From NCBI GenBank assembly GCA_021324675.1, contig JAJPIR010000084.1, positions 1-64,000 on the forward strand: 64,000 nucleotides of DNA, written 5' to 3'. The stretch comes from Actinomycetota bacterium. Its GTDB lineage: Bacteria > Actinomycetota > Actinomycetes > Mycobacteriales > Pseudonocardiaceae. The notes beneath the pieces are model-generated. The model did not search any database. It saw only the letters and a list, made by a program, of their open reading frames with translations, and had not been told where the DNA came from. Both the position numbers and the translations under genes were made by a program. Each line of letters opens with the position of its first letter. Position 1 is the first letter of the stretch. Of this stretch, positions 1-64,000 are shown piece after piece.

Positions 1-31
1 AGCTGGCGGCGTCCCACCGGTCCGCGATGCC

Positions 32-430
32 GTGGGCACTCGGCGATGTCCAGTACTCCCTGCGCCTGCGCCGCCGGTGCTCCTACCGCCCACCACTTCA
101 GCGTTGCAAGGGCCTCCCGCGGCAGCGCCAGTACCGGCGCATACCCCCGTGTCTCGAGCCGGCCGGGCGGGAAAGCTGGCGGCGGCCGTCACCGTGACGC
201 TGATGGTAATCATCGGACTCGGTTGGTTGAGCCAGCGCGCGGATCCAGCCCTGCCTCAGCGCACGGCAGTGGTGCGGGTAGGGGCGGGGGAGACCATCTG
301 GGATGTGGCAGCCCGAGTAGCGCCACAGGCAGATCAGCGGGCGGTAGTGGACCGGATCAGGAAACTGAATGGTCTCGCGGATGCCGAGGTGGTGCCTGAT
401 CAGCAGTTGCAGGTGCCGGATGGACGCTAG
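32..430 (+). CDS. LysM-domain membrane protein
   Basis: TM segment (AAAVTVTLMVIIGLGWL) followed by LysM-like VGAGETIWDVAARVAP...IRKLNGL...VPDQQLQVP. Confidence 0.75.
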   Translation: MGTRRCPVLPAPAPPVLLPPTTSALQGPPAAAPVPAHTPVSRAGRAGKLAAAVTVTLMVIIGLGWLSQRADPALPQRTAVVRVGAGETIWDVAARVAPQADQRAVVDRIRKLNGLADAEVVPDQQLQVPDGR

Positions 431-540
431 CGGGCAGGCGCTCAAGTGTGGGGCTGGTGGCGGCAGGTACCCGAACCGACCGTAGGGTCGACGCGCGGTG
501 AAGAGCCTCAGCTACTCGCCGTGGCGGCTCGACTTGCTGG

Positions 541-575
541 CTACCACAACATATAGTAGTTACATCGATGTAGTT
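541..575. promoter_or_regulatory. candidate NrdR box region upstream of nrdR-nrdJ
   Basis: AT-rich near-palindromes acaacatatagtag and acatcgatgtag in the nrdR upstream region resemble NrdR boxes. Confidence 0.4.
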
Positions 576-666
576 TTCCTACAAGTTGGTATTGTTGTCG
601 CGGTCGTCGAGGGTGTCGGAAGCCGGGTGGGGGCCGGCTTCGCTGGCATGAAGCGGAGGGAAGAGC

Positions 667-1149
667 ATGCGCTGCCCGTTCTGCCGGCACGCGGACTCAC
701 GAGTCGTCGATTCACGTGACGCGGTGGACCGGCAGGCAATCCGTAGGCGCCGGCTGTGCCCGGCGTGCGGTCGTCGATTCACCACGGTAGAGGAGCTCGT
801 TCTTGCTGTGGTGAAGCGTTCGGGGGTCACCGAGCCGTTTAGCCGCGACAAGGTCGTGCGTGGAGTGCGCCGGGCATTCCAGGGGCGACCAGTGGATGAA
901 GACGCGCTCCAACAACTTGGGCACCGCGTTGAAGAAACGATCCGCTCCATGGGCAGCGCTGAGGTGCCCAGCCAGGAAGTCGGGTTGGCCATCCTCGGGC
1001 CGTTGCGTGATCTTGACGAGGTGGCTTACTTGCGTTTCGCCAGCGTGTACCGGTCGTTCTCATCGATCGAGGACTTCGAAAAAGAGATCCGCGCCCTGCG
1101 CGAGCTCGCAGGCCGGAATTCCGAGCCCGGCAAGGCGGACATCACATGA
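667..1149 (+). CDS. nrdR: transcriptional repressor NrdR
   Basis: [19 protein letters not shown]...[17 protein letters not shown] zinc ribbon plus ATP-cone, followed by nrdJ. Confidence 0.95.
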
Positions 1150-1257
1150 CCTGAATGACCCATAGCGGCTCCCAAAAGCACGACGCAGCATTCCGACCGC
1201 TCCGGACGGGGAGACCTGGGCCGGAAGCATGCACACCGCGATAGAGAGGGACGAGGG

Positions 1258-4092
1258 ATGACCGACATCATCGGTACTCCGGCTGGCGTCGAGGAGCGAG
1301 CCGCTGGATCGTGGAGCGCCGGGCAAGCCAAGCGAGCGCTGCGGGTCGAGCGGGTCTACACCACCGGGGACCGTCATCCCTACGACGAGGTGACCTGGCT
1401 GCGCCGGGATGTGGTGATGACCAACTGGCGGGACGGCACGGTCAACTTCGAGCAGCGCGGCGTCGAATTTCCCGACTTCTGGTCGGTCAATGCGGTCAAC
1501 ATCGTCACCAGTAAGTACTTCCGCGGTGCAGTGGGGAGTGAGCACCGCGAGTCGAGCCTTCGCCAGCTGATCGATCGGGTGGTGACAACCTATGCTGCCG
1601 CCGGCATGCAGTATGGGTACTTTGCTACCGACACCGACAAGGAAATCTTCGCCGAAGAGCTGACCTGGATGTTGCTGCACCAGGTGTTCAGCTTCAACTC
1701 TCCTGTCTGGTTCAACGTCGGCACCAATTCGCCGCAGCAAGTCTCCGCGTGTTTCATCCTTTCTGTCAATGACACTATGGAATCGATTCTCAACTGGTAC
1801 CGTGAAGAAGGATTGATTTTTAAGGGTGGCTCTGGGGCCGGTCTGAATCTTTCTCGTATCCGCTCGTCAAAAGAACTTCTCTCTTCGGGTGGTACGGCAT
1901 CCGGTCCGGTAAGCTTCATGCGGGGTGCGGATGCGTCGGCGGGCACCATCAAATCAGGTGGTGCGACTCGCCGGGCCGCCAAGATGGTGGTGCTCGATGT
2001 CGATCATCCTGATATTGCCGAGTTCGTACAGACCAAGGCTTCCGAGGAACGTAAGATTCGGGTACTTCGGGACGCCGGCTTCGACATGGACCTGGGCGGC
2101 AAAGATATTACTTCGGTCCAGTACCAGAATGCCAACAACTCAGTCCGAGTCTCTGACGAGTTCATGCGGGCGGTGGAAACTGATAGCGGATTCGGACTAC
2201 GCGCTCGGACGACTGGCGACGTCATCGAGACGGTACGGGCCAGGGAGCTATTCCGCGATATCACCAAAGCGGCGTGGGAATGCGCTGATCCAGGCTTGCA
2301 GTACGATGACACGATCAATGATTGGCATACCTGTCCCGAGTCTGGCCGTATTACAGCGTCGAACCCATGCAGTGAGTACCTGCATCTCGATAACTCCAGT
2401 TGTAACCTTGCATCGATCAACCTGTTGAAATTCCTTCGCGACGACCTCACGTTCGACACCGAGCTGTTCGTCAAGACAGTCGAGCTTGTCATCACGGCGA
2501 TGGATATCTCGATCTGTTTCGCGGACTTCCCTACGGAGAAGATCGCGGAGACGACGAGGGCGTTTCGGCAACTTGGTATTGGTTACGCCAATCTCGGGGC
2601 ATTGCTGATGGCCACTGGGCACGCCTACGATTCGGAGGGTGGACGTGCGCTAGCAGCGGCGATCACTTCGTTGATGACAGGTACGGCCTACCGGCGCTCC
2701 GCAGAACTTGCCGGGATCGTTGGGCCGTATGAAGGCTATGCGCGCAACGCCGAGGCACATCAGCGGATCATGCGCAAGCATGCCGCCGCCAACGATCTGA
2801 TCCGTACCTACCACCACAATGATCGGACCGTTCAGAAGGCTGCTACGAAGGCATGGCAGGACGGCATCCGAATCGGGGATAAAAACGGTTGGCGAAATGC
2901 TCAGGCGAGCGTATTGGCGCCAACTGGAACTATTGGTTTCATGATGGACTGCGATACGACAGGTATCGAGCCGGACTTTTCGCTCGTCAAGTTCAAGAAG
3001 TTGGTCGGTGGCGGCTCGATGCAAATCGTCAACCAGGCGGTACCCAAGGCACTTACCGCTTTGGGTTATCAGCAGGAGCAAACCGAAGCAATCGTTGAAT
3101 ACATCTCTGAGCATGGCCATGTTATCGATGCCCCAGGGCTGCGGGCGGAACATTATGAGGTCTTTGATTGCGCGATGGGCGAGCGGGCCATTTCCCCTAT
3201 GGGTCATGTGCGCATGATGGCGGCTGTCCAACCGTTTATCTCAGGCGCGATTAGCAAGACCGTCAACATGCCGGAGAAGGCTACGGTTGCCGATGTCGAA
3301 GAAATCTACCTTCAAGCATGGAAGATGGGGCTCAAGGCACTGGCAATCTACCGGGACAATTGCAAGGTGGGTCAACCGCTGTCCACCGGTAAGTTCGGTG
3401 CAAGTGGGACCGATAAGGCAGTGGCTGACGCCAGACCGGTGCGCAAGCGACTCCCCAAGAAGCGGCCTAGCGAGACAGTATCATTTACCGTAGGTGGCGC
3501 AGAGGGTTACCTGACAGCGGGGTCGTATCCGGATGGTGGGCTCGGCGAGCTGTTTATAAAAATGTCTAAGCAGGGTTCTACCTTGGCCGGTGTGATGGAC
3601 GCCTTCTCGATAGCGATCTCGATAGCGTTGCAATATGGAGTGCCGCTGGAGACCTACGTCTCAAAATTCGTCAATATGCGATTTGAGCCAGCGGGGATGA
3701 CCGACGACCCGGATGTGCGCATGGCGACCAGCGTCGTCGACTACTTGTTCCGTCGCATGGCGCTAGATCACTTGCCTAAGGACAAGCGAGAACAGTTGGG
3801 CATTTTGTCTGCCGAAGAACGCACCATGCAGGTAGCTGCGGACTATGGCGTCGACAGGGATAACGGCATCGATATCGAAATCCTTCGTGGCTCGGTGGAG
3901 TCGACCACCACGCTTTCGCCGGTGCAAGCCCGCCCCGCCCCGGTGTATGTGGGCAGCTCCACTGAGCTGGTGGAACTGCAACTGGGCAAGGCTGCGGACG
4001 CGCCACTGTGTATGACTTGCGGAACGAAGATGCGTCCTGCGGGATCCTGCTATGTCTGCGAGGGTTGTGGCTCAACGAGCGGATGCAGTTGA
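1258..4092 (+). CDS. nrdJ: vitamin B12-dependent (class II) ribonucleotide reductase
   Basis: 944 aa; FNSPVWFNVG, GSGAGLNLS, NPCSEYLHLDNSSCNLASINL, C-terminal CMTCGTKMRPAGSCYVCEGCGSTSGCS. Confidence 0.95.
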   Translation: MTDIIGTPAGVEERAAGSWSAGQAKRALRVERVYTTGDRHPYDEVTWLRRDVVMTNWRDGTVNFEQRGVEFPDFWSVNAVNIVTSKYFRGAVGSEHRESSLRQLIDRVVTTYAAAGMQYGYFATDTDKEIFAEELTWMLLHQVFSFNSPVWFNVGTNSPQQVSACFILSVNDTMESILNWYREEGLIFKGGSGAGLNLSRIRSSKELLSSGGTASGPVSFMRGADASAGTIKSGGATRRAAKMVVLDVDHPDIAEFVQTKASEERKIRVLRDAGFDMDLGGKDITSVQYQNANNSVRVSDEFMRAVETDSGFGLRARTTGDVIETVRARELFRDITKAAWECADPGLQYDDTINDWHTCPESGRITASNPCSEYLHLDNSSCNLASINLLKFLRDDLTFDTELFVKTVELVITAMDISICFADFPTEKIAETTRAFRQLGIGYANLGALLMATGHAYDSEGGRALAAAITSLMTGTAYRRSAELAGIVGPYEGYARNAEAHQRIMRKHAAANDLIRTYHHNDRTVQKAATKAWQDGIRIGDKNGWRNAQASVLAPTGTIGFMMDCDTTGIEPDFSLVKFKKLVGGGSMQIVNQAVPKALTALGYQQEQTEAIVEYISEHGHVIDAPGLRAEHYEVFDCAMGERAISPMGHVRMMAAVQPFISGAISKTVNMPEKATVADVEEIYLQAWKMGLKALAIYRDNCKVGQPLSTGKFGASGTDKAVADARPVRKRLPKKRPSETVSFTVGGAEGYLTAGSYPDGGLGELFIKMSKQGSTLAGVMDAFSIAISIALQYGVPLETYVSKFVNMRFEPAGMTDDPDVRMATSVVDYLFRRMALDHLPKDKREQLGILSAEERTMQVAADYGVDRDNGIDIEILRGSVESTTTLSPVQARPAPVYVGSSTELVELQLGKAADAPLCMTCGTKMRPAGSCYVCEGCGSTSGCS

Positions 4093-4592
4093 AAACGGCG
4101 ATGTTGCGGTGATTGCAACATCGAGTGGATCGGCGGGGGCCGGTGCTGTTGCCGGCTCCCGCCACCTGTCGGGCTCCCGGCCTGAGGGCAGGCCGGGCGA
4201 GTGAAGGGAGGTGAGGAAGTTGGCTACAACAGCGGAAAGGGCTATCGCCATGGCGCGGTACGCCGTCGCACACAGTCCCAGACGCCCAACGGCGAATGGA
4301 CAAAGCGTGACAGCGACACCGGTCGTTTCATGGACGGTGCGAAGGAGCCGTTCAAGGGCGTCCGCAAGGAGAAGTAGCTGGGCCCGAGACGGGGGTGCCG
4401 TTAACACCCCCGTCCCGGGACCCGCACGGTAAACACTCAGACGGAGTTCGCGCATCAGGGCGAGGGCGATCGACCCCCTATTGTGTACTCCGGCAGCGTC
4501 AGCCTTGCGGGTATCAGGCCCCGCCGAACAGGTCGGCCGGGCTACGGGACGAGTGCGTCGCTGCCCGCGACGCGCAGGAAAGGAAGGCCTTC

Positions 4593-4823
4593 ATGGCCGC
4601 AGGCGACATCCACATGGTCCATCGCGACGGCCGCTGGTACAACGAGGTTGAAGGCGGTCAGCGCGCCAGTAACAGCGCTCCGACCAAGGCTGAGGCTCAG
4701 TCCACGGGTCGCGACATGGCGATCGATCGTGGCGTGGAGCACGTCATCCACAACCTCAACGGCGAGATCGGCGAGCGGAATACCTACCCGCGTAGTCGGG
4801 ATCCGCGCTCGTCGCAGGGGTAG
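4593..4823 (+). CDS. DUF2188-like small protein
   Basis: IHMVHRDGRWYNEVEGGQRASNSAPTKAEAQSTGRDMAIDRGVEHVIHNLNGEIGERNTYP. Confidence 0.7.
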   Translation: MAAGDIHMVHRDGRWYNEVEGGQRASNSAPTKAEAQSTGRDMAIDRGVEHVIHNLNGEIGERNTYPRSRDPRSSQG

Positions 4824-4925
4824 TTCTGCTTCCCAGCGGGCTTCAGGCTCGGCCGGGCAGCAATGTTCGGCCGAGTCAGGGGGCGCCCACACCGGGTGCA
4901 TCGATGTTGTGTTAGATACAACGCC

Positions 4926-6036
4926 GTGGATCATGATACGGCGCTGGTTGGCACGGCGTCTTCGGTGTTGGCCGCTGGGGTTCGGCATCTCGACCCGGCG
5001 CCGGCGGTGTTTGAGGCGATGCTGGATGGGTGGTCACGCCAGCAGCGATCCTGCTTCCTGCAGGCCGACGCGACGATCAAGCCCCGGCTTGAGGTGGTGC
5101 GCCGGTTCGCCCGGTTCTCCAACCAGTACCCCTGGCAGTGGACACCGGGCGAGCTCGAGGCGTTCATGGTCTCGATCTCGGTGGCGATGTCGACCGCGCG
5201 CAGCTGCCAGAACGCGCTGCGGCTGTTCTGCGACCACGTCACTGACGCCCGCTACGGCTGGCCCGGCGAGTGCCTGCAGCGGTTCGGCGCTGCCCCGCAG
5301 CAGGTGCTGCACGAGTGGAACTCGGTGGTCCACAACGTCGAGTTCGAGGGTCGCACATCACGGCGACCGTTGAGCTACGACGAGGTCCAGTCCCTGTTCG
5401 ACGCCGCCGACGGCCGCGTCGAGGAGATCCGCGAAACGTCGACGCAAGGGAGCCGCCGCCGCGCAACGGGACGCAGTGCTGCTCAAGACGGTCTACGCGT
5501 TCGGGCTGTGTCGCCAGGAAGCCCGGGGCCTTGACCTCGTGGATCTACGCAGCAACCCGAAGGCCAAGGCCTTCGGCCGCGTCGGCGGACTGTTCGTTCG
5601 CCACGGAAAATCCTCGCGCGGCAGTGCTCCAAAGCGTCGCACTGTCCTGACGGTTCCGGAGTTCGACTGGATCGTCGAGCTGATCGAGCATTACCTCACC
5701 GAGGTCCGGCCGATGTTCGTCCCGAGGGAGCATCGGGCGTTCTGGGTGACCGAGCGCCGCGGTCGGATGTCGCTGCGGTCGATCAACGAGGCTTTCGAGC
5801 ACGCCCGCGCTGCGGCTGGCATCGACCCTGAGCTCGACCTGCACTCGCTGCGGCACTCTTACGTCACGCACCTGGTCGAGTTCGACTATCCCGAGCGCTT
5901 CGTCCAGGAGCAGGTCGGTCACTCCTACGCCAGCACCACGGCGATCTACACCGGGGTCTCCGACGACTGCCGCAACCGACTGCTGCAGCGGTCGCTGACC
6001 GCGCCCGGCCTTGACCTGTGGGAGCCCGAATCATGA
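4926..6036 (+). pseudogene. tyrosine recombinase, frameshifted near 5430
   Basis: N-terminal SAM-like domain in ORF 4863..5534, catalytic part LHSLRHSYVTHLVE...VGHSYASTTAIYTG in another frame (5476..6036); shift in the gatccgcgaaacg context. Confidence 0.75.
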
Positions 6037-6359
6037 TCAAGAAGATGGGCGTTCAGTGGCACCTGCGCCGACGCATGGCCGAGCGCGACCTGTTCCAGAC
6101 CTCGGACCTGGTGCCGCTACTGGCCGAGCGCGGCATCGAACTCTCCCGCGAACAGGTCTATCGGCTGGTCACCCAGCCCCCGCAGCGCCTCTCGATGGAC
6201 ACCCTCGCCGCGCTCTGCGACATCCTCGACTGCAGCCCCAACGACCTCATCGAGGTCACCATCGTCAGCGCCACGGTCCGCAAGACCGGCACCGACATCG
6301 CGCCCCGGCCCGCTCCAGAAGTTCGACGCACCACCATCCGTCGCCCCCACCAGTCGTGA
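6033..6359 (+). CDS. Cro/C1-type HTH regulator of recombinase trio
   Basis: ATGA overlap with recombinase; LVPLLAERGIELSREQVYRLVTQPPQRLSMDTLAALCDILDCSPNDLIEV. Confidence 0.75.
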   Translation: MIKKMGVQWHLRRRMAERDLFQTSDLVPLLAERGIELSREQVYRLVTQPPQRLSMDTLAALCDILDCSPNDLIEVTIVSATVRKTGTDIAPRPAPEVRRTTIRRPHQS

Positions 6360-8602
6360 CCTCGCGGAAGACCCGGGAGACCTGGCGCCGAGAGCAGACC
6401 CAGCAGCGACAGACTGTGATCCGAACGGCGCTCGAGTCCTCGATCGCCGACCTCGACGAGCGAGAACTCGACGAGATCTTGGCCGCCGCACGAGCCACTG
6501 GCGGAATCGGGCTACGCGAGCTCGCTGACGGCTGCTTGGTCTGCTCGCCGTCGCTGGTGATCCGGTCGTGCTGCCCCGATGTGTCGGCTGCGGCAAGCAG
6601 ACCGCTGACCTTCCACGGATCGGCGCCAGTGGCCGGATTTGTCAGGCCTGCAGGGCCAAGAGCTACTTCGATGATTGCGCGCGCTGCGGGCGAGCGAACA
6701 CTCGTATTGCTGCTCGCCGGCCTGAAGGTCGGATCTGCTACTCCTGCTACCGCAATGATCCTGCCCGAGTCGAGGCCTGCGCCCGATGCGAGCGCGACAG
6801 GCCCGTCGTCGCCCGTCTCGGCGACGGTGGCGCCCTCTATTCCCGCTGTTGGACCCCGCCCCAGCGCCCCTACGCCGGCTGCGAACGGATCAGCCGAGTC
6901 GTCTTCGTCAGCGGCGACGGGCCCCTCTGCGTCAACTGCTACCGCCGCGATCACCGGCCCCGCGCGCGCTGCGGACGCTGCAACCGGGTTCGGATCGTGT
7001 CCCGCCGCGGCAGGAACGGCGAGCCCGACCTCTGCGAAAGCTGCAATCCCGCCAGGGCCACTGCCACCTGCAGCCAGTGCGGCCGTGACCGTCCTGGGCA
7101 TCGCGACGACACCGGCGAGTGGAGCTGCAAGAGCTGTACGCCCCGCATCCCACGGACCTGCGCGCGCTGCAGCCGCCCCCGTCCAGTCCACGCGCTTCTC
7201 CCGCTCGGACCGGTCTGCAACAGCTGCCACATCGCGCTGCACGATCACCCTGGCCACTGCGCGGGCTGTCGAGAGATGCGCGTCTTGATCGGACGCGATG
7301 ACCGCGGCCCCGTCTGCGGGCCTTGCGCCGGCAGCACGCTCGACCCACGCTGTCGCACCTGTAACCGCCCGGGCCGCCACTACTCCGGCGACAAGTGCGC
7401 TCGATGCGTGCTCACCGACCGCATCGACCACCTGCTCGCCGGCTCCAACGGCACACCCAGCCCGCAGCTCCAGCCAGTTCGGAAGCTACTGCTCACTGCC
7501 GAGCACCCGAACGGACAGATCGGCTGGCTCATGCGCAGTGGCGCCGCGCGACTACTGCGAGAACTCGCGCGCCGCGAGAAGGCTGTCACTCACGACTACC
7601 TCGACACGCTGCCCCAGAACCGGGCCGAGATGTTCCTGCGCTCGCTGCTCATCGAGGCCGGCGTCCTGCCCGCCCGCAACGACGACCTCGAACGCGTCCC
7701 GTCCTGGCTCGAGACCTTCCTCGTCGACCAACCAGACCACCACGTCCGCTTGATCCGCCCGTTCGCTCACTGGTTCGTATACGCGCGCCCGCCGAGTCGC
7801 GGCTCGACGCAGCTACGAAACCAAGGCCAGCTACCACGTCCGCACGAAGATCCGCGTCGCCCTCGAGTTCCTCGCCTGGCTCGACACCTTGCAACTCGAC
7901 CTCGCCGATGTCGATCAGGCAACCGTCGACCGCTGGCTCACCGAGGGCACCACCCGCGCCCGCGCGGTCCGTTCCTTCCTGGCCTGGGCTCGATCTCACC
8001 GCCTCACGAAGGAGCTGCGAGTACCGTTCCCGGCGCGGTCCCAGCCCGAAGCGATACTCGACGAACGGGACCGCTGGCAGCTGCTCGAGCGCAGCTTGCA
8101 CGACACAGCAGCGCCGCTGGACACCCGCGCCGCGGCAGCCCTGATCCTGCTCTACGGCCTACCACTCATCCGCGGCCGCAGCCTCACCACAGACCACCTC
8201 GAGCAGCATGACGACGGGCGCTCCCACCTCGTCGTCGGCGACCACCGCCTGCTGCTGCCTCCCAAGCTGGCTCAGATGCTGAGCGATCTCGGCCAGGCTC
8301 GGTCCGGACGCTCCCGCTACTCACCTAGACCGGACACGCGGCCATGGCTCTTCATCGGTCTCGTCCCTGGCCGACCGCTAAGCGCCGAGGGTCTTGGAGT
8401 CAAGCTCACTCGCTTCGGACTACACACCAGGCCAGCTCGCAATGCGGCCCTAATAGCTCTCGCCGCACAACTCCCATCTGCCGTCCTGGCTGATCTTGTC
8501 GGCCTGCACCACGTCACCGCCGCTCGCTGGTCCCAGCTCGCCGCCCGCGACTGGCACGACGTCGTCGCCGCTCGACCGGCGAATACCGCAGGTCTTGAAT
8601 AG
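6356..8602 (+). pseudogene. multi-zinc-ribbon third protein of recombinase trio, with two apparent frameshifts (~6530 and ~7785)
   Basis: GTGA overlap with HTH gene; frames 6011..7288, 6568..8211 and 7889..8602 read as one protein with ~14 CxxC pairs and a C-terminal recombinase-like half. Confidence 0.6.
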
Positions 8603-8659
8603 GTGTTTTGCACCAGTACCGGGGCCGGTCGGTATCCAGTTCGATCATTCAATAATGGC

Positions 8660-8693
8660 GTACAGGGTGGCGGAGTTTGTCGTCACCCTGTAC
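8660..8693. repeat. perfect 10-bp inverted repeat gtacagggtg/caccctgtac
   Basis: arms 8660-8669 and 8684-8693, just past the decayed recombinase module. Confidence 0.7.
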
Positions 8694-8730
8694 AGAACTG
8701 GTCGAGTGAAGTTTTGCACTCATTACTGAT

Positions 8731-9924
8731 TTAGGGACTGGCCACCTGCTGTGGTTGTTCGGAGTGGGTGAACCGCCCTTTCCACGCACCGCCCCGGCCG
8801 GTGGCATGGCGGCGCGCCGAGTCCACCGTCATGGCGGCATACAGCATCGCGACAGCCGGTAGTGCAAGTCCACGCAGCGGCGAGAGGCCGTAGAGCCGCA
8901 ACACCGGAGCTTGTGTGATGGCCATCGCCGTCCACGCCCCGGCTCCGGCTACGGCAGGCACACCTGAGCGCTGGACGAATCCGGTAAGTGCAGCTAGGGG
9001 CGGGACCACATAGAGCAATCCGAGGGTGGCGATTGTGCCAGCGAGCAACACGGGTGACTGCTGCAGCTGGGTGTATGCGGTGCGGGTGACCATCGTCCAG
9101 AGGTCGGTAACGCGTGGATAGGGCCGGACACTGCGGACCTCGGGAGGATCGCTGGTGAAGCCCAGCCATGTTCGAGCGCCTGAACGCTTGAGCAACCGGC
9201 CTAGGGCGATGTCGTCGATGAGAGCGCCGCGGATGCGGGAAAGACCGCCGGCGCGTGCCAGTGCCGCGCGGCGCAGCAGGATGCAGCCCCCGGCGGCGGC
9301 GGCGGTCCAGCCGCCACTTCGCGCAACCCGCGGGAACGGATATAGCTGAGCGAAGAAATAGACGAACGCCGGCACAAGGGCGCGCTCCCAACCGGTCTGG
9401 GTGCGCAGGAGTGCCATCAGTGACACCATGTCGCGATCATCGGCTAACGCTGTGGCGACGAGGCAACGCACCGAGGAGCGGTGGTGGGCGATATCGGCGT
9501 CGGTGAACAGGAGCAATTCAACGCCAGCGGCTTCGGCAGCAGCCACGCCGCACTGGAGGGCGTTGAGCTTGCCGGTCCAGCCTGACGGCGGGGGTGGGGC
9601 TGCGAGCACGATCAGCGACGCCCGGCTCGCGCTCCGCTGGGTCATAGCCTGCGCCACTGACGCGGTGCCGTCAGTGCTTGCGTCATCGACCAGCCACACG
9701 GCCAGTTCACCCGGATAGTCTTGCCCGAGCAGTGTGGGTAGCGTCTCAGGAAGGACCGCACCCTCGTCCCGCGCTGGGATCACGACGCCAACGCTGGGCC
9801 AACGGTCAGGAGCCGGTGGTTTGCGAGACAGGCGAGTCGAGGTGCGCCAGAAGTCACCATGCCCGGTAATCAGGTAGGCCCACGCCGCAGCGGACGCGAT
9901 GGCAAGCGGGCCGAGTAACGGCAC
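8731..9924 (-). CDS. family 2 glycosyltransferase, membrane associated
   Basis: VGVVIPARDEGAVLPETLPTLLGQDYPGELAVWLVDDASTDGT. Confidence 0.85.
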   Translation of the reverse strand: MPLLGPLAIASAAAWAYLITGHGDFWRTSTRLSRKPPAPDRWPSVGVVIPARDEGAVLPETLPTLLGQDYPGELAVWLVDDASTDGTASVAQAMTQRSASRASLIVLAAPPPPSGWTGKLNALQCGVAAAEAAGVELLLFTDADIAHHRSSVRCLVATALADDRDMVSLMALLRTQTGWERALVPAFVYFFAQLYPFPRVARSGGWTAAAAGGCILLRRAALARAGGLSRIRGALIDDIALGRLLKRSGARTWLGFTSDPPEVRSVRPYPRVTDLWTMVTRTAYTQLQQSPVLLAGTIATLGLLYVVPPLAALTGFVQRSGVPAVAGAGAWTAMAITQAPVLRLYGLSPLRGLALPAVAMLYAAMTVDSARRHATGRGGAWKGRFTHSEQPQQVASP

Positions 9925-10151
9925 CCGCCGAGCATCTCACTCCCGTTCCAGCTATGGCTAGCCAGAGCCGCGCGCCGACGCGTTCAATGCTGTGATGGGA
10001 GATCACTGTGCGTCTCTCCCAGCCATCGCGTCGATACGGCTGACACGTGACAGACGGCGTTTTCCGCTGACTGCTTGCCGGGCAAGGTCGTGCGCGCGGT
10101 AGCCTTCGGCCACCTTCCGGAAGCGGACCGGGATTTGACCTACGGCAAACG

Positions 10152-11087
10152 TCAGTTCTCGGCAGAGCCGTCCTGCTCGGCGAGGAACTGCTCCAGTTCC
10201 GCGGCAATTTCGTCACCGGTCGGTAGCTGTTCCGAATCGGCGGACAGCATCGGACGTCGCTGGGCCTCGCTCATGACGGCGTCGAATTGCTCCTCAAGGC
10301 TGGTGACCACAGACATGCTTTGCGGGGAGCGAGACAGCTGCTCGTTAACCTCCTCCAGCACTCGCTGCGCGGCAGGGAGTAGGGCGTCCACAGGCAAGTC
10401 GAGCCCGCTGCTGCGAGCCAGGTGCTCCAGCAGCCCACGGGCCGATTCCGGGTACTCCATACGCGCGAGGTAGTGCGGCACATGCACCACGAAACCCAGC
10501 GCGTCGTGGCCGAGCTCACCCAACCGCAGCTCCACTAGCGCTCCGGCGTGGCCCGGGATCTGCATCGTATTGAACCATCGCTGATAGCCGGAGATCAATT
10601 CCCGGCGCGTCGCATGCGCGGTGACCATTATCGGGCGTGTGTGGGGAACGGCCATCGGCACCGCACCCAGACCCACTGTCAGCGATACCCCGAATTCGTC
10701 TACCAACTCGCTCACAGCAGCCGCGAAGCGTTCCCATTGCAGATCCGGCTCTGGCCCGGTAAGGAGCAAGAACTTAGTTCCCGAGCAATCCACTACCTCG
10801 TAAAGCACCAACTCCGGCCGCTCATAACCCGCCCACCGGTCTTCATCAAAAATCATCATCGGGCGCCGGGAGCGATAATCCAGCAGCTGGTCGATGTCGA
10901 ATGTGGCGATGACCCGATGTTCAAGATGCGCCAACAGATGAGCCACGGCCAAGTGCCCAGCCTGGCCAGCATCCACGAACCCAGTCAAGGCGTGCACCAA
11001 CACCATGCCCACCCCGCTCGGCCGCTGCTCGACCTGATATAGCTCGGTATTCACCTCAACTGCAACGCCGCACCCTGGCTGCATCAT
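10152..11087 (-). CDS. PAC2 family protein
   Basis: VLVHALTGFVDAGQAGHLAVAHLLAHLEHRVIATFDIDQLLDYRSRRP. Confidence 0.9.
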   Translation of the reverse strand: MMQPGCGVAVEVNTELYQVEQRPSGVGMVLVHALTGFVDAGQAGHLAVAHLLAHLEHRVIATFDIDQLLDYRSRRPMMIFDEDRWAGYERPELVLYEVVDCSGTKFLLLTGPEPDLQWERFAAAVSELVDEFGVSLTVGLGAVPMAVPHTRPIMVTAHATRRELISGYQRWFNTMQIPGHAGALVELRLGELGHDALGFVVHVPHYLARMEYPESARGLLEHLARSSGLDLPVDALLPAAQRVLEEVNEQLSRSPQSMSVVTSLEEQFDAVMSEAQRRPMLSADSEQLPTGDEIAAELEQFLAEQDGSAEN

Positions 11088-11185
11088 CCCGCACGTCCAG
11101 GCATGCCGGTTTCATTGCTCTGTTGCCGAACTGGGTGACGACGCGGTGGCGGGCTACGCAGTGTGCGTAGCAGCGCGGAAGTTCG

Positions 11186-11917
11186 ATGTGTGTAAGTAGT
11201 TCGCCAGAGTGTTCATGCCAGCTCCTGAACGTCCAATGGGTAGAAGATCGATTTCACAACGTGACCGCCCGGCGGGCAGGATCTGGCAGCATGCCGCTGC
11301 TGTCGCGACATGTCGTCGCATTTCTCGCTGCTGTCGTACGCAGCCCGGTTACGGTGGGCGCAGTGGTACCAAGCTCCTCCCAGTTGGCGGCCCGGCTGGC
11401 CGCGGTGGTACCTCGGGCCGGCAAGCCGGTCGTGGTAGAGCTCGGGCCCGGCACCGGTTCGGTCACCACCGCAATCGAGTGCCGGCTTGGTAGCCGCGGG
11501 CGCCATGTGGCCGTTGAGATTGATCCCAAACTGGCTGAGTACCTGCGCATAGCGCATCCTCAGGTCGATGTGCTGGTGGGCGACGCCATCGACCTGGAGT
11601 GTTTGCTCGTCGCCCAGCACATCTCGGCGGTGGATGTGGTGATCAGTGGGCTGCCCTGGTCGTTGATCAGCCCGGACGCCCAACGAGCGATTGTTGAAGC
11701 AACGGCAAGGTCTCTGTCATCCGGTGGTTGCTTTACGACCTTCGCGTATGTACACGGCCTCTCGATGCCCTGGGCACGGCAATTCCGCGCGTTGCTGGGG
11801 GAGGTTTTCGACGAGGTGCTGACCACGCGCACGGTCTGGTGGAACCTGCCTCCAGCGGTGACCTATGTCTGCCGACGACCGCATTCATGGATCACAAGAG
11901 CGCGGCGGGCACACTAA
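11186..11917 (+). CDS. SAM-dependent (phospholipid N-methyltransferase-like) methyltransferase
   Basis: VVELGPGTGSVTTAI...VVISGLPWSLI; start probably near 11291. Confidence 0.75.
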   Translation: MCVSSSPECSCQLLNVQWVEDRFHNVTARRAGSGSMPLLSRHVVAFLAAVVRSPVTVGAVVPSSSQLAARLAAVVPRAGKPVVVELGPGTGSVTTAIECRLGSRGRHVAVEIDPKLAEYLRIAHPQVDVLVGDAIDLECLLVAQHISAVDVVISGLPWSLISPDAQRAIVEATARSLSSGGCFTTFAYVHGLSMPWARQFRALLGEVFDEVLTTRTVWWNLPPAVTYVCRRPHSWITRARRAH

Positions 11918-12045
11918 CGCACTGCGCTGACATTCGGCCCCAATGGGCGGGACTGGTGGCGAGTTGGTCCACATTGCCCCCGTAGTCCACAGCCAGCAAG
12001 TGCGTAGCTGTACCAGGTGGTGGCGCAAGAGGACCTTGTCATGGC

Positions 12046-12780
12046 ATGAGCGCACCTACCGCCGGGACTATCCGGCTTTCCGATCCGTCCGAGTTGATCG
12101 CCGCCGTTCCACATCTACTCGGTTTTCATCCGCACAATTCAGTGGTGGTCTTGGCACTGCATGGAAGAAGCTTGGGGCTGACCTTGCGCGCCGATGTGGT
12201 CCCGCCCGATCAGGCGCCGCAACTGGCCGAGCAGCTGCTGCGGCCGATCACGAGGTCCCGGCCCAGTGGTATCGCTCTGGTCGTTATCGGGGGCAACGTC
12301 AGTGCCAACAGTGGCGACGATGATGTGCCGCATCGCGGGCTGGTGGCTGCACTTGCTCGCGCGCTCGATCGCGCGGGGTTGCCGGTGATGCTCGCCGCGT
12401 GGACCACCGAGGTAAAGCGTGGAGCGCCATGGCGCTGTTATGACGATTCGCTCTGCGCTGGAACGGTGGCTGATCCCGCAAGTAGCCCGTTAGCGGCCGC
12501 TACAGTTGCGGCTGGTGCCGTGACGTTTAGTAGCCGACAGGAAATGGTCGATTTGCTCGCCACACACGACCCCGAAGCATTGCGACGTCGTGTTGCGCTG
12601 CTGGACGCGGCCGACGCTGAACATCCGATGAGCGCTCGGACGGTAAAGCAGCGACTTGCGCGGTTAAGGCAATTGCACGAAGCAGCTGCCGCAGGGGAGC
12701 TGGTGTTAAGTGACAGCGTCATTGCCGAGGTCGCCTCCGCACTATGCGACCACCGGGTCCGGGATGCCTGCCTGCCCTGG
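12046..12780 (+). pseudogene. DUF4192 protein, 5' portion, interrupted by element insertion
   Basis: RLSDPSELIAAVPHLLGFHPHNSVVVLALHGRSLGLTLRADV...VRDACLPW; continues in frame at 54949. Confidence 0.85.
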
Positions 12781-12797
12781 CGTTTAGTTGTGTACCT
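12749..12797 (+). other. attL
   Basis: TGCCCTGG (12773-12780) shared with attR; element-side TGTACCT arm 12791-12797. Confidence 0.85.
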
Positions 12798-12805
12798 TGA
12801 AGTCC

Positions 12806-14233
12806 ATGCGCCGAGCTGCGATCTACTGCCGGATCAGTGACGACCGGGAAGGAGCACTGCTAGGGGTCGCGCGTCAAGAAGCAGACTGTCGTGAACGGGC
12901 TACGAGGCTGGGCTGGGTAGTCGCTGGTCTGTACGTGGACAACGACCTATCGGCGTTCTCAGGGAAGACTCGTCCTGAGTACCGCAGGATGCTTGATGAT
13001 CTCCGTTCAGGTCTCATCGATGCAGTGCTTGCTTGGCACACTGATCGGCTTCACCGCTCGCCCCGTGAGCTTGAAGAGTTCATCGACATCTGCGAGAACG
13101 CCAGGGTTGGTGTCGAGACGGTGAAGGCTGGGCCAGTTGATCTCTCGACACCAGCAGGGCGAGCCGTTGCGCGAACGCTTGGAGCTTGGGCTCGCTATGA
13201 GAGCGAACACAAGGCAGAGCGGAGCCGTCGCAAGGCCTTGGAGTTGGCACAGACGGGCAAGCCGTCTGGTGGAGGTCGACCCTTTGGTTACGAAGAAGAT
13301 CGCATCACGGTGCGTGAAAATGAAGCTGAAGTCATCAGGGAATGCGTGCGGCGTTTGCTTGCGGGTGAAGCGCTACGAAGCCTAACACGCGACCTCAATA
13401 GTCGGGGAATTGTCACGTCTGCTGGAGGAGAATGGTCAACCCAGACGCTCAAGCGGGTGCTTGCCTCGGGCAGAATTTCAGGGCAACGAGATCATCAACC
13501 ACGGTCACTCACCCAAACGAAACGACACTTGATCAGAGAGATTGTGGCAGATGCAGTGTGGCCGGCGATCATTACGAAGGAGGAGACCGCAAGGGTTCGC
13601 GCGCTGCTTTTGAATCCTGAGCGGAACTCACTGGCTGCTCGCGCGAGACGGTACCTGCTGAGTGGGATCTTGCGATGTGCCTATTGTCGCGGATCTCTGT
13701 GTGGTCGGCCAACGGGCGATGGTCGGCTACGGTACTTGTGTAAGAAAGAGCCTGGCAGCAACCGGTGTGGCAAGATTTTTATTGTTGCTTCTCCTACCGA
13801 TGACTGCGTGACGGACATGGTGAAGATGGTGTTGCAGTCACCGAAGCTTGCGGAGATACTCCAAGCGAACGGCCGAAACTCAGGTGACGAGTCAGCGCTG
13901 GAGCAGATAGCCGCTGATGAGAAGAAGCTTGAAGAGCTCGCTGGAGACTACGCGACTGGTCTGATCACGCGCAAAGAATGGCTCTATGCACGTGAGTTGC
14001 TTGAAGGCCGCCTAGAGGCCGCTCGGAAACGTCTGAGTAGTAACAGCCAGATTGCGGCACTTGAGGGTCTGTACGGCGATTCTGTGCCGTTTGGCGAGAT
14101 GTGGAAAGGGTTTTCTATTGATCGTCGGCGAGCAGTGATAGCGGCCCTTTTTGAGCGGATCATCGTGCATCCGGGAGTGCAGGGACGTAATAGGTTCGAT
14201 TCGCAGCGACTTGAGCCAGTTTGGCGTGTATAA
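12806..14233 (+). CDS. large serine recombinase (integrase)
   Basis: MRRAAIYCRISDDREG, catalytic N-domain, recombinase and zinc ribbon (CAYCRGSL...YLCKKEPGSNRCG) domains, coiled coil. Confidence 0.95.
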   Translation: MRRAAIYCRISDDREGALLGVARQEADCRERATRLGWVVAGLYVDNDLSAFSGKTRPEYRRMLDDLRSGLIDAVLAWHTDRLHRSPRELEEFIDICENARVGVETVKAGPVDLSTPAGRAVARTLGAWARYESEHKAERSRRKALELAQTGKPSGGGRPFGYEEDRITVRENEAEVIRECVRRLLAGEALRSLTRDLNSRGIVTSAGGEWSTQTLKRVLASGRISGQRDHQPRSLTQTKRHLIREIVADAVWPAIITKEETARVRALLLNPERNSLAARARRYLLSGILRCAYCRGSLCGRPTGDGRLRYLCKKEPGSNRCGKIFIVASPTDDCVTDMVKMVLQSPKLAEILQANGRNSGDESALEQIAADEKKLEELAGDYATGLITRKEWLYARELLEGRLEAARKRLSSNSQIAALEGLYGDSVPFGEMWKGFSIDRRRAVIAALFERIIVHPGVQGRNRFDSQRLEPVWRV

Positions 14234-14428
14234 CCCACTGCTTTGAGTGCATATATGCAACTATAAGCAGCGCTTCAGGGAAGGCTTCGGAACTACTGAA
14301 CGGGTTTTCGGTTCCGTGTAAACATCATGCTAACCGTTGCACTGGTCGCTTGACACCGGCGGAAGCCACGGTAGAGACTCGCCGGTTGACTACGCAGTGT
14401 GCTCACTGACTACTGGGGGGTAGCAGCA

Positions 14429-14620
14429 GTGAAACGACTTAAGATTACCCACAACAACGGTCATGAAGAGACCATAAGTGCTGAACGGTACCGTGCTGAT
14501 GGTTCGTGGATCATCTTTGAGGACGCAGACAAGCAGGAGGTCCATCGCCTCCAAGAGCGTGACGTACGAAGCATTGCTCGGGACGATGGGAGCGAGATAC
14601 CTGGACCAATATCCGCCTAG
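14429..14620 (+). CDS. small hypothetical protein
   Basis: GTG start; KRLKITHNNGHEETISAERYRADGSWIIFEDADKQEVHRLQERDVRSIARD. Confidence 0.6.
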   Translation: MKRLKITHNNGHEETISAERYRADGSWIIFEDADKQEVHRLQERDVRSIARDDGSEIPGPISA

Positions 14621-14700
14621 CCCGCACTGATTCCACGACTGCGTACCAAACGACCTCGCTGCGGAAGAAGTACACCAGCAAAGTACTCTCGACGCATTAC

Positions 14701-14771
14701 ATGCAACAAATGCAACACTATGCCTCTTGACAAATGAGCAACAAAACCGTTAAGCTAATAGTTAGCTTAGT
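14701..14771 (+). promoter_or_regulatory. par operon promoter/operator
   Basis: contains decamer tgcaacacta (14711-14720), identical to the start of the downstream octamer array, then TTGACA-like region before xis-like ORF. Confidence 0.5.
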
Positions 14772-14960
14772 ATGAAAGCCTTTCTCAATGCTTCTGAAGT
14801 TGCGAAATTGCTCAACGTTGACCGTGCAACAGTTTCTCGTTGGTTGCACAAAGGGCTCATCCCTCGCGCCGTTCGTCTTCAGGGGAAACAGCAGTGGCGT
14901 ATCCCGATTAGCGCGTATGAGGAGCTTGTGAAGCAACAAGAGCAGTATGAGAGTCATTAG
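14772..14960 (+). CDS. excisionase-like HTH DNA-binding protein
   Basis: MKAFLNASEVAKLLNVDRATVSRWLHKGLIPRAVRLQGKQQWRIPISAYEEL. Confidence 0.85.
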   Translation: MKAFLNASEVAKLLNVDRATVSRWLHKGLIPRAVRLQGKQQWRIPISAYEELVKQQEQYESH

Positions 14961-15717
14961 CTTTTCGATCTTTAAAGGCGGAACTGGTAAAACCACGAGC
15001 AGTGTCAATACGGCAGTTGCCCTTGCGCGTAAGGGCAAGAAGGTCCTCCTTGTTGACCTCGATCAGCAAGCGAGCGCAACACGCTACTTAGACCTCGATC
15101 CCGAACAAGCGCCAAGTTTATATGACGTGTACATGGGTGCAAAGCCTGCAGCCTTAGCGATAAAGCGCACGAAGTTTGGCGTTGATATGCTGACATCAAA
15201 CGGGTTGCTCGCGGCCATCGAGGAGGCGCTTGAACCTGGCGATGAGCTAAAATTAGCGGAGTTTCTCACCCCGTTGAAGCCGACCTACGATTTTATTCTC
15301 ATCGATACGCCGCCTGGGAAGGCAATGCTGGCCTTCAACGGCTTAGCGGCAGCAGATCTTATCATCATCCCTGCATCTGCTGAACGCATGGCGGTTGATG
15401 GTGTTGCTGACCTTATCAGTCATGTGCAACGGATCATGTGGAATAAGTTCTCGCTCAGTCACCAAGAACTTCGTATCCTTTTTACCATGTATCGGGCAAC
15501 CACTGCGCACTCGCCTGCTATTGTCTCAAATGCTCGGAAAATTTGGCGTGACAATATCTTAAGTGTGAAGATACCCCATTCGACCGTGTTTTCCCGGTCC
15601 TACGACGCGAAAACACCGATGGCGCTGCTTGAACCGAAGCACAGTGGCGCTATTTCCTATGACGTCTTTGCTGACTGGTTGATTAAATATAATGATGGCC
15701 AAGTACCGGCAAGCTAA
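14947..15717 (+). CDS. parA: ParA family partition ATPase
   Basis: FKGGTGKTTSSVNTAVALARKGKKVLLVDLDQQASAT...FILIDTPPGKAML. Confidence 0.92.
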   Translation: MRVISFSIFKGGTGKTTSSVNTAVALARKGKKVLLVDLDQQASATRYLDLDPEQAPSLYDVYMGAKPAALAIKRTKFGVDMLTSNGLLAAIEEALEPGDELKLAEFLTPLKPTYDFILIDTPPGKAMLAFNGLAAADLIIIPASAERMAVDGVADLISHVQRIMWNKFSLSHQELRILFTMYRATTAHSPAIVSNARKIWRDNILSVKIPHSTVFSRSYDAKTPMALLEPKHSGAISYDVFADWLIKYNDGQVPAS

Positions 15718-15722
15718 TACTT

Positions 15723-16061
15723 ATGAAGACACCACGAGTGCATGATTTTGATCCGGATGCTGCTGGGCGGCAATTACAGAGTCCTCTTGAGGGTATGCCG
15801 ACCATCGAAAAGCCACGGCAGCAGCCACAAGCACCAGCCGTGCAGCATGCTGAACCAAATAATGGCCAACAAGCAAAACAAGCTGCGGCAAAGTCAACGC
15901 GGCGATACGTTCGGCGAACGTTTGATTACTTTGAAGACCAGATTGAGTATCTAACGCGGGTTTCATTAGAAGAGCGGTTAGCTGGAAACAACGTGACGAT
16001 GGCTTCAATGCTCAGGGAAGCTTTGGACCGCTATATCTCTGAAAAGACTTCCAAGAAATAA
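15723..16061 (+). CDS. RHH-like centromere-binding partition protein
   Basis: disordered N-terminus, C-terminal RRYVRRTFDYFEDQIEYLTRVSLEERLAGNNVTMASMLREALDRYIS, 5 nt after parA. Confidence 0.75.
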   Translation: MKTPRVHDFDPDAAGRQLQSPLEGMPTIEKPRQQPQAPAVQHAEPNNGQQAKQAAAKSTRRYVRRTFDYFEDQIEYLTRVSLEERLAGNNVTMASMLREALDRYISEKTSKK

Positions 16062-16072
16062 CTCAAACCTTG

Positions 16073-16224
16073 CAACACTATCACGCTACTACACTCGTAC
16101 ACTATCACACTACTCAACCATCACACTACGACACCATTACACCATGACACTACCACACTATGACACCATAACACCATGACACTCATACACTTATACACTT
16201 ATACACTATCACACTTAGACACTA
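16073..16224 (+). repeat. 19 contiguous 8-bp repeats (NNACACYN), candidate parS centromere
   Basis: caACACTA tcACGCTA ctACACTC gtACACTA tcACACTA ctCAACCA tcACACTA cgACACCA ttACACCA tgACACTA ccACACTA tgACACCA taACACCA tgACACTC atACACTT atACACTT atACACTA tcACACTT agACACTA. Confidence 0.9.
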
Positions 16225-16574
16225 CTACGTGTATACAGATTCATTCTAAAGTGCTTAGATATGTTCTATCGAGCAGACGAGACAGCCGCCGTTTTCCCAC
16301 AAAGGGTTTGCTCATAAAAACGGACTAGCCTACCTGTGATCGACGTGACCGAGTGACTGACCGAAGCAGTTGACTATAAGGCTACCGCTGAGACACGCGG
16401 AGAGTATGAGAGACCCATCCCGTCCTTGGACTTGTCAACAAAATTTTTTTCCGGACGCTTGCGTCGGGAAGAAAGCGAAGGGAAGGAAACGAGAGAACAA
16501 GAGAGCAGGCAATCGCAAAAACGAGCCCCTGGGGGTTGAGGGGGGAGGGGCTTGTCGTGACGACGAATACGAGA

Positions 16575-17340
16575 GGTGATCGAGCACCAGGGTTGTTCGT
16601 CGTCCTGGGCGTTGTTCGATCACCAGGTGTACCCAGGGAGCGGTCTGCGGGAGCCGTACCGGTTCAGGCCGGTAGACCAACCGTCAGAGTGTGGAGGCAC
16701 ACGGAGCCACCGTTCGGGTGGAATCTGAGCTGGAAGGAAGACGGCGCTACCTGCGCAAAGTGGGCGAGTGCCCTGCGGACACGAGGTCGGCCGCACCGGT
16801 CTCTGCGAGTCCTGGATGTGCCGCATCCTGCGGCCGACCTCGTGTCCTCTCCTCTGCCCCGCACGCTGTACTTCTCCTGATGGTTGGGTAGGTATGAGTA
16901 AGTTGGTTGATCGTTGGTTAGCTGTCCGGGGGAGCGGGGCAAAGCAGAGGCCACTCGCCCACAGGGGTAGCGCCCAAAGCGCGGGAGCCAGGCGTCGGCA
17001 TTCCTTCCAGACCTTCCTTCCGCCGCCCGGCAAATGAGAGTGCTAACGCACAGAGAGCCTCACGGCCAAAGAGTCGATGCAGGGAGTTGTGCGACTGCGG
17101 TGTGCTTGCTTCGCAAGCACGCTATGAGAGCGCTGCGCGCAGAATCTTGGTTGACATTCGGGGTGGATCCGGTCCTGCCGCTCGTTTGCTCTCTCAGTGT
17201 GTCACATGGCTTCCGCAGCTGCGTCAAGACTCCTTCGCAACGCTTCGGCCCGCTGCGGCGGCGAACCGGTATCCGGTTCGGTCTTGACCCACCAGCGCAC
17301 CATGTGTTGTTCCAATCCTGTCGCAAACGAGCGGCAGGAA
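16575..17340 (+). ncRNA. candidate large structured RNA or structured DNA locus
   Basis: no convincing ORF; many perfect nested stems, e.g. 16777-16795/16829-16847 (19 bp), 16760-16770/16952-16962 (11 bp), 16730-16739/17001-17010 (10 bp), 17173-17189/17323-17339 (17 bp). Confidence 0.6.
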
Positions 17341-17354
17341 GGAGGTGATACACC

Positions 17355-17675
17355 ATGGCAACGTACAAAATCATTCGGGTCTACGAGGTTCCCGGCAAGG
17401 ACCAAATTGAGGCGACCAACCACATGATGGAGGCACTCATCCTTCATGTAGAGCGCAGCTATCACGTAGGAGACTATGTGAAAGCACCCGAAGACCCGAA
17501 AGGGAAGGGTCGGCCGATCGATCTGACGCCGCCCAAGGGGTGGCTGAGGAGCATGATCGAGGAGCTGGTAGCGCAAGTCACTGGGCGCCCAGCGAAAGAG
17601 CAGCCGTGGCAGAAGCCCGAACTGTACAAGGGCAAGAGCATGCACGAGCTCGAACAAGAACAGGCTAAGCGTTGA
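17355..17675 (+). CDS. hypothetical protein
   Basis: strong SD aaggaggtg; 106 aa MATYKIIRVYEVPGKDQIEATNHMMEALILHVERSYHVGDYVKAP. Confidence 0.7.
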   Translation: MATYKIIRVYEVPGKDQIEATNHMMEALILHVERSYHVGDYVKAPEDPKGKGRPIDLTPPKGWLRSMIEELVAQVTGRPAKEQPWQKPELYKGKSMHELEQEQAKR

Positions 17676-17778
17676 GCGCTTACGGCTTCCCCTGACATGA
17701 ACTCGGGGGAAGCAGCAAGAGCTTAAACAGCGGTGCGGGATCCCGTTACCTGTGTTGCTGTCAAAGCCCGATGCGCCA

Positions 17779-17807
17779 GGCCGCGCTCCGCTTCGCTCCG
17801 CGCGGCC
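17779..17807. terminator. GC-rich hairpin between convergent genes
   Basis: ggccgcgc/gcgcggcc perfect 8-bp stem. Confidence 0.45.
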
Positions 17808-17845
17808 TTCGGCACACGCGTCCCAGTTCTGGCTCGGTACCTCTA

Positions 17846-18619
17846 TTACTGTGATGGATCGGGTCGCTCCCTGCTCACGGTGAGCCTGGTGACGCTGGTG
17901 GCGTGGAACTCGCGGCTCGTGCGACTTCGGCCCTCTGTGGTCTCTTCCTTGCGAACGACGTGCTGACCACTTACTTCCACCGTACGGCCGGTACGGATTT
18001 GCCGGCGAATGTGGGCTTCTTGCAGTGTCGCTGCGACATCTCCAAAGACGACAACTCGATGCCAGGTAGGGCGTCCTCGTGCATCGTGTACCGCCAACGG
18101 AAACCCACCGATCAGCTCGTCTCCGTCGGCGTCAAACCATGGATCTCGACCGAGCCGGCCTTGAAGCTGCACCTCTTCTTGTTCAGCACCTTCGGAAGAT
18201 GCTGAGGATTGCTCGTGAGGCGCTGTAGCGAGTTCTGCGGGTTGCAGTGTGAGCATTGCGGCCACTGCATCGTCTTGCGGCGCTTCGGCGGTCTGGCGAG
18301 GTTCTGGGGTGTGTGGGATGGGATGGAAGGACACCATGCCGTCACGGTGGACGAGTAGGCGAGTGCGTTGATCATCAGGTCCTTGGTCAAAGACCACGCG
18401 CCTAACCTGTTGGTTCAGGCTGTAGCCAGGTACGCGGTAGATCTCCACCCGCGCATTGGCTGTAGTGACTCTCGCAACGGCGGCGTCAGGATAGATCTCA
18501 AGAACAGCTTTGCCGTCACCAACCGCAAGGCGGTGGCCATCGCCGTGGGCAACGTCATGGGTTGTTGCTGCTTCTGTTTGCAGCGTGTCACTCACTGCGG
18601 CGCGATCAAATTCGTTCAT
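17846..18619 (-). CDS. protein with C-terminal SSB-like OB fold
   Basis: VQLQGRLGRDPWFDADGDELIGGFPLAVHDARGRPTWHRVVVFGDVAATL...GRTVEVSGQHVVR. Confidence 0.6.
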   Translation of the reverse strand: MNEFDRAAVSDTLQTEAATTHDVAHGDGHRLAVGDGKAVLEIYPDAAVARVTTANARVEIYRVPGYSLNQQVRRVVFDQGPDDQRTRLLVHRDGMVSFHPIPHTPEPRQTAEAPQDDAVAAMLTLQPAELATAPHEQSSASSEGAEQEEVQLQGRLGRDPWFDADGDELIGGFPLAVHDARGRPTWHRVVVFGDVAATLQEAHIRRQIRTGRTVEVSGQHVVRKEETTEGRSRTSREFHATSVTRLTVSRERPDPSQ

Positions 18620-18690
18620 AGGGAAGTAGCACTCAGTCATAACGAACAGCAACAATTATATGAACGCGAATTGCCTATTGTCAAGACGGT

Positions 18691-19626
18691 GTGTGTATTG
18701 ATATAAACATTCTTAAGACTATGGGGGAGGAAGGATCAGAAATACCACAACATCTGAAAGAGGGTCTTCCGAGTGGTGAAGCGTATGAACAAGAAGGAAG
18801 ACGCGATTTTCAAATCGCCATGATGGCATGGGAGATGCGGATTCCGAAGGAAACGATGAGTGCGTATGAGGGCGTTCGTGGGTACGTCGGTATCCTTCGT
18901 GATCTCAGATTGACTCAGGAACGGCGTAGCCATGCAAGACGCACGGCAGACGATCCCGTTGCTCCGGAGGGCTCACCTCGATGGAAGCGGGATTGCCAGG
19001 TGGCAGTGTTGCACAGAGCATGCAGACGGATCCTTGAGGATGGATTTCCTGACAGCTACAACGTCGTGTCTACGTTAAAACGATCGTTAGGGTTTGTTGC
19101 GCAACAGTATGGCGTACGAGTCGAATACAAGGAGGGCGGGGACTTTCCCGACACTGTATCTGCCACAGGCGCATGGACCCGGAACCATAGTGAAGTACCT
19201 CCTGCTGTGCCGTGGCCTGATCGCGAGCGACGACCATACGAAGCATTTCGGTGGTGGGCTCTTATTGACCACCCAGGCGAGCGTCGCGACCCGGAGCACT
19301 TGACTGCAGTTGCTGATGAGGCTGAGCGGCAAGGGTTACCGCGCGGTGCTGCTGACGCTGATCCGGTCGCTCACGCGCTCCTAGTGAGGCTTGTGCATGC
19401 CCGTGATGTACTCACGGAGATCTCTGCAGTGGGGCAGCTCCCGCTGCCCCTCGGCCTGACTCCCTCTGCCTCCGAACGTCTTGCGCGCGTCAGACCCTTA
19501 GCCGAGCTTGCGGTGGACGTCCTGCAAGAGGAGTTCGCCGGCGATCGCTTGCGGCCTGACGAAGTCATGTCCACCTTGGGAGGCGTTGGCCAGTGGTACG
19601 GGTTGATCGTCCATCACTCTCGGTAA
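18691..19626 (+). CDS. hypothetical protein
   Basis: 311-aa ORF, same orientation as the transfer genes. Confidence 0.55.
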   Translation: MCIDINILKTMGEEGSEIPQHLKEGLPSGEAYEQEGRRDFQIAMMAWEMRIPKETMSAYEGVRGYVGILRDLRLTQERRSHARRTADDPVAPEGSPRWKRDCQVAVLHRACRRILEDGFPDSYNVVSTLKRSLGFVAQQYGVRVEYKEGGDFPDTVSATGAWTRNHSEVPPAVPWPDRERRPYEAFRWWALIDHPGERRDPEHLTAVADEAERQGLPRGAADADPVAHALLVRLVHARDVLTEISAVGQLPLPLGLTPSASERLARVRPLAELAVDVLQEEFAGDRLRPDEVMSTLGGVGQWYGLIVHHSR

Positions 19627-19662
19627 TAAACATCTGGCTGTCTGCGTCAGGTACTAACCTCG

Positions 19663-22401
19663 GTGGAGGACAGCGAGCGGCCGGTGGACATAGACAAGCG
19701 CAGGTCTTTGCTCGCTTGGCCGAGCGGCTACGCACGCGTCTTGAGGTGGGCACGGATGAGCAACGAAGACTTCCGCGACTTGGCTGAAAGCTTGTTCGCC
19801 CTAAGCCGACTTCCGGATATTGAGCTAGGGATGACAGTAAACGGCGATCGATGGACTTCTGACGCATACGGTCCTCTTAGTTGTTCGTGGACTAGACCTG
19901 ATGGCGAGCGCTGGACACTTGACGCAAACGGCAGAACGTTCACTGTGAGTAACGATCGCGAGACAGTACCGTCTATCGCTTTTGGAAGCGATGCTTGTCT
20001 TGAAGAGTTCGTGAGGGTGGAGCCCCTTCCACTGAAGGTTGAGCCACAACTTCTGGAGAGTGCGCTTCCGACGGCTAAGACCACGGAGACGGTCAGCCGG
20101 GATGTGGTAATTGGCGCTGATCGGAAAACTGGCAAGCCTGTAGCGTTGCCATACAAAGCGCGGGTTTTACATACGGCGATTGTTGCTAATACGGGCGCCG
20201 GTAAGTCTACGCTGCTGAGCAATTTAATATCAGCGGACTTGCGAGCCGGAACACCAGCGATGGTCATTGATCCACATGGTGATCTCGCTCATCAGGTGAT
20301 TGGTTCTGCGTCGGCTAAAGATGCGCAACGAATTATCCACCTCGATCCTTCTTGTAATCCTGTTTTTGGGTTAAATCTCCTTACTTGTTCCGATCCAAGT
20401 AATCATCGACAAGTTACTGGCGCCGTCAACAGTGTCATTGCAACGCTCAAAACACTGTATAAACAAGCGGACCAGTTCGTACCGCGACTAGAAAAATATA
20501 TCGATTTAGCCGCGCGGACCGTTATCCCAAACGGCTTAACGTTGCCGGACGTGCCGAGAGTGCTTATTTCTGATGAGTTCCGCCGATCTTGCCTTAGGAA
20601 TATTGCAGATACTGCGGTGCGGCACGCTTTGAATGAGCGGTGGATTCAGTACGATCAGCTCCGCACGCCCGAGCAGATGCAGCATATCGAAGCGGTTGGT
20701 AACCGACTTGATCGCTTATTTGCGGATGAGACTATAAGCCAGATGGCTGGCAGTCCTGAAACGACGGTTCCGTTTGAGGAGATCTTGTACGGCAACAAGC
20801 TCTTGATCTTTAGTTTGTCGTCTTCGCAAGACGTCGATGACGAATGGTTTGACCTCATTGGGGCAATGGTGCTATGTGTGTTTGCGAGAGGAGTCTTCGC
20901 CCGTCATAAGGCTGGGGTAAAGCCAGACCGGGTCCATCTCTATATTGACGAATACGAACGGTTTGCTACCACTACTACAGGGAAGATGCTCACCCAGGGA
21001 CGAAAGTTTGGGGTCGGCTTTACGTTTGCCTACCAAAATTTGAGTCAAGTAACCGACCCGAAGGTTCGCGGTGCTGTTCGAGGTGCGCGTACGCTTATCG
21101 TCGGCCGCGTATCTCGACCAGATGCCGATGAAGTCGCTGGCGAGTTCCCGTTTGAGGGGACACCGGAGTGGACGGACTGGGTGAAACACCCAACAGAAAC
21201 TGTTGACAAGAAGATAGTGGTAGCATCACCCATTACGTGGTTGTGTACCGTTGGTCACAGCGATCCGCGTGTGATTGCGGCCAGGGATATCCTATTTAGG
21301 GTTCAGTATCGTGGTGAGGGGTTGTTATCGTTGTATCGACCGGAAATGGATCCCGTACCAATTCAAATGGAGGAAGATGATCCTGAATATGTTTTGGTGA
21401 ATAAACTCCTCGCGGACGTTATGAAGGGGTTCACCCCCGCCGTCCTGCGAGCCCGGCTTCTTGAGGTACTGTATCAATTTACGAGTCCCCTCCGTGAGTT
21501 CGACGGGGGAGGACGACGTGGGGATCCGCAGTCGAGTGCTTCTTGTGTACGGCACAATGTGTTAGGAATGTCAAACGGAAACAAAAGCGACATGAAAGCG
21601 TTAGGAGAGTGGCTGGATCTGCATCTTAACGCGAGGTACAAGAAGGCATTTCTAGATGGCATTGAACCGAGTCTATTGCCGCCGTGCAGACCGGCACCCC
21701 CAGACGAGTGGTTTCGACACAGGACCAGCGTTGACGAAGACCACAATTGTGGCAAGCTGCATGTTTACTCAAATATGTTTTACAGAAATCCCTACAGTGT
21801 CGCGGATGTGTTTAGTGATGCCGACACCACCTTGGCATACGTGGCCGGAAATATTAGCAAGGAAAAGCCCAAATATGATGGCTGGGTTCGTTCGTGGGAA
21901 GCCACAGAGCAGAGACGCCGCGACACGATCGAGCATTATCGTCATGAAATCGCCATTTTACGCCGTCGTATGCGTTGTGTTGTACTGCTGTGCGAGGGTC
22001 TTGCGGAACATCCCATCTGGGAGAATTCGGGTGAGCAGATCCCGAAACGCTTCCATGTCGTTCACCCGAAGCAGCCAGAGCAAGATGCTCGGAATAAGTT
22101 CGCGGGTAGACTCGTCAACCCTGGTGACCCCGATGACCCTGATGATCAATGGATCGCGCATGTAAGGCTTCCAAGTGGTGCTCATCATGAGGTAACGCTC
22201 GCACCTCCAACTACGGACGCAGTGGATTTGTCACAAGTCGAAGCGGTAAGGGATCGCCAAAAGAAGTATGCGGCAAAACCTCGCCCGCGGCTTCAGATGA
22301 TGTCAGCTGGAAAGTCGATTGGCTCACCGCCTCACGACGACAAACCACCGTCTCCACCTGATGAACCACCGCCTATCGGGCGTCGAAGCCCGAAAAAGTA
22401 G
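19663..22401 (+). CDS. VirD4/TraG-HerA-like coupling ATPase
   Basis: Walker A VANTGAGKSTLLSNLI, AMVIDPHGDLAHQVI, VHLYIDEYERFATTTTGKMLTQGRKFGVGFTFAYQNLSQ; start may be at 19756. Confidence 0.8.
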   Translation: MEDSERPVDIDKRRSLLAWPSGYARVLRWARMSNEDFRDLAESLFALSRLPDIELGMTVNGDRWTSDAYGPLSCSWTRPDGERWTLDANGRTFTVSNDRETVPSIAFGSDACLEEFVRVEPLPLKVEPQLLESALPTAKTTETVSRDVVIGADRKTGKPVALPYKARVLHTAIVANTGAGKSTLLSNLISADLRAGTPAMVIDPHGDLAHQVIGSASAKDAQRIIHLDPSCNPVFGLNLLTCSDPSNHRQVTGAVNSVIATLKTLYKQADQFVPRLEKYIDLAARTVIPNGLTLPDVPRVLISDEFRRSCLRNIADTAVRHALNERWIQYDQLRTPEQMQHIEAVGNRLDRLFADETISQMAGSPETTVPFEEILYGNKLLIFSLSSSQDVDDEWFDLIGAMVLCVFARGVFARHKAGVKPDRVHLYIDEYERFATTTTGKMLTQGRKFGVGFTFAYQNLSQVTDPKVRGAVRGARTLIVGRVSRPDADEVAGEFPFEGTPEWTDWVKHPTETVDKKIVVASPITWLCTVGHSDPRVIAARDILFRVQYRGEGLLSLYRPEMDPVPIQMEEDDPEYVLVNKLLADVMKGFTPAVLRARLLEVLYQFTSPLREFDGGGRRGDPQSSASCVRHNVLGMSNGNKSDMKALGEWLDLHLNARYKKAFLDGIEPSLLPPCRPAPPDEWFRHRTSVDEDHNCGKLHVYSNMFYRNPYSVADVFSDADTTLAYVAGNISKEKPKYDGWVRSWEATEQRRRDTIEHYRHEIAILRRRMRCVVLLCEGLAEHPIWENSGEQIPKRFHVVHPKQPEQDARNKFAGRLVNPGDPDDPDDQWIAHVRLPSGAHHEVTLAPPTTDAVDLSQVEAVRDRQKKYAAKPRPRLQMMSAGKSIGSPPHDDKPPSPPDEPPPIGRRSPKK

Positions 22402-22440
22402 TCGCCATTTCTTACGCGATTCTCATAGTGTTCTGTTATC

Positions 22441-23415
22441 ATGAATCCTTCAGAAGAATCACACAGCATGGCACTGACCCACATGACCGGCACACGTATT
22501 ATGCTCACCGAGGCTGATGAAACAGTCCTTCGCGCGTTAGCGCGGTTTCACTATCTCAAAGCAAACCAGGTTAGCCGATTGCTGTATCCCAAGTTATCGG
22601 ATAACGATCGCTATGCCCAGCGTCGGCTGAAACGGTTGACGGACGCTGACTATGTGCTCAGGCTGCGAGCACTTCCAACACCCCGATACGGCCAGCCGCC
22701 GCATGTGTTTACGCTTGCCACACATGGTCGACAGCATCTCGTGGCGCTGGGTGTGCCAGTACGACCGTACTTCCGGCCGTCTGAGGAGGCTCGGGCTGCC
22801 GAGAACAATCCGCTCATGACTCACCGGTTGGCAGCGATTGACGTGCTGATCGCCGCAGACTGTCTGTGTCGCGATTACCCAGTGACCTGTCCGCGGATGC
22901 TTACCGAACGGGACTTAAAGCAGGCGCCCATACGAGTCGAGGTGCCACCTGCACCGCACGCAACGACTGAGATCCGCCGACGCACCGCAGTGATCCCTGA
23001 CGCCTGGTTCCAACTGCGCGTCGCAGATGAGGCGCCAGTGTCGATTGCGCTGGAACTTGATCGAGGGACTGAGGATCAGATGGTCTGGCGCCAGAAGGTC
23101 GCAGCGCTTGCTGTCTGGGCAGTTGGTCCGTACCGAGACGCCTTTGCCACGGACAACCTCACCATTGCAGTTGTGTGTCCGGACGCGACGCGCCGAGGCG
23201 TGTTAGCCGGCTGGACGATGCGCGAGCTTACGGGGCGTGGGCAGGAGAACCTTGCCGATATCTTCTTGTTCACCGCTGAGTCACCGGTTGCGACAAGCCC
23301 GTCGGTATTTTTCTTCGGACACCACTGGCATCTGCCATACGAGGCCAGTCCGGAGGCGCTGCTTGATCAGCCACCGGATGCTGCCAGTACGGAGACGCCG
23401 ATCTTTGCGACATGA
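22441..23415 (+). CDS. replication-relaxation family protein (MOBC-type relaxase candidate)
   Basis: winged-helix N-terminus (LTEADETVLRALARFHYLKANQVSRLLYP), PD-(D/E)xK-like PDAWF...ALELDRGTE; between two coupling ATPases. Confidence 0.7.
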   Translation: MNPSEESHSMALTHMTGTRIMLTEADETVLRALARFHYLKANQVSRLLYPKLSDNDRYAQRRLKRLTDADYVLRLRALPTPRYGQPPHVFTLATHGRQHLVALGVPVRPYFRPSEEARAAENNPLMTHRLAAIDVLIAADCLCRDYPVTCPRMLTERDLKQAPIRVEVPPAPHATTEIRRRTAVIPDAWFQLRVADEAPVSIALELDRGTEDQMVWRQKVAALAVWAVGPYRDAFATDNLTIAVVCPDATRRGVLAGWTMRELTGRGQENLADIFLFTAESPVATSPSVFFFGHHWHLPYEASPEALLDQPPDAASTETPIFAT

Positions 23416-24839
23416 GGTGGTTTACCCGCGGTCCCAGTATCCGGCTTGGTACAAGCCGGTTTTTTCTTTTTGGTAGGCGGACGCTTGCCATTAGTCCAAC
23501 GGAGGCGCGTGCTCACATCCACGTCCTGGGCAAGACTGGCTCAGGCAAGTCGTACTTTCTCGCAGGCTTGTTTCTCTCCCTCTTTGCTGCCGGTCTCCCG
23601 GCAACGCTTATTGATCCGCATGGGGATCTTGCGGAGCTCGTGTTGGCTCACCTGATCCAGCAAGGTCTCTTCGCGAACAAGGCTTCGTATGAGCGGCTCA
23701 TCTACCTTGACCTGCCAGCTGCTGCAGCGACGGAGCGCTACTTGCCGTTCAACTATCTTGCCCAACCCTACGACGACCACGCGATGGCCGAACTTGTTGC
23801 TGAGGCAGCCCGCCGAGCGTGGCCGGAGCTGGCAACCGGTGCACCGACCTTTGAGAACATCCTCAAACATTCAGTGATCGCGCTTCGGCAGAACAATCTC
23901 CCGTTGACCAAGCTTGCCGATCTGTTAACCGATGGCCAGTTTCGCAACAGCGTATTGGCTAACGTCACCGATTCCCAGGTGGTACGGTTTTTCCATCTAC
24001 GGATGGATCAGTGGGGCCGGGATGCACCGTTAATGCGAGAGTCAACGCTCAACCGCGCAGATCTGTTGACCCTCTCGCCGGTGCTCCGTTACAGCCTTGG
24101 CAGTGAGCAAAACCTGCTGTCCTTTCGCGACGTCATCGACAGCGGCACGTCTCTGATCGTCAACCTGGCGCTGCCACATCACGATGCCCGACGCCTGTTC
24201 GGCTGTTTGCTCACGGTTGGCATGGAGAGTGCCGCTTTGGCACGAGCAACCGCTCATCCGGCGAGTCGTCGGCTATCCCATCACCTGATCCTTGATGAGT
24301 TCAGCCAGTTCACGGCGCAATCAGAGCAAGCGCTTACCCGCATGCTGTCTGAGACCCGCAAATACGGCCTCTTTTGCGTCATGGCCCATCAGAACTGGTC
24401 GCAAGCCAGTGACCGGCTGCGAGGGGCGCTCCAGAACGTCGGCATCGAAGTGATCCTCAAGGCAGGCCGGATAGATGCGGAGTACTCGGCGCGCATCCTC
24501 GGCAGTGTGGACCCGATGACAGTCAAGCACGTGGTCCAAGATGAGGCAGCCGTTGAGCGTACGCACCCGACGTATCTGTCGCTCCCTGAGCAGTGGGAGC
24601 GGCAGGTGCAGGCTATCCAGCGCCTCAAAGTCGGTGAGGCCTTTATCCGGCTTGCCGATGACTCCGTGCACAAAGTCACAACACCGGCGCTGCCCACGCT
24701 GACCACTCGTCCAGAGCAACTGGAGGCAGTGCGAGCTGCGTACCTGGATCGCTACTTCGTCCCAGGTGAAGCACCACAGCCGGCACCGCACGCCGTGCCA
24801 ACGGCAACACCAATGATCAGTCGCCGACCTCCGAGGTGA
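23412..24839 (+). CDS. second VirD4/TraG-HerA-like ATPase
   Basis: HIHVLGKTGSGKSYFLAGLFLSL, LIDPHGDLAELV, LILDEFSQF, CVMAHQNWSQ. Confidence 0.85.
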   Translation: MRWFTRGPSIRLGTSRFFLFGRRTLAISPTEARAHIHVLGKTGSGKSYFLAGLFLSLFAAGLPATLIDPHGDLAELVLAHLIQQGLFANKASYERLIYLDLPAAAATERYLPFNYLAQPYDDHAMAELVAEAARRAWPELATGAPTFENILKHSVIALRQNNLPLTKLADLLTDGQFRNSVLANVTDSQVVRFFHLRMDQWGRDAPLMRESTLNRADLLTLSPVLRYSLGSEQNLLSFRDVIDSGTSLIVNLALPHHDARRLFGCLLTVGMESAALARATAHPASRRLSHHLILDEFSQFTAQSEQALTRMLSETRKYGLFCVMAHQNWSQASDRLRGALQNVGIEVILKAGRIDAEYSARILGSVDPMTVKHVVQDEAAVERTHPTYLSLPEQWERQVQAIQRLKVGEAFIRLADDSVHKVTTPALPTLTTRPEQLEAVRAAYLDRYFVPGEAPQPAPHAVPTATPMISRRPPR

Positions 24840-25104
24840 CTCTTCGCTTCTGCGAGCGCCTGCGCGGTCTCGAAGCATACCATTTGCTGATACGGTAGTG
24901 ACCATAGAGCATCAGCAGGATGACGATCTCGATGATGCTGATTTCACCCCACGCGGACAGAGGTAATTGACTAACAGCCTGCCAGGGCGGTATCTGCGAA
25001 TTGGCGGCGAAGAGGAAAAAGATGGGGAGCAATAGCCAGGCTCCATAAAATTGCATGCCATTGCGCGTGAATAAGTAATCAAGGAAGGTGTGGGTCGTAG
25101 CCAT
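24817..25104 (-). CDS. small membrane protein
   Basis: two hydrophobic segments, basic C-terminus. Confidence 0.5.
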   Translation of the reverse strand: MATTHTFLDYLFTRNGMQFYGAWLLLPIFFLFAANSQIPPWQAVSQLPLSAWGEISIIEIVILLMLYGHYRISKWYASRPRRRSQKRRVTSEVGD

Positions 25105-25166
25105 ACTAGAGATATAGTATAGGCGAAGCGGGCGGCTAAAGTAAAGGTGTACCATCGCAGATTTGA

Positions 25167-25670
25167 TTACCTATCAGGCAGCGGCGCGGGTTCGAAGATG
25201 GGCGCAAAACACTCGCCCAGTGGCGCCAATCCGATCCCCAGCTTAACGAACATCGCGCCTAGGTTATTCCGTACCTGAGCCATGCTACGGCCCGTAAGTA
25301 CGACATCGATAGCGTCTTTCAAATCCTTGTCTGGGATTCTCAGATCCGCCGCTGAGGCTCCGCAATTGAGCACTTTCTGAGCATCGTCGCGAGTGATGAT
25401 CGGCGGTGAAAGATTGATACTGGGCGATTGCCTATTTCCAGAGTTGTTACCCGAAAGAGATGCTGATGACCCGCTCGTTTGATCAGGCGAGAAATCCGGA
25501 GTGGGAGGTGGTTGTGGATCATCGGTAGATCTCGCCAAGACAGGGGCAGTGACCGATACTGTCGCCGCATTGATAGGTGATGCTCCCAGGCAAATGATCA
25601 ATCCACAACTGAGGAGAACTGTCCCGGAAGCAACAGTCACAGGTAGTCGCTTCTGGAGGGGTTTACGCAC
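25167..25670 (-). CDS. secreted hypothetical protein
   Basis: signal peptide MRKPLQKRLPVTVASGTVLLSCGLIICLGASPINAAT then Pro/Ser-rich linker. Confidence 0.6.
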   Translation of the reverse strand: MRKPLQKRLPVTVASGTVLLSCGLIICLGASPINAATVSVTAPVLARSTDDPQPPPTPDFSPDQTSGSSASLSGNNSGNRQSPSINLSPPIITRDDAQKVLNCGASAADLRIPDKDLKDAIDVVLTGRSMAQVRNNLGAMFVKLGIGLAPLGECFAPIFEPAPLPDR

Positions 25671-26261
25671 AGTAGGTCACTCCCCACGCCCGTCTGTTGA
25701 CGGGTTCCGTGCCGGTGCCTGTGCTGTTTAGAGCAACCGCCGGCTGTGGTTACTACACTGAGGTATCGGGCGCAGTAGGGATGCGGTTACACGCGCCTGA
25801 GCAAGAGATGAAGACATCGAACGCCGAAGCCAATGACGCGCTGGCTTTGCTGGTATGTAGATGGATGCGCGCACGAAGCAATCCCGGTATTACCACAGAG
25901 GGTGAACCGGCGAGAGCCCAGGGTAACTTCAGCGGGCACCGGCCATCCGATTGCTTCTGCTTGTGGCACTCTTGGAGGCGTCACTGGTCACGGTCACCGT
26001 GGCGGCAGGCGCACCGAGCATCATCACGGGTTTGGTGAGTGGCGCTGTCGGGATGTTAGTCGACCGTGTATTTATGAGGATCGTTCGCCCAATTCCTGTT
26101 GTCGTCTCCCGAGTGAAGGGCAACCTAGCCTAAAGGGCTTCCGATGGCCGCGATTACGAAATGGATCAATTGCTGATAGACGCAAATATGATGCTAGGGG
26201 AGTATGGTGTCAGTATAGGTAGCTCAGAAAGAGCTGCACCGACCTGCGAAGGAAGTAAATC

Positions 26262-26435
26262 GTGGACGGCTATAGCCCAAGCTTCGGCGACGGACCGCCG
26301 GAGATAGGCCCGGAGAAGCCCTTCAACCCGGAAGGTGACACCATCTTTGATCGCTCTTCACCCCCGCCTCCTCCTGGGCAGTACCCACCAGATTACAGAG
26401 AAGGTAACCGCGGTGGCCCCGAACGTCGAGGGTAG
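26262..26435 (+). CDS. 57-aa proline-rich microprotein (below ORF-track cutoff)
   Basis: GTG start after gaaggaag; MDGYSPSFGDGPPEIGPEKPFNPEGDTIFDRSSPPPPPGQYPPDYREGNRGGPERRG, then a terminator-like hairpin. Confidence 0.5.
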   Translation: MDGYSPSFGDGPPEIGPEKPFNPEGDTIFDRSSPPPPPGQYPPDYREGNRGGPERRG

Positions 26436-26452
26436 CTCGATCGTGGTGCCTA

Positions 26453-26482
26453 TAGGGGCTGCTCTTCGGAGCGGCCCCTTTC
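26453..26482. terminator. hairpin between convergent genes
   Basis: aggggctgctc-ttcg-gagcggcccct. Confidence 0.55.
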
Positions 26483-26484
26483 GC

Positions 26485-27144
26485 TTAGGCTTGAGAAGCC
26501 TGCGCGCAGTGGACCGCAAGCATATACGCGTCGTCTGCTATCAGTTTTCTTGAAAACATGGCAAATAGTAGATCATCAGCGTTTGTAGTGCGTTGTTGCC
26601 CATCGGTGGGATCAATGAACCAGAACTGTTCATGCTGCAATCCGTTTACGACTACCGTATGTCCGGCATACACATCTCCTTGAGACTGGAACAGGCCAGC
26701 GTGGCAAAGGGAGAGTATAAATGGTCTCTTGTGGTAGATCATATCTTTGAGCAGAGACAGGGTTGGGCGGACGATCTGATAGTTGACGCCTCCCTTCACA
26801 GCGTCACCGATCGCGCGTAGCATCTTGACAAATTCACGATCGCGCAGCATCTGTCGTTGATCCTCAAGGTGCTGAATCAATCGATATCCCGACAAGTCGG
26901 TGTCGCGATGGGGATCAAATAGTGCGAGATTAAAGCCAAAGCACGTGGCGCGAAGCCCTTTTATGACTGCGAACCTTGCCAGTTCGGTGAGGTAAGCAGT
27001 ACCTTCGCTTGGTGCGTGCGTCAAAAATTCCTCGATCTCACCTTGAGATACGTGCACGCCGTAATACCGAAAGAGCATCCGCAAGCAGGTCGTAGCACAA
27101 GCATAAGGCGTGTCTTGTCTGATAGGCGTGACCGGAATGATCAT
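26485..27144 (-). CDS. stand-alone C39-like cysteine peptidase
   Basis: QDTPYACATTCLRMLFRYYG, GHTVVVNG, FIDPTDG catalytic triad pattern. Confidence 0.7.
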   Translation of the reverse strand: MIIPVTPIRQDTPYACATTCLRMLFRYYGVHVSQGEIEEFLTHAPSEGTAYLTELARFAVIKGLRATCFGFNLALFDPHRDTDLSGYRLIQHLEDQRQMLRDREFVKMLRAIGDAVKGGVNYQIVRPTLSLLKDMIYHKRPFILSLCHAGLFQSQGDVYAGHTVVVNGLQHEQFWFIDPTDGQQRTTNADDLLFAMFSRKLIADDAYMLAVHCAQASQA

Positions 27145-27315
27145 AGAATGACGGTAGGTCCGACGGTGAACGACCGGCGTTTGCATCCCACGCTGCTTAT
27201 AACACATTACGTGCAATATGGCAATGAGAAACGCATGTGAACGACGCCTGTTCCGAGTCTTTTCTTCGACTCAGCTCTTGTACCTGACGCCCTGAGCTTC
27301 ACACAGCCGTCCTCC

Positions 27316-27455
27316 CCGTCAAGGGGTGACAGAACTTCCCGGCTGCCCTTCGGGCCGCTGACGCTCAGCCGATAACTGCTGCCCCTTATCCCTTGACGGC
27401 GAGCCTCTGCGGCCGTGTTTGCGGCGCAATGCGGTGGCGGGTGGTGCTCGCCACC
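27316..27455 (+). promoter_or_regulatory. structured leader, copy A (upstream of ssb)
   Basis: stem 27316-27325/27390-27399, GAGCCTCT, hairpin 27433-27455. Confidence 0.65.
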
Positions 27456-27515
27456 AAGCGTATTCCGGGCATCAGGCCTAACGAGACGGCTTGGCACACA
27501 AAGGAAGGCACGACG

Positions 27516-27938
27516 ATGTACGACAACATGGTGACCCTGATCGGGAACCTCACCGCAGATCCTGAATTGCGATACACCCCGTCTGGAGCGGCAGTTGCCA
27601 ACTTCACCGTGGCGCAAACCCCGCGAATCTTTGATCGGGTGTCCGGTGAGTGGCGAGATGGCGAGACGTTGTTTCTCCGCTGTGTCGTGTGGCGTGAGAC
27701 GGCTGAGCACCTGACGGAATCGGCAGGCAGAGGCGCACGGGTGATCGTGGTCGGCAAGCTCAAGCAGCGATCGTTTGACGTGGAGGACGGGGAGCGGCGC
27801 ACGGTCATTGAGCTTCATGCAGATGAGGTAGCGATTTCTCTGCGGTATGCGACGGCAGAAGTCACCAAGGTAACGCGTGCCCAGGGTGGAGGAGAGGGTC
27901 AGCAGAGGAGCAGTACAAACGACGAACCGCCGTTCTGA
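27516..27938 (+). CDS. ssb: single-stranded DNA-binding protein
   Basis: [39 protein letters not shown] aaggaagg. Confidence 0.93.
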
Positions 27939-27946
27939 TTCCCTAA

Positions 27947-27989
27947 AGCCTGGGTGGTTCTTCTACAATGAGGAGGGATCACCCAGGCT
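27947..27989 (+). terminator. hairpin after ssb
   Basis: agcctgggtg/cacccaggct perfect 10-bp stem then gtttcg. Confidence 0.5.
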
Positions 27990-28163
27990 GTTTCGCAGAT
28001 ACTAGCGCGCGACGTGGTGTTTCATCAAAACGTAGTCGTGCTCCGGCGAAAGGTGTTGATGACGTGCTGTTCTACGGGTGTGAGCCGGGCCGGGCACGCG
28101 GACCGTGCGTCAAATTGACGGCAAAGAGAATCTTTGGTATAAGAAAGCCGAGGGAAAAACGCT

Positions 28164-28928
28164 ATGAGCGAGAACGATTCGTCTTGGACCGATGATATAC
28201 CATTATTCGACGGGACATTTCGCTACTACGACAACCTAAAGCGGCCTGTCCGCGGGAAGCTGCATGTCCGTGACGAGCAGGACTGGCCGCTGAAGAAGCG
28301 GCAGGGTATGCGTTCAGTCGTGCTGCTGTATCCCTATGTGACTGAGCCGAATCTCATCCTGAGGGTTGCTCGTGATCCTCAGCGGTACGCCGCTGGCGAA
28401 ATAATCGGTACGAAGGTTGCTGCGTATAGAGAGGTGCTGATTGGCTACGCGGAAGCGTGGTACTACCCAGAGGACAGAGTGCTTGTGCTTCGGGAGTGTT
28501 TCCTCGAGGACTTTGTCTGTGACCTGCCCCTGTTAGAGGACACAAACATAGCACAACTGTGGACAGGATTTGAGCGATGGCTACTGGAGCACTTCCCAGA
28601 CACTGAGTCCCTGGAGACTCCATGGCGGGATCCGCAATGGCAACCGATAGAATATCAGGCCTTTTTGCGAAAGCGGGGCTACCACGAGGGCAAGGCGGGG
28701 ATATACAGAAAATTTGCTCCAGTCAGTAACCTTATTGTTCCGACGGTGCTGACCCATACTACCTGCAAGCTCCGCAACAATCTTGAAGTGCGGGTGCTGG
28801 CCAACCGGCCTGGGTGTCACGGTTTGTCCGTCGCGATCAAGGCGGCCGATGCACTGTCGATGTTGCTCGGGCGACCAGTCAAGCTCGCCGAAGACGCCGA
28901 CGGTGCAGTCCTCCTGGAGGCCGTCTAG
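28164..28928 (+). CDS. hypothetical protein
   Basis: 254-aa ORF with ATG. Confidence 0.65.
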   Translation: MSENDSSWTDDIPLFDGTFRYYDNLKRPVRGKLHVRDEQDWPLKKRQGMRSVVLLYPYVTEPNLILRVARDPQRYAAGEIIGTKVAAYREVLIGYAEAWYYPEDRVLVLRECFLEDFVCDLPLLEDTNIAQLWTGFERWLLEHFPDTESLETPWRDPQWQPIEYQAFLRKRGYHEGKAGIYRKFAPVSNLIVPTVLTHTTCKLRNNLEVRVLANRPGCHGLSVAIKAADALSMLLGRPVKLAEDADGAVLLEAV

Positions 28929-29021
28929 TCCAGCGCCGGAACGAAGGGACATGAACAACGCAGATCACTGCTAGTCCTCATAACGGACTTCGAGGGCTCG
29001 GTTTCACCGGCGCAAAGCGCG

Positions 29022-29117
29022 CTACCGTCGAGCGAGATGCGTCCAACCGTTCTTGCCGTCGTCGACAGGTGCCAGACAACGGGAACATGCGAGATTCTTG
29101 ATATCGATTGCATCCAT
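29022..29117 (-). CDS. 31-aa CxxC micropeptide downstream of leader copy B
   Basis: SD aagaggagc; MDAIDIKNLACSRCLAPVDDGKNGWTHLARR. Confidence 0.4.
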   Translation of the reverse strand: MDAIDIKNLACSRCLAPVDDGKNGWTHLARR

Positions 29118-29151
29118 GGGGATCAGCTCCTCTTGCCGTCACATGCGGTGA

Positions 29152-29281
29152 GCGGGCTCCGTGCCCGCCTCGCCGTTAGGCGGAGCAGATGACCGGCCTC
29201 AGGGACCCAAAATCAAGGGAGGCCGAAGGCCAGCGAGGACGTGTAGCGAAGCGGAGCCCCGCAGCGACCCTTGAATTTGGG
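29152..29281 (-). promoter_or_regulatory. structured leader, copy B
   Basis: stem 29206-29219/29268-29281 (13/14 pairs), hairpin 29152-29168. Confidence 0.55.
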
Positions 29282-29539
29282 ACAAGGCCGTGTCCTACGC
29301 TTGACGGCAAGAGGAGCGAGGAGAGAAGCGACTTCGTTAATCGGTCGTGTGGTGATCTACAGGCTCATAGAAACGCGCTGACATGATTGGCATGGGGATC
29401 GGTTGTAGTCAGTCAACGACAGGGGTCGGCTACTCGAGGTAACGCGATGAGTGTTTTCTGTGACCCTGTGATCTGCTGTTTGGGTGATGGTTGTTGAAGA
29501 TGGAGCGATTTTGGCGCAACGTGAGTATAGGTAAAGACT

Positions 29540-29920
29540 TTGTTTAAGGGGTGTCTCGTGCGCAACAACTTCGGATTGGCATCACTGGTAGTCGGTATTA
29601 CGTGCCTCGTAATTGGGGATTCCATGCCAATCGTAAGTTTTATTGGTGGTTTTCTCGCGATAATTCTGGGGTTTGTCGCGCGTTCTCAGGTCAGGAAGGG
29701 ACGGCGTGATAAGGGCGGCGGAGCGGCAGCGGGGATTACGCTTGGTGCATTAGCCTCGTTCACTTTGTGCTTGACGCTATTCCCTTTCGGACTTGGTATG
29801 GTTTTGGCCATAGTGCCTCTTGTGGTTGTATTGCGGCTCCTAGGTGGGTGGTTGTCGCCGTCTCACGATTCGAACGGCGGGGTTGTTATTGGTTCGGTCT
29901 ACCATGGACCAATGAAGTAG
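29540..29920 (+). CDS. DUF4190-like membrane protein
   Basis: FGLASLVVGITCLV...GGFLAIILGFVARSQVRKGRRDKGGGAAAGITLGALAS. Confidence 0.7.
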   Translation: MFKGCLVRNNFGLASLVVGITCLVIGDSMPIVSFIGGFLAIILGFVARSQVRKGRRDKGGGAAAGITLGALASFTLCLTLFPFGLGMVLAIVPLVVVLRLLGGWLSPSHDSNGGVVIGSVYHGPMK

Positions 29921-30092
29921 GCCTAAGTTCATAGATCACTTTCGCGCAGTAACTGGCCTGTTCAGAAATAAGGACGAATAGGATAGCATCCAGTCGAAAG
30001 TCACGGCGTGTTACTCCGAAATTACGGAGCGCGTTGCTGTCAACAAGAGTACGCCCGTTGTAAGTCGTTAATTCGTTTGTGCATGCCTTCTG

Positions 30093-30905
30093 TTGGCTCG
30101 GACACTGCACAGTATGGCCAGGTGCGGGGCTCCTAAGAAGAGAAAGCCGCATGGTCCGTGTCGGAACAGAGTTCGAGAGGGCGGCCTGCGGTGTTGGCGA
30201 CATGGGGGCATGTCGAACGCGGGCCCGGCTAGTGATCGACGTGTTCGTAGTCGTAAGCCGACTGATGGTAGGAAACGAGGTTCGAGGACGGCGCCTCGCG
30301 CGAGTGTGTATTCGGCGTTGCCGGCGGGATGGGGAGTAGAAGAGCTGCACCCTCAGACCGTTCAACGGGCGCGCGCGGATGAGTTAACGCCGCAGGAACA
30401 AGATCGTGTTGAACGGGCTGTGGCGTTCTGTGCCGACACTGTGACGGAGAGCTGGGAGTCGGCGGTTGGCGCGCAAGTCGTGGACTGCATCAGTCCTGAG
30501 ACATGGAACCGGTTGTTCGGTGGGCACCGCGATCAGACGTGTAAGGCGCTGGCGGACACGGCAAAGGCTCTCTTAGACGGGAAAGAGGCATTGCATGAGT
30601 TTGTCGGCTCGGTCGCGGAGGGGTTAGCTGAGGATGTTGGGCTCGAACCAGTCGATCGCGCGGTAGTGAAAGAACTTGCGAAACGCATACCGATACCTGT
30701 GATTGACCAAAAGATCGTGATGATCGCGCGTAGCTTGCAAATGATCGGCATCTTGTTATGCCTCGGCGAAGGTAGGCCGCTGAACAGATGCCAATGTTTC
30801 ATTGACTTGGCTTTGGCGGAATCAAAAGAGTGTGTCAAACAGATTGTGACTGATGCCATGGAGGATTGGGCGACTCGAAGTCCAGCCTTGGCTAAGAGTG
30901 GATAG
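30093..30905 (+). CDS. hypothetical protein with Cys/His motif
   Basis: N-terminal CGAPKKRKPHGPCRNRVREGGLRCWRHGG. Confidence 0.6.
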   Translation: MARTLHSMARCGAPKKRKPHGPCRNRVREGGLRCWRHGGMSNAGPASDRRVRSRKPTDGRKRGSRTAPRASVYSALPAGWGVEELHPQTVQRARADELTPQEQDRVERAVAFCADTVTESWESAVGAQVVDCISPETWNRLFGGHRDQTCKALADTAKALLDGKEALHEFVGSVAEGLAEDVGLEPVDRAVVKELAKRIPIPVIDQKIVMIARSLQMIGILLCLGEGRPLNRCQCFIDLALAESKECVKQIVTDAMEDWATRSPALAKSG

Positions 30906-31308
30906 CTGTCAAGACAGGCTGTAATGAATATAACGTCGACTATTCACATTAAGGCAACAAGCCGAACCCATCCGCGACCCAAACCGTCCGCTCTTCGAAC
31001 GACAAGTCAACGCCGAAGACCGTATCCGGTTGCTACTTTAGGATTTGAGCGATTTGGTAACCAGATCGGAGAAACCCTGGCCGCGTGGCTGGGGTTTTCT
31101 CATTTCAGGTGCTTAGACTCAGGTCTAATGATTTATAAATCCTTGCCTGGGGTCACATGGACACGTCATCTAGCTCGGAGTTGAGTCCTACAACCTGTGA
31201 AGTTTGTAGCGAACTCGCCGATCAGGAAGCAGCGGCAGCTCACCCGGTGTGCATTCGCCTCCCACAGCGTCAAGGGTCGCTCCGGGACTCCGTCGGGGCT
31301 GATGTCAG

Positions 31309-32079
31309 TCAGCTGGCGCCGTACTGATTGTGCTGTTGTTGGTGTCCCTGCCTTTGTGGAAAATCCTGCCTATGGCCGTCTTTGTGTCCCTCCTTTTGGA
31401 GGTTGTCGTGCTCTTGCATGTATGGGTGCTCTTGCTTGCCGCGTGGAAGGACGCATCCGCTGGTGGTGTCTGTTTCTGGGCTCACCCGAATCATGCCGTT
31501 TGGGCACTCGTTGTCTGAGTTGTTGGAGTTGCTTGGTTGTTGGTGCGGGTCTGGGTAGCTGTTTTTTGGCGGCTGTGGTGCTGCGCGCTGCTGATCGCGG
31601 ACGCACTGACCGTTCTTAATGTGTCCTGACCAATCAGTGTTTTGCCAGTGACACCATGTACCTTCCGGTACCGGTGGATTCCACGGGTCGTGGTGGGATT
31701 TCAAGTTCTGGTAATTCCAGCACTGGATTACCTCGTATGCCCTGTACGGACCGGCCAGTTTCTTCGCAGCCTCTAGTCCCGCCTGAGTGAGTCCATTCAT
31801 GCTGACGAGCGCTCCGATGGTTTTGGCAGCCGTTCCTGGCACGTCGAGCGTCGTGTCGCAGTCGCTGTTGCCAACTTCACTCAACCACGAGACGGCCTGC
31901 GGCTGCGGATTCACTCGGGCCTGCGCCAGGCTCGGCGCGGCGACACCAGCGCACAGCAGGGCGGCGACGAACAACGCCAACAGCAGCGGCGCCCGTCGCG
32001 GCACCCTTGAGCGGCGGCGTGGGCGGTACGGCCACAGTACTGAAGTGCGATGGCGGCGCACCGTTGTGATTGTGGACAT
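31309..32079 (-). CDS. secreted hypothetical protein
   Basis: hydrophobic N-terminal segment LLLALFVAALLCAGVAAPSLAQA then Cys-containing domain. Confidence 0.55.
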   Translation of the reverse strand: MSTITTVRRHRTSVLWPYRPRRRSRVPRRAPLLLALFVAALLCAGVAAPSLAQARVNPQPQAVSWLSEVGNSDCDTTLDVPGTAAKTIGALVSMNGLTQAGLEAAKKLAGPYRAYEVIQCWNYQNLKSHHDPWNPPVPEGTWCHWQNTDWSGHIKNGQCVRDQQRAAPQPPKNSYPDPHQQPSNSNNSDNECPNGMIRVSPETDTTSGCVLPRGKQEHPYMQEHDNLQKEGHKDGHRQDFPQRQGHQQQHNQYGAS

Positions 32080-32498
32080 GACACACCTGACCGATCACTG
32101 CGAGTGACACCTCGCAAGGAGCACCCTTGCAGAGGTGCACCCACAAGGGTGGCAGATCTAAACTTGCTGGTGACGGATCGTTCACAACTTCCACCTAAAC
32201 GGCGCAGTGTAAGGGAGTCACATTTGCGTGGCTCTGCCGCCCGTGTCCCGGCGGGGCAGGCGGACTGCACGGAGACCGAGCTATACGGTGTGACCATTGT
32301 GTCCGGTCCGAGCGCGTCGGGCGGTGTCAGCCGGGCCTGAAGCACTGCCCGCAATGGCTACTGGCCGGACCTCGTCACGCCGTTGCGGATGCCGCGTCGG
32401 CATCACCACCACCGAAACCGCCGCCTCGACAACATTTTGTCGATCGCGATTCAGCAGGCGCCTCGGGTGTACGAGGTGCCTGTCATCCGCTTCGTATA

Positions 32499-33239
32499 TC
32501 ACTGATTGAATCGAAATCGGGAGAAGATCTGGTTGCCCAGGGGATCCTCCTTAGTAATAGAAATCCACATATCTTTGCCTTTCAGTCTCACGACCACTAC
32601 CCGCAATATTCGACTCTCAAACGTAATAGCGGGGTGGTTTTGAAAGATAAATTTTTTCAGTACTGAATCGTGAAATTGTCGGTAACCCTCTTTCGATAGT
32701 AATCTTTTCCTGTACTGTTCATCCATGACCGGATTCGACCTGCTGTCCGACGCGGTAAATCGTGCTGTGGTCCAATCAAAGTCCGTGTTATCATTTACGA
32801 CTATTGACAAGAGGCGTTTATTCGGCTCGCCGTTTCTTATTATGACTAGACAGCAAAGGCGAGAGGGATCTACGTTGGGGTCATCTGCAGACACGAAAAC
32901 CAAGGGGAGGGCGTTGCTTGGTTGCGGCGGCAAGGTGAGTGAATAATTGTATTTTGTATTGGTATAGAGGTAATCAGGGGAGGCAGATACTCTCGTGCTG
33001 GGTGTGTCAGTAATAACGGTGCCGCTGGGCGCGACCATGCTCTGTTCGGTACCGAATGAAGTATTTTGCGGACCGAAAAGACGAAGCGCAAGTAATCCAA
33101 GAACCACGAGTACAATAATCCCAAGGAGAGCTACTGTTGTATTAAGCTTTCCTGAAACGGAGCGGGAGGGCGCCCAGCGTTTTGGCGATTTCGACCGCGT
33201 CCTCTTTGGACGTCTATTCACTTGTGCTTTCTTAGTCAT
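32499..33239 (-). CDS. membrane-anchored hypothetical protein
   Basis: basic N-terminus, TM TVALLGIIVLVVLGLLAL, extracytoplasmic domain. Confidence 0.6.
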   Translation of the reverse strand: MTKKAQVNRRPKRTRSKSPKRWAPSRSVSGKLNTTVALLGIIVLVVLGLLALRLFGPQNTSFGTEQSMVAPSGTVITDTPSTRVSASPDYLYTNTKYNYSLTLPPQPSNALPLVFVSADDPNVDPSRLCCLVIIRNGEPNKRLLSIVVNDNTDFDWTTARFTASDSRSNPVMDEQYRKRLLSKEGYRQFHDSVLKKFIFQNHPAITFESRILRVVVVRLKGKDMWISITKEDPLGNQIFSRFRFNQ

Positions 33240-33440
33240 AAATCAACTATTCCATATGGACAACACGATTGTCAATCGCAAAACGCACGAGATGTACGCT
33301 CGGCGTTCTTATAAACGCCCTCTTACACACTCCGCGTTCGTTTAGTGGAAGGTGCCTGAAATACACTCGGTGCATCAGGCGTACGTCATGGTAGTCCCAA
33401 AAACCTCTGTTTCAGACACTAATAAGCAAGTTCGAGTCGC

Positions 33441-33719
33441 TTATTTCGCATTGAGACCATTGTGGATGAACTGTTTAAGCAATGTCTGGTATGGCATGTC
33501 CAGCTCCGCTGCTTTGGCTTTCGCCTTCGCGATCCACGCGGCAGGGACGCGGATGGTGATCCGTTTGCTGGCTGGGGCTTGATGCTCGGTCAGGAAGGCG
33601 CGCAGCTCGAACGCCCGAAAGTCTGATCGATCAAAGTACTCCGCCAGATTAAGGGATGCCCACCAGTCAGACTCTTCATCTTGATTACGAAACTTTGGAA
33701 TGATTAATTTCTTCTTCAT
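33441..33719 (-). CDS. CopG/BrnA-type antitoxin
   Basis: MKKKLIIPKFRNQDEESDWWASLNLAEYFDRSDF...KRITIRVPAAWIAKAKAKAAELDMPYQTLLKQFI. Confidence 0.85.
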   Translation of the reverse strand: MKKKLIIPKFRNQDEESDWWASLNLAEYFDRSDFRAFELRAFLTEHQAPASKRITIRVPAAWIAKAKAKAAELDMPYQTLLKQFIHNGLNAK

Positions 33720-33993
33720 AAAGTGCCACCTCCTCTCTGTTGGCGGTTCGGGCAGAGATCGGTCGAATTCGTCCCTGCCGCACCGTAAACACAATGTAAA
33801 GCAACCGATGCTTACGCGTCTTGCCGAGCACGATGTACCTGTCTTCAACAACGGAATGCCGTGCATCGGGGCCAACGACCGCATGCGCATCAGCGAATGC
33901 TTCTTCAACCTCATACGGTCGGACGTCATGCTTCACCCAGAGCTTTGTGGTGTTAGCACTGTGCCAAATGAATGAATGCTTTCTCGTTGGCAT
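33685..33993 (-). CDS. BrnT-type toxin
   Basis: FIWHSANTTKLWVKHDVRPYEVEEAF...DRYIVLGKTRKHRLLYIVFTVRQGRIRPISARTANREEVALYEE. Confidence 0.85.
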   Translation of the reverse strand: MPTRKHSFIWHSANTTKLWVKHDVRPYEVEEAFADAHAVVGPDARHSVVEDRYIVLGKTRKHRLLYIVFTVRQGRIRPISARTANREEVALYEEEINHSKVS

Positions 33994-34188
33994 AGCCGTA
34001 CATATATGAGATGTACATCCTATATGGTACCATAACGAAAAAGAAATGCAAGCCGCATTCGCTAATTTTTCAACAGGTCCCAAAATCCTCCGTTTTTGAT
34101 ACTGCACCAACACAACCTTTTTCGGGACGCCTCGTAGCTTTAGGAAGATTCGTTTCAAAACGCATGCCGAAATAAATCCCGTGGAATA

Positions 34189-34701
34189 TTACTGTGGCGG
34201 TCGTCTGCCGAGTAAGCCAGGAAGGCGGCGAAGTACATCATTCATTAAGCGGAGGAATCCTCTTTCGGTGAGTCGATAGTCTTGTCGCATCTGTAGTGCT
34301 CCGACAATTGAGACAAGAAGCACGGCGCCTACGATAACAATTGGGAGTGCCCAGACTGGCAGTACTTGCCCGGTGACGAGGAGCAAGGCGATGATGATCC
34401 CAACAAGCGTCACGTAAAACAGTCCGGAGAACCACGGTGATCTCTGCAAACGCGCTGCTCCCCTATTGATAGCAAAGTCTTGAGCTAGCTGACGCGTGAC
34501 GGCTAAAACGTCTTCGGTTTCGCCGCTCACCTGAATGTCAATGGTGTTAGAATCATCGATCCGCACATGAATTCCACAGCGTGGACAGTGCAGGAACTCC
34601 CCCTTAACTCGTCTCACCTCAGCACTTGTAAGGATGAAGGTAGCACCGCACTCACCGCAACGTACCTGGACAAACGTTTGTTGCCTGCGCCGACTCGACA
34701 C
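34189..34701 (-). CDS. zinc-ribbon membrane protein
   Basis: VRCGECGATFILTSAEVRRVKGEFLHCPRCGIHV plus two TM segments. Confidence 0.6.
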   Translation of the reverse strand: MSSRRRQQTFVQVRCGECGATFILTSAEVRRVKGEFLHCPRCGIHVRIDDSNTIDIQVSGETEDVLAVTRQLAQDFAINRGAARLQRSPWFSGLFYVTLVGIIIALLLVTGQVLPVWALPIVIVGAVLLVSIVGALQMRQDYRLTERGFLRLMNDVLRRLPGLLGRRPPQ

Positions 34702-34819
34702 CCTCCCAGTGTACCGACGCGTACTGCAGAAGCCAGTCGGCTCGTATGTCCAGGGACTCTAACCACGCGGTGCCGCAAGCCTCTGATTAAAGCAGTGCGA
34801 CTAGGGGCGATCGGAAAGA

Positions 34820-35731
34820 TTAGAGAGCATTTTCCTGTAGCTGCCGGTCCATCTCTTCCCGGGCAAGGCCCACATAGATCGTCGTTGTCTTCAAACTGGC
34901 ATGGCCCAAAACCTCTTTGATGACCTGAAGCCCTGTGCCCAGCTTGACACTTTGGGTCGCGAAGGTATGCCGCAAGGAGTGCACCGACGCGCCGGTGATC
35001 CCGGCGTCTTGGAGGTACTTGGCGATGACCAGCTCAATGGACCGGGGGCCCATGCCCCGGTGGAATTTGGTCTGAAAGACCGCATCGTCCTCAGCATCAG
35101 GCGGACGAACGGCAAGGTAGGCCTTCAGCGCCTTGCAGGCTTTCCAGTTGAGCGTGACGGTTCGTTGTCGGCGTCCCTTGCCCTGTACCCGAACACTACC
35201 CACACACCCGGGCTCTCTAGAGATACGCGCCGGTAGCTCTATGTCTGACAGCTGAAGCTTGGACACCTCAGACAGCCGAAGCCCCGTTTGAAGCAAGAGC
35301 TCGATGATGGCGCTGTCGCGGACTTCATGCCGGACTGCTGCAAGCAGGCGCTTGTACTCCTGCTCAGTGAGGTACCGCGGCTGGTTCCACTCCCGCTCAG
35401 GCGGCACCAGCTTGCCTGCCGGGTTGCCAACACGGTGGCCTGCATCCTCAAGGAAGAAGAAGAACGAGCGGATGGCCGCCACTTTGCGCCGACGCGTGCT
35501 GCCGGTCAGCTGCTGCTGGTCAAGGAAGGCCAGGAAGCCCTCGAGGTGTGTCCGCGTCACCGCCTGGACCGTTGAGATCCCTGCCGCAGTTGTCAGGTAC
35601 TCGCACAGCTGGCCAAGGTCGGTAAGGTACTCCTTTCGCGTGCGAGGTGCCAAATTCCGACCAGCTAAGAAAACGTCTTTATAAGCGATGAGGGCATCGT
35701 CCAATGTAACAGGAGTGTCGACACTGTTCAT
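34820..35731 (-). CDS. tyrosine recombinase (XerC/D-like)
   Basis: LLLQTGLRLSEVSKLQ, SVHSLRHTFATQSVKLG, LGHASLKTTTIYVGL. Confidence 0.92.
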   Translation of the reverse strand: MNSVDTPVTLDDALIAYKDVFLAGRNLAPRTRKEYLTDLGQLCEYLTTAAGISTVQAVTRTHLEGFLAFLDQQQLTGSTRRRKVAAIRSFFFFLEDAGHRVGNPAGKLVPPEREWNQPRYLTEQEYKRLLAAVRHEVRDSAIIELLLQTGLRLSEVSKLQLSDIELPARISREPGCVGSVRVQGKGRRQRTVTLNWKACKALKAYLAVRPPDAEDDAVFQTKFHRGMGPRSIELVIAKYLQDAGITGASVHSLRHTFATQSVKLGTGLQVIKEVLGHASLKTTTIYVGLAREEMDRQLQENAL

Positions 35732-35908
35732 AATATAACTTATTTATAACACAAAAACAGATCTTCGTCAAACTACCCAATTTTCCGCAGTTAGCGCGCG
35801 CAAAGTAACTGCTTTGGCCGGGTTTTCTTCGACAAATGGTAGTTAGACGAAGAAATGGCGTTTCCGATATTCCCGACGCCTTGGATCACCGGTAGTCGCT
35901 GGGTCGGC

Positions 35909-36658
35909 CTATTCCTTAAAGCAGGTGAGAATCAAGAAGGGGCCGATGATAGATTCATCCGTTCCGACGAAGGAATCTTTTAAGGAGGTAGGCGTGTCTG
36001 TTGCGCGCACTTCGAAGCCTACGGCCTGTAGCACATCTTGGTAATCATCGAGGGTCCAATAATGGTCTTCGACTTCTACTACGCCTTCCGGTGTCGTGAT
36101 GACGCATCGCACCCGGGAGCCGCTGGAAAGGTGTTCAATAGACCCAGTTCGTGGGAAGCTCTTATAGACATGGCCAATTGACTCTGGATTCGCGGTCATG
36201 ATAAAGAACTGTGAACTTGGTTTCAATACCCGATAGATCTCGGCACTAGCGACCACCATATCGCGCTTACTTGGTATCTCGGTATAGACGTTACAGCTGA
36301 TTGCACCATCCATAGCCTCATTCGCTACCGGTAGGGTCCGACCAATCAGTGCGTACGCTACCCGAGAAACATGCTGTTTGTTTGCGTGTTTCACCATAGT
36401 GAAGTTGTGGTCGACGCCTACTACAAAAGCTGCGCCGAGGTTGCGAAGGAAAAGGGAGCTTCGTCCTGCGCCGGCTCCGAAGTCCAGCCACCGTGTACCG
36501 GTGAGATCTCCCAACTTCTCGGCAAGGGCATCGAATCCGATTTCATAGGAGGTGCCTGCAATTTCCAGACTACCGTATGCGTCAGCATCTTCTGTCGAGT
36601 AGGTGAAGGCGTCACTACCGTGAGGGCCATTTTGCTGTCTCATGGGACACTGCCGCAT
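35909..36658 (-). CDS. class I SAM methyltransferase (copy 1)
   Basis: WLDFGAGAGRSSLFLRNLG; paralogue at 41649. Confidence 0.8.
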   Translation of the reverse strand: MRQCPMRQQNGPHGSDAFTYSTEDADAYGSLEIAGTSYEIGFDALAEKLGDLTGTRWLDFGAGAGRSSLFLRNLGAAFVVGVDHNFTMVKHANKQHVSRVAYALIGRTLPVANEAMDGAISCNVYTEIPSKRDMVVASAEIYRVLKPSSQFFIMTANPESIGHVYKSFPRTGSIEHLSSGSRVRCVITTPEGVVEVEDHYWTLDDYQDVLQAVGFEVRATDTPTSLKDSFVGTDESIIGPFLILTCFKE

Positions 36659-36838
36659 ACAACTAGTCTACATCCTCAGGAGACTTGGCTCGATTGGTGA
36701 GGACTGAACGCTAAAAGAGAACCGTAAAACAACATTCTACGACATATCTAGAATTTCATAAGTGTGGTCGAGGCGTCGGTTGCGATAACACTAGATTGTT
36801 GCTAATACGGGCTGAGCTAAGTTCTGCACGGCAATTTT

Positions 36839-36870
36839 TTGCACATTGCAATTCGGTCGGATATGTGCAA
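36839..36870. promoter_or_regulatory. TA operator candidate
   Basis: ttgcacat/atgtgcaa inverted repeat upstream of vapB-like ORF. Confidence 0.4.
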
Positions 36871-36885
36871 TAATAGATACATAGT

Positions 36886-37158
36886 ATGACACACGTAGTA
36901 CGTACACATTTTATAGCACCTAAAGCGCTTATCAAAGAAGTAGATCGATTCGTCGGTCCACGTCGCAGAAGCGAGTTCATTAGTGCGGCGGTCACCGAGA
37001 AGCTTGCGCGAGAAAACCGCATTCGGGCTGTTCGGCATGCGCTCACGCTGCCAGCTGTGCGGGATGTTCCTGGTTGGGAAACGCCGGAAGCTGTTTCGAA
37101 GTGGGTGCGTGATCTCAGGGCAGACTCCGATCCAAAAGATTTGCCGCAAGACGTATGA
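36886..37158 (+). CDS. RHH antitoxin (VapB-like)
   Basis: RTHFIAPKALIKEVDRFVGPRRRSEFISAAVTEKLAREN; overlaps toxin start. Confidence 0.75.
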   Translation: MTHVVRTHFIAPKALIKEVDRFVGPRRRSEFISAAVTEKLARENRIRAVRHALTLPAVRDVPGWETPEAVSKWVRDLRADSDPKDLPQDV

Positions 37159-37550
37159 AGTACCTTCTCGACACTGACACTGTTATTGATTTCATTCAAA
37201 ACCGAGGCGAAACACGAACTCGTATCGCCGCGATGACGGAGGCCGGCGACCTCATTGGCTTGTGTGCGGTAACCGTAGCCGAGTTATATAGCGGGTTAAG
37301 TGAGAAAAACCTGCGTCTGTTCAGCGACTGGCTCAAGTCGTTGCCGTACTGGCACATCAGCCTTGAGGTAGCTATGCAAGCAGGGATCTATCGCAAAAGT
37401 GCCTCTCAGGCGGGCACAACATTGCATGTTTCAGACTGTCTTGTCGCGGCTTGTGCTCGTGAACAGGACGCCACCGTTCTGACTAGCAACATCAAGGATT
37501 ACCCGATGAGGGACGTGCGGGTCATGTCGATCAGAGAGGAGGCTTCCTGA
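37155..37550 (+). CDS. PIN-domain toxin (VapC)
   Basis: MKYLLDTDTVIDFIQ...VTVAELYSG...HVSDCLVAACAREQDATVLTSNIKDY. Confidence 0.88.
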   Translation: MKYLLDTDTVIDFIQNRGETRTRIAAMTEAGDLIGLCAVTVAELYSGLSEKNLRLFSDWLKSLPYWHISLEVAMQAGIYRKSASQAGTTLHVSDCLVAACAREQDATVLTSNIKDYPMRDVRVMSIREEAS

Positions 37551-37555
37551 CGGTA

Positions 37556-37705
37556 TTGGTTGGTAAGAGTCTGTACTTGCGAGAAGACCAGATGCGAGAT
37601 AGAGAGCGCCGAGCGAAGTGTGAAGGCAAGTCTCAGTCGCAGGTTATCCGAGAACTCATCGAGCTTGGGAGAAAACAGCCGGCTCCGAGAGCATGTGCCG
37701 GATGA
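37556..37705 (+). pseudogene. RHH antitoxin remnant
   Basis: reads GKSLYLREDQMRDRERRAKCEGKSQSQVIRELIELGRKQP, resembling the antitoxin at 44024. Confidence 0.5.
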
Positions 37706-37716
37706 GTTTTTGCAGG

Positions 37717-37908
37717 TCACAGGCGGTGAGCCGCTGAGTGCCTCTCTAACAAGATCAACCAACTTCCCTGGTGTGATCCCCCTAGCCGACTGCTACGTCT
37801 CTCATTGATCATCTCGTCTACATCAACTGTCCACTGGTGACCGCAGCTGCCGCATACCAAGACAATCACCGACCACCGTGCTGAACGCTCAGGAGGTGCT
37901 GCTCCCAC
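37717..37908 (-). pseudogene. degenerate copy of the zinc-ribbon protein at 44933
   Basis: shares CGSCGHQWTV and flanking nucleotide similarity. Confidence 0.5.
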
Positions 37909-38269
37909 ATACGGGCAGCGGTAAGCTGTTTGTAGCGCACATCAGCCGATCTACGGACGGTGGCCGAAGCGAGGCGCACAGGCAGGATGCTGGCCGCTAA
38001 CCCAAGCAGCTGATGCCGAGCTGCTCCCTATCTCGCGGGCGCTTGGGGTCTCCCGCGGACGTTCTGCCAGTACGTGAAGGGGTAATCGGCACTTGCCGAC
38101 CGTAGTGACCGGCTCAGGGTCGCGCTAATAGCGCAACACAGCGGGTGCCGAAAAGAACGACTCCGCAAAGGTGACGCTTTGCGCAAGGCAGCCAATAGGT
38201 GTTTCGGTTGGTGACACGGTAAGCGCATATTGGTTACAACGCACCAAACTCACGAGTGTGCGGAATTAG

Positions 38270-38557
38270 CTAGTTTCCGTCGCGCGACGTACCTTGTTGT
38301 GGTGCGCGTGCAGAGTTAGGATTGTACCAACTCGGTCTGCCGTCTCGTAACATATTAGCCCGAACCTCGCGAATGGCCATACGTCCGATTTCGTGCTCTT
38401 CGGGGGTCCTCAAAAAAATCGTATCCTCCGCATTAAAATGCTTGCCGGGGACATCAGGCATGATCAGAACTATTCGTCCGTCGGACCAATGTCGTTTTTT
38501 CTCTTTCCACATAAACAACTTAGGTTTGGCCATGTGCCTAATATCCATGATAGCCAT
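38270..38557 (-). CDS. hypothetical protein
   Basis: 95-aa ORF. Confidence 0.45.
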   Translation of the reverse strand: MAIMDIRHMAKPKLFMWKEKKRHWSDGRIVLIMPDVPGKHFNAEDTIFLRTPEEHEIGRMAIREVRANMLRDGRPSWYNPNSARAPQQGTSRDGN

Positions 38558-38580
38558 CGCCGCAACCTCCTTGGGTGATA

Positions 38581-40488
38581 TTATCCGAATTGAAACTCTT
38601 TGTCAATACGCTTTTGCAAACACTTTGAGTAATATCGAGAAAGATCGATAACGGTACGGAATAAGAAAAGAAAGTGAGTGATAGAAATCGCCATAAGCCC
38701 AAGCCATATCCAGTCCGTCGTAATCTTAGCGTCCAGGCCGTGAACAGTAAGGGTTAAAGCCGTGGGAAGTTGATGGTTAGTATCGAGGATAAAGTAGAGT
38801 GCGCTGCCCAGGGAAAGAAACATCGTCATTGTCAGGGCGAGATACGTCGTGAGCGAAGCTTTTCGGAGCCTTGAGAGGTCTAGCCATGATCCGATGAGAA
38901 CGCCCACAAATGCCGGGAGGGCGAGGAGCACTGCGGGAATGTCTGAGTTGAGGGTAGCCTTGATCTGCTCTGCGGCAATTCGATCTGGTGGCACATTGGG
39001 ATTGGCGTCTAGTCCTGTGTGAGTGACTGCGAAAAAGCTAATAATGACCGCGCTCGCCAGCGCAATCATGGTAGCGGCCCCGAGCGTGCCCGGTGGAATT
39101 TCTCTGAATTCCACAACTGACTTGAGGCGGCTTGGATACGGTCTAATAAGGTTTGTTGTCGACGGTGGTGCTCCGAGTTGTCGCCTAATGTATAGGTGAG
39201 CGTTGGGTCGTGCGTCAGCATCGTAATAGAGACGTACGTAGGGCCTAAAATCCTCGGTTTCCAGATCATCCTGGCGGACGGGGTCGCCTGAGTCGAGCTG
39301 CTCGAGATGATGGTCAAAGACATATTGTCCAGGCTCAGCGATAACCTCCTGATGATAGGCATCAACTTGAAACGCAAACGCATTGAGCGGAATGTCAATT
39401 GTCGAAGGCATTAAACCGAAAAATCTCCGCCATTTTTGGTGTTTGTTAGCGCCGGCGTCAAAGGGTACCCTGTGTGAATAGATGAGAGTGAGGTAACCGT
39501 CCTTCAGTGCCGTATCGCCGGGGCTTGCCTCCGCAACGATGACGTAATAATTGACATACTGATGACAGAATTTTTCGATACGGCTTCGCCACTTAAAGGT
39601 CACCGGAAGATCGTCGAGCAATCGGTCGATCTTCGCCGTCGTCTCATTTGTCGGTAGGGCCATTTGACGACGCGATTGACGTTTTCCGCACACTATCTTG
39701 ATTAGCTCTCCGATGACAGCTTCGCTACTTTGCTGGGGATGATGAGCCAGCCGGGTACCGAGTTTGCTTTCATGTATTGCTGTCTGTACCAGTCCCTCTA
39801 AGGCGAGTGCCAGCAGGCCCCGGATCCGGTTATGCGGCAGCGTTGGGACGATATGTCCCTGTGCATCTGTTACAGCGAAGTCATCAAGCAGCGTACCTTT
39901 TTCAATCCTGGCCAAAGGAATTAGAAGCACTTGCGGTGCGTCAGCGCCAAGATAGTACAGCTTGTGCCGAAAGACACGCACCTGCGCTGCGTCACCAAGA
40001 ATCTGTACCTCCTCCCGGATGCGTACGAGGTATCTGGGAAGATCTCCGAGCATCGCGAAGAAGAGTTCTGTGGTGTCTCTATCATAGTTTCCTACCGCTA
40101 GTTGCGCTGCTGCGATATCTTGCTCTGCGGGTGGTACAAAGTGTGGCGGTCCAAGGGCGCTGTCTCTGGGCGGTTTGATGTCAGACTTGAAAAATATGAA
40201 GGTGACTAGGATAAAAACGGCAAAAGCGGCCCAGGCAAACCGAGCTATAGAGACTGGCGAAGTGGTTGGCAATGGGGCTTCATCTGTGACGGCTATGCCT
40301 ACGCTCAGCAAAAGCACCAATATGAAGAAGCCGGCGAACAGATTTTTGATCATGGTGTTGTCCGTGAGCGGAGTGTAAGGCGTGCCTGCTAGCTTATGTA
40401 TCGTTGGTCGTAGCGAAGTGTTACTGAGTATATTGGCGTTGCTGCGCAGATACGCATTATTTACAGAGGGTGTATTCGTGTTGTGCAT
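38581..40488 (-). CDS. large multi-TM membrane protein
   Basis: ~635 aa, two N-terminal and four C-terminal hydrophobic segments around a large soluble domain. Confidence 0.7.
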   Translation of the reverse strand: MHNTNTPSVNNAYLRSNANILSNTSLRPTIHKLAGTPYTPLTDNTMIKNLFAGFFILVLLLSVGIAVTDEAPLPTTSPVSIARFAWAAFAVFILVTFIFFKSDIKPPRDSALGPPHFVPPAEQDIAAAQLAVGNYDRDTTELFFAMLGDLPRYLVRIREEVQILGDAAQVRVFRHKLYYLGADAPQVLLIPLARIEKGTLLDDFAVTDAQGHIVPTLPHNRIRGLLALALEGLVQTAIHESKLGTRLAHHPQQSSEAVIGELIKIVCGKRQSRRQMALPTNETTAKIDRLLDDLPVTFKWRSRIEKFCHQYVNYYVIVAEASPGDTALKDGYLTLIYSHRVPFDAGANKHQKWRRFFGLMPSTIDIPLNAFAFQVDAYHQEVIAEPGQYVFDHHLEQLDSGDPVRQDDLETEDFRPYVRLYYDADARPNAHLYIRRQLGAPPSTTNLIRPYPSRLKSVVEFREIPPGTLGAATMIALASAVIISFFAVTHTGLDANPNVPPDRIAAEQIKATLNSDIPAVLLALPAFVGVLIGSWLDLSRLRKASLTTYLALTMTMFLSLGSALYFILDTNHQLPTALTLTVHGLDAKITTDWIWLGLMAISITHFLFLFRTVIDLSRYYSKCLQKRIDKEFQFG

Positions 40489-40793
40489 TGTGTTGCGAAA
40501 AGGCGTTGCCAGTTCGCTTTGCTTACCGTTGTGTCGCCATCTGAGCACGTAAAGTAGCCATAGCTTCTTGGCCGATCGCCAATGCCGTCTGTTCCTCGCC
40601 GTTTGAGCGTGCGGACGGTGTTTGGGGGTCGGGTCTGGCTTGACTTGGGTGGTCGGCCCCAGGGCGCTGACGCTCTAGTACCGCTAGCGTTGTGCTCGGG
40701 TCCCCTTCTTCCGCAGCGTACGACATGTGGCTGTCCAGCGTCGCCGACCGCGCCGTGCCCAGCAGCCGAGTGGAGTTGAGAACGAGTAGACGG

Positions 40794-41564
40794 ATGCGTA
40801 GCCGAGTAACTGATCGATTCACTCGATTCGTGAAAGACATCCTACCGATCCCCGCAGCGGTCGCTCTTTTAGCAATACTTATTTTTACCGGGGTCACAAG
40901 CGCCCTTGTTAACTTCAAGCAACTTGACGACGCCCTTGGCCCACTCGGCCTATCTATGCTGTTCGTTATGGTTATTGGAGCGTCGGCAATTTGGGTGCTG
41001 CGGAAGCTTAAGATTTTACATGGCAAACGTTTCTGGATTGCGAGCGTGATACTAGCATTTTCCCTAATTGCTATTCCTGGCATAATCGTGGCGCCTCGGG
41101 TGGCCACGTTATTCTTGCCCAGCACCCAGGCTCCTGCTTTTTCGGCTCCTCCTCCGCCACCTCCTCCACCGGTCCCAGCGGGCAAGACCCGTATACAGGC
41201 TCAGGAGGTCGACGTACTGGCTACCGAAGATTGGCACAGGACTGGCATCATCGTGGAGAAGGGCCAAACAATCAGAATAGTTGCGTCAGGACAGTGGTCA
41301 CCCTTTACCCCGCGTCTATTTGATGCGCGCGGCTGCATCGATACTAGCCTTTGTACACAAGACCCCAAGCAAGACGCTAGCGACATTTGTTGCATGCCGA
41401 ATGGTGGACTGCTCGGACGAATCGCGAACCAACAGCCATTTGCCGTCGGCTTAGGCACTGTTTTCCAGGCGCCAATTCGCGGCGAGTTGCAATTCAGGAT
41501 TAATGACGTCGTGCAACACGATAACTCTGGCCAGCTCACGGTTGACGTAGAAATCTATAGCTAA
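40794..41564 (+). CDS. membrane protein with C-terminal PA-IL (LecA)-like domain
   Basis: TM segments, poly-Pro linker, then WHRTGIIVEKGQTIRIVASGQW...GGLLGRIANQQPFAVGLG...GELQFRINDVVQHDNSGQLTVDVEI. Confidence 0.65.
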   Translation: MRSRVTDRFTRFVKDILPIPAAVALLAILIFTGVTSALVNFKQLDDALGPLGLSMLFVMVIGASAIWVLRKLKILHGKRFWIASVILAFSLIAIPGIIVAPRVATLFLPSTQAPAFSAPPPPPPPPVPAGKTRIQAQEVDVLATEDWHRTGIIVEKGQTIRIVASGQWSPFTPRLFDARGCIDTSLCTQDPKQDASDICCMPNGGLLGRIANQQPFAVGLGTVFQAPIRGELQFRINDVVQHDNSGQLTVDVEIYS

Positions 41565-41648
41565 TTAATCACAATCAAAACAAGGTCAGCTCTTGTGGGC
41601 GGCAGGCACCGACCTTGGTTGGCGTGTTTGCTCAGTCTGAGCGAGTTC

Positions 41649-42407
41649 TTATTCGGGAGATTCCTTAAAACAGGTGAGAATCAAGAAGGGGCCGATGATA
41701 GACTCATCCGTTCCGACGAAGGAATCTTTTAAGGAGGTAGGCGTGTCCGCTGCGCGCACTTCGAAGCCTACGGCCTGTAGCACATCTTGGTAATCATCGA
41801 GGGTCCAATAATGGTCTTCGACTTCTACTACGCGTTCCGGTGTCGTGATGACGCATCGCACCCGGGAGCCGCTGGAAAGGTGTTCAACTGACCCGATCCG
41901 CGTGAAGCTCTTATACATCCGACCAATTGATTTTGGATTCGCAGCCATTAGAAAAAACCGTGCACCTGGTTTCAACACGCGATAGATTTCCGCGCTTACA
42001 ATGGTCATAGCACGCTTACTCGGTATCTCGGTGTAGACACTACAGCTGATCGCACCATCCATTGACTCATTCGCGACCGGGAGGGTTTGGCCAATGAGTG
42101 CGTACGCGACCTTAGGAACACGCTGCAATTTTGCCCGCTGCACCATAGTGTAATTGTGGTCGACACCAAACACTAAAGTTGCCCCGAGGCTCCGAAGAAA
42201 AAGGGAACTGCGTCCTGCGCCCGCGCCGAAGTCCAGCCACCGTGTACCGGTGAGATCTCCCAACTTCTCGGCAAGGGCATCGAATCCGATTTCATAGGAG
42301 GTGCCTGCAATTTCCAGACTACCGTATGCATCCGCATCCTGTGTTAAGTACGTGAAGGCGTCACTACCGTGAGGGCCATTTTGCTGTCTCATGGGACGCT
42401 GCCGCAT
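41649..42407 (-). CDS. class I SAM methyltransferase (copy 2)
   Basis: near-identical N- and C-terminal blocks to copy 1. Confidence 0.8.
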   Translation of the reverse strand: MRQRPMRQQNGPHGSDAFTYLTQDADAYGSLEIAGTSYEIGFDALAEKLGDLTGTRWLDFGAGAGRSSLFLRSLGATLVFGVDHNYTMVQRAKLQRVPKVAYALIGQTLPVANESMDGAISCSVYTEIPSKRAMTIVSAEIYRVLKPGARFFLMAANPKSIGRMYKSFTRIGSVEHLSSGSRVRCVITTPERVVEVEDHYWTLDDYQDVLQAVGFEVRAADTPTSLKDSFVGTDESIIGPFLILTCFKESPE

Positions 42408-42622
42408 ACCACTAGTCTACATCCTCTTCGCGGAATCACTCTGACTAGCTTCTGCGGGATCGTCCTTGCCGTAACCAAAACCCCGTGGCTCCATGTACTC
42501 TACTCCTTTCGCGCTGCCTCCTGACAGCCAGTGTACAGCGGCGCAGAAGTGACAGCGTCCGTAGAAACAGTATTCTCCGACGTAACCAACAGCGGATAGG
42601 ATCCGCCTGGTAAAGTATCGGC

Positions 42623-43126
42623 GTGTCGCGACTTACCGATCTTGCTACCGACTTGGACGTAGAATTTGACCGCCTTCTGCAAGCGCAAGACGCGGATGAA
42701 CAACGTCGCGCGCTACGAAACGTGCTGGAAATTCTCTATTCGCTTCGGTGTCACCGGGAAGAACACACGCATCCTTCGCCATCGGCGTATCGAAGTCGTG
42801 CGAGTGTATGTCACGGTGGTCGTGTGACCGAGGGGATTATTCTCCTACGGGGCCAGATGATGCACAAGGTGACCAAGCGTTTCGACCCAGAGAAGCGGGG
42901 ACTCTACCCAGGCCCGAAGACGTATCCAGGCAAATGCACGTTTCCAGGGTCAAATCTGACGTGGCTTCATCCGCAGGAGATGCCCGATCGAATGCCACCT
43001 GAGGTAGTCAATGACGTCCGGTATGGCGCCTACGTAGCGGATGTGTCCGGCCGCCCAGTACTGGAGACTCTTCAGATTGCAAAGGACTTTTTGGTTAACG
43101 ACCCTGTATTAGGGCCGCTCCCGTAA
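42623..43126 (+). CDS. hypothetical protein
   Basis: 167-aa ORF. Confidence 0.5.
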   Translation: MSRLTDLATDLDVEFDRLLQAQDADEQRRALRNVLEILYSLRCHREEHTHPSPSAYRSRASVCHGGRVTEGIILLRGQMMHKVTKRFDPEKRGLYPGPKTYPGKCTFPGSNLTWLHPQEMPDRMPPEVVNDVRYGAYVADVSGRPVLETLQIAKDFLVNDPVLGPLP

Positions 43127-43194
43127 ACGTTGGACGAAAGCCCAGCCCTTTTCTTATTGACAATTTGGGTAATACTTGCTATAAGAATAGTACC

Positions 43195-43470
43195 ATGAAT
43201 TCTGGTATTACTACCATACTTGATACCACAGTGACCACGAAAGGGCAGGTCGCCATTCCCGCAGAAATTCGGCACCACCTTGGGGTCAAACCAAGGGACA
43301 AGGTGCGGTTTGCGGTTGAGGAGGATGGCTCAGTCCGAATTGCGGCTGCGCCTTTGGAGCTGGACGCCCTGTTTGGCGCGATCAAGCCAGTGGGGCCGCA
43401 CAAGGACGATACGACATTGCGACAGGAATTTGCGGAAGGAGTGGCCGACGCTGTCCAGCGTGAGGGTTAG
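43195..43470 (+). CDS. AbrB/MazE-type antitoxin
   Basis: TTVTTKGQVAIPAEIRHHLGVKPRDKVRFAVEEDGSVRI. Confidence 0.88.
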   Translation: MNSGITTILDTTVTTKGQVAIPAEIRHHLGVKPRDKVRFAVEEDGSVRIAAAPLELDALFGAIKPVGPHKDDTTLRQEFAEGVADAVQREG

Positions 43471-43473
43471 CGT

Positions 43474-43926
43474 ATGCCGCGTCGGTTCGTGGATACCAAC
43501 CTCTTCGTGCGGTTCCTCACCACAGCTGAACCGACGCACGCTGCTGCCGCACGCGATCTTTTCCATCGGATCGGCGCCGGCCAAGAGAAGGCCGTCACTT
43601 CGCCGCTGGTCCTCTTTGAGGTCATCTTCACGCTCCACAGCCCCCGCTCGTACAACTAACCGAAGGAGCGGATCGTTCAGGTGGTGTCCCCACTTATCAA
43701 GCTCCCTGGGCTCCGGGTTGACGAGAGGAAGCTCTGGTTAGAAGCATTCTCTGTCTGGCTCACGTATTCACTCGACTTTCCGGACGCGTACAACGGAGCG
43801 TATATGCGCGCTCGCGGCGTGAAGGAAATCTACTCATGGGACAAGGGATTTGACGATGTATCGGATATCGTGCGGATTGATGCAGGTGATGGGCGTCGGG
43901 ATGACACTGGGGAAGAGGCAGCATGA
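43474..43926 (+). pseudogene. PIN-domain toxin interrupted by in-frame TAA at 43657-43659
   Basis: MPRRFVDTNLFVRFLT...LHSPRSYN*PKERIVQVVSPLIKLPGLRV...DFPDAYNGAYMRARGVKEIYSWDKGFDDVS in one frame. Confidence 0.8.
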
Positions 43927-44023
43927 GGTACGCACAGCGTATATTGTCGTGGGGCTGAGCCACACCTCTCTGTTTGTCTTATTGACAATGATATATGTCA
44001 TGTGTTATAAGTGCTGCATACCT

Positions 44024-44281
44024 ATGATTCGAACACAAGTCTATTTAACAGAAGAACAAGCACGGGATATCAAGCTGCAGGCGCTCCGCGAGAAAAAGCG
44101 GGAAGCTGAAGTGATCCGTGAACTACTCGACAAAGGGCTTCGAGTCACTCACGCTGCAACTGGTGAGACGACTGGTCACGCGCTGATGAAGCTGGTTGAC
44201 CTTGGCAAACGCCTGGGCATGACAGGGCCAAGAGACTTATCGACGAATCTTGACGACTACCTGTATGGAGACAAAGAATAG
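44024..44281 (+). CDS. RHH antitoxin
   Basis: MIRTQVYLTEEQARDIKLQALREKKREAEVIRELLDKGLR. Confidence 0.8.
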   Translation: MIRTQVYLTEEQARDIKLQALREKKREAEVIRELLDKGLRVTHAATGETTGHALMKLVDLGKRLGMTGPRDLSTNLDDYLYGDKE

Positions 44282-44690
44282 CAACGACCGACTCATCATC
44301 GCAGATACAAGTGGGCTCCTGTCGCTCGCGATTGATACAGACGCCAATCACCACCTCGCTGTTACTGCAGCGAAGGGCTTAGCAGATAAACAGAGCATGG
44401 TTGTTGTCCCCGGCGAAATCTTCACTGAGACGATCAATGCGCTTGGCAAAAGGTTCGGCCACGCAAGAGCGATCGAAACGGCACAGACACTCACTGAATC
44501 GTCGATTTTGCTGGTTATCGACACTGACGAACTTATTCGCCTCGATGCCCTCAAAATCTTTCGAACTGCTCCGGCAGGTGTCAGTTTCACTGATTGCCTG
44601 GTCATGGCGACAGCCGACAAGTACGAAACCCGGGAAATCTTTGGCTTTGATGAGATCTTCAGCAGACAGGGCTATCAGCTGCCCAGCTGA
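44265..44690 (+). CDS. PIN-domain toxin (VapC)
   Basis: LIIADTSGLLSLAI...VVVPGEIFTETIN...SFTDCLVMATADKYETREIFGFDEIFSRQGY. Confidence 0.85.
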   Translation: METKNSNDRLIIADTSGLLSLAIDTDANHHLAVTAAKGLADKQSMVVVPGEIFTETINALGKRFGHARAIETAQTLTESSILLVIDTDELIRLDALKIFRTAPAGVSFTDCLVMATADKYETREIFGFDEIFSRQGYQLPS

Positions 44691-44932
44691 ACCAATATGA
44701 CACGACGCGTATACAAGCTAGAAACGATGGCGCCGCCGCAAACCGTTCTTGATCGGAGCTTCGCTACCAGGCAGGAGGCGGTAGCCTATGCCGAATCGAT
44801 CTTCCTGCATCCCGATGAGGACTGGCGAGAAACGTTCAGAATCGTCGAGGTGAGCGAGTAAGATCACGTGCCTTTTCGAGCTCGTTTCCGCTGGTCAGCG
44901 CCAATGCTCCGTTGAGCGCCTCCGTAACAAGA

Positions 44933-45124
44933 TTAACCGACCTGCCTGGTGTGATCCCCTACCCCGTTACTGGGGCTCAGGCTGATCATCTCGGCTACTT
45001 TGACCGTCCACTGGTGACCGCAGCTTCCGCAGTACCAGACATCACCGTCTACAGTGCTAAACGCCCAGTAGGTCTTAGCGCTGTCACATGCTGGGCAGTA
45101 CGGGTCGGAATCCTTGTTCATCAT
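44933..45124 (-). CDS. small zinc-ribbon protein
   Basis: CPACDSAKTYWAFSTVDGDVWYCGSCGHQWTVKVAEMI. Confidence 0.65.
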   Translation of the reverse strand: MMNKDSDPYCPACDSAKTYWAFSTVDGDVWYCGSCGHQWTVKVAEMISLSPSNGVGDHTRQVG

Positions 45125-45130
45125 ATGCTC

Positions 45131-45319
45131 CTATTTTGATCGCTTGGGTTGGCTTACGCTGACGATGTCAGCGCGAGTGAAGAGCTCTCCTTGGTCGAGG
45201 CATCCCTGGCACTCCTCACCCGGCGGAGTCTGATGCTCCTTGCATCCCCACACCACCACTCGCGGTTGGTGTTGGCGTCTCCGCCAGTTCCGATGTGCGT
45301 CAGGTGATCCGGTATTCAT
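45131..45319 (-). CDS. small Cys-rich protein
   Basis: CKEHQTPPGEECQGCLDQG. Confidence 0.4.
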   Translation of the reverse strand: MNTGSPDAHRNWRRRQHQPRVVVWGCKEHQTPPGEECQGCLDQGELFTRADIVSVSQPKRSK

Positions 45320-45392
45320 GGTGTCCTCGGTAAGCGCTGATAAGAGTGACGACCGGACGCGGAACGGCCCAACGCCCGGCCGTCAGGTGAGT

Positions 45393-45797
45393 TCAGGCAG
45401 GCTGCTGTTCAGTGGTCGAGTCGGAACTGTTGCCCTTAGCGGTCTTCGTGACTGTTGCTATGGCGTAGCGGAGTGACACTCCGATCTCATCGACCTGAAG
45501 CTCAACAGTGGTTCGTTTCTCACCATCACGTGTTTCAAAGGATCGCTGCCGTAGCCGGCCGACCACAATTACACGAGTACCTTTGGTGAGGCTGTCTGCC
45601 AGATGCTCTGCGCTCTGCTGCCATACGGTACAGCGCATAAACAGTGTGTCCCCGTTGCGCCACTCGTTCGTTGCCTTGTCGAATGTCCTCGAAGTAGATG
45701 CGATAGTGAAGTTTGCTACCGCTGTTCCTGAACCGGTGAAGCGTACTTCTGGTTCGTCAGTCAGATTGCCGGTCAGGGTTACTGTGTTGTCTTGCAT
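45393..45797 (-). CDS. ssb: single-stranded DNA-binding protein
   Basis: [40 protein letters not shown]. Confidence 0.93.
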
Positions 45798-45837
45798 CGT
45801 GATCGTCTCCATTAGTCGTTGCTGACCCCAGAGGGCG

Positions 45838-45979
45838 GGCGGCGGTGCTCCCCGCCGCCGTAAGAGCGCCGTGCAGCAGCCATAGAGGCTCAGTACCAAG
45901 GGATCAGCAGGAAAGGTCTTGGACGAGCGGAGCGATCCCGAAGGGACGGACAAGATGTTTGCTGCCCCTTGGTACTGAG
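45838..45979 (-). promoter_or_regulatory. structured leader, copy C (upstream of ssb)
   Basis: 14-bp perfect stem 45889-45902/45966-45979, GAGCCTCT, hairpin 45838-45859. Confidence 0.7.
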
Positions 45980-46261
45980 GGATGGCTGATGCGAAGCTCG
46001 GGGTCAGCAACTGCCTGCGCTGGCACACAGAGTTCTTGGCCTGTACTGCTGGTATTGGCTGAGCCGTGATCACGTTACGAGTCCCCCGCACGAGATGCTT
46101 TTTCACCTGCACGACGTATCGACGGTAACGCCACACGACACCCAGGCTGAGTCGAGTTGTAACGACCGCTCCGGGCATCGACTTCACGATGTATTGATGA
46201 ACGTGAGGTGTATTGCAACATGTATTACCGTAAGCAATAAAGTAGCAGGGAGTCAGCAGGG

Positions 46262-46963
46262 ATGGCATGGTGCTGGGGAAACTGGGTTACGATTGATGGC
46301 CATCCTGTCTGCATCGGAAACCGCTCAGCGAAGATCACAGTAGGGATTGCCGCGACCGTTGCGCTGTCCGGCCTTGCCGGCGGCGGCTTAGGTGCCGCGA
46401 CGCCAGCGAGTGGATCGACCGGCGAATATGGTGCCAGACCGCCCCAAAGTCAGCCAAACGCACGGCCCAACGGGAATGAGCCTGAAGCAGGCCCGAGCGA
46501 AATTACTGATTCTTTCAAGGTGACAAGCCGGCTGGAAAAATTGGGCCATCGTGTTGTGAAAGTTTATGCGAAGCGTGACGACGGTAACTGTGCTGGTAAC
46601 TCCGATGGGCAAGTGCAGCGGTTCTTTCGAGAGGTGGCCGAGTGTATCTCACTCTATCGTGAAATTATCGAGGTCCAAGAAACGGCCAATACGTTCCTGT
46701 TCACGACGGCGACGATTGTGATGCCCAACCACGATACCGCATTCCGTCTTCGGCTACTGCTCGATCAGGGCGTAAACGGAGAGATCACCCGATTAGTCCC
46801 AGATCGTGGAAGATACCGCAACATGGATTGGGGCGTTACCCGAGCTACTACGAGCCTCAACAACAGCACCGTTACAACGTATGATGTTAAGATAGTCGGC
46901 CGCACGGTCGTTACTTCCGTCGCGGATTCCTTCCTAGATGAAGGTCTATCTGGTTTGCGCTAG
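46262..46963 (+). CDS. hypothetical exported protein
   Basis: hydrophobic segment [19 protein letters not shown] then soluble domain. Confidence 0.55.
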
Positions 46964-47048
46964 CGAGGTAAACATGCTAGATGGAACCGACCGACTGCTG
47001 GCGAGGTACCGTTTCGGTAGACGGGTCAACCAGCAGCCGGTCGGAGTC

Positions 47049-47306
47049 TTACTGTTGACAGTAGCATTCTCGGTGCAGTTGATCTGTCTTATATATCAAA
47101 ACGCAGATCGTGCAGCTGGCACCATGAGGACGCACCTCGAACTGGGTTGCACTTCGCGGTAGCACGGCACCGCATCGAGCACCTAGCGCACCGATGGGGT
47201 GATCACCGTCCGGCATGAGCCAATGCCAGAGGTAATCAAAGACCGAAAGTGCCCATTTAGACGGCGCTACGGCAGTCACTGCCTGCTCCCTCTGCGTTCT
47301 TTGCAT
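47049..47306 (-). CDS. small Cys-motif protein
   Basis: RCGAVLPRSATQFEVRPHGASCTICVL. Confidence 0.5.
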   Translation of the reverse strand: MQRTQREQAVTAVAPSKWALSVFDYLWHWLMPDGDHPIGALGARCGAVLPRSATQFEVRPHGASCTICVLIYKTDQLHRECYCQQ

Positions 47307-47500
47307 TGCAGACAGATCTGATCGGGATCAGGCGGCTCACCAGACAGGGCTACGCGGTCTCCAGATAGACCAAGCGGCTTAGGTGTGAACTCAATGCCAC
47401 ATATCGCCGCGACTGTGCCGTTTGGGGATAGGAGTGCTGGACCGAGGTGCGTGTCCTGATCGGCCATTGATCGGAGGTACCAGCTCCGTGAGGCGGTCAT
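47276..47500 (-). CDS. small Cys-motif protein
   Basis: AAICGIEFTPKP...PPDPDQICLQCKERR. Confidence 0.55.
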   Translation of the reverse strand: MTASRSWYLRSMADQDTHLGPALLSPNGTVAAICGIEFTPKPLGLSGDRVALSGEPPDPDQICLQCKERRGSRQ

Positions 47501-47724
47501 CGTGACCTCTGAGCGGGGATGCATAGCGGGCAGTAGCCAGCCTCCCGAGCCACCATGGCAGCAGGCTTGAAGACTTCCGCACACGTCGCGATGTACGTCC
47601 CGCGCGTGAGGCCGCGCTCAGCGGCATCAGGGGTCAGTACGTGTGCAATCAGCGTCTTGGCGTCAACCATCTCCACAGCGCCGCGCTGCCGTGACACCTG
47701 TTGTCCTTTGCTGTGTCTGCCCAT
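47497..47724 (-). CDS. small Cys-motif protein
   Basis: GTYIATCAEVFKPAAMVAREAGYCPLC. Confidence 0.55.
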   Translation of the reverse strand: MGRHSKGQQVSRQRGAVEMVDAKTLIAHVLTPDAAERGLTRGTYIATCAEVFKPAAMVAREAGYCPLCIPAQRSR

Positions 47725-47889
47725 GGTCCTCGTCCTCCCGCGTAGCGGTGTGCCGCCCGTCCTGTCGAGGTAAGACCTGCTCAGGGAGGCCAGCACCGGG
47801 CAGCACAGGCAAGGTACTCTGAGGCACCTGCCCGAGAGGGACAATAGTAGACGCAAGTTCGTCTACGCAATGATATCGCTCGAAAGTGC

Positions 47890-48819
47890 TTGACATACCC
47901 CTTCTTGCTGGGCAGATTTGCCAGGGTGCAAACTGTGGGCTACTACTTGCTCACGGAGGTTGACATGCCCGGCGCCAGCCCGACGGTGCGGCGCCGCCAG
48001 CTGGGGATGGAGCTTCGCCGACTACGAGAAGCAGCAGGCAAGACCCAGCAGCAGGCTGCCGACTGGCTTGAGATTGCCGACACGGGGATCTCCAAGATCG
48101 AGACCGGTAAGCAGCGGATTAACATTGCTCAGCTGCGATCACTGCTCCAGCTCTATGACGTGGGCTCGCCGCATTCTGATTACCTCCTTCAGCTGTGTCG
48201 CGATGCAGCGCAGCGCGGCTGGTCAGTCGAGTACGGCAAGACCGTGCCGACGTGGTTTCGTGACTACCTCGACATGGAAACCGCCGCCGCCGTTGTGTGG
48301 ACCTGGGAGCCGTCGTTTATCCCTGGCCTATTCCAGGTGCCGGAATACACCAGAGCAGTTGCGCTAGCCGATCCCACTGCGCACCCCGAAGACGTTGACC
48401 GCATTGTGCAGCTTCGGGCAGAGCGACAGAGACGGCTTACGGCTGACGACCCGCTCACCGTGCGAGCGATCATCGACCAGGCTGCACTGACTCGGCAGGT
48501 CGGCGGACCTGACGTGATGCGCGCCCAACTGGCACGCCTGCTCGAAGTCGCAAAACTGCCCAACGTCACGGTGCAGGTGATTCCGTTTGCTGCTGGAGCA
48601 CACGCGGGTATGCGTGGCGCGTTCGCCGCGTTGCGATTCCCAGAAACAGCCATGGACACGGTGTACCTAGAGGCATACAGAACTGCGGCCTACGCCGAAG
48701 CGCCAGCGGAGGTGGCGTTTTACATCGACACGTTTGAGAATCTCGCAGCGACAGCGCTGAACCCTGACGAGACAGCAAGGCTTATTCGTTCAATCATCAG
48801 CGGGAACGAGAGTGAGTGA
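47890..48819 (+). CDS. XRE-family regulator with DUF5753 domain
   Basis: LGMELRRLREAAGKTQQQAADWLEIADTGISKIETGKQR...; start likely ~47965. Confidence 0.88.
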   Translation: MTYPFLLGRFARVQTVGYYLLTEVDMPGASPTVRRRQLGMELRRLREAAGKTQQQAADWLEIADTGISKIETGKQRINIAQLRSLLQLYDVGSPHSDYLLQLCRDAAQRGWSVEYGKTVPTWFRDYLDMETAAAVVWTWEPSFIPGLFQVPEYTRAVALADPTAHPEDVDRIVQLRAERQRRLTADDPLTVRAIIDQAALTRQVGGPDVMRAQLARLLEVAKLPNVTVQVIPFAAGAHAGMRGAFAALRFPETAMDTVYLEAYRTAAYAEAPAEVAFYIDTFENLAATALNPDETARLIRSIISGNESE

Positions 48820-48992
48820 TGGAGTGGCACAAGAGTAGCTACAGCAGTGGCACAGGCAACTGCGTGGAGGTTGCGCCTGGCGTACACGTACGCGATAGCA
48901 AGCTGGGTGAGGCCAGCCCAGTGTTAATGGTGTACGAGTCAGGATGGACAGCGTTCACCGCCGCACTAAAGAGTAATCAGTTCGACGCCTAA
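48819..48992 (+). CDS. DUF397 protein
   Basis: overlaps XRE stop (TGATG); MEWHKSSYSSGTGNCVEVAPGVHVRDSKLGEASPVLMVYESGWTAFTAALKSNQFDA. Confidence 0.88.
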   Translation: MEWHKSSYSSGTGNCVEVAPGVHVRDSKLGEASPVLMVYESGWTAFTAALKSNQFDA

Positions 48993-49050
48993 GGAATCTG
49001 ACCAGGCGAGGGGCAACGGAAGCGGCTTGCCCCTCGCGTTCTTTGGCGGG

Positions 49051-49656
49051 CTAAACGTAGGGACGAAACTGATCAACGGCAAGCGCGATCGTGCAGAAAC
49101 TTGCTACTATGGTCGTATAGATCATAATTGAATTTTTGAAATCGTTCTGCACTCTAACGGTTATAACTTCTTCGGTGATGCCACGCGCTCTTAGTCGGGC
49201 GTGTGCGTCCTGTTGTCGCCCTTTGTTGGGGAGTACCTGGTTAGCCGGATAGTACCGCTTTCCGAACCTGGCAAGCGCTTTCATCCAGTAGTGGTTCTGA
49301 CCTCTGCATCCAAAGATGATGCCACGAGTCGGGCTTTGGCATGGTTTGCCAGTTGCCGTGAACGTAACAAGACACTTCGTTCGCACTGTTGTAATATACG
49401 TTATAGCCGGAATGGCGAGAATGAATAAGATGACGAGCGCCAAAAGTCCCCAGAGATGATGCGTAATCATGTAGGACATGGAGCCTGCAATGATCAAAAC
49501 GGTCACCGGTATTGCGATCATCCCGCTATCGCTCTTTTTACGCGGAGCCATGGTATCCGTCCTGCGAATCACAATCTCCTCTTGCACATTGTGACTGAGT
49601 AGGACTCGCGGAACGTTGCAGCGTTCGGGTGAGCTCCCGTACGTGACCTGCGGCAA
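49051..49656 (-). CDS. membrane protein, hypothetical
   Basis: multiple TM; KCLVTFTATGKPCQSPTRGIIFGCRGQNHYW. Confidence 0.6.
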   Translation of the reverse strand: MPQVTYGSSPERCNVPRVLLSHNVQEEIVIRRTDTMAPRKKSDSGMIAIPVTVLIIAGSMSYMITHHLWGLLALVILFILAIPAITYITTVRTKCLVTFTATGKPCQSPTRGIIFGCRGQNHYWMKALARFGKRYYPANQVLPNKGRQQDAHARLRARGITEEVITVRVQNDFKNSIMIYTTIVASFCTIALAVDQFRPYV

Positions 49657-49681
49657 CGGATGGCTACGTCTGTCCGTTATC

Positions 49682-49852
49682 TCACTTTTTGTCGTGATTG
49701 TCGAGCGTTTGATGCCTGCGGATAAGGTCAGCTATGTAGGTTAGTACCGCGAGATCTTCCACCCGTGCAGGAAGTCCCTGCGCTAGTCGTGTCTGGATCA
49801 CCCACGCTTCAAAGTCATCTGAGGGATCATGCGGAGTACCCGACTGCTCCAT
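49682..49852 (-). CDS. 56-aa protein downstream of leader copy D
   Basis: MEQSGTPHDPSDDFEAWVIQTRLAQGLPARVEDLAVLTYIADLIRRHQTLDNHDKK. Confidence 0.5.
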   Translation of the reverse strand: MEQSGTPHDPSDDFEAWVIQTRLAQGLPARVEDLAVLTYIADLIRRHQTLDNHDKK

Positions 49853-49912
49853 CGCCACTGCCTTGCGACTCGTGCGTCTGCCTCAGAGGTGTCGAGCGGG
49901 TGGCATGACTGG

Positions 49913-50068
49913 GGCAGGCGCTCCCCGCCTGCCCGCAAGGGCGACTGCATGTGGCTCCACAGAGGCTCGCTGTCAAGGGTGGGGGTCCGTGTGATCTCTC
50001 CGAAGCGTTAGCGGCCCGGAGGGTCGGAGAGATCACGGGGTGCCCTTGACAGTGAGGGGTGGAGCCAC
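49913..50068 (-). promoter_or_regulatory. structured leader, copy D
   Basis: stems 49951-49960/50059-50068, 49970-49979/50043-50052, 49991-50003/50024-50036, GAGCCTCT, hairpin 49913-49933. Confidence 0.65.
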
Positions 50069-50139
50069 TAGCCCATGCCATTCGCTCGACGCCGGAGTCG
50101 AGTGAGCGACACGAGAAGATGTGTCCTTGGCGCTGAAGG

Positions 50140-51057
50140 GTGTGTGAGATAACAGGTATGGAGTCATGCCAGCATCAGCAACTGAAGCGGCATGCTCAGC
50201 TTCGCCATCAGCCGCGATCTGCACCGTTATGGGTGGGTGATCCGGACGATTGGGCGCTAGTACGGCAGAAGCCGCGTCCCCCACTGGTATGTCCCGAGCC
50301 CGGATGTCAAGTCGAGTTGATCTCCTATGAGAACCTGAACAACAGGCACAACCCCCGGATCTTTAAGTTCAAGTCAGTCGCCGGGGCATGTGGTCATTGG
50401 CCAGCGCAGGGTGGTGGAGGACCCGAGAGTGCTCAGCATGAGTGGATGAAGCTTCGACTCAAACGTATCGTCGAGCAGCTGGGCTACACGGCGACGCCGG
50501 AACACGCTCCTACGCATGCTGATGTGTTCGTACATGAGGTGTCGTACTGCCTGGAAGTGCAGCTCGTCCCCACCCAGTTCCGCAAGCGGACGAAGATCCG
50601 TGAGGACACGGGCGCGAATGTGTGCTGGCTGATCCGGGAGGGTTTGGACAGCGAGAAAGCTGTGAAGGCCTTGTTTGGGTTGCCGGCAGTGCGGTTTCGC
50701 ATAGTGGACAAGGATGACCAAGGTCGATTACTCGCACCGTGGGATCATCCAGGCGAGCGTTACCTTGCTCGCCGGGCACGACTAGAGGTATTCGCGACTG
50801 TCGCTCACGCTCTGCCAGAAGAGAGGCGACCTAATTCGGCGAAGCAAGGAGGTAGTTGGTTTCGCACCGGTACGATGGATGGATTGCAGTTTCTCGACGA
50901 GATTCTGTCCGGTCGGCGACGCTGGTACCGGCCTGGCATGCTCGGGCAGAAGCGAGGGCTGTGGGCGTTGAAGACCGACGTTTCTGAGTACTACGATTCT
51001 CATCGTAAGCCTCCTATTATCTCCGGCCAAGAAACGGCTATCGAGGAGGGCGTCTGA
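50140..51057 (+). CDS. CoiA-like nuclease family protein
   Basis: QHEWMKLRLKRIVEQLGYTATPEHAPTHADVFVHEVSYCLEVQLVPTQFRKRTK; start likely 50158. Confidence 0.6.
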   Translation: MCEITGMESCQHQQLKRHAQLRHQPRSAPLWVGDPDDWALVRQKPRPPLVCPEPGCQVELISYENLNNRHNPRIFKFKSVAGACGHWPAQGGGGPESAQHEWMKLRLKRIVEQLGYTATPEHAPTHADVFVHEVSYCLEVQLVPTQFRKRTKIREDTGANVCWLIREGLDSEKAVKALFGLPAVRFRIVDKDDQGRLLAPWDHPGERYLARRARLEVFATVAHALPEERRPNSAKQGGSWFRTGTMDGLQFLDEILSGRRRWYRPGMLGQKRGLWALKTDVSEYYDSHRKPPIISGQETAIEEGV

Positions 51058-51742
51058 AGTGCGGCATCGGTTGGTCTTGACGCCAGATCTCATATTCGAT
51101 GTCGCTTATATCTGGTCCCCCAGCGAGATGAATTTGGAAGCTGGGGTGAGCGGCAACCTCACTTCCGTCGCCTAATATAAGCACCGGGACAAACCTCGCG
51201 GTATCCACATCTTGGTCTCGCATCACCTCGTCAAGAAATGCCTTCATTGTTTTGTAGTCATGGATCAAGATGGCATCCTGTCCTGGATCAAGTCTCTTTG
51301 GCAAGCGATCCCCGAAAGGTGATACATCGGGTTGCGGCTCGAATTGAAAGCCAATTTTGTCTCCGAGATAGCCAAGATATTCACAGCGCGACACTGTAAC
51401 GGCCGTTCGTCCTTCGTTGTGCGCAAAGATTACATTGACAGGTTCGAAAGAGTTTTCCGGCTTATCGATGATCCTGTTGGACAATTTTTTATTGCGCCTC
51501 TTCTTTGGCTTAGGACGCGGTGGTGAAACCTTTTTGCCATCAGGTTTTGGTACTGTCATGATCGAGGTGTCCCCGGACGGGAAATACACTGATAGAAGGC
51601 CACTACTGTACTCTATTTGGCCAACGGCTAGCTCCGCTTTGAGTTTCGCGCCTGTTTTACGCCAGGCGGTCACACCCCAGGCCAAACCGGCTAGTCCAAT
51701 GGCAGCCGGGAGAGCCACGGTGACTACCTGCGGGATGGACAT
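51038..51742 (-). CDS. membrane-anchored hypothetical protein
   Basis: N-terminal TM then soluble domain. Confidence 0.5.
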   Translation of the reverse strand: MSIPQVVTVALPAAIGLAGLAWGVTAWRKTGAKLKAELAVGQIEYSSGLLSVYFPSGDTSIMTVPKPDGKKVSPPRPKPKKRRNKKLSNRIIDKPENSFEPVNVIFAHNEGRTAVTVSRCEYLGYLGDKIGFQFEPQPDVSPFGDRLPKRLDPGQDAILIHDYKTMKAFLDEVMRDQDVDTARFVPVLILGDGSEVAAHPSFQIHLAGGPDISDIEYEIWRQDQPMPHFRRPPR

Positions 51743-52103
51743 GACGATGATCGTACGTGTGAGGCGATCGCAACGGAGCTAGCAAGCTCGTCTCGACGGC
51801 ACGACACGCTGATGACCCTATATATGTACTGTCAGCGGCGCGGGGACTCAGGGTACATAGACGAACTCCTGGACACGGAGGCGCCACAGTCCTCGAAACT
51901 TAGGCTAACCTAATATTTGCCGGCGGGCGCATGCTTTGCGCTTGGTGTGTTCTCGACGCGATGTGCTGTTTCAGGTCGAGTCGCTGCTACAGGACTGTTG
52001 ATCCAAGGCGGCAGTCGTGAGGGAATAGTCGTCCGGGCACGTACCGCCGACGAGAACGCGGCGTAGTTCCAGGTGAGGTCACAAAACACACTCTCCTCGA
52101 ACC

Positions 52104-53567
52104 CTACCGGTCTACAGCAGTGCCGAGTTGCTGGCGTAGACGGACGATCCGTTGAGCGTTCCTGATCTGGAGTAACGCGTCCGTTGATGGATCGCATTCC
52201 CGTAAAAGGCAAAGCATCACGAGCACGTACACAGAATCTGCGAGAACATACATACCCGTGTAGCTCATGCCGACATCCTGCTGCTGGTCATGGTGAGTCA
52301 TACGGTTACGTGCTTTGGTCACTATATGAGCCCACTCTGCAGTGTCACCAACCAGCCAGGAAAATGCCTCACCAGCATAGTCGGCGAGCTCTACGAGGCG
52401 TGCGCGTAGCCGAGGCTCGTTTGCGTAAAGCAGCTGATTGTGTAGCCAGTCGGCGATCTTCGACCCGAGCATGAACTTGATTGACTTTACGATCTTACGT
52501 CGGAGTGCCCTATATTGGGCCTTAGGCATGACCTCATTCGCAAAGCGCATCCTGTGAAACGTCTCGGCCGCGGCCATTACGTTGAGATAACGATTCTCAA
52601 CGTAGATTCGAGCAGAGTAGCGGATGGTAAGAAGGGCGCCGAGCACCGGTCTATACGTGCGTGAAACCGCTATCCATCGACCAACGACACTGAGACCACC
52701 AAGCTGCTCGTACGGAAAGAACATCTGGTGCAATGACCTCGGTTTGACAGCAACGTGTACTGCGGGATTTTCTACATAGAGATCGATGGCTCTTTGGGTA
52801 TAGCCACCTTCTCCGCCCTCGTGAACGACATCCGGACGTCACAGCTTAATCTCCGTTGGGACCGAGGGTGCATCAGTCGCAAGCGTGATGAGATCCTGCA
52901 AGCCATTGAGGTCAGAGAGAATATCCGACAAGCCACGTAGTTCAGAATACTTAATCTTCAAGTGTGTCTGCTGATCGATTCGCATTGCCGCAAGACGGTC
53001 TCCTCCTACCTCCCAGGTGTGAACCAATTCCACCTTAGCTTCGTCGATCGTAACGGTCTCGGTCGGGAGGACGTCATACCGCAATCTTATTTGAGTAGTG
53101 GTGGAGAGATCGTCCGGTGTCTCCGTATCGACTTCGAGCGAGAAGCCGGATTTATCTACCCATGGAGCTAATTGATCAAACGACGCCGCCACTTCATCGA
53201 ACTCGAAATCCGCAGAATCGAAATGAGCGCCCGACAGAACCTGTAGGACTTTATAATTGTGCACTTCAATACCTGGCATTTGAATATTTGTTTGGCTGTG
53301 ATAGCAGCCATGCAAGGTCAATTCTCTGCCTCCAGCCACTCCAACGATCCGAATGGGTTCAACTTCAGGCGCCAACGTCTCGTCAACATTGACCAGCGAG
53401 CCGAAGACTTTCAACACAGTGCCATCGGCCGGTTTGTACGCCAACTGCCCAACGACGGTCCGCTCAGGCAGGCTCGGACGCCAGAAGACACCCTCCCACT
53501 CAAACGCTTCCATCTGTCTCCCTCTTGAGCTCGCTGGCGTTTCCGGAAACTGTATATTCTGAGTCAT
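52104..53567 (-). pseudogene. ApeA-like HEPN antiphage protein, split by one in-frame TGA (52839-52841)
   Basis: N-terminal FEWEGVFWRPSLPERTVVGQLAYKPADGTVLKVFG...ELTLHGCYHSQTN; C-terminal HEPN-like ARNRMTHHD; both halves share one frame. Confidence 0.7.
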
Positions 53568-53572
53568 CCGGC

Positions 53573-53755
53573 CTACGCGAGGTTGGAGTTGCGAAGACGG
53601 TAGTAGGTTTGCCCGAGTTGGATGGGCGGAAGCTCGCCGTTGCCCTCAAGTAGCCGATGGTTGAACCAATGGACGTATTGCCAGGTCGCGGACTCGATCT
53701 GCTGAGCGGTGCACCAGGGGCCGCCAGAGTTGATCGGCTCCCTGCCCAATGAACG
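53573..53755 (-). mobile_element. IS3-family transposase C-terminal remnant
   Basis: minus strand reads EPINSGGPWCTAQQIESATWQYVHWFNHRLLEGNGELPPIQLGQTYYRLRNSNLA*. Confidence 0.65.
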
Positions 53756-53794
53756 GCCAGTTGCATGAGACTGGGTGCCAATATCGATGACTCA

Positions 53795-54766
53795 TTACGC
53801 GGCCTGGTCCAGTCCTGGAAAGAAGAGTGGGTTGCGGTCGACGGCGGCGGCGCGGGTCTTGGCGTGAAGCCAGGTAGCGAAGTTACCTTGACGCTCAAGG
53901 AGCATCACGATTTCGCGCAGCTCCGCCAAAACGATGACTTTCTGGGTTAAGGCGTGCCGACACTGCTGGACTGCGGTGTCCGCGAACCTGCTGGCCGACA
54001 CGATCAAGCCGTGTACCCCGGCGGGTCGGCTGTAGACCCGCACAAGGTGCTGAGCAACGCCGTCGACCCCGAGCGGGTTTTTCCGCCATTTGGCTTCGAC
54101 CAGATATGGCTGTGAGCCAAGCTCGACGAGCCCGTCGATCTGCTCACCGATCTGTCCGTTTTCGGTTGACAAGGTAAAGCCTTCGCGCACGGTCAAACCG
54201 TCCAGCTTGAAGATCTGGTTGAGCAGTCGCTCGAAGGCGAGTCCACGTTGGTGGGCGTTGGCCATCGGGAACAACGCTCCCAGCTCGCGCAGCAGAGCCT
54301 CTCGCTCGGTTCGCTTGCGCTCAGCTGCCGCAGCCGCCTCCCGCTGGGGGCGCATCCGCTCGTGACGTTCCCGCTCGCGCTCCTGCTGCATACGAGTGAA
54401 TGCGTCCTTGACGTTGACGAGGGCGCGCACCTTGGCGACCAATCCCTGCGCTTGGAGCGCCTCCTTAGGCCAGCAAGTTGAGAAGTCACCCCAATCCACG
54501 ACACGACGCACGATCTCCCGGCGGGCACGGAGTCCGGACTCGCCCTCAGCGTTAATCCGATTGATGACCGTGCGGGCGATCTCGTACTTGCCGACGGAGT
54601 CCCGGTCAGCGGCGAGACGACGCTCCAGGTCGGCAAGATGCTGGGGCGCGACCCCGGCACCGCGGAAGAATTCCAGAGTGTCCGGCTTCGACCGCACGAG
54701 GATCGGGATGGTGTCGATCAACACGGCGACCAGGTCGGGTGGGTAGTGGTAGGGGTCGTTGTGCAC
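53795..54766 (-). CDS. Mrr-like restriction endonuclease family protein
   Basis: RGLAFERLLNQIFKLDGLTVREGFTL...GEQIDGLVELGSQPYLVEAKWRKNPLG. Confidence 0.8.
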   Translation of the reverse strand: MHNDPYHYPPDLVAVLIDTIPILVRSKPDTLEFFRGAGVAPQHLADLERRLAADRDSVGKYEIARTVINRINAEGESGLRARREIVRRVVDWGDFSTCWPKEALQAQGLVAKVRALVNVKDAFTRMQQERERERHERMRPQREAAAAAERKRTEREALLRELGALFPMANAHQRGLAFERLLNQIFKLDGLTVREGFTLSTENGQIGEQIDGLVELGSQPYLVEAKWRKNPLGVDGVAQHLVRVYSRPAGVHGLIVSASRFADTAVQQCRHALTQKVIVLAELREIVMLLERQGNFATWLHAKTRAAAVDRNPLFFPGLDQAA

Positions 54767-54917
54767 AGGTCACCTCAAGCAGCCGGACAAATGGCCACTT
54801 TCGTACCACACGATGTGGCCAGCGGTGCGCATGGGGTCAGGGATGGGTGTTTGCGACCTGGATGATCTGCGCCGAGCGCAGCCCGTAGCCCCGGAGCATG
54901 TGCTGCTCCAAACGGGT

Positions 54918-54970
54918 AGGTACATAGCTGCACACCATGGTGCCCTGGTGCTGCGGTCCTGGTGCGGTTG
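54918..54970 (+). other. attR
   Basis: AGGTACA arm 54918-54924, TGCCCTGG 54941-54948, then DUF4192 sequence. Confidence 0.85.
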
Positions 54971-55263
54971 CCGCCGAGCGGCTGTGGCTGGCCCTGGTGC
55001 AAGCTACTCCTGCACCTGAGCGAGCTGAACCGGCGGCGCTGCTGGCGCTGACCGCATATTTACGTGGTGATGGTGCCTTAGCGGGCGTCGCCTTGGATGC
55101 TGCCCAGCAGGCCTGCCCCCTTCACTCATTGTCCGCATTGCTGCGGGCTGCACTGGACGGGGGATTGCCACCGGAGCTGCTGCGCGGGGTCGCAAGGGAC
55201 GCCGCGGCCGCGTTGCGGCGGCAGCGTAAGTCGCGCACCCAACGACCGCAACGCCACCGGTGA
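54949..55263 (+). pseudogene. DUF4192 protein, 3' portion
   Basis: CCGPGAVAAERLWLALVQATPAPERAEPAALLALTAYLRGDGALAGVALDAAQQACPLHSLSALLRAALDGGLPPELLRG. Confidence 0.85.
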
Positions 55264-55275
55264 TCTGCGCGGCAA

Positions 55276-56268
55276 TCAGCGGGGGTAGCGGCGGGCGAAC
55301 TGCCAGGCATCGGCGATGATCATGGCGAGGTCGCAACGTTCTTGCTTCCAGCCCAGCTCAGATCTCGCCCGATCACTGGAAGCGATCAAGACTGCTGGGT
55401 CGCCCGGCCGCCGGGCCGTAGCTCGGGCCGGGATCGGGTGCCCGGTGACTTGCCGGCAAGTGTCCAGCACCTGCAGGACTGAAAAGCCAGTTCCGTTACC
55501 CAGGTTGTAGATCCGGTGCTGCCCGGGTACGGCGTGTGCCAGCGCCCGCTCGTGAGCGTCGGCAAGATCAAGCACGTGAATGTAGTCGCGGATGCAGGTG
55601 CCGTCGGCAGTCGGCCAATCATCGCCGAACACCATGATCTCATCTCGGTGGCCTAGGGCAACTTGCAGGATCAGCGGAATGAGATGGGTTTCTACGAGGT
55701 GGCGTTCACCGTACTGGCCGTATGCCCCGGCGACATTGAAATACCGCAGGCTTACCGCGGCGATGCCGTGTGCGAGGGCATAGGAGCTGATGGCATGATC
55801 GATTGCCAGCTTGGTCGCCCCATAGGGGTTAGTAGGCCGGGTAGCCGCCTCCTCGATGATCGGCACCGATTCGGGCTCTCCGTACGTGGCCGCGGTGGAG
55901 GAGAAGACCAGCCGGGGGGTGCCGTGTTCACGCATCGCCTCAAGTAGCCGTAGAGACGCGACCACGTTGCCGAGCCAGTAGCGCTGCGGGTGCGTCACCG
56001 ATTCCCCAACCAGCGAGCGAGCCGCGAAGTGCAGCACCCCGTCGAAACCCTCGGCGAGCACCGTGGCGGCATCCTCGACGGAACGCTGGATGAACCGGCA
56101 GCCATCCGGCACTGCGTCACGGTGACCAGTGGATAGGTCGTCCAACACCACAACCTCGTGGCCGGCTTCGACCAGCCGGGCGGCGCAGACGCTACCGATA
56201 TAGCCCGCTCCACCCGTGACCAGCAGCCGCATCCGGTCTAGACCATACGAAGAGGACAGCCCCGTCAC
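55276..56268 (-). CDS. galE: UDP-glucose 4-epimerase
   Basis: [37 protein letters not shown]. Confidence 0.93.
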
Positions 56269-56981
56269 CGCCGACGGCCCATGACAGCGTGGGCCACGGC
56301 GTTGGCCACTTCGACGGTGGCATCCCGGCCTGACAGCACCACCGGATGCGTCATGCGCGTCTGGGCGGCCACTACGACGACGTTGCCGGGTACGGCATCG
56401 ACCTTATGCAGATCCGCCATGAGAGCGGGGTCCAGTTGCACGTGCTCGGCGATGCGTCGCACCTCGACCGTGCCTCCGCCGCGACGGGCCACCTCATCGA
56501 GCCGCACCAGATCTGGCTCGATCGCCGCGGCAGGCTCGCCGACACCGAGCTCGTCGAGTCCCGGGATCGGGTTGCCGTATGGAGAAGTAGTCGGGTTGCC
56601 GAGCAGTGCGACCAGCTTGCGTTCCACCGCCTCGCTCATCACGTGTTCCCAGCGGCAGGCTTCAGTGTGCACTTGTTCCCACTCGAGCCCGATCACGTCG
56701 ACCAGCAGGCGCTCAGCCAGGCGGTGCTTGCGCATCACCGAAACAGCTCGGCTACGGCCAGCCGGGGTGAGTTCAAGGTGCCGGTCATCGGCCACGTTGA
56801 GCAGGCCATCTCGCTCCATGCGGGCCACTGTCTGGCTGACCGTGGGCCCGCTTTGGGCAAGACGTTCGGCGATTCGTGCACGCAGGGGAACCACGCCTTC
56901 CTCTTCGAGCTCGAAGATGGTGCGCAGGTACATCTCAGTGGTGTCGATGAGCTCGTTCACACCAGTCTCCCTCGGTTGCAT
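56265..56981 (-). CDS. DtxR/IdeR-family metal-dependent regulator
   Basis: [51 protein letters not shown]. Confidence 0.93.
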
Positions 56982-57050
56982 CTATGGTAAGTCCTGGCTG
57001 AGGCGTTGCAGAGCCTGCATGTCCAAGGGGGCGGCAGGATGGGCTCCATG

Positions 57051-57896
57051 CACCCGCTGATCTCACCGCAGCAGCTGGCTTCGTTGCTGAGCGGCCTTGA
57101 TCCGCCCACTGTGATCGACGTGCGCTGGTCGCTCACCGGTCCACCAGGCCGCGTCGACTACAGCGCGAGCCATCTACCCGGTGCGGTCTTTATGGACGTA
57201 GACACCGATCTGGCTGGACCGCCGGGCCCTGGGGGACGGCATCCATTGCCGGATCCAGCGGCGCTGCAGGCCACCTTGCGCGCTGCAGGTGTGCACGCGG
57301 CGATCCCGGTTGTCGCCTACGACGCGGCGGACGGGTCAGTCGCAGCCCGGCTGTGGTGGCTGCTGCGCTGGGCCGGACACCAGACGGTCGCGGTCCTGGA
57401 TGGCGGGATCGCGGCGTGGCGGGCAGCTGGACTGCCGGTGACTGCTGACGTACCGCATCCTCAGGCCGGCACGTTCACCGTTCGACCCGGAGGGATGCCG
57501 GTACTCGACGCGGCGCGCGCGACGGTACTGGCCCGAGATGGGATCTTGCTTGATGCTCGGGTGAGTCCGCGTTACCGGGGGGACACCGAGCCGGTGGATC
57601 CGCGGGCCGGCCACATCCCGGGGGCAACCAACGCGCCGTTCACCGCGCTGACCGATGCGCAGGGATGCTGGTTGCCACCGGAGCAGCTGCACGAGCTAGC
57701 CCACCGGTGGGGAGTAGCGGATGCGGAGGTGGGCGTCTACTGCGGTTCTGGGATCAACGCCTGCGCTCTGGTGCTGGGACTTGAACTCGCTGGGGTGACT
57801 TGTGCTGCACGTCCGGCGGCGCTGTATGCCGGTTCCTGGTCACATTGGTGCACCGATCCGGGTCGTCCAGTGGCGACCGGCCCGAATCCCGGATAG
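57051..57896 (+). CDS. sulfurtransferase (tandem rhodanese)
   Basis: VIDVRWSLTGPPGRVDYSASHLPGAVFMDVDTDL...VYCGSGINAC. Confidence 0.9.
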   Translation, partial: HPLISPQQLASLLSGLDPPTVIDVRWSLTGPPGRVDYSASHLPGAVFMDVDTDLAGPPGPGGRHPLPDPAALQATLRAAGVHAAIPVVAYDAADGSVAARLWWLLRWAGHQTVAVLDGGIAAWRAAGLPVTADVPHPQAGTFTVRPGGMPVLDAARATVLARDGILLDARVSPRYRGDTEPVDPRAGHIPGATNAPFTALTDAQGCWLPPEQLHELAHRWGVADAEVGVYCGSGINACALVLGLELAGVTCAARPAALYAGSWSHWCTDPGRPVATGPNPG

Positions 57897-57944
57897 CCGT
57901 CGTTGTCGCGCTTGTGGCTACGCAGGCCGGTAGCGTGCAACCTC

Positions 57945-59117
57945 ATGAGCCCTCCCTCCGCGGTGATCGTCTGGGACGAGGCCCTACTCGGTTATGACCT
58001 CGGTGGCCGGCACCCGCTGAATCCGATCCGGCTCGATCTCACTATCCGGCTGGCTCGCTCGCTGGGCGTTCTCGATGGCGTGCCGTTAGTGGTACCGGAA
58101 CCGGCCACTGATGACGAGCTGCGCACGGTTCACTCCGGCGACTACCTGGCGGCAGTGAAGCAAGCGCCACGGGGGCGTAGAGGACACGGCTTGGGTACTC
58201 CAGACAACCCGATCTTTCCCCGCATGCACGAAGCCTCGGCACTAGTCGCGGGTGCATCGTTGCGCGCTGCTGATGAAATCCTTGCCGGGCATGCGGCGCG
58301 GGCAGTCAACATCGCCGGCGGGCTGCATCACGCGATGCGTAACTACGCCTCGGGTTTTTGCATTTACAACGATTGCGCGCTGGCGATCCGGCGATTGCTC
58401 GATGGCGGAGTGTCCCGCGTGGCTTATGTCGACATTGACGTGCATCACGGTGACGGGGTGGAGGCGGCTTTCGTCGACGATCCCCGGGTACTGACCATCT
58501 CGCTGCATCAGCACCCGGCGACGCTGTTTCCGGGCACCGGGTATCCCGCCGACACCGGTGGCCCCGGTGCCGAAGGCTCGGCAGTCAACGTGCCACTCCC
58601 ACCCGGTACCGGCGACGACGGGTGGTTACGGGCATTCCATGCGGTGGTGCCGGCGCTGCTGCAGGCATTCCGACCTGAGGTGCTGGTGACCCAACACGGC
58701 GCAGACACCCATGCAGAAGATCCACTCGCCAACCTTGCGCTGTCGGTGGACGGCCAACGGGAAGCCCATCGTGCGCTGGCAGAGCTCGCCGATACCACAG
58801 CCAGTGGCCGATGGCTCGCTCTTGGCGGGGGCGGCTACTCGCTGTTCCGGGTGGTTCCCCGGTCATGGACGCACCTGCTGGCCTCCGTGCTTGGTCGTGA
58901 GGTCGACCCCGACGCAGCCGTGCCTCCCGACTGGACCGCGTATGCCGCCTCGGTTGCGCACGGCGCACAGCTGCCCACCTCGATGACCGACGGCACCGAG
59001 CCACAATGGAGGCCCTGGGACGGGACCGCAGACGCCGACCTGGATCGGGCAATCCGGGCGACCCGGCGCGCTGTCTACCCCCTGCACGGTCTAGATCCCA
59101 ATGACCCCCGCGACTGA
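57945..59117 (+). CDS. acuC: acetoin utilization protein AcuC (class I/II HDAC-like)
   Basis: GLHHAMRNYASGFCIYND...VAYVDIDVHHGDGVE. Confidence 0.9.
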   Translation: MSPPSAVIVWDEALLGYDLGGRHPLNPIRLDLTIRLARSLGVLDGVPLVVPEPATDDELRTVHSGDYLAAVKQAPRGRRGHGLGTPDNPIFPRMHEASALVAGASLRAADEILAGHAARAVNIAGGLHHAMRNYASGFCIYNDCALAIRRLLDGGVSRVAYVDIDVHHGDGVEAAFVDDPRVLTISLHQHPATLFPGTGYPADTGGPGAEGSAVNVPLPPGTGDDGWLRAFHAVVPALLQAFRPEVLVTQHGADTHAEDPLANLALSVDGQREAHRALAELADTTASGRWLALGGGGYSLFRVVPRSWTHLLASVLGREVDPDAAVPPDWTAYAASVAHGAQLPTSMTDGTEPQWRPWDGTADADLDRAIRATRRAVYPLHGLDPNDPRD

Positions 59118-59727
59118 AACGGGCTGGTGTCTACCGCATGGGCGCCAGGGCGGAGTGCTTCGTGGCTTACAAAAGGCATGAAGCTGGGCATTATCGCGCA
59201 GGCGATGGGGCTGGCATATCGGAGTCTAAGATGGCGGCGATCGCCTTCTACGACCCATTGGCTGCTTTCCGGACCTCAAGGTACTCGCCCTTGTCGATCG
59301 CCGGGTTGTCTATCGAGTAGAACCCGACAGCCGTAACCCAAGTCACCGGAGTTCGCCACCTCGACTGGGGTTATATCGGCGTTAAAAGGTGCCCAGCGGG
59401 AATAGACGTTCCCGCAGGCCACTAGACACGGCCAATCCAATACCGATCGACAAGATGGCGAAGCGAGTTACCTTCCCCTGGCGCCATGAGCCATTCCTTT
59501 CGGACTCCAACGGTCTGCTGAGCGCATATCGCGCGGCGTGCAGCATCCCGATGGGGCTGAAAAGTGCATTTCTGCGGTGCTCGGCGCAGGCGGAATTTCA
59601 CCGCTTTGCTTGGACTGCGTAGGCGGCTTTCCCCAACCGCGTTTCAGTGGGCTACAGCTGTAATAGGCCGCTACGTCAATCCGCCACGATCATCGCTGTT
59701 CCGGACGAGTAGCACTCCATCCTCGTG

Positions 59728-59814
59728 AGGCCCTATGAGGTGGGAGGCCCTATGAGGTGGGAGGCCCTATGAGGTGGGAGGACCGGACCAGGTGGGAGGG
59801 CCGGACCAGGTGGG
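59728..59814. repeat. minisatellite, three 17-bp plus two 18-bp units
   Basis: aggccctatgaggtggg x3 then aggaccggaccaggtggg, agggccggaccaggtggg. Confidence 0.85.
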
Positions 59815-59970
59815 AAGGCCGGACCCCCGACGAGCCCGACCTTCCGCGGCGCGCGACAGCCTGAGTCTGACGTCGCGTGGTCCTCATGTGCCTTGAGCTG
59901 ACAGTGCCTGCCTGACACGGCGGCGTCAATGCTGCCATTCGAGCGGTGACGCGCAGAAGCCAATGTCGAG

Positions 59971-60945
59971 TCAACTGGCGTAAGCACGCAGCCGCTCGGC
60001 ACGATCTCCATGGCGTAGCTTGGCCATGACTTCGCGCTCGATTTGGCGGACCCGCTCGCGGGAGAGTCCGAACCGCTTACCGATTTGGTCCAGCGTGCGA
60101 GGCTGACCATCGTCAAGGCCGTACCGCAACCGGATGACCTTTTGTTCCCGGTCTTCGAGCGTGGACAGTACCCGGCGCAGATCGTCTTGCAGCAATCCAG
60201 AAATCACCGCGGATTCTGCATCGGTGGCTTCTGCGTCCTCGATGAAGTCGCCCAGCGGCGCTTCCTCCTCGGCACCCACAGGCATGTCCAGGCTTACCGG
60301 ATCCCGGGAGTACTCCAGCAAGTCAGCTACCTTATCTACCGGTATGCCAGACTCGCGGGCCAGCTCTTGGTCAGTTGCTTCCCGGCCCAGTTGCTGGTGC
60401 AGGTCTCGTTTGATCCGGGCCAGCTTGTTCACTTGTTCCACCAGGTGCACGGGAAGTCGAATAGTGCGTCCCTGGTCGGCCATCCCGCGGGTGATGGCCT
60501 GGCGGATCCACCACGTGGCATAAGTGGAAAACTTGAAGCCCTTCGTGTAGTCAAATTTTTCTACTGCGCGGATCAGACCAAGGTTGCCCTCTTGAATCAG
60601 GTCCAGCAGCGGCATTCCACGACCGGTGTAGCGCTTGGCGAGCGACACCACCAACCGCAAGTTAGCCTCCAGCAGGTGATTCTTCGCTTGCTGGCCATCG
60701 TCGACCAGCCGGGCCAGATCAGTTCGCCGGCTAGGCGTTAGCTGCGCTGAGGTGTCGAGGATGTGCCGGGCAAATACTCCGGCCTCGATGCGCTTGGCAA
60801 GTTCAACTTCCTGCTGAGCGCTGAGCAGCGCGGTGCGTCCGATGCCGTTGAGATAGACCCGGACCAGGTCCGCTGCTGGGCTCTGCGCGTCGAGATCCGC
60901 CTCAAGGGTGGTGTCTGCTTCCACGGTAATCTGCGCGGCGGTCAT
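59971..60945 (-). CDS. primary-like sigma-70 factor
   Basis: [29 protein letters not shown]...[29 protein letters not shown]. Confidence 0.93.
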
Positions 60946-61208
60946 CAGGTTCCTTCCTGCAACGGATCCTCGGGTCGGCTGGCGCCCGGCGTTCGCGAAT
61001 CGGCGCGACGCTGCACGTGTCTAGCCATCGGGGTACCCGAGGCGTCGATAGTTGCAACGCCGCGAGGCCGGATTCCGTTCCCGGACTCTCGCCCGAACGA
61101 CGAACGAGTTGGCGGGGAAGTGCCCAGCCCGCAGGACCACTCAGACACTTCTCAGGTTGGTGGCCGTTTGACGCGGTCAGCGCCCGGGTTGGTAGCTCTT
61201 GAAGAGCG

Positions 61209-61634
61209 TCACACTTCGAGGAGGACGGTGAACGGGCCGTCGGCCACGCTGCGCACAGCCATCATGGCGCCGAAGCGTCCGGTGGCCACGAGGACACCCC
61301 GAGCGCGGAGGCGGTCGACGACCTCGTCGATCAGCGGTTCAGCGTGCTCGGGGCGGGCTGCTGCGGTGAAGGAGGGCCGCCGGCCCTTGCGGGTGCTGCC
61401 GTAGAGGGTGAACTGGCTCACGATCAGCACCCCGGCGCCGGTATCGGCGACTGAACGTTCGTCGCGCAGGATCCGCAACTCGTGCAGTTTGCGCGCCATC
61501 GTTTCGGCTTGCTCAGACCCGTCGTCATGGGTGACGCCGAGCAGCACGAGCAGCCCGGGTCGGTCCAACTCGCCGACCACCTGGCCAGCGACGAGCACCG
61601 CTGCTTCGGTCACTCGGCTTACTACCGCCCGCAC
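61209..61634 (-). CDS. dtd: D-aminoacyl-tRNA deacylase
   Basis: RAVVSRVTEAAVLVAGQVVGE...VSQFTLYGSTRKGRRPSFTAAA; GTG start. Confidence 0.92.
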   Translation of the reverse strand: MRAVVSRVTEAAVLVAGQVVGELDRPGLLVLLGVTHDDGSEQAETMARKLHELRILRDERSVADTGAGVLIVSQFTLYGSTRKGRRPSFTAAARPEHAEPLIDEVVDRLRARGVLVATGRFGAMMAVRSVADGPFTVLLEV

Positions 61635-61720
61635 GGCGCTGGATACTGCCAGGTCCTGCGACTTGCGCTGCGGCCTCTGCGTCGGGACGCTCGTGAGTAG
61701 ATCGAAGTGGAGGTGGTGTC

Positions 61721-63463
61721 GTGACTGCGCCAGTTGGCGATCCCCTGGCCGAGGTTCGCCAGGACGCCGCTGACATGGTGTCCTCGGTCCGGTCGCTGCT
61801 CGGCATTGACTCGGCGATGGCCGAGTTGGATCCTGCTGGGCTTGGTGAGGCACTGGGCAAGTTTGCGTTGGCGGTGGCTGGGCAGCCGGCAGTGCTGTCC
61901 CGGTCGGCGATGAAGTACGGCATGCGCAGCGCGCAAGCTGTCCTCACTGCGGCGCTGCGCACCCTGGGTTCGGAGGAGGAAGGTCCCGCTCCGGCGCGGG
62001 AGGACCGGCGGTTCTCCGATCCGGCCTGGACCAGCAACCCGTGGTTCTACCTGCTGCGCCAGCAGCATGCACTGCTGGAAGACTTCGTGCAGAGCCTGCT
62101 GGCCGCGGCCGACCTTGATGAGGTCACCCGGCGCAAGGCCGACTTCGCGCTGGGCCAGATGGTTGACGCGACCGCGCCGACCAACTGGCTCGTGACTAAC
62201 CCGGCGGCGTTGAAAAGGGCCTTCGATACCGGTGGACTGAGCCTGGTGCGTGGAGCCAGCAATGCACTGCGGGATCTGGTCACCAACAAGGGCATGCCGC
62301 GCCAGGTCACGCCAGGCCGGTTTCGCCCCGGTCATGAACTGGCCGCCACACCGGGCAGCGTGGTGTTCCGCAACCGGTTGATCGAGCTCATCCAGTACGA
62401 GCCGCAGACCGAGACCGTGCACGAGGTGCCGCTGCTGTTCAGCCCGCCCTGGATCAACAAGTACTACATCATGGATCTCGCACCAGGAAAGAGCCTGGTG
62501 GAGTGGGCTGTGCAGCATGGCCATACCTGTTTCATGATTAGCTACCGGAACCCAGATGCGGCGCTGGCTCAGCTATCCATGAGCGATTACCTGCGGGAAG
62601 GGTTACTGGCCGCGCTGGACGTGGTCGAGGAGATCACCGGAACTCAACGGACGAACGTGGCGGGGCTGTGTCTCGGCGGCACCATGGCTGCGGCCATGCT
62701 CGCCTGGCTGACGGCTCGCGGGGAAGACCGGGTCGCCTCGCTGACCCTGATGAACACCCTGCTCGATTTCACGCTGCCTGGCCAGCTGGGAGTATTTACC
62801 GATGAGGCGACGATCACCCGCTTGACGCGCGTCATGCAACGCAAGGGCTACTTGCCGGCAGATAGCATGGCGACCACGTTCAACCTGCTGCGTGGCCGCG
62901 ACCTGGTGTGGAACTACGTGGTCAATGATTGGTTGCTGGGCGAGGAGCCGGCACCATTCGACATGCTCAGCTGGAACGCCGACTCCACCCGGATGCCCGC
63001 GACCATGCATACCGAGTATCTGAGGTGTTTATATCTGCAGAACCGCTTGGCGAAAGGTGAGCTGGACTTGGCCGGCGAGCGGCTGGATCTCGGCAAGATC
63101 AGTAAGGATAGCTATTTCGTCTCCGCTGAGCGGGATCACATCGCGTTGTGGAAGGCCGTGTATGCCGGCGCCCGATTGATGGGCGGCACCGTATGGTTCA
63201 TGCTATCCAACTCCGGGCACATCGCTGGCGTGGTGAACCCGCCCAATCCAAAGTCCAAACATTGGGTCAGTTCGGCGGAGACACTGCCCGAGGATCCAGA
63301 GACCTGGCGCCAGCAGGCCAGCGAGGTTGGCAAGTCCTGGTGGCTGGACTGGACGCCGTGGATCGAGGCGCGGGCTGGGAAGGAGCGGACCCCGCCACCG
63401 ATGGGTAGCACCATGTATCCGCCTCTGGTGGCGGCTCCGGGCACGTATGTGCGGGAGAAATGA
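61721..63463 (+). CDS. phaC: class I-like poly(3-hydroxyalkanoate) synthase
   Basis: PWINKYYIMDLAPGKSLVEWAV...GLCLGGTMAAAMLAWL (lipase-like box). Confidence 0.9.
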   Translation: MTAPVGDPLAEVRQDAADMVSSVRSLLGIDSAMAELDPAGLGEALGKFALAVAGQPAVLSRSAMKYGMRSAQAVLTAALRTLGSEEEGPAPAREDRRFSDPAWTSNPWFYLLRQQHALLEDFVQSLLAAADLDEVTRRKADFALGQMVDATAPTNWLVTNPAALKRAFDTGGLSLVRGASNALRDLVTNKGMPRQVTPGRFRPGHELAATPGSVVFRNRLIELIQYEPQTETVHEVPLLFSPPWINKYYIMDLAPGKSLVEWAVQHGHTCFMISYRNPDAALAQLSMSDYLREGLLAALDVVEEITGTQRTNVAGLCLGGTMAAAMLAWLTARGEDRVASLTLMNTLLDFTLPGQLGVFTDEATITRLTRVMQRKGYLPADSMATTFNLLRGRDLVWNYVVNDWLLGEEPAPFDMLSWNADSTRMPATMHTEYLRCLYLQNRLAKGELDLAGERLDLGKISKDSYFVSAERDHIALWKAVYAGARLMGGTVWFMLSNSGHIAGVVNPPNPKSKHWVSSAETLPEDPETWRQQASEVGKSWWLDWTPWIEARAGKERTPPPMGSTMYPPLVAAPGTYVREK

Positions 63464-63493
63464 CGGCTGCCTGGCGCGGGAATGAGGTAAGCC

Positions 63494-63904
63494 ATGGCGA
63501 GTGCAGATGATGGCCCGGTGCCGCCCCATGCCTGGCAGGTACAGCTCGGCCCGCTGGGCGCGTTCATCCGCGCCCAGCGGCAGCTGGCCGATCTGTCGTT
63601 GCGTGAGATGGCGGCCCTTACCAAGATCTCTAACGCCTACCTCAGCCAGGTGGAGCGCGGTCTGCACCAACCCTCGCTCACCGTGTTGCGAGCCATCGCC
63701 GATGCGCTAGGGCTGACCACCGAACAACTCCTGGCCAAGGCGGGATGGAGCCAGGCTGCCCCTGCCGACGCCCCCGTCGACGTCCCTACCGATCCGTCGG
63801 CCGGTACGGAAGACGCCATCCGGGCCGATCCGCGGCTCACCGACGCTCAGCGGGAAGCGCTGCTTGGGGTGTACCGCAGCTTCATCGAGGGCAAGATGGG
63901 CTGA
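63494..63904 (+). CDS. XRE-family HTH regulator
   Basis: LGAFIRAQRQLADLSLREMAALTKISNAYLSQVERGLHQPS. Confidence 0.9.
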   Translation: MASADDGPVPPHAWQVQLGPLGAFIRAQRQLADLSLREMAALTKISNAYLSQVERGLHQPSLTVLRAIADALGLTTEQLLAKAGWSQAAPADAPVDVPTDPSAGTEDAIRADPRLTDAQREALLGVYRSFIEGKMG

Positions 63905-64000
63905 CAGCCAGTGTTTGACATACTTATCGTCACTGCGTACTTTGGTTATCGTACACTCTGACGGTAGGGAAGTGATGGCGATGACCACAGCGGAGACCAT

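Follow-up and report, generated by a model that had tools for sequence, protein, structure and literature searches.

A tandem octamer array downstream of a ParA-type operon as the putative centromere of an integrated actinobacterial element

Incompatibility of plasmids and ICEs is set by the match between a binding protein and the centromere that it recognises, and the origin of new centromere specificities is, to our knowledge, poorly understood. The question raised by the locus described here is what a long run of contiguous 8-bp repeats does beside a ParA-type gene. The locus lies in a stretch of 64,000 nucleotides (contig JAJPIR010000084.1 of an actinobacterial genome assigned to the Pseudonocardiaceae), referred to below as the window. 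With a probability of roughly 0.8, the repeats serve as centromere in a putative ParA partition system resembling type Ib, located on an integrative and conjugative (or mobilisable) element.

The octamer array and its operon

The length of the array corresponds exactly to 19 x 8 bp, and its reading as 19 contiguous units, made in the initial annotation, was borne out by column counts, lag-8 identity and shuffle scores. Over core columns 3-8, the 19 units have A in 18, C in 18, A in 18, C in 19, a pyrimidine in 19 and A in 14 cases, with positions 1 and 2 variable; the main exception is unit 6 (CTCAACCA), the poorest match to the consensus. The lag-8 self-identity of the array was 0.674 (144 bp) compared to 0.417 at most anywhere else in the window, and its tandem-octamer information score was 67.9, whereas 200 Markov shuffles averaged 11.9 and did not exceed 19.3 (shuffle-based p-values given in this work are bounded by the 40-200 shuffles employed). 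When a strict four-octamer pattern was run over the whole 5.63-Mb genome, the array was the sole match, with 10 overlapping forward hits; the reverse strand gave 0 hits, as did a reversed control pattern. The similarity between units was 5.3-5.7 of 8 at all spacings from 1 to 7, without decay with distance; hence the array did not arise by recent slippage, as a young minisatellite would, or by recent duplication. The core is retained while the leading dinucleotide drifts. An Rfam search at and after the array found nothing apart from one chance hit far below the cut-off.

Table 1. Features of the partition locus and of its host element in the window.
Feature	Position	Strand	Basis or remark
Host DUF4192 gene, 5' part; ORF extends slightly into the element	12046..12840	+	Pfam DUF4192 positions 1-245 of 321
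Large serine recombinase, left end of the element	12788..14233	+	Pfam Resolvase, Recombinase
TGCAAC-N3-TGCAAC direct repeat, 9-bp step, presumed HTH_17 site	14702..14716	+	Just 5' of the -35 box
TTGACA, presumed -35 box of the operon promoter	14727..14732	+	Conserved in an alignment of five loci
62-aa HTH_17 protein, excisionase/BldC-like	14772..14960	+	Pfam HTH_17 and NCBIfam TIGR01764 'excise' above cut-offs
ParA-type Walker ATPase, 256 aa	14947..15717	+	Pfam AAA_31, E 6e-40; ParA/Soj structures
112-aa presumed centromere-binding protein	15723..16061	+	Conserved N-terminal tail, disordered linker, RHH-like C-terminal domain
Octamer array, presumed centromere	16073..16224	+	19 contiguous units, consensus NNACACYA
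Probable DUF4192 gene, 3' part, far side of the element	54928..55263	+	Open frame read by eye

As shown in Table 1, three overlapping or close genes form an operon 5' of the array, which lies downstream of the ParA gene and of a small RHH-like gene, as had been annotated; the first gene of the operon, encoding the HTH_17 protein, was absent from that annotation. The HTH_BldC profile also matches this protein, below its cut-off. The AAA_31 domain of ParA starts at residue 1 and is not preceded by an HTH domain, a trait of type Ib systems.

For the 112-aa protein there was no Pfam hit and no hit with an RHH profile, and a tblastn search of 72,556 plasmids returned no match. Its predicted model has a disordered N-terminal half and helices at residues 69-86 and 93-110, in a monomer of low confidence (pLDDT 64). 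The RHH_1/RHH_3 profiles gave weak, sub-threshold hits to the binding proteins of relatives, which together with the monomer models suggest that the protein is presumably RHH-like. Foldseek searches with two low-confidence monomer models were uninformative (3no7, relevant to the pCXC100 ParB considered below, was one of five insignificant hits). A candidate homologue in locus L009, the sole weak hit among 395 genomes of the window's class, was judged spurious because no partition gene is found there.

The initial annotation also proposed that the decamer TGCAACACTA serves as an operator for autoregulation by the RHH protein. Both claimed copies of the decamer are present in the window (14711-14720 and 16071-16080), but the operator role is not supported. 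The promoter region contains a single good octamer (score 10.1), its best pair reaches 9.4 compared to an array mean of 19.6, no comparable tandem pair is present, and around 50 single octamers of similar score are found elsewhere in the window. In the window and in loci L010, L011 and L105, TGCAAC-N3-TGCAAC precedes TTGACA at the same place with small changes, whereas their octamers differ, and the operator claim was set aside because of this conservation. The simplest reading of these sequences is that the HTH_17 protein, and not the RHH-like protein, owns the TGCAAC site, for which a 9-bp repeat of the BldC/excisionase type would be the better fit; BldC, on which the small MerR-like HTH proteins are modelled, binds head-to-tail to 9-bp direct repeats with consensus AATTXXXX(C) (PMC5859096). 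The HTH_17 protein is a probable regulator of the operon. Lag-9 signals were detected upstream in several relatives. The HTH_17 promoters of L013 (4760-4790), L014 (4760-4790) and L012 (4751-4790) carry AATTCCCCA-like 9-bp direct repeats that resemble the published BldC consensus.

The operon and the array are part of an integrated element, about 42 kb in length, by which a DUF4192 gene is interrupted. Conjugation-type ATPases, a Replic_Relax protein and an SSB-like gene are encoded in the element, and its G+C content is about 0.51-0.60 over most of its length, compared to mostly 0.60-0.69 in the flanks. The genes on either side, DUF4192 among them, suggest that the surrounding chromosome is actinobacterial. 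When short direct repeats were sought at the ends of the element, just a doubtful 10-mer was found, which does not define an att site. Besides the serine recombinase, the element contains a tyrosine recombinase gene (34820-35731), and two near-identical genes with a GAGAGRSS-type methyltransferase-like motif (35909-36658 and 41649-42407) point to a duplication inside it.

Related cassettes and exchange of binding domain and octamers

A one-genome-per-species scan and whole-genome searches yielded 14 further cassettes, mostly from Chloroflexota and mostly in metagenome-assembled genomes, with ParA proteins 48-79% identical to that of the window; the next ParA relatives reach only about 36%. No strong ParA relatives were detected in the other 396 genomes searched of the window's phylum, nor in the plasmid, phage and viral collections searched. 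The binding-protein gene follows ParA directly in all 15 loci. When the binding-protein gene and the following DNA were scanned for lags (800 bp), short-period DNA within or just after this gene exceeded the shuffles in every locus (15/15; p<=0.01 each), with 8 as the best lag in 10 of the 15; in four (L103, L104, L106 and L107) the period was not clearly 8 bp. The ParA genes of the same loci gave no 8-bp signal in the lag scan. Among 67 loci with a distant ParA, none had a significant 8-bp array downstream, and seven showed another period. A missing array in orthologous elements had been named in advance as evidence against the annotation; short-period arrays were found in 14 of 14 relatives, and the earlier reading, in which tandem repeats form the centromere of a partition locus of the ParA/RHH type, is supported.

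The octamers differ in sequence among the loci. Grouped by inspection, the models were NNYGAACR for L017, CATGACNG-like units for L012, RYRYCRYG-like units for L011, L013-L016 and L018, and GTACC-type units for L105, in which 15 of them lie upstream of the operon. A period of 13 was seen in L106 and L107 and of 12/13 in L104, these three going with a sub-group of RHH-type domains, and the signal in L103 was weak.

The N-terminal 32 or so residues (M[KR]xPRPExFDP...) can be identified in the binding proteins of all cassettes, and a profile comparison confirmed that the two main groups have this N-terminal tail in common (probability 95.4, E 2e-8), whereas the C-terminal domains differ between groups. 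Locus L011 illustrates how these parts combine. Its ParA groups with those of the window, L010 and L105 (76-80% identity, clade support 100/99), whereas its C-terminal domain is 51-60% identical to the domains of L013-L016/L018 and 17% identical to that of the window. The L011 array has 35-57% of its 7-mers in common with the arrays of L013-L016/L018, compared to 17% with the window, 2% with L010 and 10% with L105. Mean 7-mer sharing was 49% inside a group versus 6% outside. By these comparisons, the octamer sequence tracks the predicted DNA-binding domain of the binding protein and not ParA, and the joint change of domain and array in L011 agrees with the prediction for an array bound by that domain.

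In 13 of the 14 relatives, an array also lies within the binding-protein gene, in the part coding for the linker (residues 42-82, approximately); the window's own gene has no intragenic array. The intragenic arrays and those outside the gene have words in common in all 13 loci tested. Their shared 7-mers exceeded those of every same-length control window from ParA and binding-protein genes (13/13), with p about 0.001; this is the lowest value that the test allows, and it leans optimistic, as the compared regions were picked by inspection. The linkers encoded by the arrays are low-complexity peptides, such as SRQHDGMTASHHDSTPSRHHDGMTA. These data suggest, tentatively and at somewhat less than even odds, that the binding domain is a cassette placed between its own arrays, the first within the linker-coding stretch and the second 3' of the stop codon, so that the centromere would be partly coding and recombination at the edges could swap domain and centromere together, creating a new incompatibility group with the same ParA; the window would have kept the 3' array only.

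A structured non-coding region with a promoter-like box is found at the array edge in L013 (6376-6700), L014 (6291-6610), L015 (6359-6670), L016 (3156-3470), L018 (4441-4730) and L012 (6304-6620). A 7-pair hairpin of this region is kept in 6/6 sequences, with compensatory changes at five pairs, and an Rfam search of the region in these six relatives gave no match. In the window, a CCGTTTT..AAAACGG pair is present at 16286-16327, which may or may not be homologous to the relatives' hairpin.

A putative partition mechanism and its alternatives

For the window we infer a mechanism in which dimers of the 112-aa RHH-like protein would cover the 19 octamers in a contiguous row, each dimer occupying 8 bp, while their flexible, conserved N-terminal tails would engage ParA and stimulate its ATPase. 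The excised circular element would then be spread over the nucleoid and so would not be lost at division. Such a system would matter once the element is excised; excision and extrachromosomal maintenance are assumed here. The HTH_17 protein would probably act at the TGCAAC repeats to control the operon and, perhaps, excision. Across the family, a change of DNA-binding domain would go together with a corresponding change of octamers, the N-terminal tail and ParA being retained.

The array could instead be a transcription operator, through which the RHH-like protein silences a promoter or RNA gene just downstream, partition being secondary or absent. RHH partition proteins commonly double as repressors (PMC5016525), and in L012-L016 and L018 the promoter-like box and the structured region start right at the array edge. 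Nevertheless, an operator needs fewer sites than 19 contiguous ones plus extra intragenic arrays, no clear promoter lies directly 3' of the window array, and the strict adjacency of ParA and the binding protein in 15/15 loci also argues against this reading, which we regard as unlikely.

A place is left, at much longer odds, for iterons bound by an initiator protein at the element's replication origin. Tandem short repeats beside plasmid-like genes, with the Replic_Relax and SSB-like genes in the element, would agree with this, but no initiator gene is adjacent, the array sequence follows the RHH-type domain, and the 8-bp unit falls well below the usual length of iterons. Hardly credible, finally, is a neutral minisatellite produced by slippage: ACACYA octamer runs do occur in 25 unrelated viral contigs without a nearby ParA, but these are mostly near-perfect copies, whereas in the window the leading dinucleotide is free to vary, the core is kept and similarity is constant with distance, and in every relative the corresponding place is taken by an array of different sequence. 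Three of the viral runs (L113 at 6732, L114 at 7881 and L118, on the reverse strand) have variable leading dinucleotides like those of the window array, with no ParA nearby.

Under the preferred reading of the array as a centromere, the family provides natural pairs with a near-identical ParA (76-80%) and different binding domains and octamers, and in most members the repeats are encoded in the linker of their presumed binding protein. It would also extend ParA-type partition to Chloroflexota elements and to one in an actinobacterial-type host; a limited literature search combining Chloroflexota, ICE, ParA and partition found nothing.

Comparison with known partition systems

The initial annotation regarded the 8-bp period as distinct and the 7-bp delta-omega system as the closest known logic. 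Neither view held, as the parH site of TP228 is nearer. With the same scripts, a TP228-type parFGH locus (L108, ParG identical over 76 aa), with units such as ACTCATAA, ACTCAAAC and ACTCATAT upstream of parF, gave period 8 (score 28.4, null maximum 25.8; weaker in the lag scan, p 0.09), and 8-bp spacing is therefore a known logic. In the published description, parH consists of tetramer boxes with AT-rich spacers (PMC7308502). Both systems have a ParA without an HTH domain and an 8-bp framework, and the small binding protein of the window may resemble that of TP228 in its predicted flexible N-terminal tail and putative C-terminal RHH domain. They differ in that parH is a degenerate site 5' of the operon with units in both orientations, whereas the window array is downstream, in a single orientation and more regular. 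The two ParA proteins are 27% identical over a stretch of 144 residues, and hhalign gave a probability of 1.7 for homology of the 112-aa protein to ParG. As the binding protein is no ParG homologue by sequence, the window locus is best described, by analogy, as one that may work like TP228 rather than one that is TP228.

Contiguous short repeats are also found in the delta-omega-parS system of pSM19035, where they are coated by RHH dimers. That system has a 7-bp period at several promoters, whereas the window carries a single array, of 8-bp period, downstream of its operon; in our analysis, a pSM19035-type locus showed period 7 with a score below the null maximum and p 0.005 in the lag scan. 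At least four contiguous repeats are needed in pSM19035 (PMC9499535), so that 19 units would be ample.

Type Ib centromeres usually lie upstream of the operon (PMC5016525). The window has the short-repeat array at the locus that is typical of this type, but downstream; L105 has one upstream. By description, ParB of pCXC100 (Leifsonia) is comparable, as an RHH binding protein from an actinobacterial plasmid that employs direct repeats only (PMC5016525). Active partition on an integrative and conjugative element has a precedent in SrpMRC of SXT/R391 (PMC4489591), although that system is of the actin-like ParM type with four 13-bp repeats.

With respect to the intragenic arrays, the nearest case is ParA-ParT-parS of SCP2, in which the gene for the binding protein likewise contains the centromere site (PMC12260392). 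In SCP2, however, parT contains a single 18-bp parS site, an inverted repeat, and encodes a ParB-like protein, whereas in the family described here the intragenic site is a tandem array that encodes the linker of an RHH-like protein. We infer that a partition family with dual-coding arrays and a joint swap of DNA-binding domain and centromere looks new.

Follow-up and report, generated by a model that had tools for sequence, protein, structure and literature searches.

What does a non-coding stretch of about 0.8–1 kb with a multi-branched fold do inside an actinomycete mobile element of 42 kb? The window, that is, the whole stretch of DNA analysed (64,000 nucleotides), comes from a member of the Pseudonocardiaceae, and a first-pass annotation of its sequence had offered two readings of the locus, a giant structured RNA and a single-stranded replication or transfer origin.

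The folded locus and its homologues

The uninterrupted stems listed in the first-pass annotation are exact Watson–Crick matches at their coordinates, the exception being the 8-bp hairpin with the TTC loop, which exists, but at 17102–17120 rather than at 17099–17117. The interval contains no supported ORF, in agreement with the same source, and its fold is better than that of all shuffled sequences on both strands, with z-scores of about -5 to -6.5 under RNA parameters and of -5.5 and -9 under DNA parameters. The true feature is longer than the extent of about 765 nt (16575–17340) given initially, with conserved sequence starting near 16250. The last stem had been described as abutting the SD of the gene at 17355; indeed, the final helix stops right at the SD, and in both homologous loci it ends within a few nucleotides of it. 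The features of the locus and of the adjacent genes are listed in Table 1.

Table 1. Features of the folded locus and of the element around it (window coordinates)
Feature	Position	Strand	Remark
attL core TGCCCTGG	12773..12780	.	8-bp overlap of flank alignments
Large serine recombinase, element integrase	12788..14233	+	PF00239, PF07508, weak PF13408
ParA-like ATPase	14947..15717	+	PF13614 6e-40; also VirC1 PF07015 5e-10
Small RHH-like DNA-binding protein	15723..16061	+	G1063 counterpart 44% identical over 48 aa; counterpart in Gandjariella
Imperfect 8-bp tandem repeats (ACACTATC), 17.6 copies	16075..16215	+	Tandem Repeats Finder
5' conserved block	16252..16357	+	81% identical to Gandjariella
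TTGACTATAAGGCTAC	16370..16385	+	identical in G1063
Hairpin 16575–16583/16616–16624	16575..16624	+	exact 9 bp; not traced in homologues
Hairpin P2 (TACCGG/CCGGTA)	16657..16674	+	present in 3/3 loci; outermost position in the pair list is not a pair
Mini-hairpin P3	16707..16721	+	double change at 2/4 pairs
Helix P4, closes central domain	16730–16739/17001–17010	+	in 3/3 loci, one T-A to A-T swap
Helix P6	16760–16770/16952–16962	+	exact 11 bp
Long hairpin P7, 19 bp	16777..16847	+	17/19 pairs double-changed over three sequences
Helix P8, interrupted	16851–16862/16934–16950	+	double change at 4/12 pairs
ACCTTCCTTCCG	17011..17022	+	unpaired, after P4, identical in 3/3 loci
Hairpin P10 (GTGC-TAAC-GCAC)	17040..17051	+	double change at 2/4 pairs
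Hairpin P11, TTC loop (minus strand C(GAA)G)	17102..17120	+	7/8 pairs double-changed
3' domain helix E1	17174–17189/17323–17338	+	window vs Gandjariella
3' domain helix E2	17203–17209/17300–17306	+	window vs Gandjariella
3' domain helix E3	17220–17230/17281–17291	+	window vs Gandjariella
SD AAGGAGGTGA	17339..17348	+	directly 3' of E1
Protein of unknown family, 106 aa	17355..17675	+	adjoins locus in 3/3; 42% and 49% identical to homologues
SSB-domain protein	17846..18655	-	PF00436; G1063 45% identical, syntenic
HerA/TraG-type ATPase	19663..22401	+	DUF87, TrwB_AAD_bind; syntenic in G1063
Replic_Relax protein, candidate nicking/relaxation factor	22441..23415	+	PF13814 7e-18; G1063 54% identical
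VirD4-like coupling ATPase	23412..24839	+	G1063 67% identical, syntenic
attR core TGCCCTGG	54941..54948	.	interrupted DUF4192 gene resumes here

Among 100 relatives searched at the DNA level, a match came from Gandjariella thermophila (G026), whose gene order is that of the window: an RHH-like gene, then a foldable stretch of diverged sequence, then a homologue of the 17355 protein. The profile of the small protein, applied to 392 genomes of the family, yielded one further locus, in genome G1063, so that 3/392 genomes are positive in all. Both homologues come from other genera of the Pseudonocardiaceae, as judged by genome grouping, and both are likewise flanked by an RHH-like gene on one side and by the same small ORF on the other. 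The G1063 element is syntenic with the window from the RHH-like gene through the VirD4-like ATPase. The Gandjariella locus (L007) retains the RHH-like gene, the folded region and the small ORF, and no homologue of the VirD4-like ATPase is found in this 97%-complete assembly; hence conjugation genes may be dispensable for the module.

No additional homologues turned up in samples of the order, class and phylum, which makes the family either rare or sparsely sampled. The covariance model R1, run with Infernal under strict filters on 397 Actinomycetota genomes, matched the window alone. A search of 385 genomes of the class with the VirD4-like protein (E<1e-30) had the same outcome; the 912-aa ATPase proved too unspecific as a query. 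Weak matches in genomes G047 and G080 were rejected, as they appear to be coding and unrelated.

In twelve helices aligned over up to three sequences, 44 of the 109 aligned positions are changed on both sides with the pairing kept, and of 293 helix cells 283 are Watson–Crick, one is G–U and three are A–C, these counts coming from three sequences in all and from a hand alignment that is biased to clean pairing. The 3' domain, compared between the window and Gandjariella, has nine double compensatory pairs out of 34, a count reached by one of 500 shuffles, while slid pairings give 0–1. Since the two homologous loci have the same helices with different sequence, the structure is not due to chance.

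Some of the unpaired segments between the helices are invariant, in particular ACCTTCCTTCCG, which repeats the 3' strand of P4 and, judging by its letters, could alternatively pair with the SD. All three loci also share TATAAG, a possible -10 element, at the left edge of the structure. It was missed by the sigma-70 scan because the scan rule demands T at position 6; in Gandjariella it lies in a hairpin loop, and in the window and G1063 in no clear duplex. Scans for promoters and terminators gave nothing clearly above chance in the folded region. Two more hairpins, AAGCGTTGAGCGCTT and GCTTCCCC/GGGGAAGC, are situated 3' of the small ORF, at 17667–17715; they recur with paired changes after the G1063 homologue and are not seen in Gandjariella.

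Structured RNA or structured DNA

The large RNA families of Rfam (GOLLD, ROOL, OLE etc.), proposed initially as a check, do not match the locus: there is no match in the 64-kb window at the gathering score, and at E-values up to 10 the window and Gandjariella loci produce only chance microRNA- and sRNA-type matches far below the threshold. Phage, plasmid and IMG/VR sequences, searched at the DNA and protein levels and with structure-derived patterns, yielded nothing related; the 36 pattern matches from IMG/VR were rejected by folding and motif content. A group II intron and HEARO were dropped, as they had no match whatever.

As controls we used RNase P and tmRNA of the three genomes that carry the locus. 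The consensus energies of the plus and minus strands are -187.5/-169.4 for RNase P and -137.8/-121.8 for tmRNA, that is, the sense strand is better by 16–20 kcal/mol in both RNAs, whereas those of the locus are -191.9/-197.1. Over the whole locus the minus strand is better by 5–11 kcal/mol; hence there is no preference for the supposed sense strand. The single-sequence z-scores agree with the consensus strand result for RNase P and are noisy for tmRNA.

Among pairs that are Watson–Crick in the window, the changed cells of RNase P comprise seven replacements by G–U and 16 by another Watson–Crick pair, against one and 51, respectively, in the locus, where two more are replaced by A–C (Fisher p 0.0008 for G–U versus Watson–Crick, a comparison weaker than its p-value because the hand alignment of the locus helices favours clean pairing). 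The counts of G–U versus A–C among single mismatches of folds restricted to Watson–Crick pairs were uninformative. The fractions of A and T at unpaired positions are 0.33–0.41 and 0.13–0.17 in RNase P and 0.25–0.31 and 0.26–0.28 in the locus; unpaired positions of tmRNA are less A-rich than those of RNase P. None of the 49 predicted plus-strand hairpin loops of the locus is GNRA, compared to several such loops per RNase P molecule. The minus strand, on the other hand, carries C(GNA)G loops in several hairpins (GAA in the window, GGA and GCA in G1063, GGA in Gandjariella), a pattern noticed after the fact; such loops form a class of extraordinarily stable DNA mini-hairpins (PMC4686876). Overall, the general signs of structured RNA, that is, sense-strand preference, G–U pairs, A-rich unpaired positions and GNRA or UNCG loops, were not seen in the three sequences set against these controls. 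Taken together, the strand, G–U and loop results from these three sequences point to a structure selected in DNA.

It is therefore rather unlikely, in our estimate, that the locus is a structured RNA of about 0.95 kb transcribed from a plus-strand promoter near 16378 and serving either as leader to the small ORF or, on its own, as an ornate RNA of a new family. Such an RNA would account for the strongly conserved structure, for TATAAG conserved at its left edge, for the last helix at the SD in all three loci and for the invariant ACCTTCCTTCCG with its potential to pair with the SD, and the plus-strand MFE folds of the three loci are richer in G–U (37/21/30) than the minus-strand ones (18/17/17). 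However, the signs that RNase P, and for the most part tmRNA, display are missing: there is no sense-strand preference, the conserved pairs contain almost no G–U, and the loops are neither A-rich nor GNRA. Rfam, too, gives no match at a useful score. Within the initial pair of readings, the gene context and the lack of RNA signs thus support the single-stranded origin, the giant RNA being the less favoured member.

Two further readings place the function in duplex DNA or deny it. The inverted repeats might be cruciforms or duplex protein sites of a double-stranded oriV or centromere of the excised circle. The ParA-like gene, the RHH-like gene and the 8-bp repeats directly upstream would fit this, as would the T-rich stretch near 16445 and the strand symmetry of the fold, expected from a duplex inverted repeat; but duplex protein sites normally keep their sequence, and here it is rewritten freely while the pairing is kept, and nested multi-branch pairing across 280 nt is hard to use as a duplex, so that we regard this reading as improbable. 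Even further down the scale, and hardly credible to us, are functionless palindromic repeats in which template switching would correct imperfect palindromes and so keep them perfect. Two-sided changes without G–U intermediates are the expected trace of quasi-palindrome correction, but three elements have the same helices in the same order and place, separated by unpaired motifs that do not vary.

The element and the proposed role of the locus

The locus belongs to an integrated element of 42.17 kb (12773–54948) that interrupts a DUF4192 gene, the empty site being present in four congeneric genomes. The left-flank alignment to the four empty sites stops at 12780–12783 and the right-flank alignment begins at 54941; the DUF4192 ORF at 12046–12840 matches profile positions 1–245 of 321 alone. 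Near the right end of the element, at 52104–53567, there is an ApeA-type anti-phage protein, apparently split into an N-terminal and a HEPN piece. The element also contains a pair of highly similar methyltransferase genes separated by about 5.7 kb (35909–36658 and 41649–42407) and likely toxin-antitoxin genes encoding two PIN-domain proteins and a CopG-type antitoxin (37155–37550, 44250–44690 and 33441–33929).

Upstream of the locus, the RHH fold of the small DNA-binding protein is assigned by size and sequence, the protein having no Pfam match. The 8-bp tandem repeats next to it are candidate RHH binding sites or a candidate centromere; short repeats occur near the RHH-like gene in the homologues too, with a sequence different from that of the window. 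In G1063, an opposite-strand AAA_22/TniB-like ATPase (L071:8088–8918) stands in place of the ParA-like protein. Downstream, the 106-aa protein has no match in Pfam, NCBIfam, PHROG or PADLOC, and its model, built from three sequences (pLDDT 72), no fold match. SSB-domain genes are found three times in the element, at 17846–18655, 27393–27938 and 45393–46268. The "MOBC-type protein" of the first-pass annotation was not found, the closest candidate being the Replic_Relax protein (PF13814) at 22441–23415, which has a PHROG match to "replication initiation by nicking". It is also the only candidate from Pfam scans of about 29 ORFs of the element, none of which matched a canonical relaxase family.

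What is observed directly is a conserved fold that retains its pairing rather than its sequence and shows no RNA-like signs, together with the neighbouring genes and the integration of the element. We give about even chances to the locus being a cis-acting site of an integrated, probably conjugative element that acts in the single-stranded form, as a single-strand origin (sso), an ssDNA promoter or an oriT. Once nicked and unwound for transfer or rolling-circle replication, the element DNA would be single-stranded, and the single strand would fold into the conserved multi-branched structure. Second-strand synthesis and/or early transcription would then start from the folded strand, which would be located within the origin of transfer or next to it. 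The RHH-like and ParA-like proteins, placed on the adjacent repeats, could help to mark or tether the site, in the manner of the RHH factors of relaxosomes. Processing and export of the strand would fall to the products of the genes just downstream, the SSB-like, Replic_Relax and VirD4-like proteins. We infer the single-stranded action, the choice among the three origin roles and the parts of these proteins. The end of the structure at the SD of the small ORF speaks against a DNA origin, as it fits an RNA leader too; against an oriT speak the lack of a matched canonical relaxase in the element and of a recognised nic consensus at the locus. More tentatively still, the locus may represent a new class of very large (0.8–1 kb) conserved ssDNA architecture, much larger than every known sso or ssDNA promoter, that is the start of transfer or replication, via Replic_Relax, in a family of actinobacterial ICEs with no recognised relaxase.

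We know of few if any examples of a natural, conserved, elaborately folded ssDNA of about 0.8–1 kb. If confirmed, the proposed role would reveal how transfer or replication begins in mobile elements that have no recognised relaxase, and the locus offers a concrete test system. More generally, a strongly covarying structure alone is not proof of RNA, and strand preference, G–U use and loop composition should be compared with those of an established RNA from the genomes in question.

Comparison with known systems

The locus far exceeds the known single-strand origins and Frpo in size, these measuring a few hundred nucleotides at most. The ornate RNAs GOLLD, ROOL and OLE (PMC12286853) resemble it in size, multi-branched fold and, for some, mobile-element context, unlike which the locus has no Rfam match, no RNA strand preference and no G–U or loop signs. 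In pCF10 (PcfF/PcfG, PMC6514445), an RHH protein brings the relaxase to oriT; with such an oriT the locus shares repeats and hairpins near transfer genes and, if the assignment from size and sequence holds, an adjacent RHH-type gene, but it has no recognised canonical relaxase or nic site, Replic_Relax being the sole candidate.

The Frpo/ssi ssDNA promoters of conjugative plasmids are found upstream of SSB genes (PMC11541004). Like them, the locus is predicted to fold as ssDNA directly 5' of a small gene and has an SSB gene in its vicinity; it is, however, much larger, has its neighbouring SSB gene on the opposite strand and keeps TATAAG outside any clear duplex in the window and G1063. The function of an sso can depend on structure over sequence, and ICEBs1 has an sso (PMC4595007). 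Compared to the sso of rolling-circle plasmids and to sso1 of ICEBs1, the locus is several times larger and multi-branched, and its role is predicted from sequence. As in these origins, the structure outlasts the sequence in a mobile element with several ssDNA stem-loops: the locus is predicted to fold as ssDNA, with structure kept and sequence varying. What is unusual in it as a candidate ssDNA-acting site is its size.
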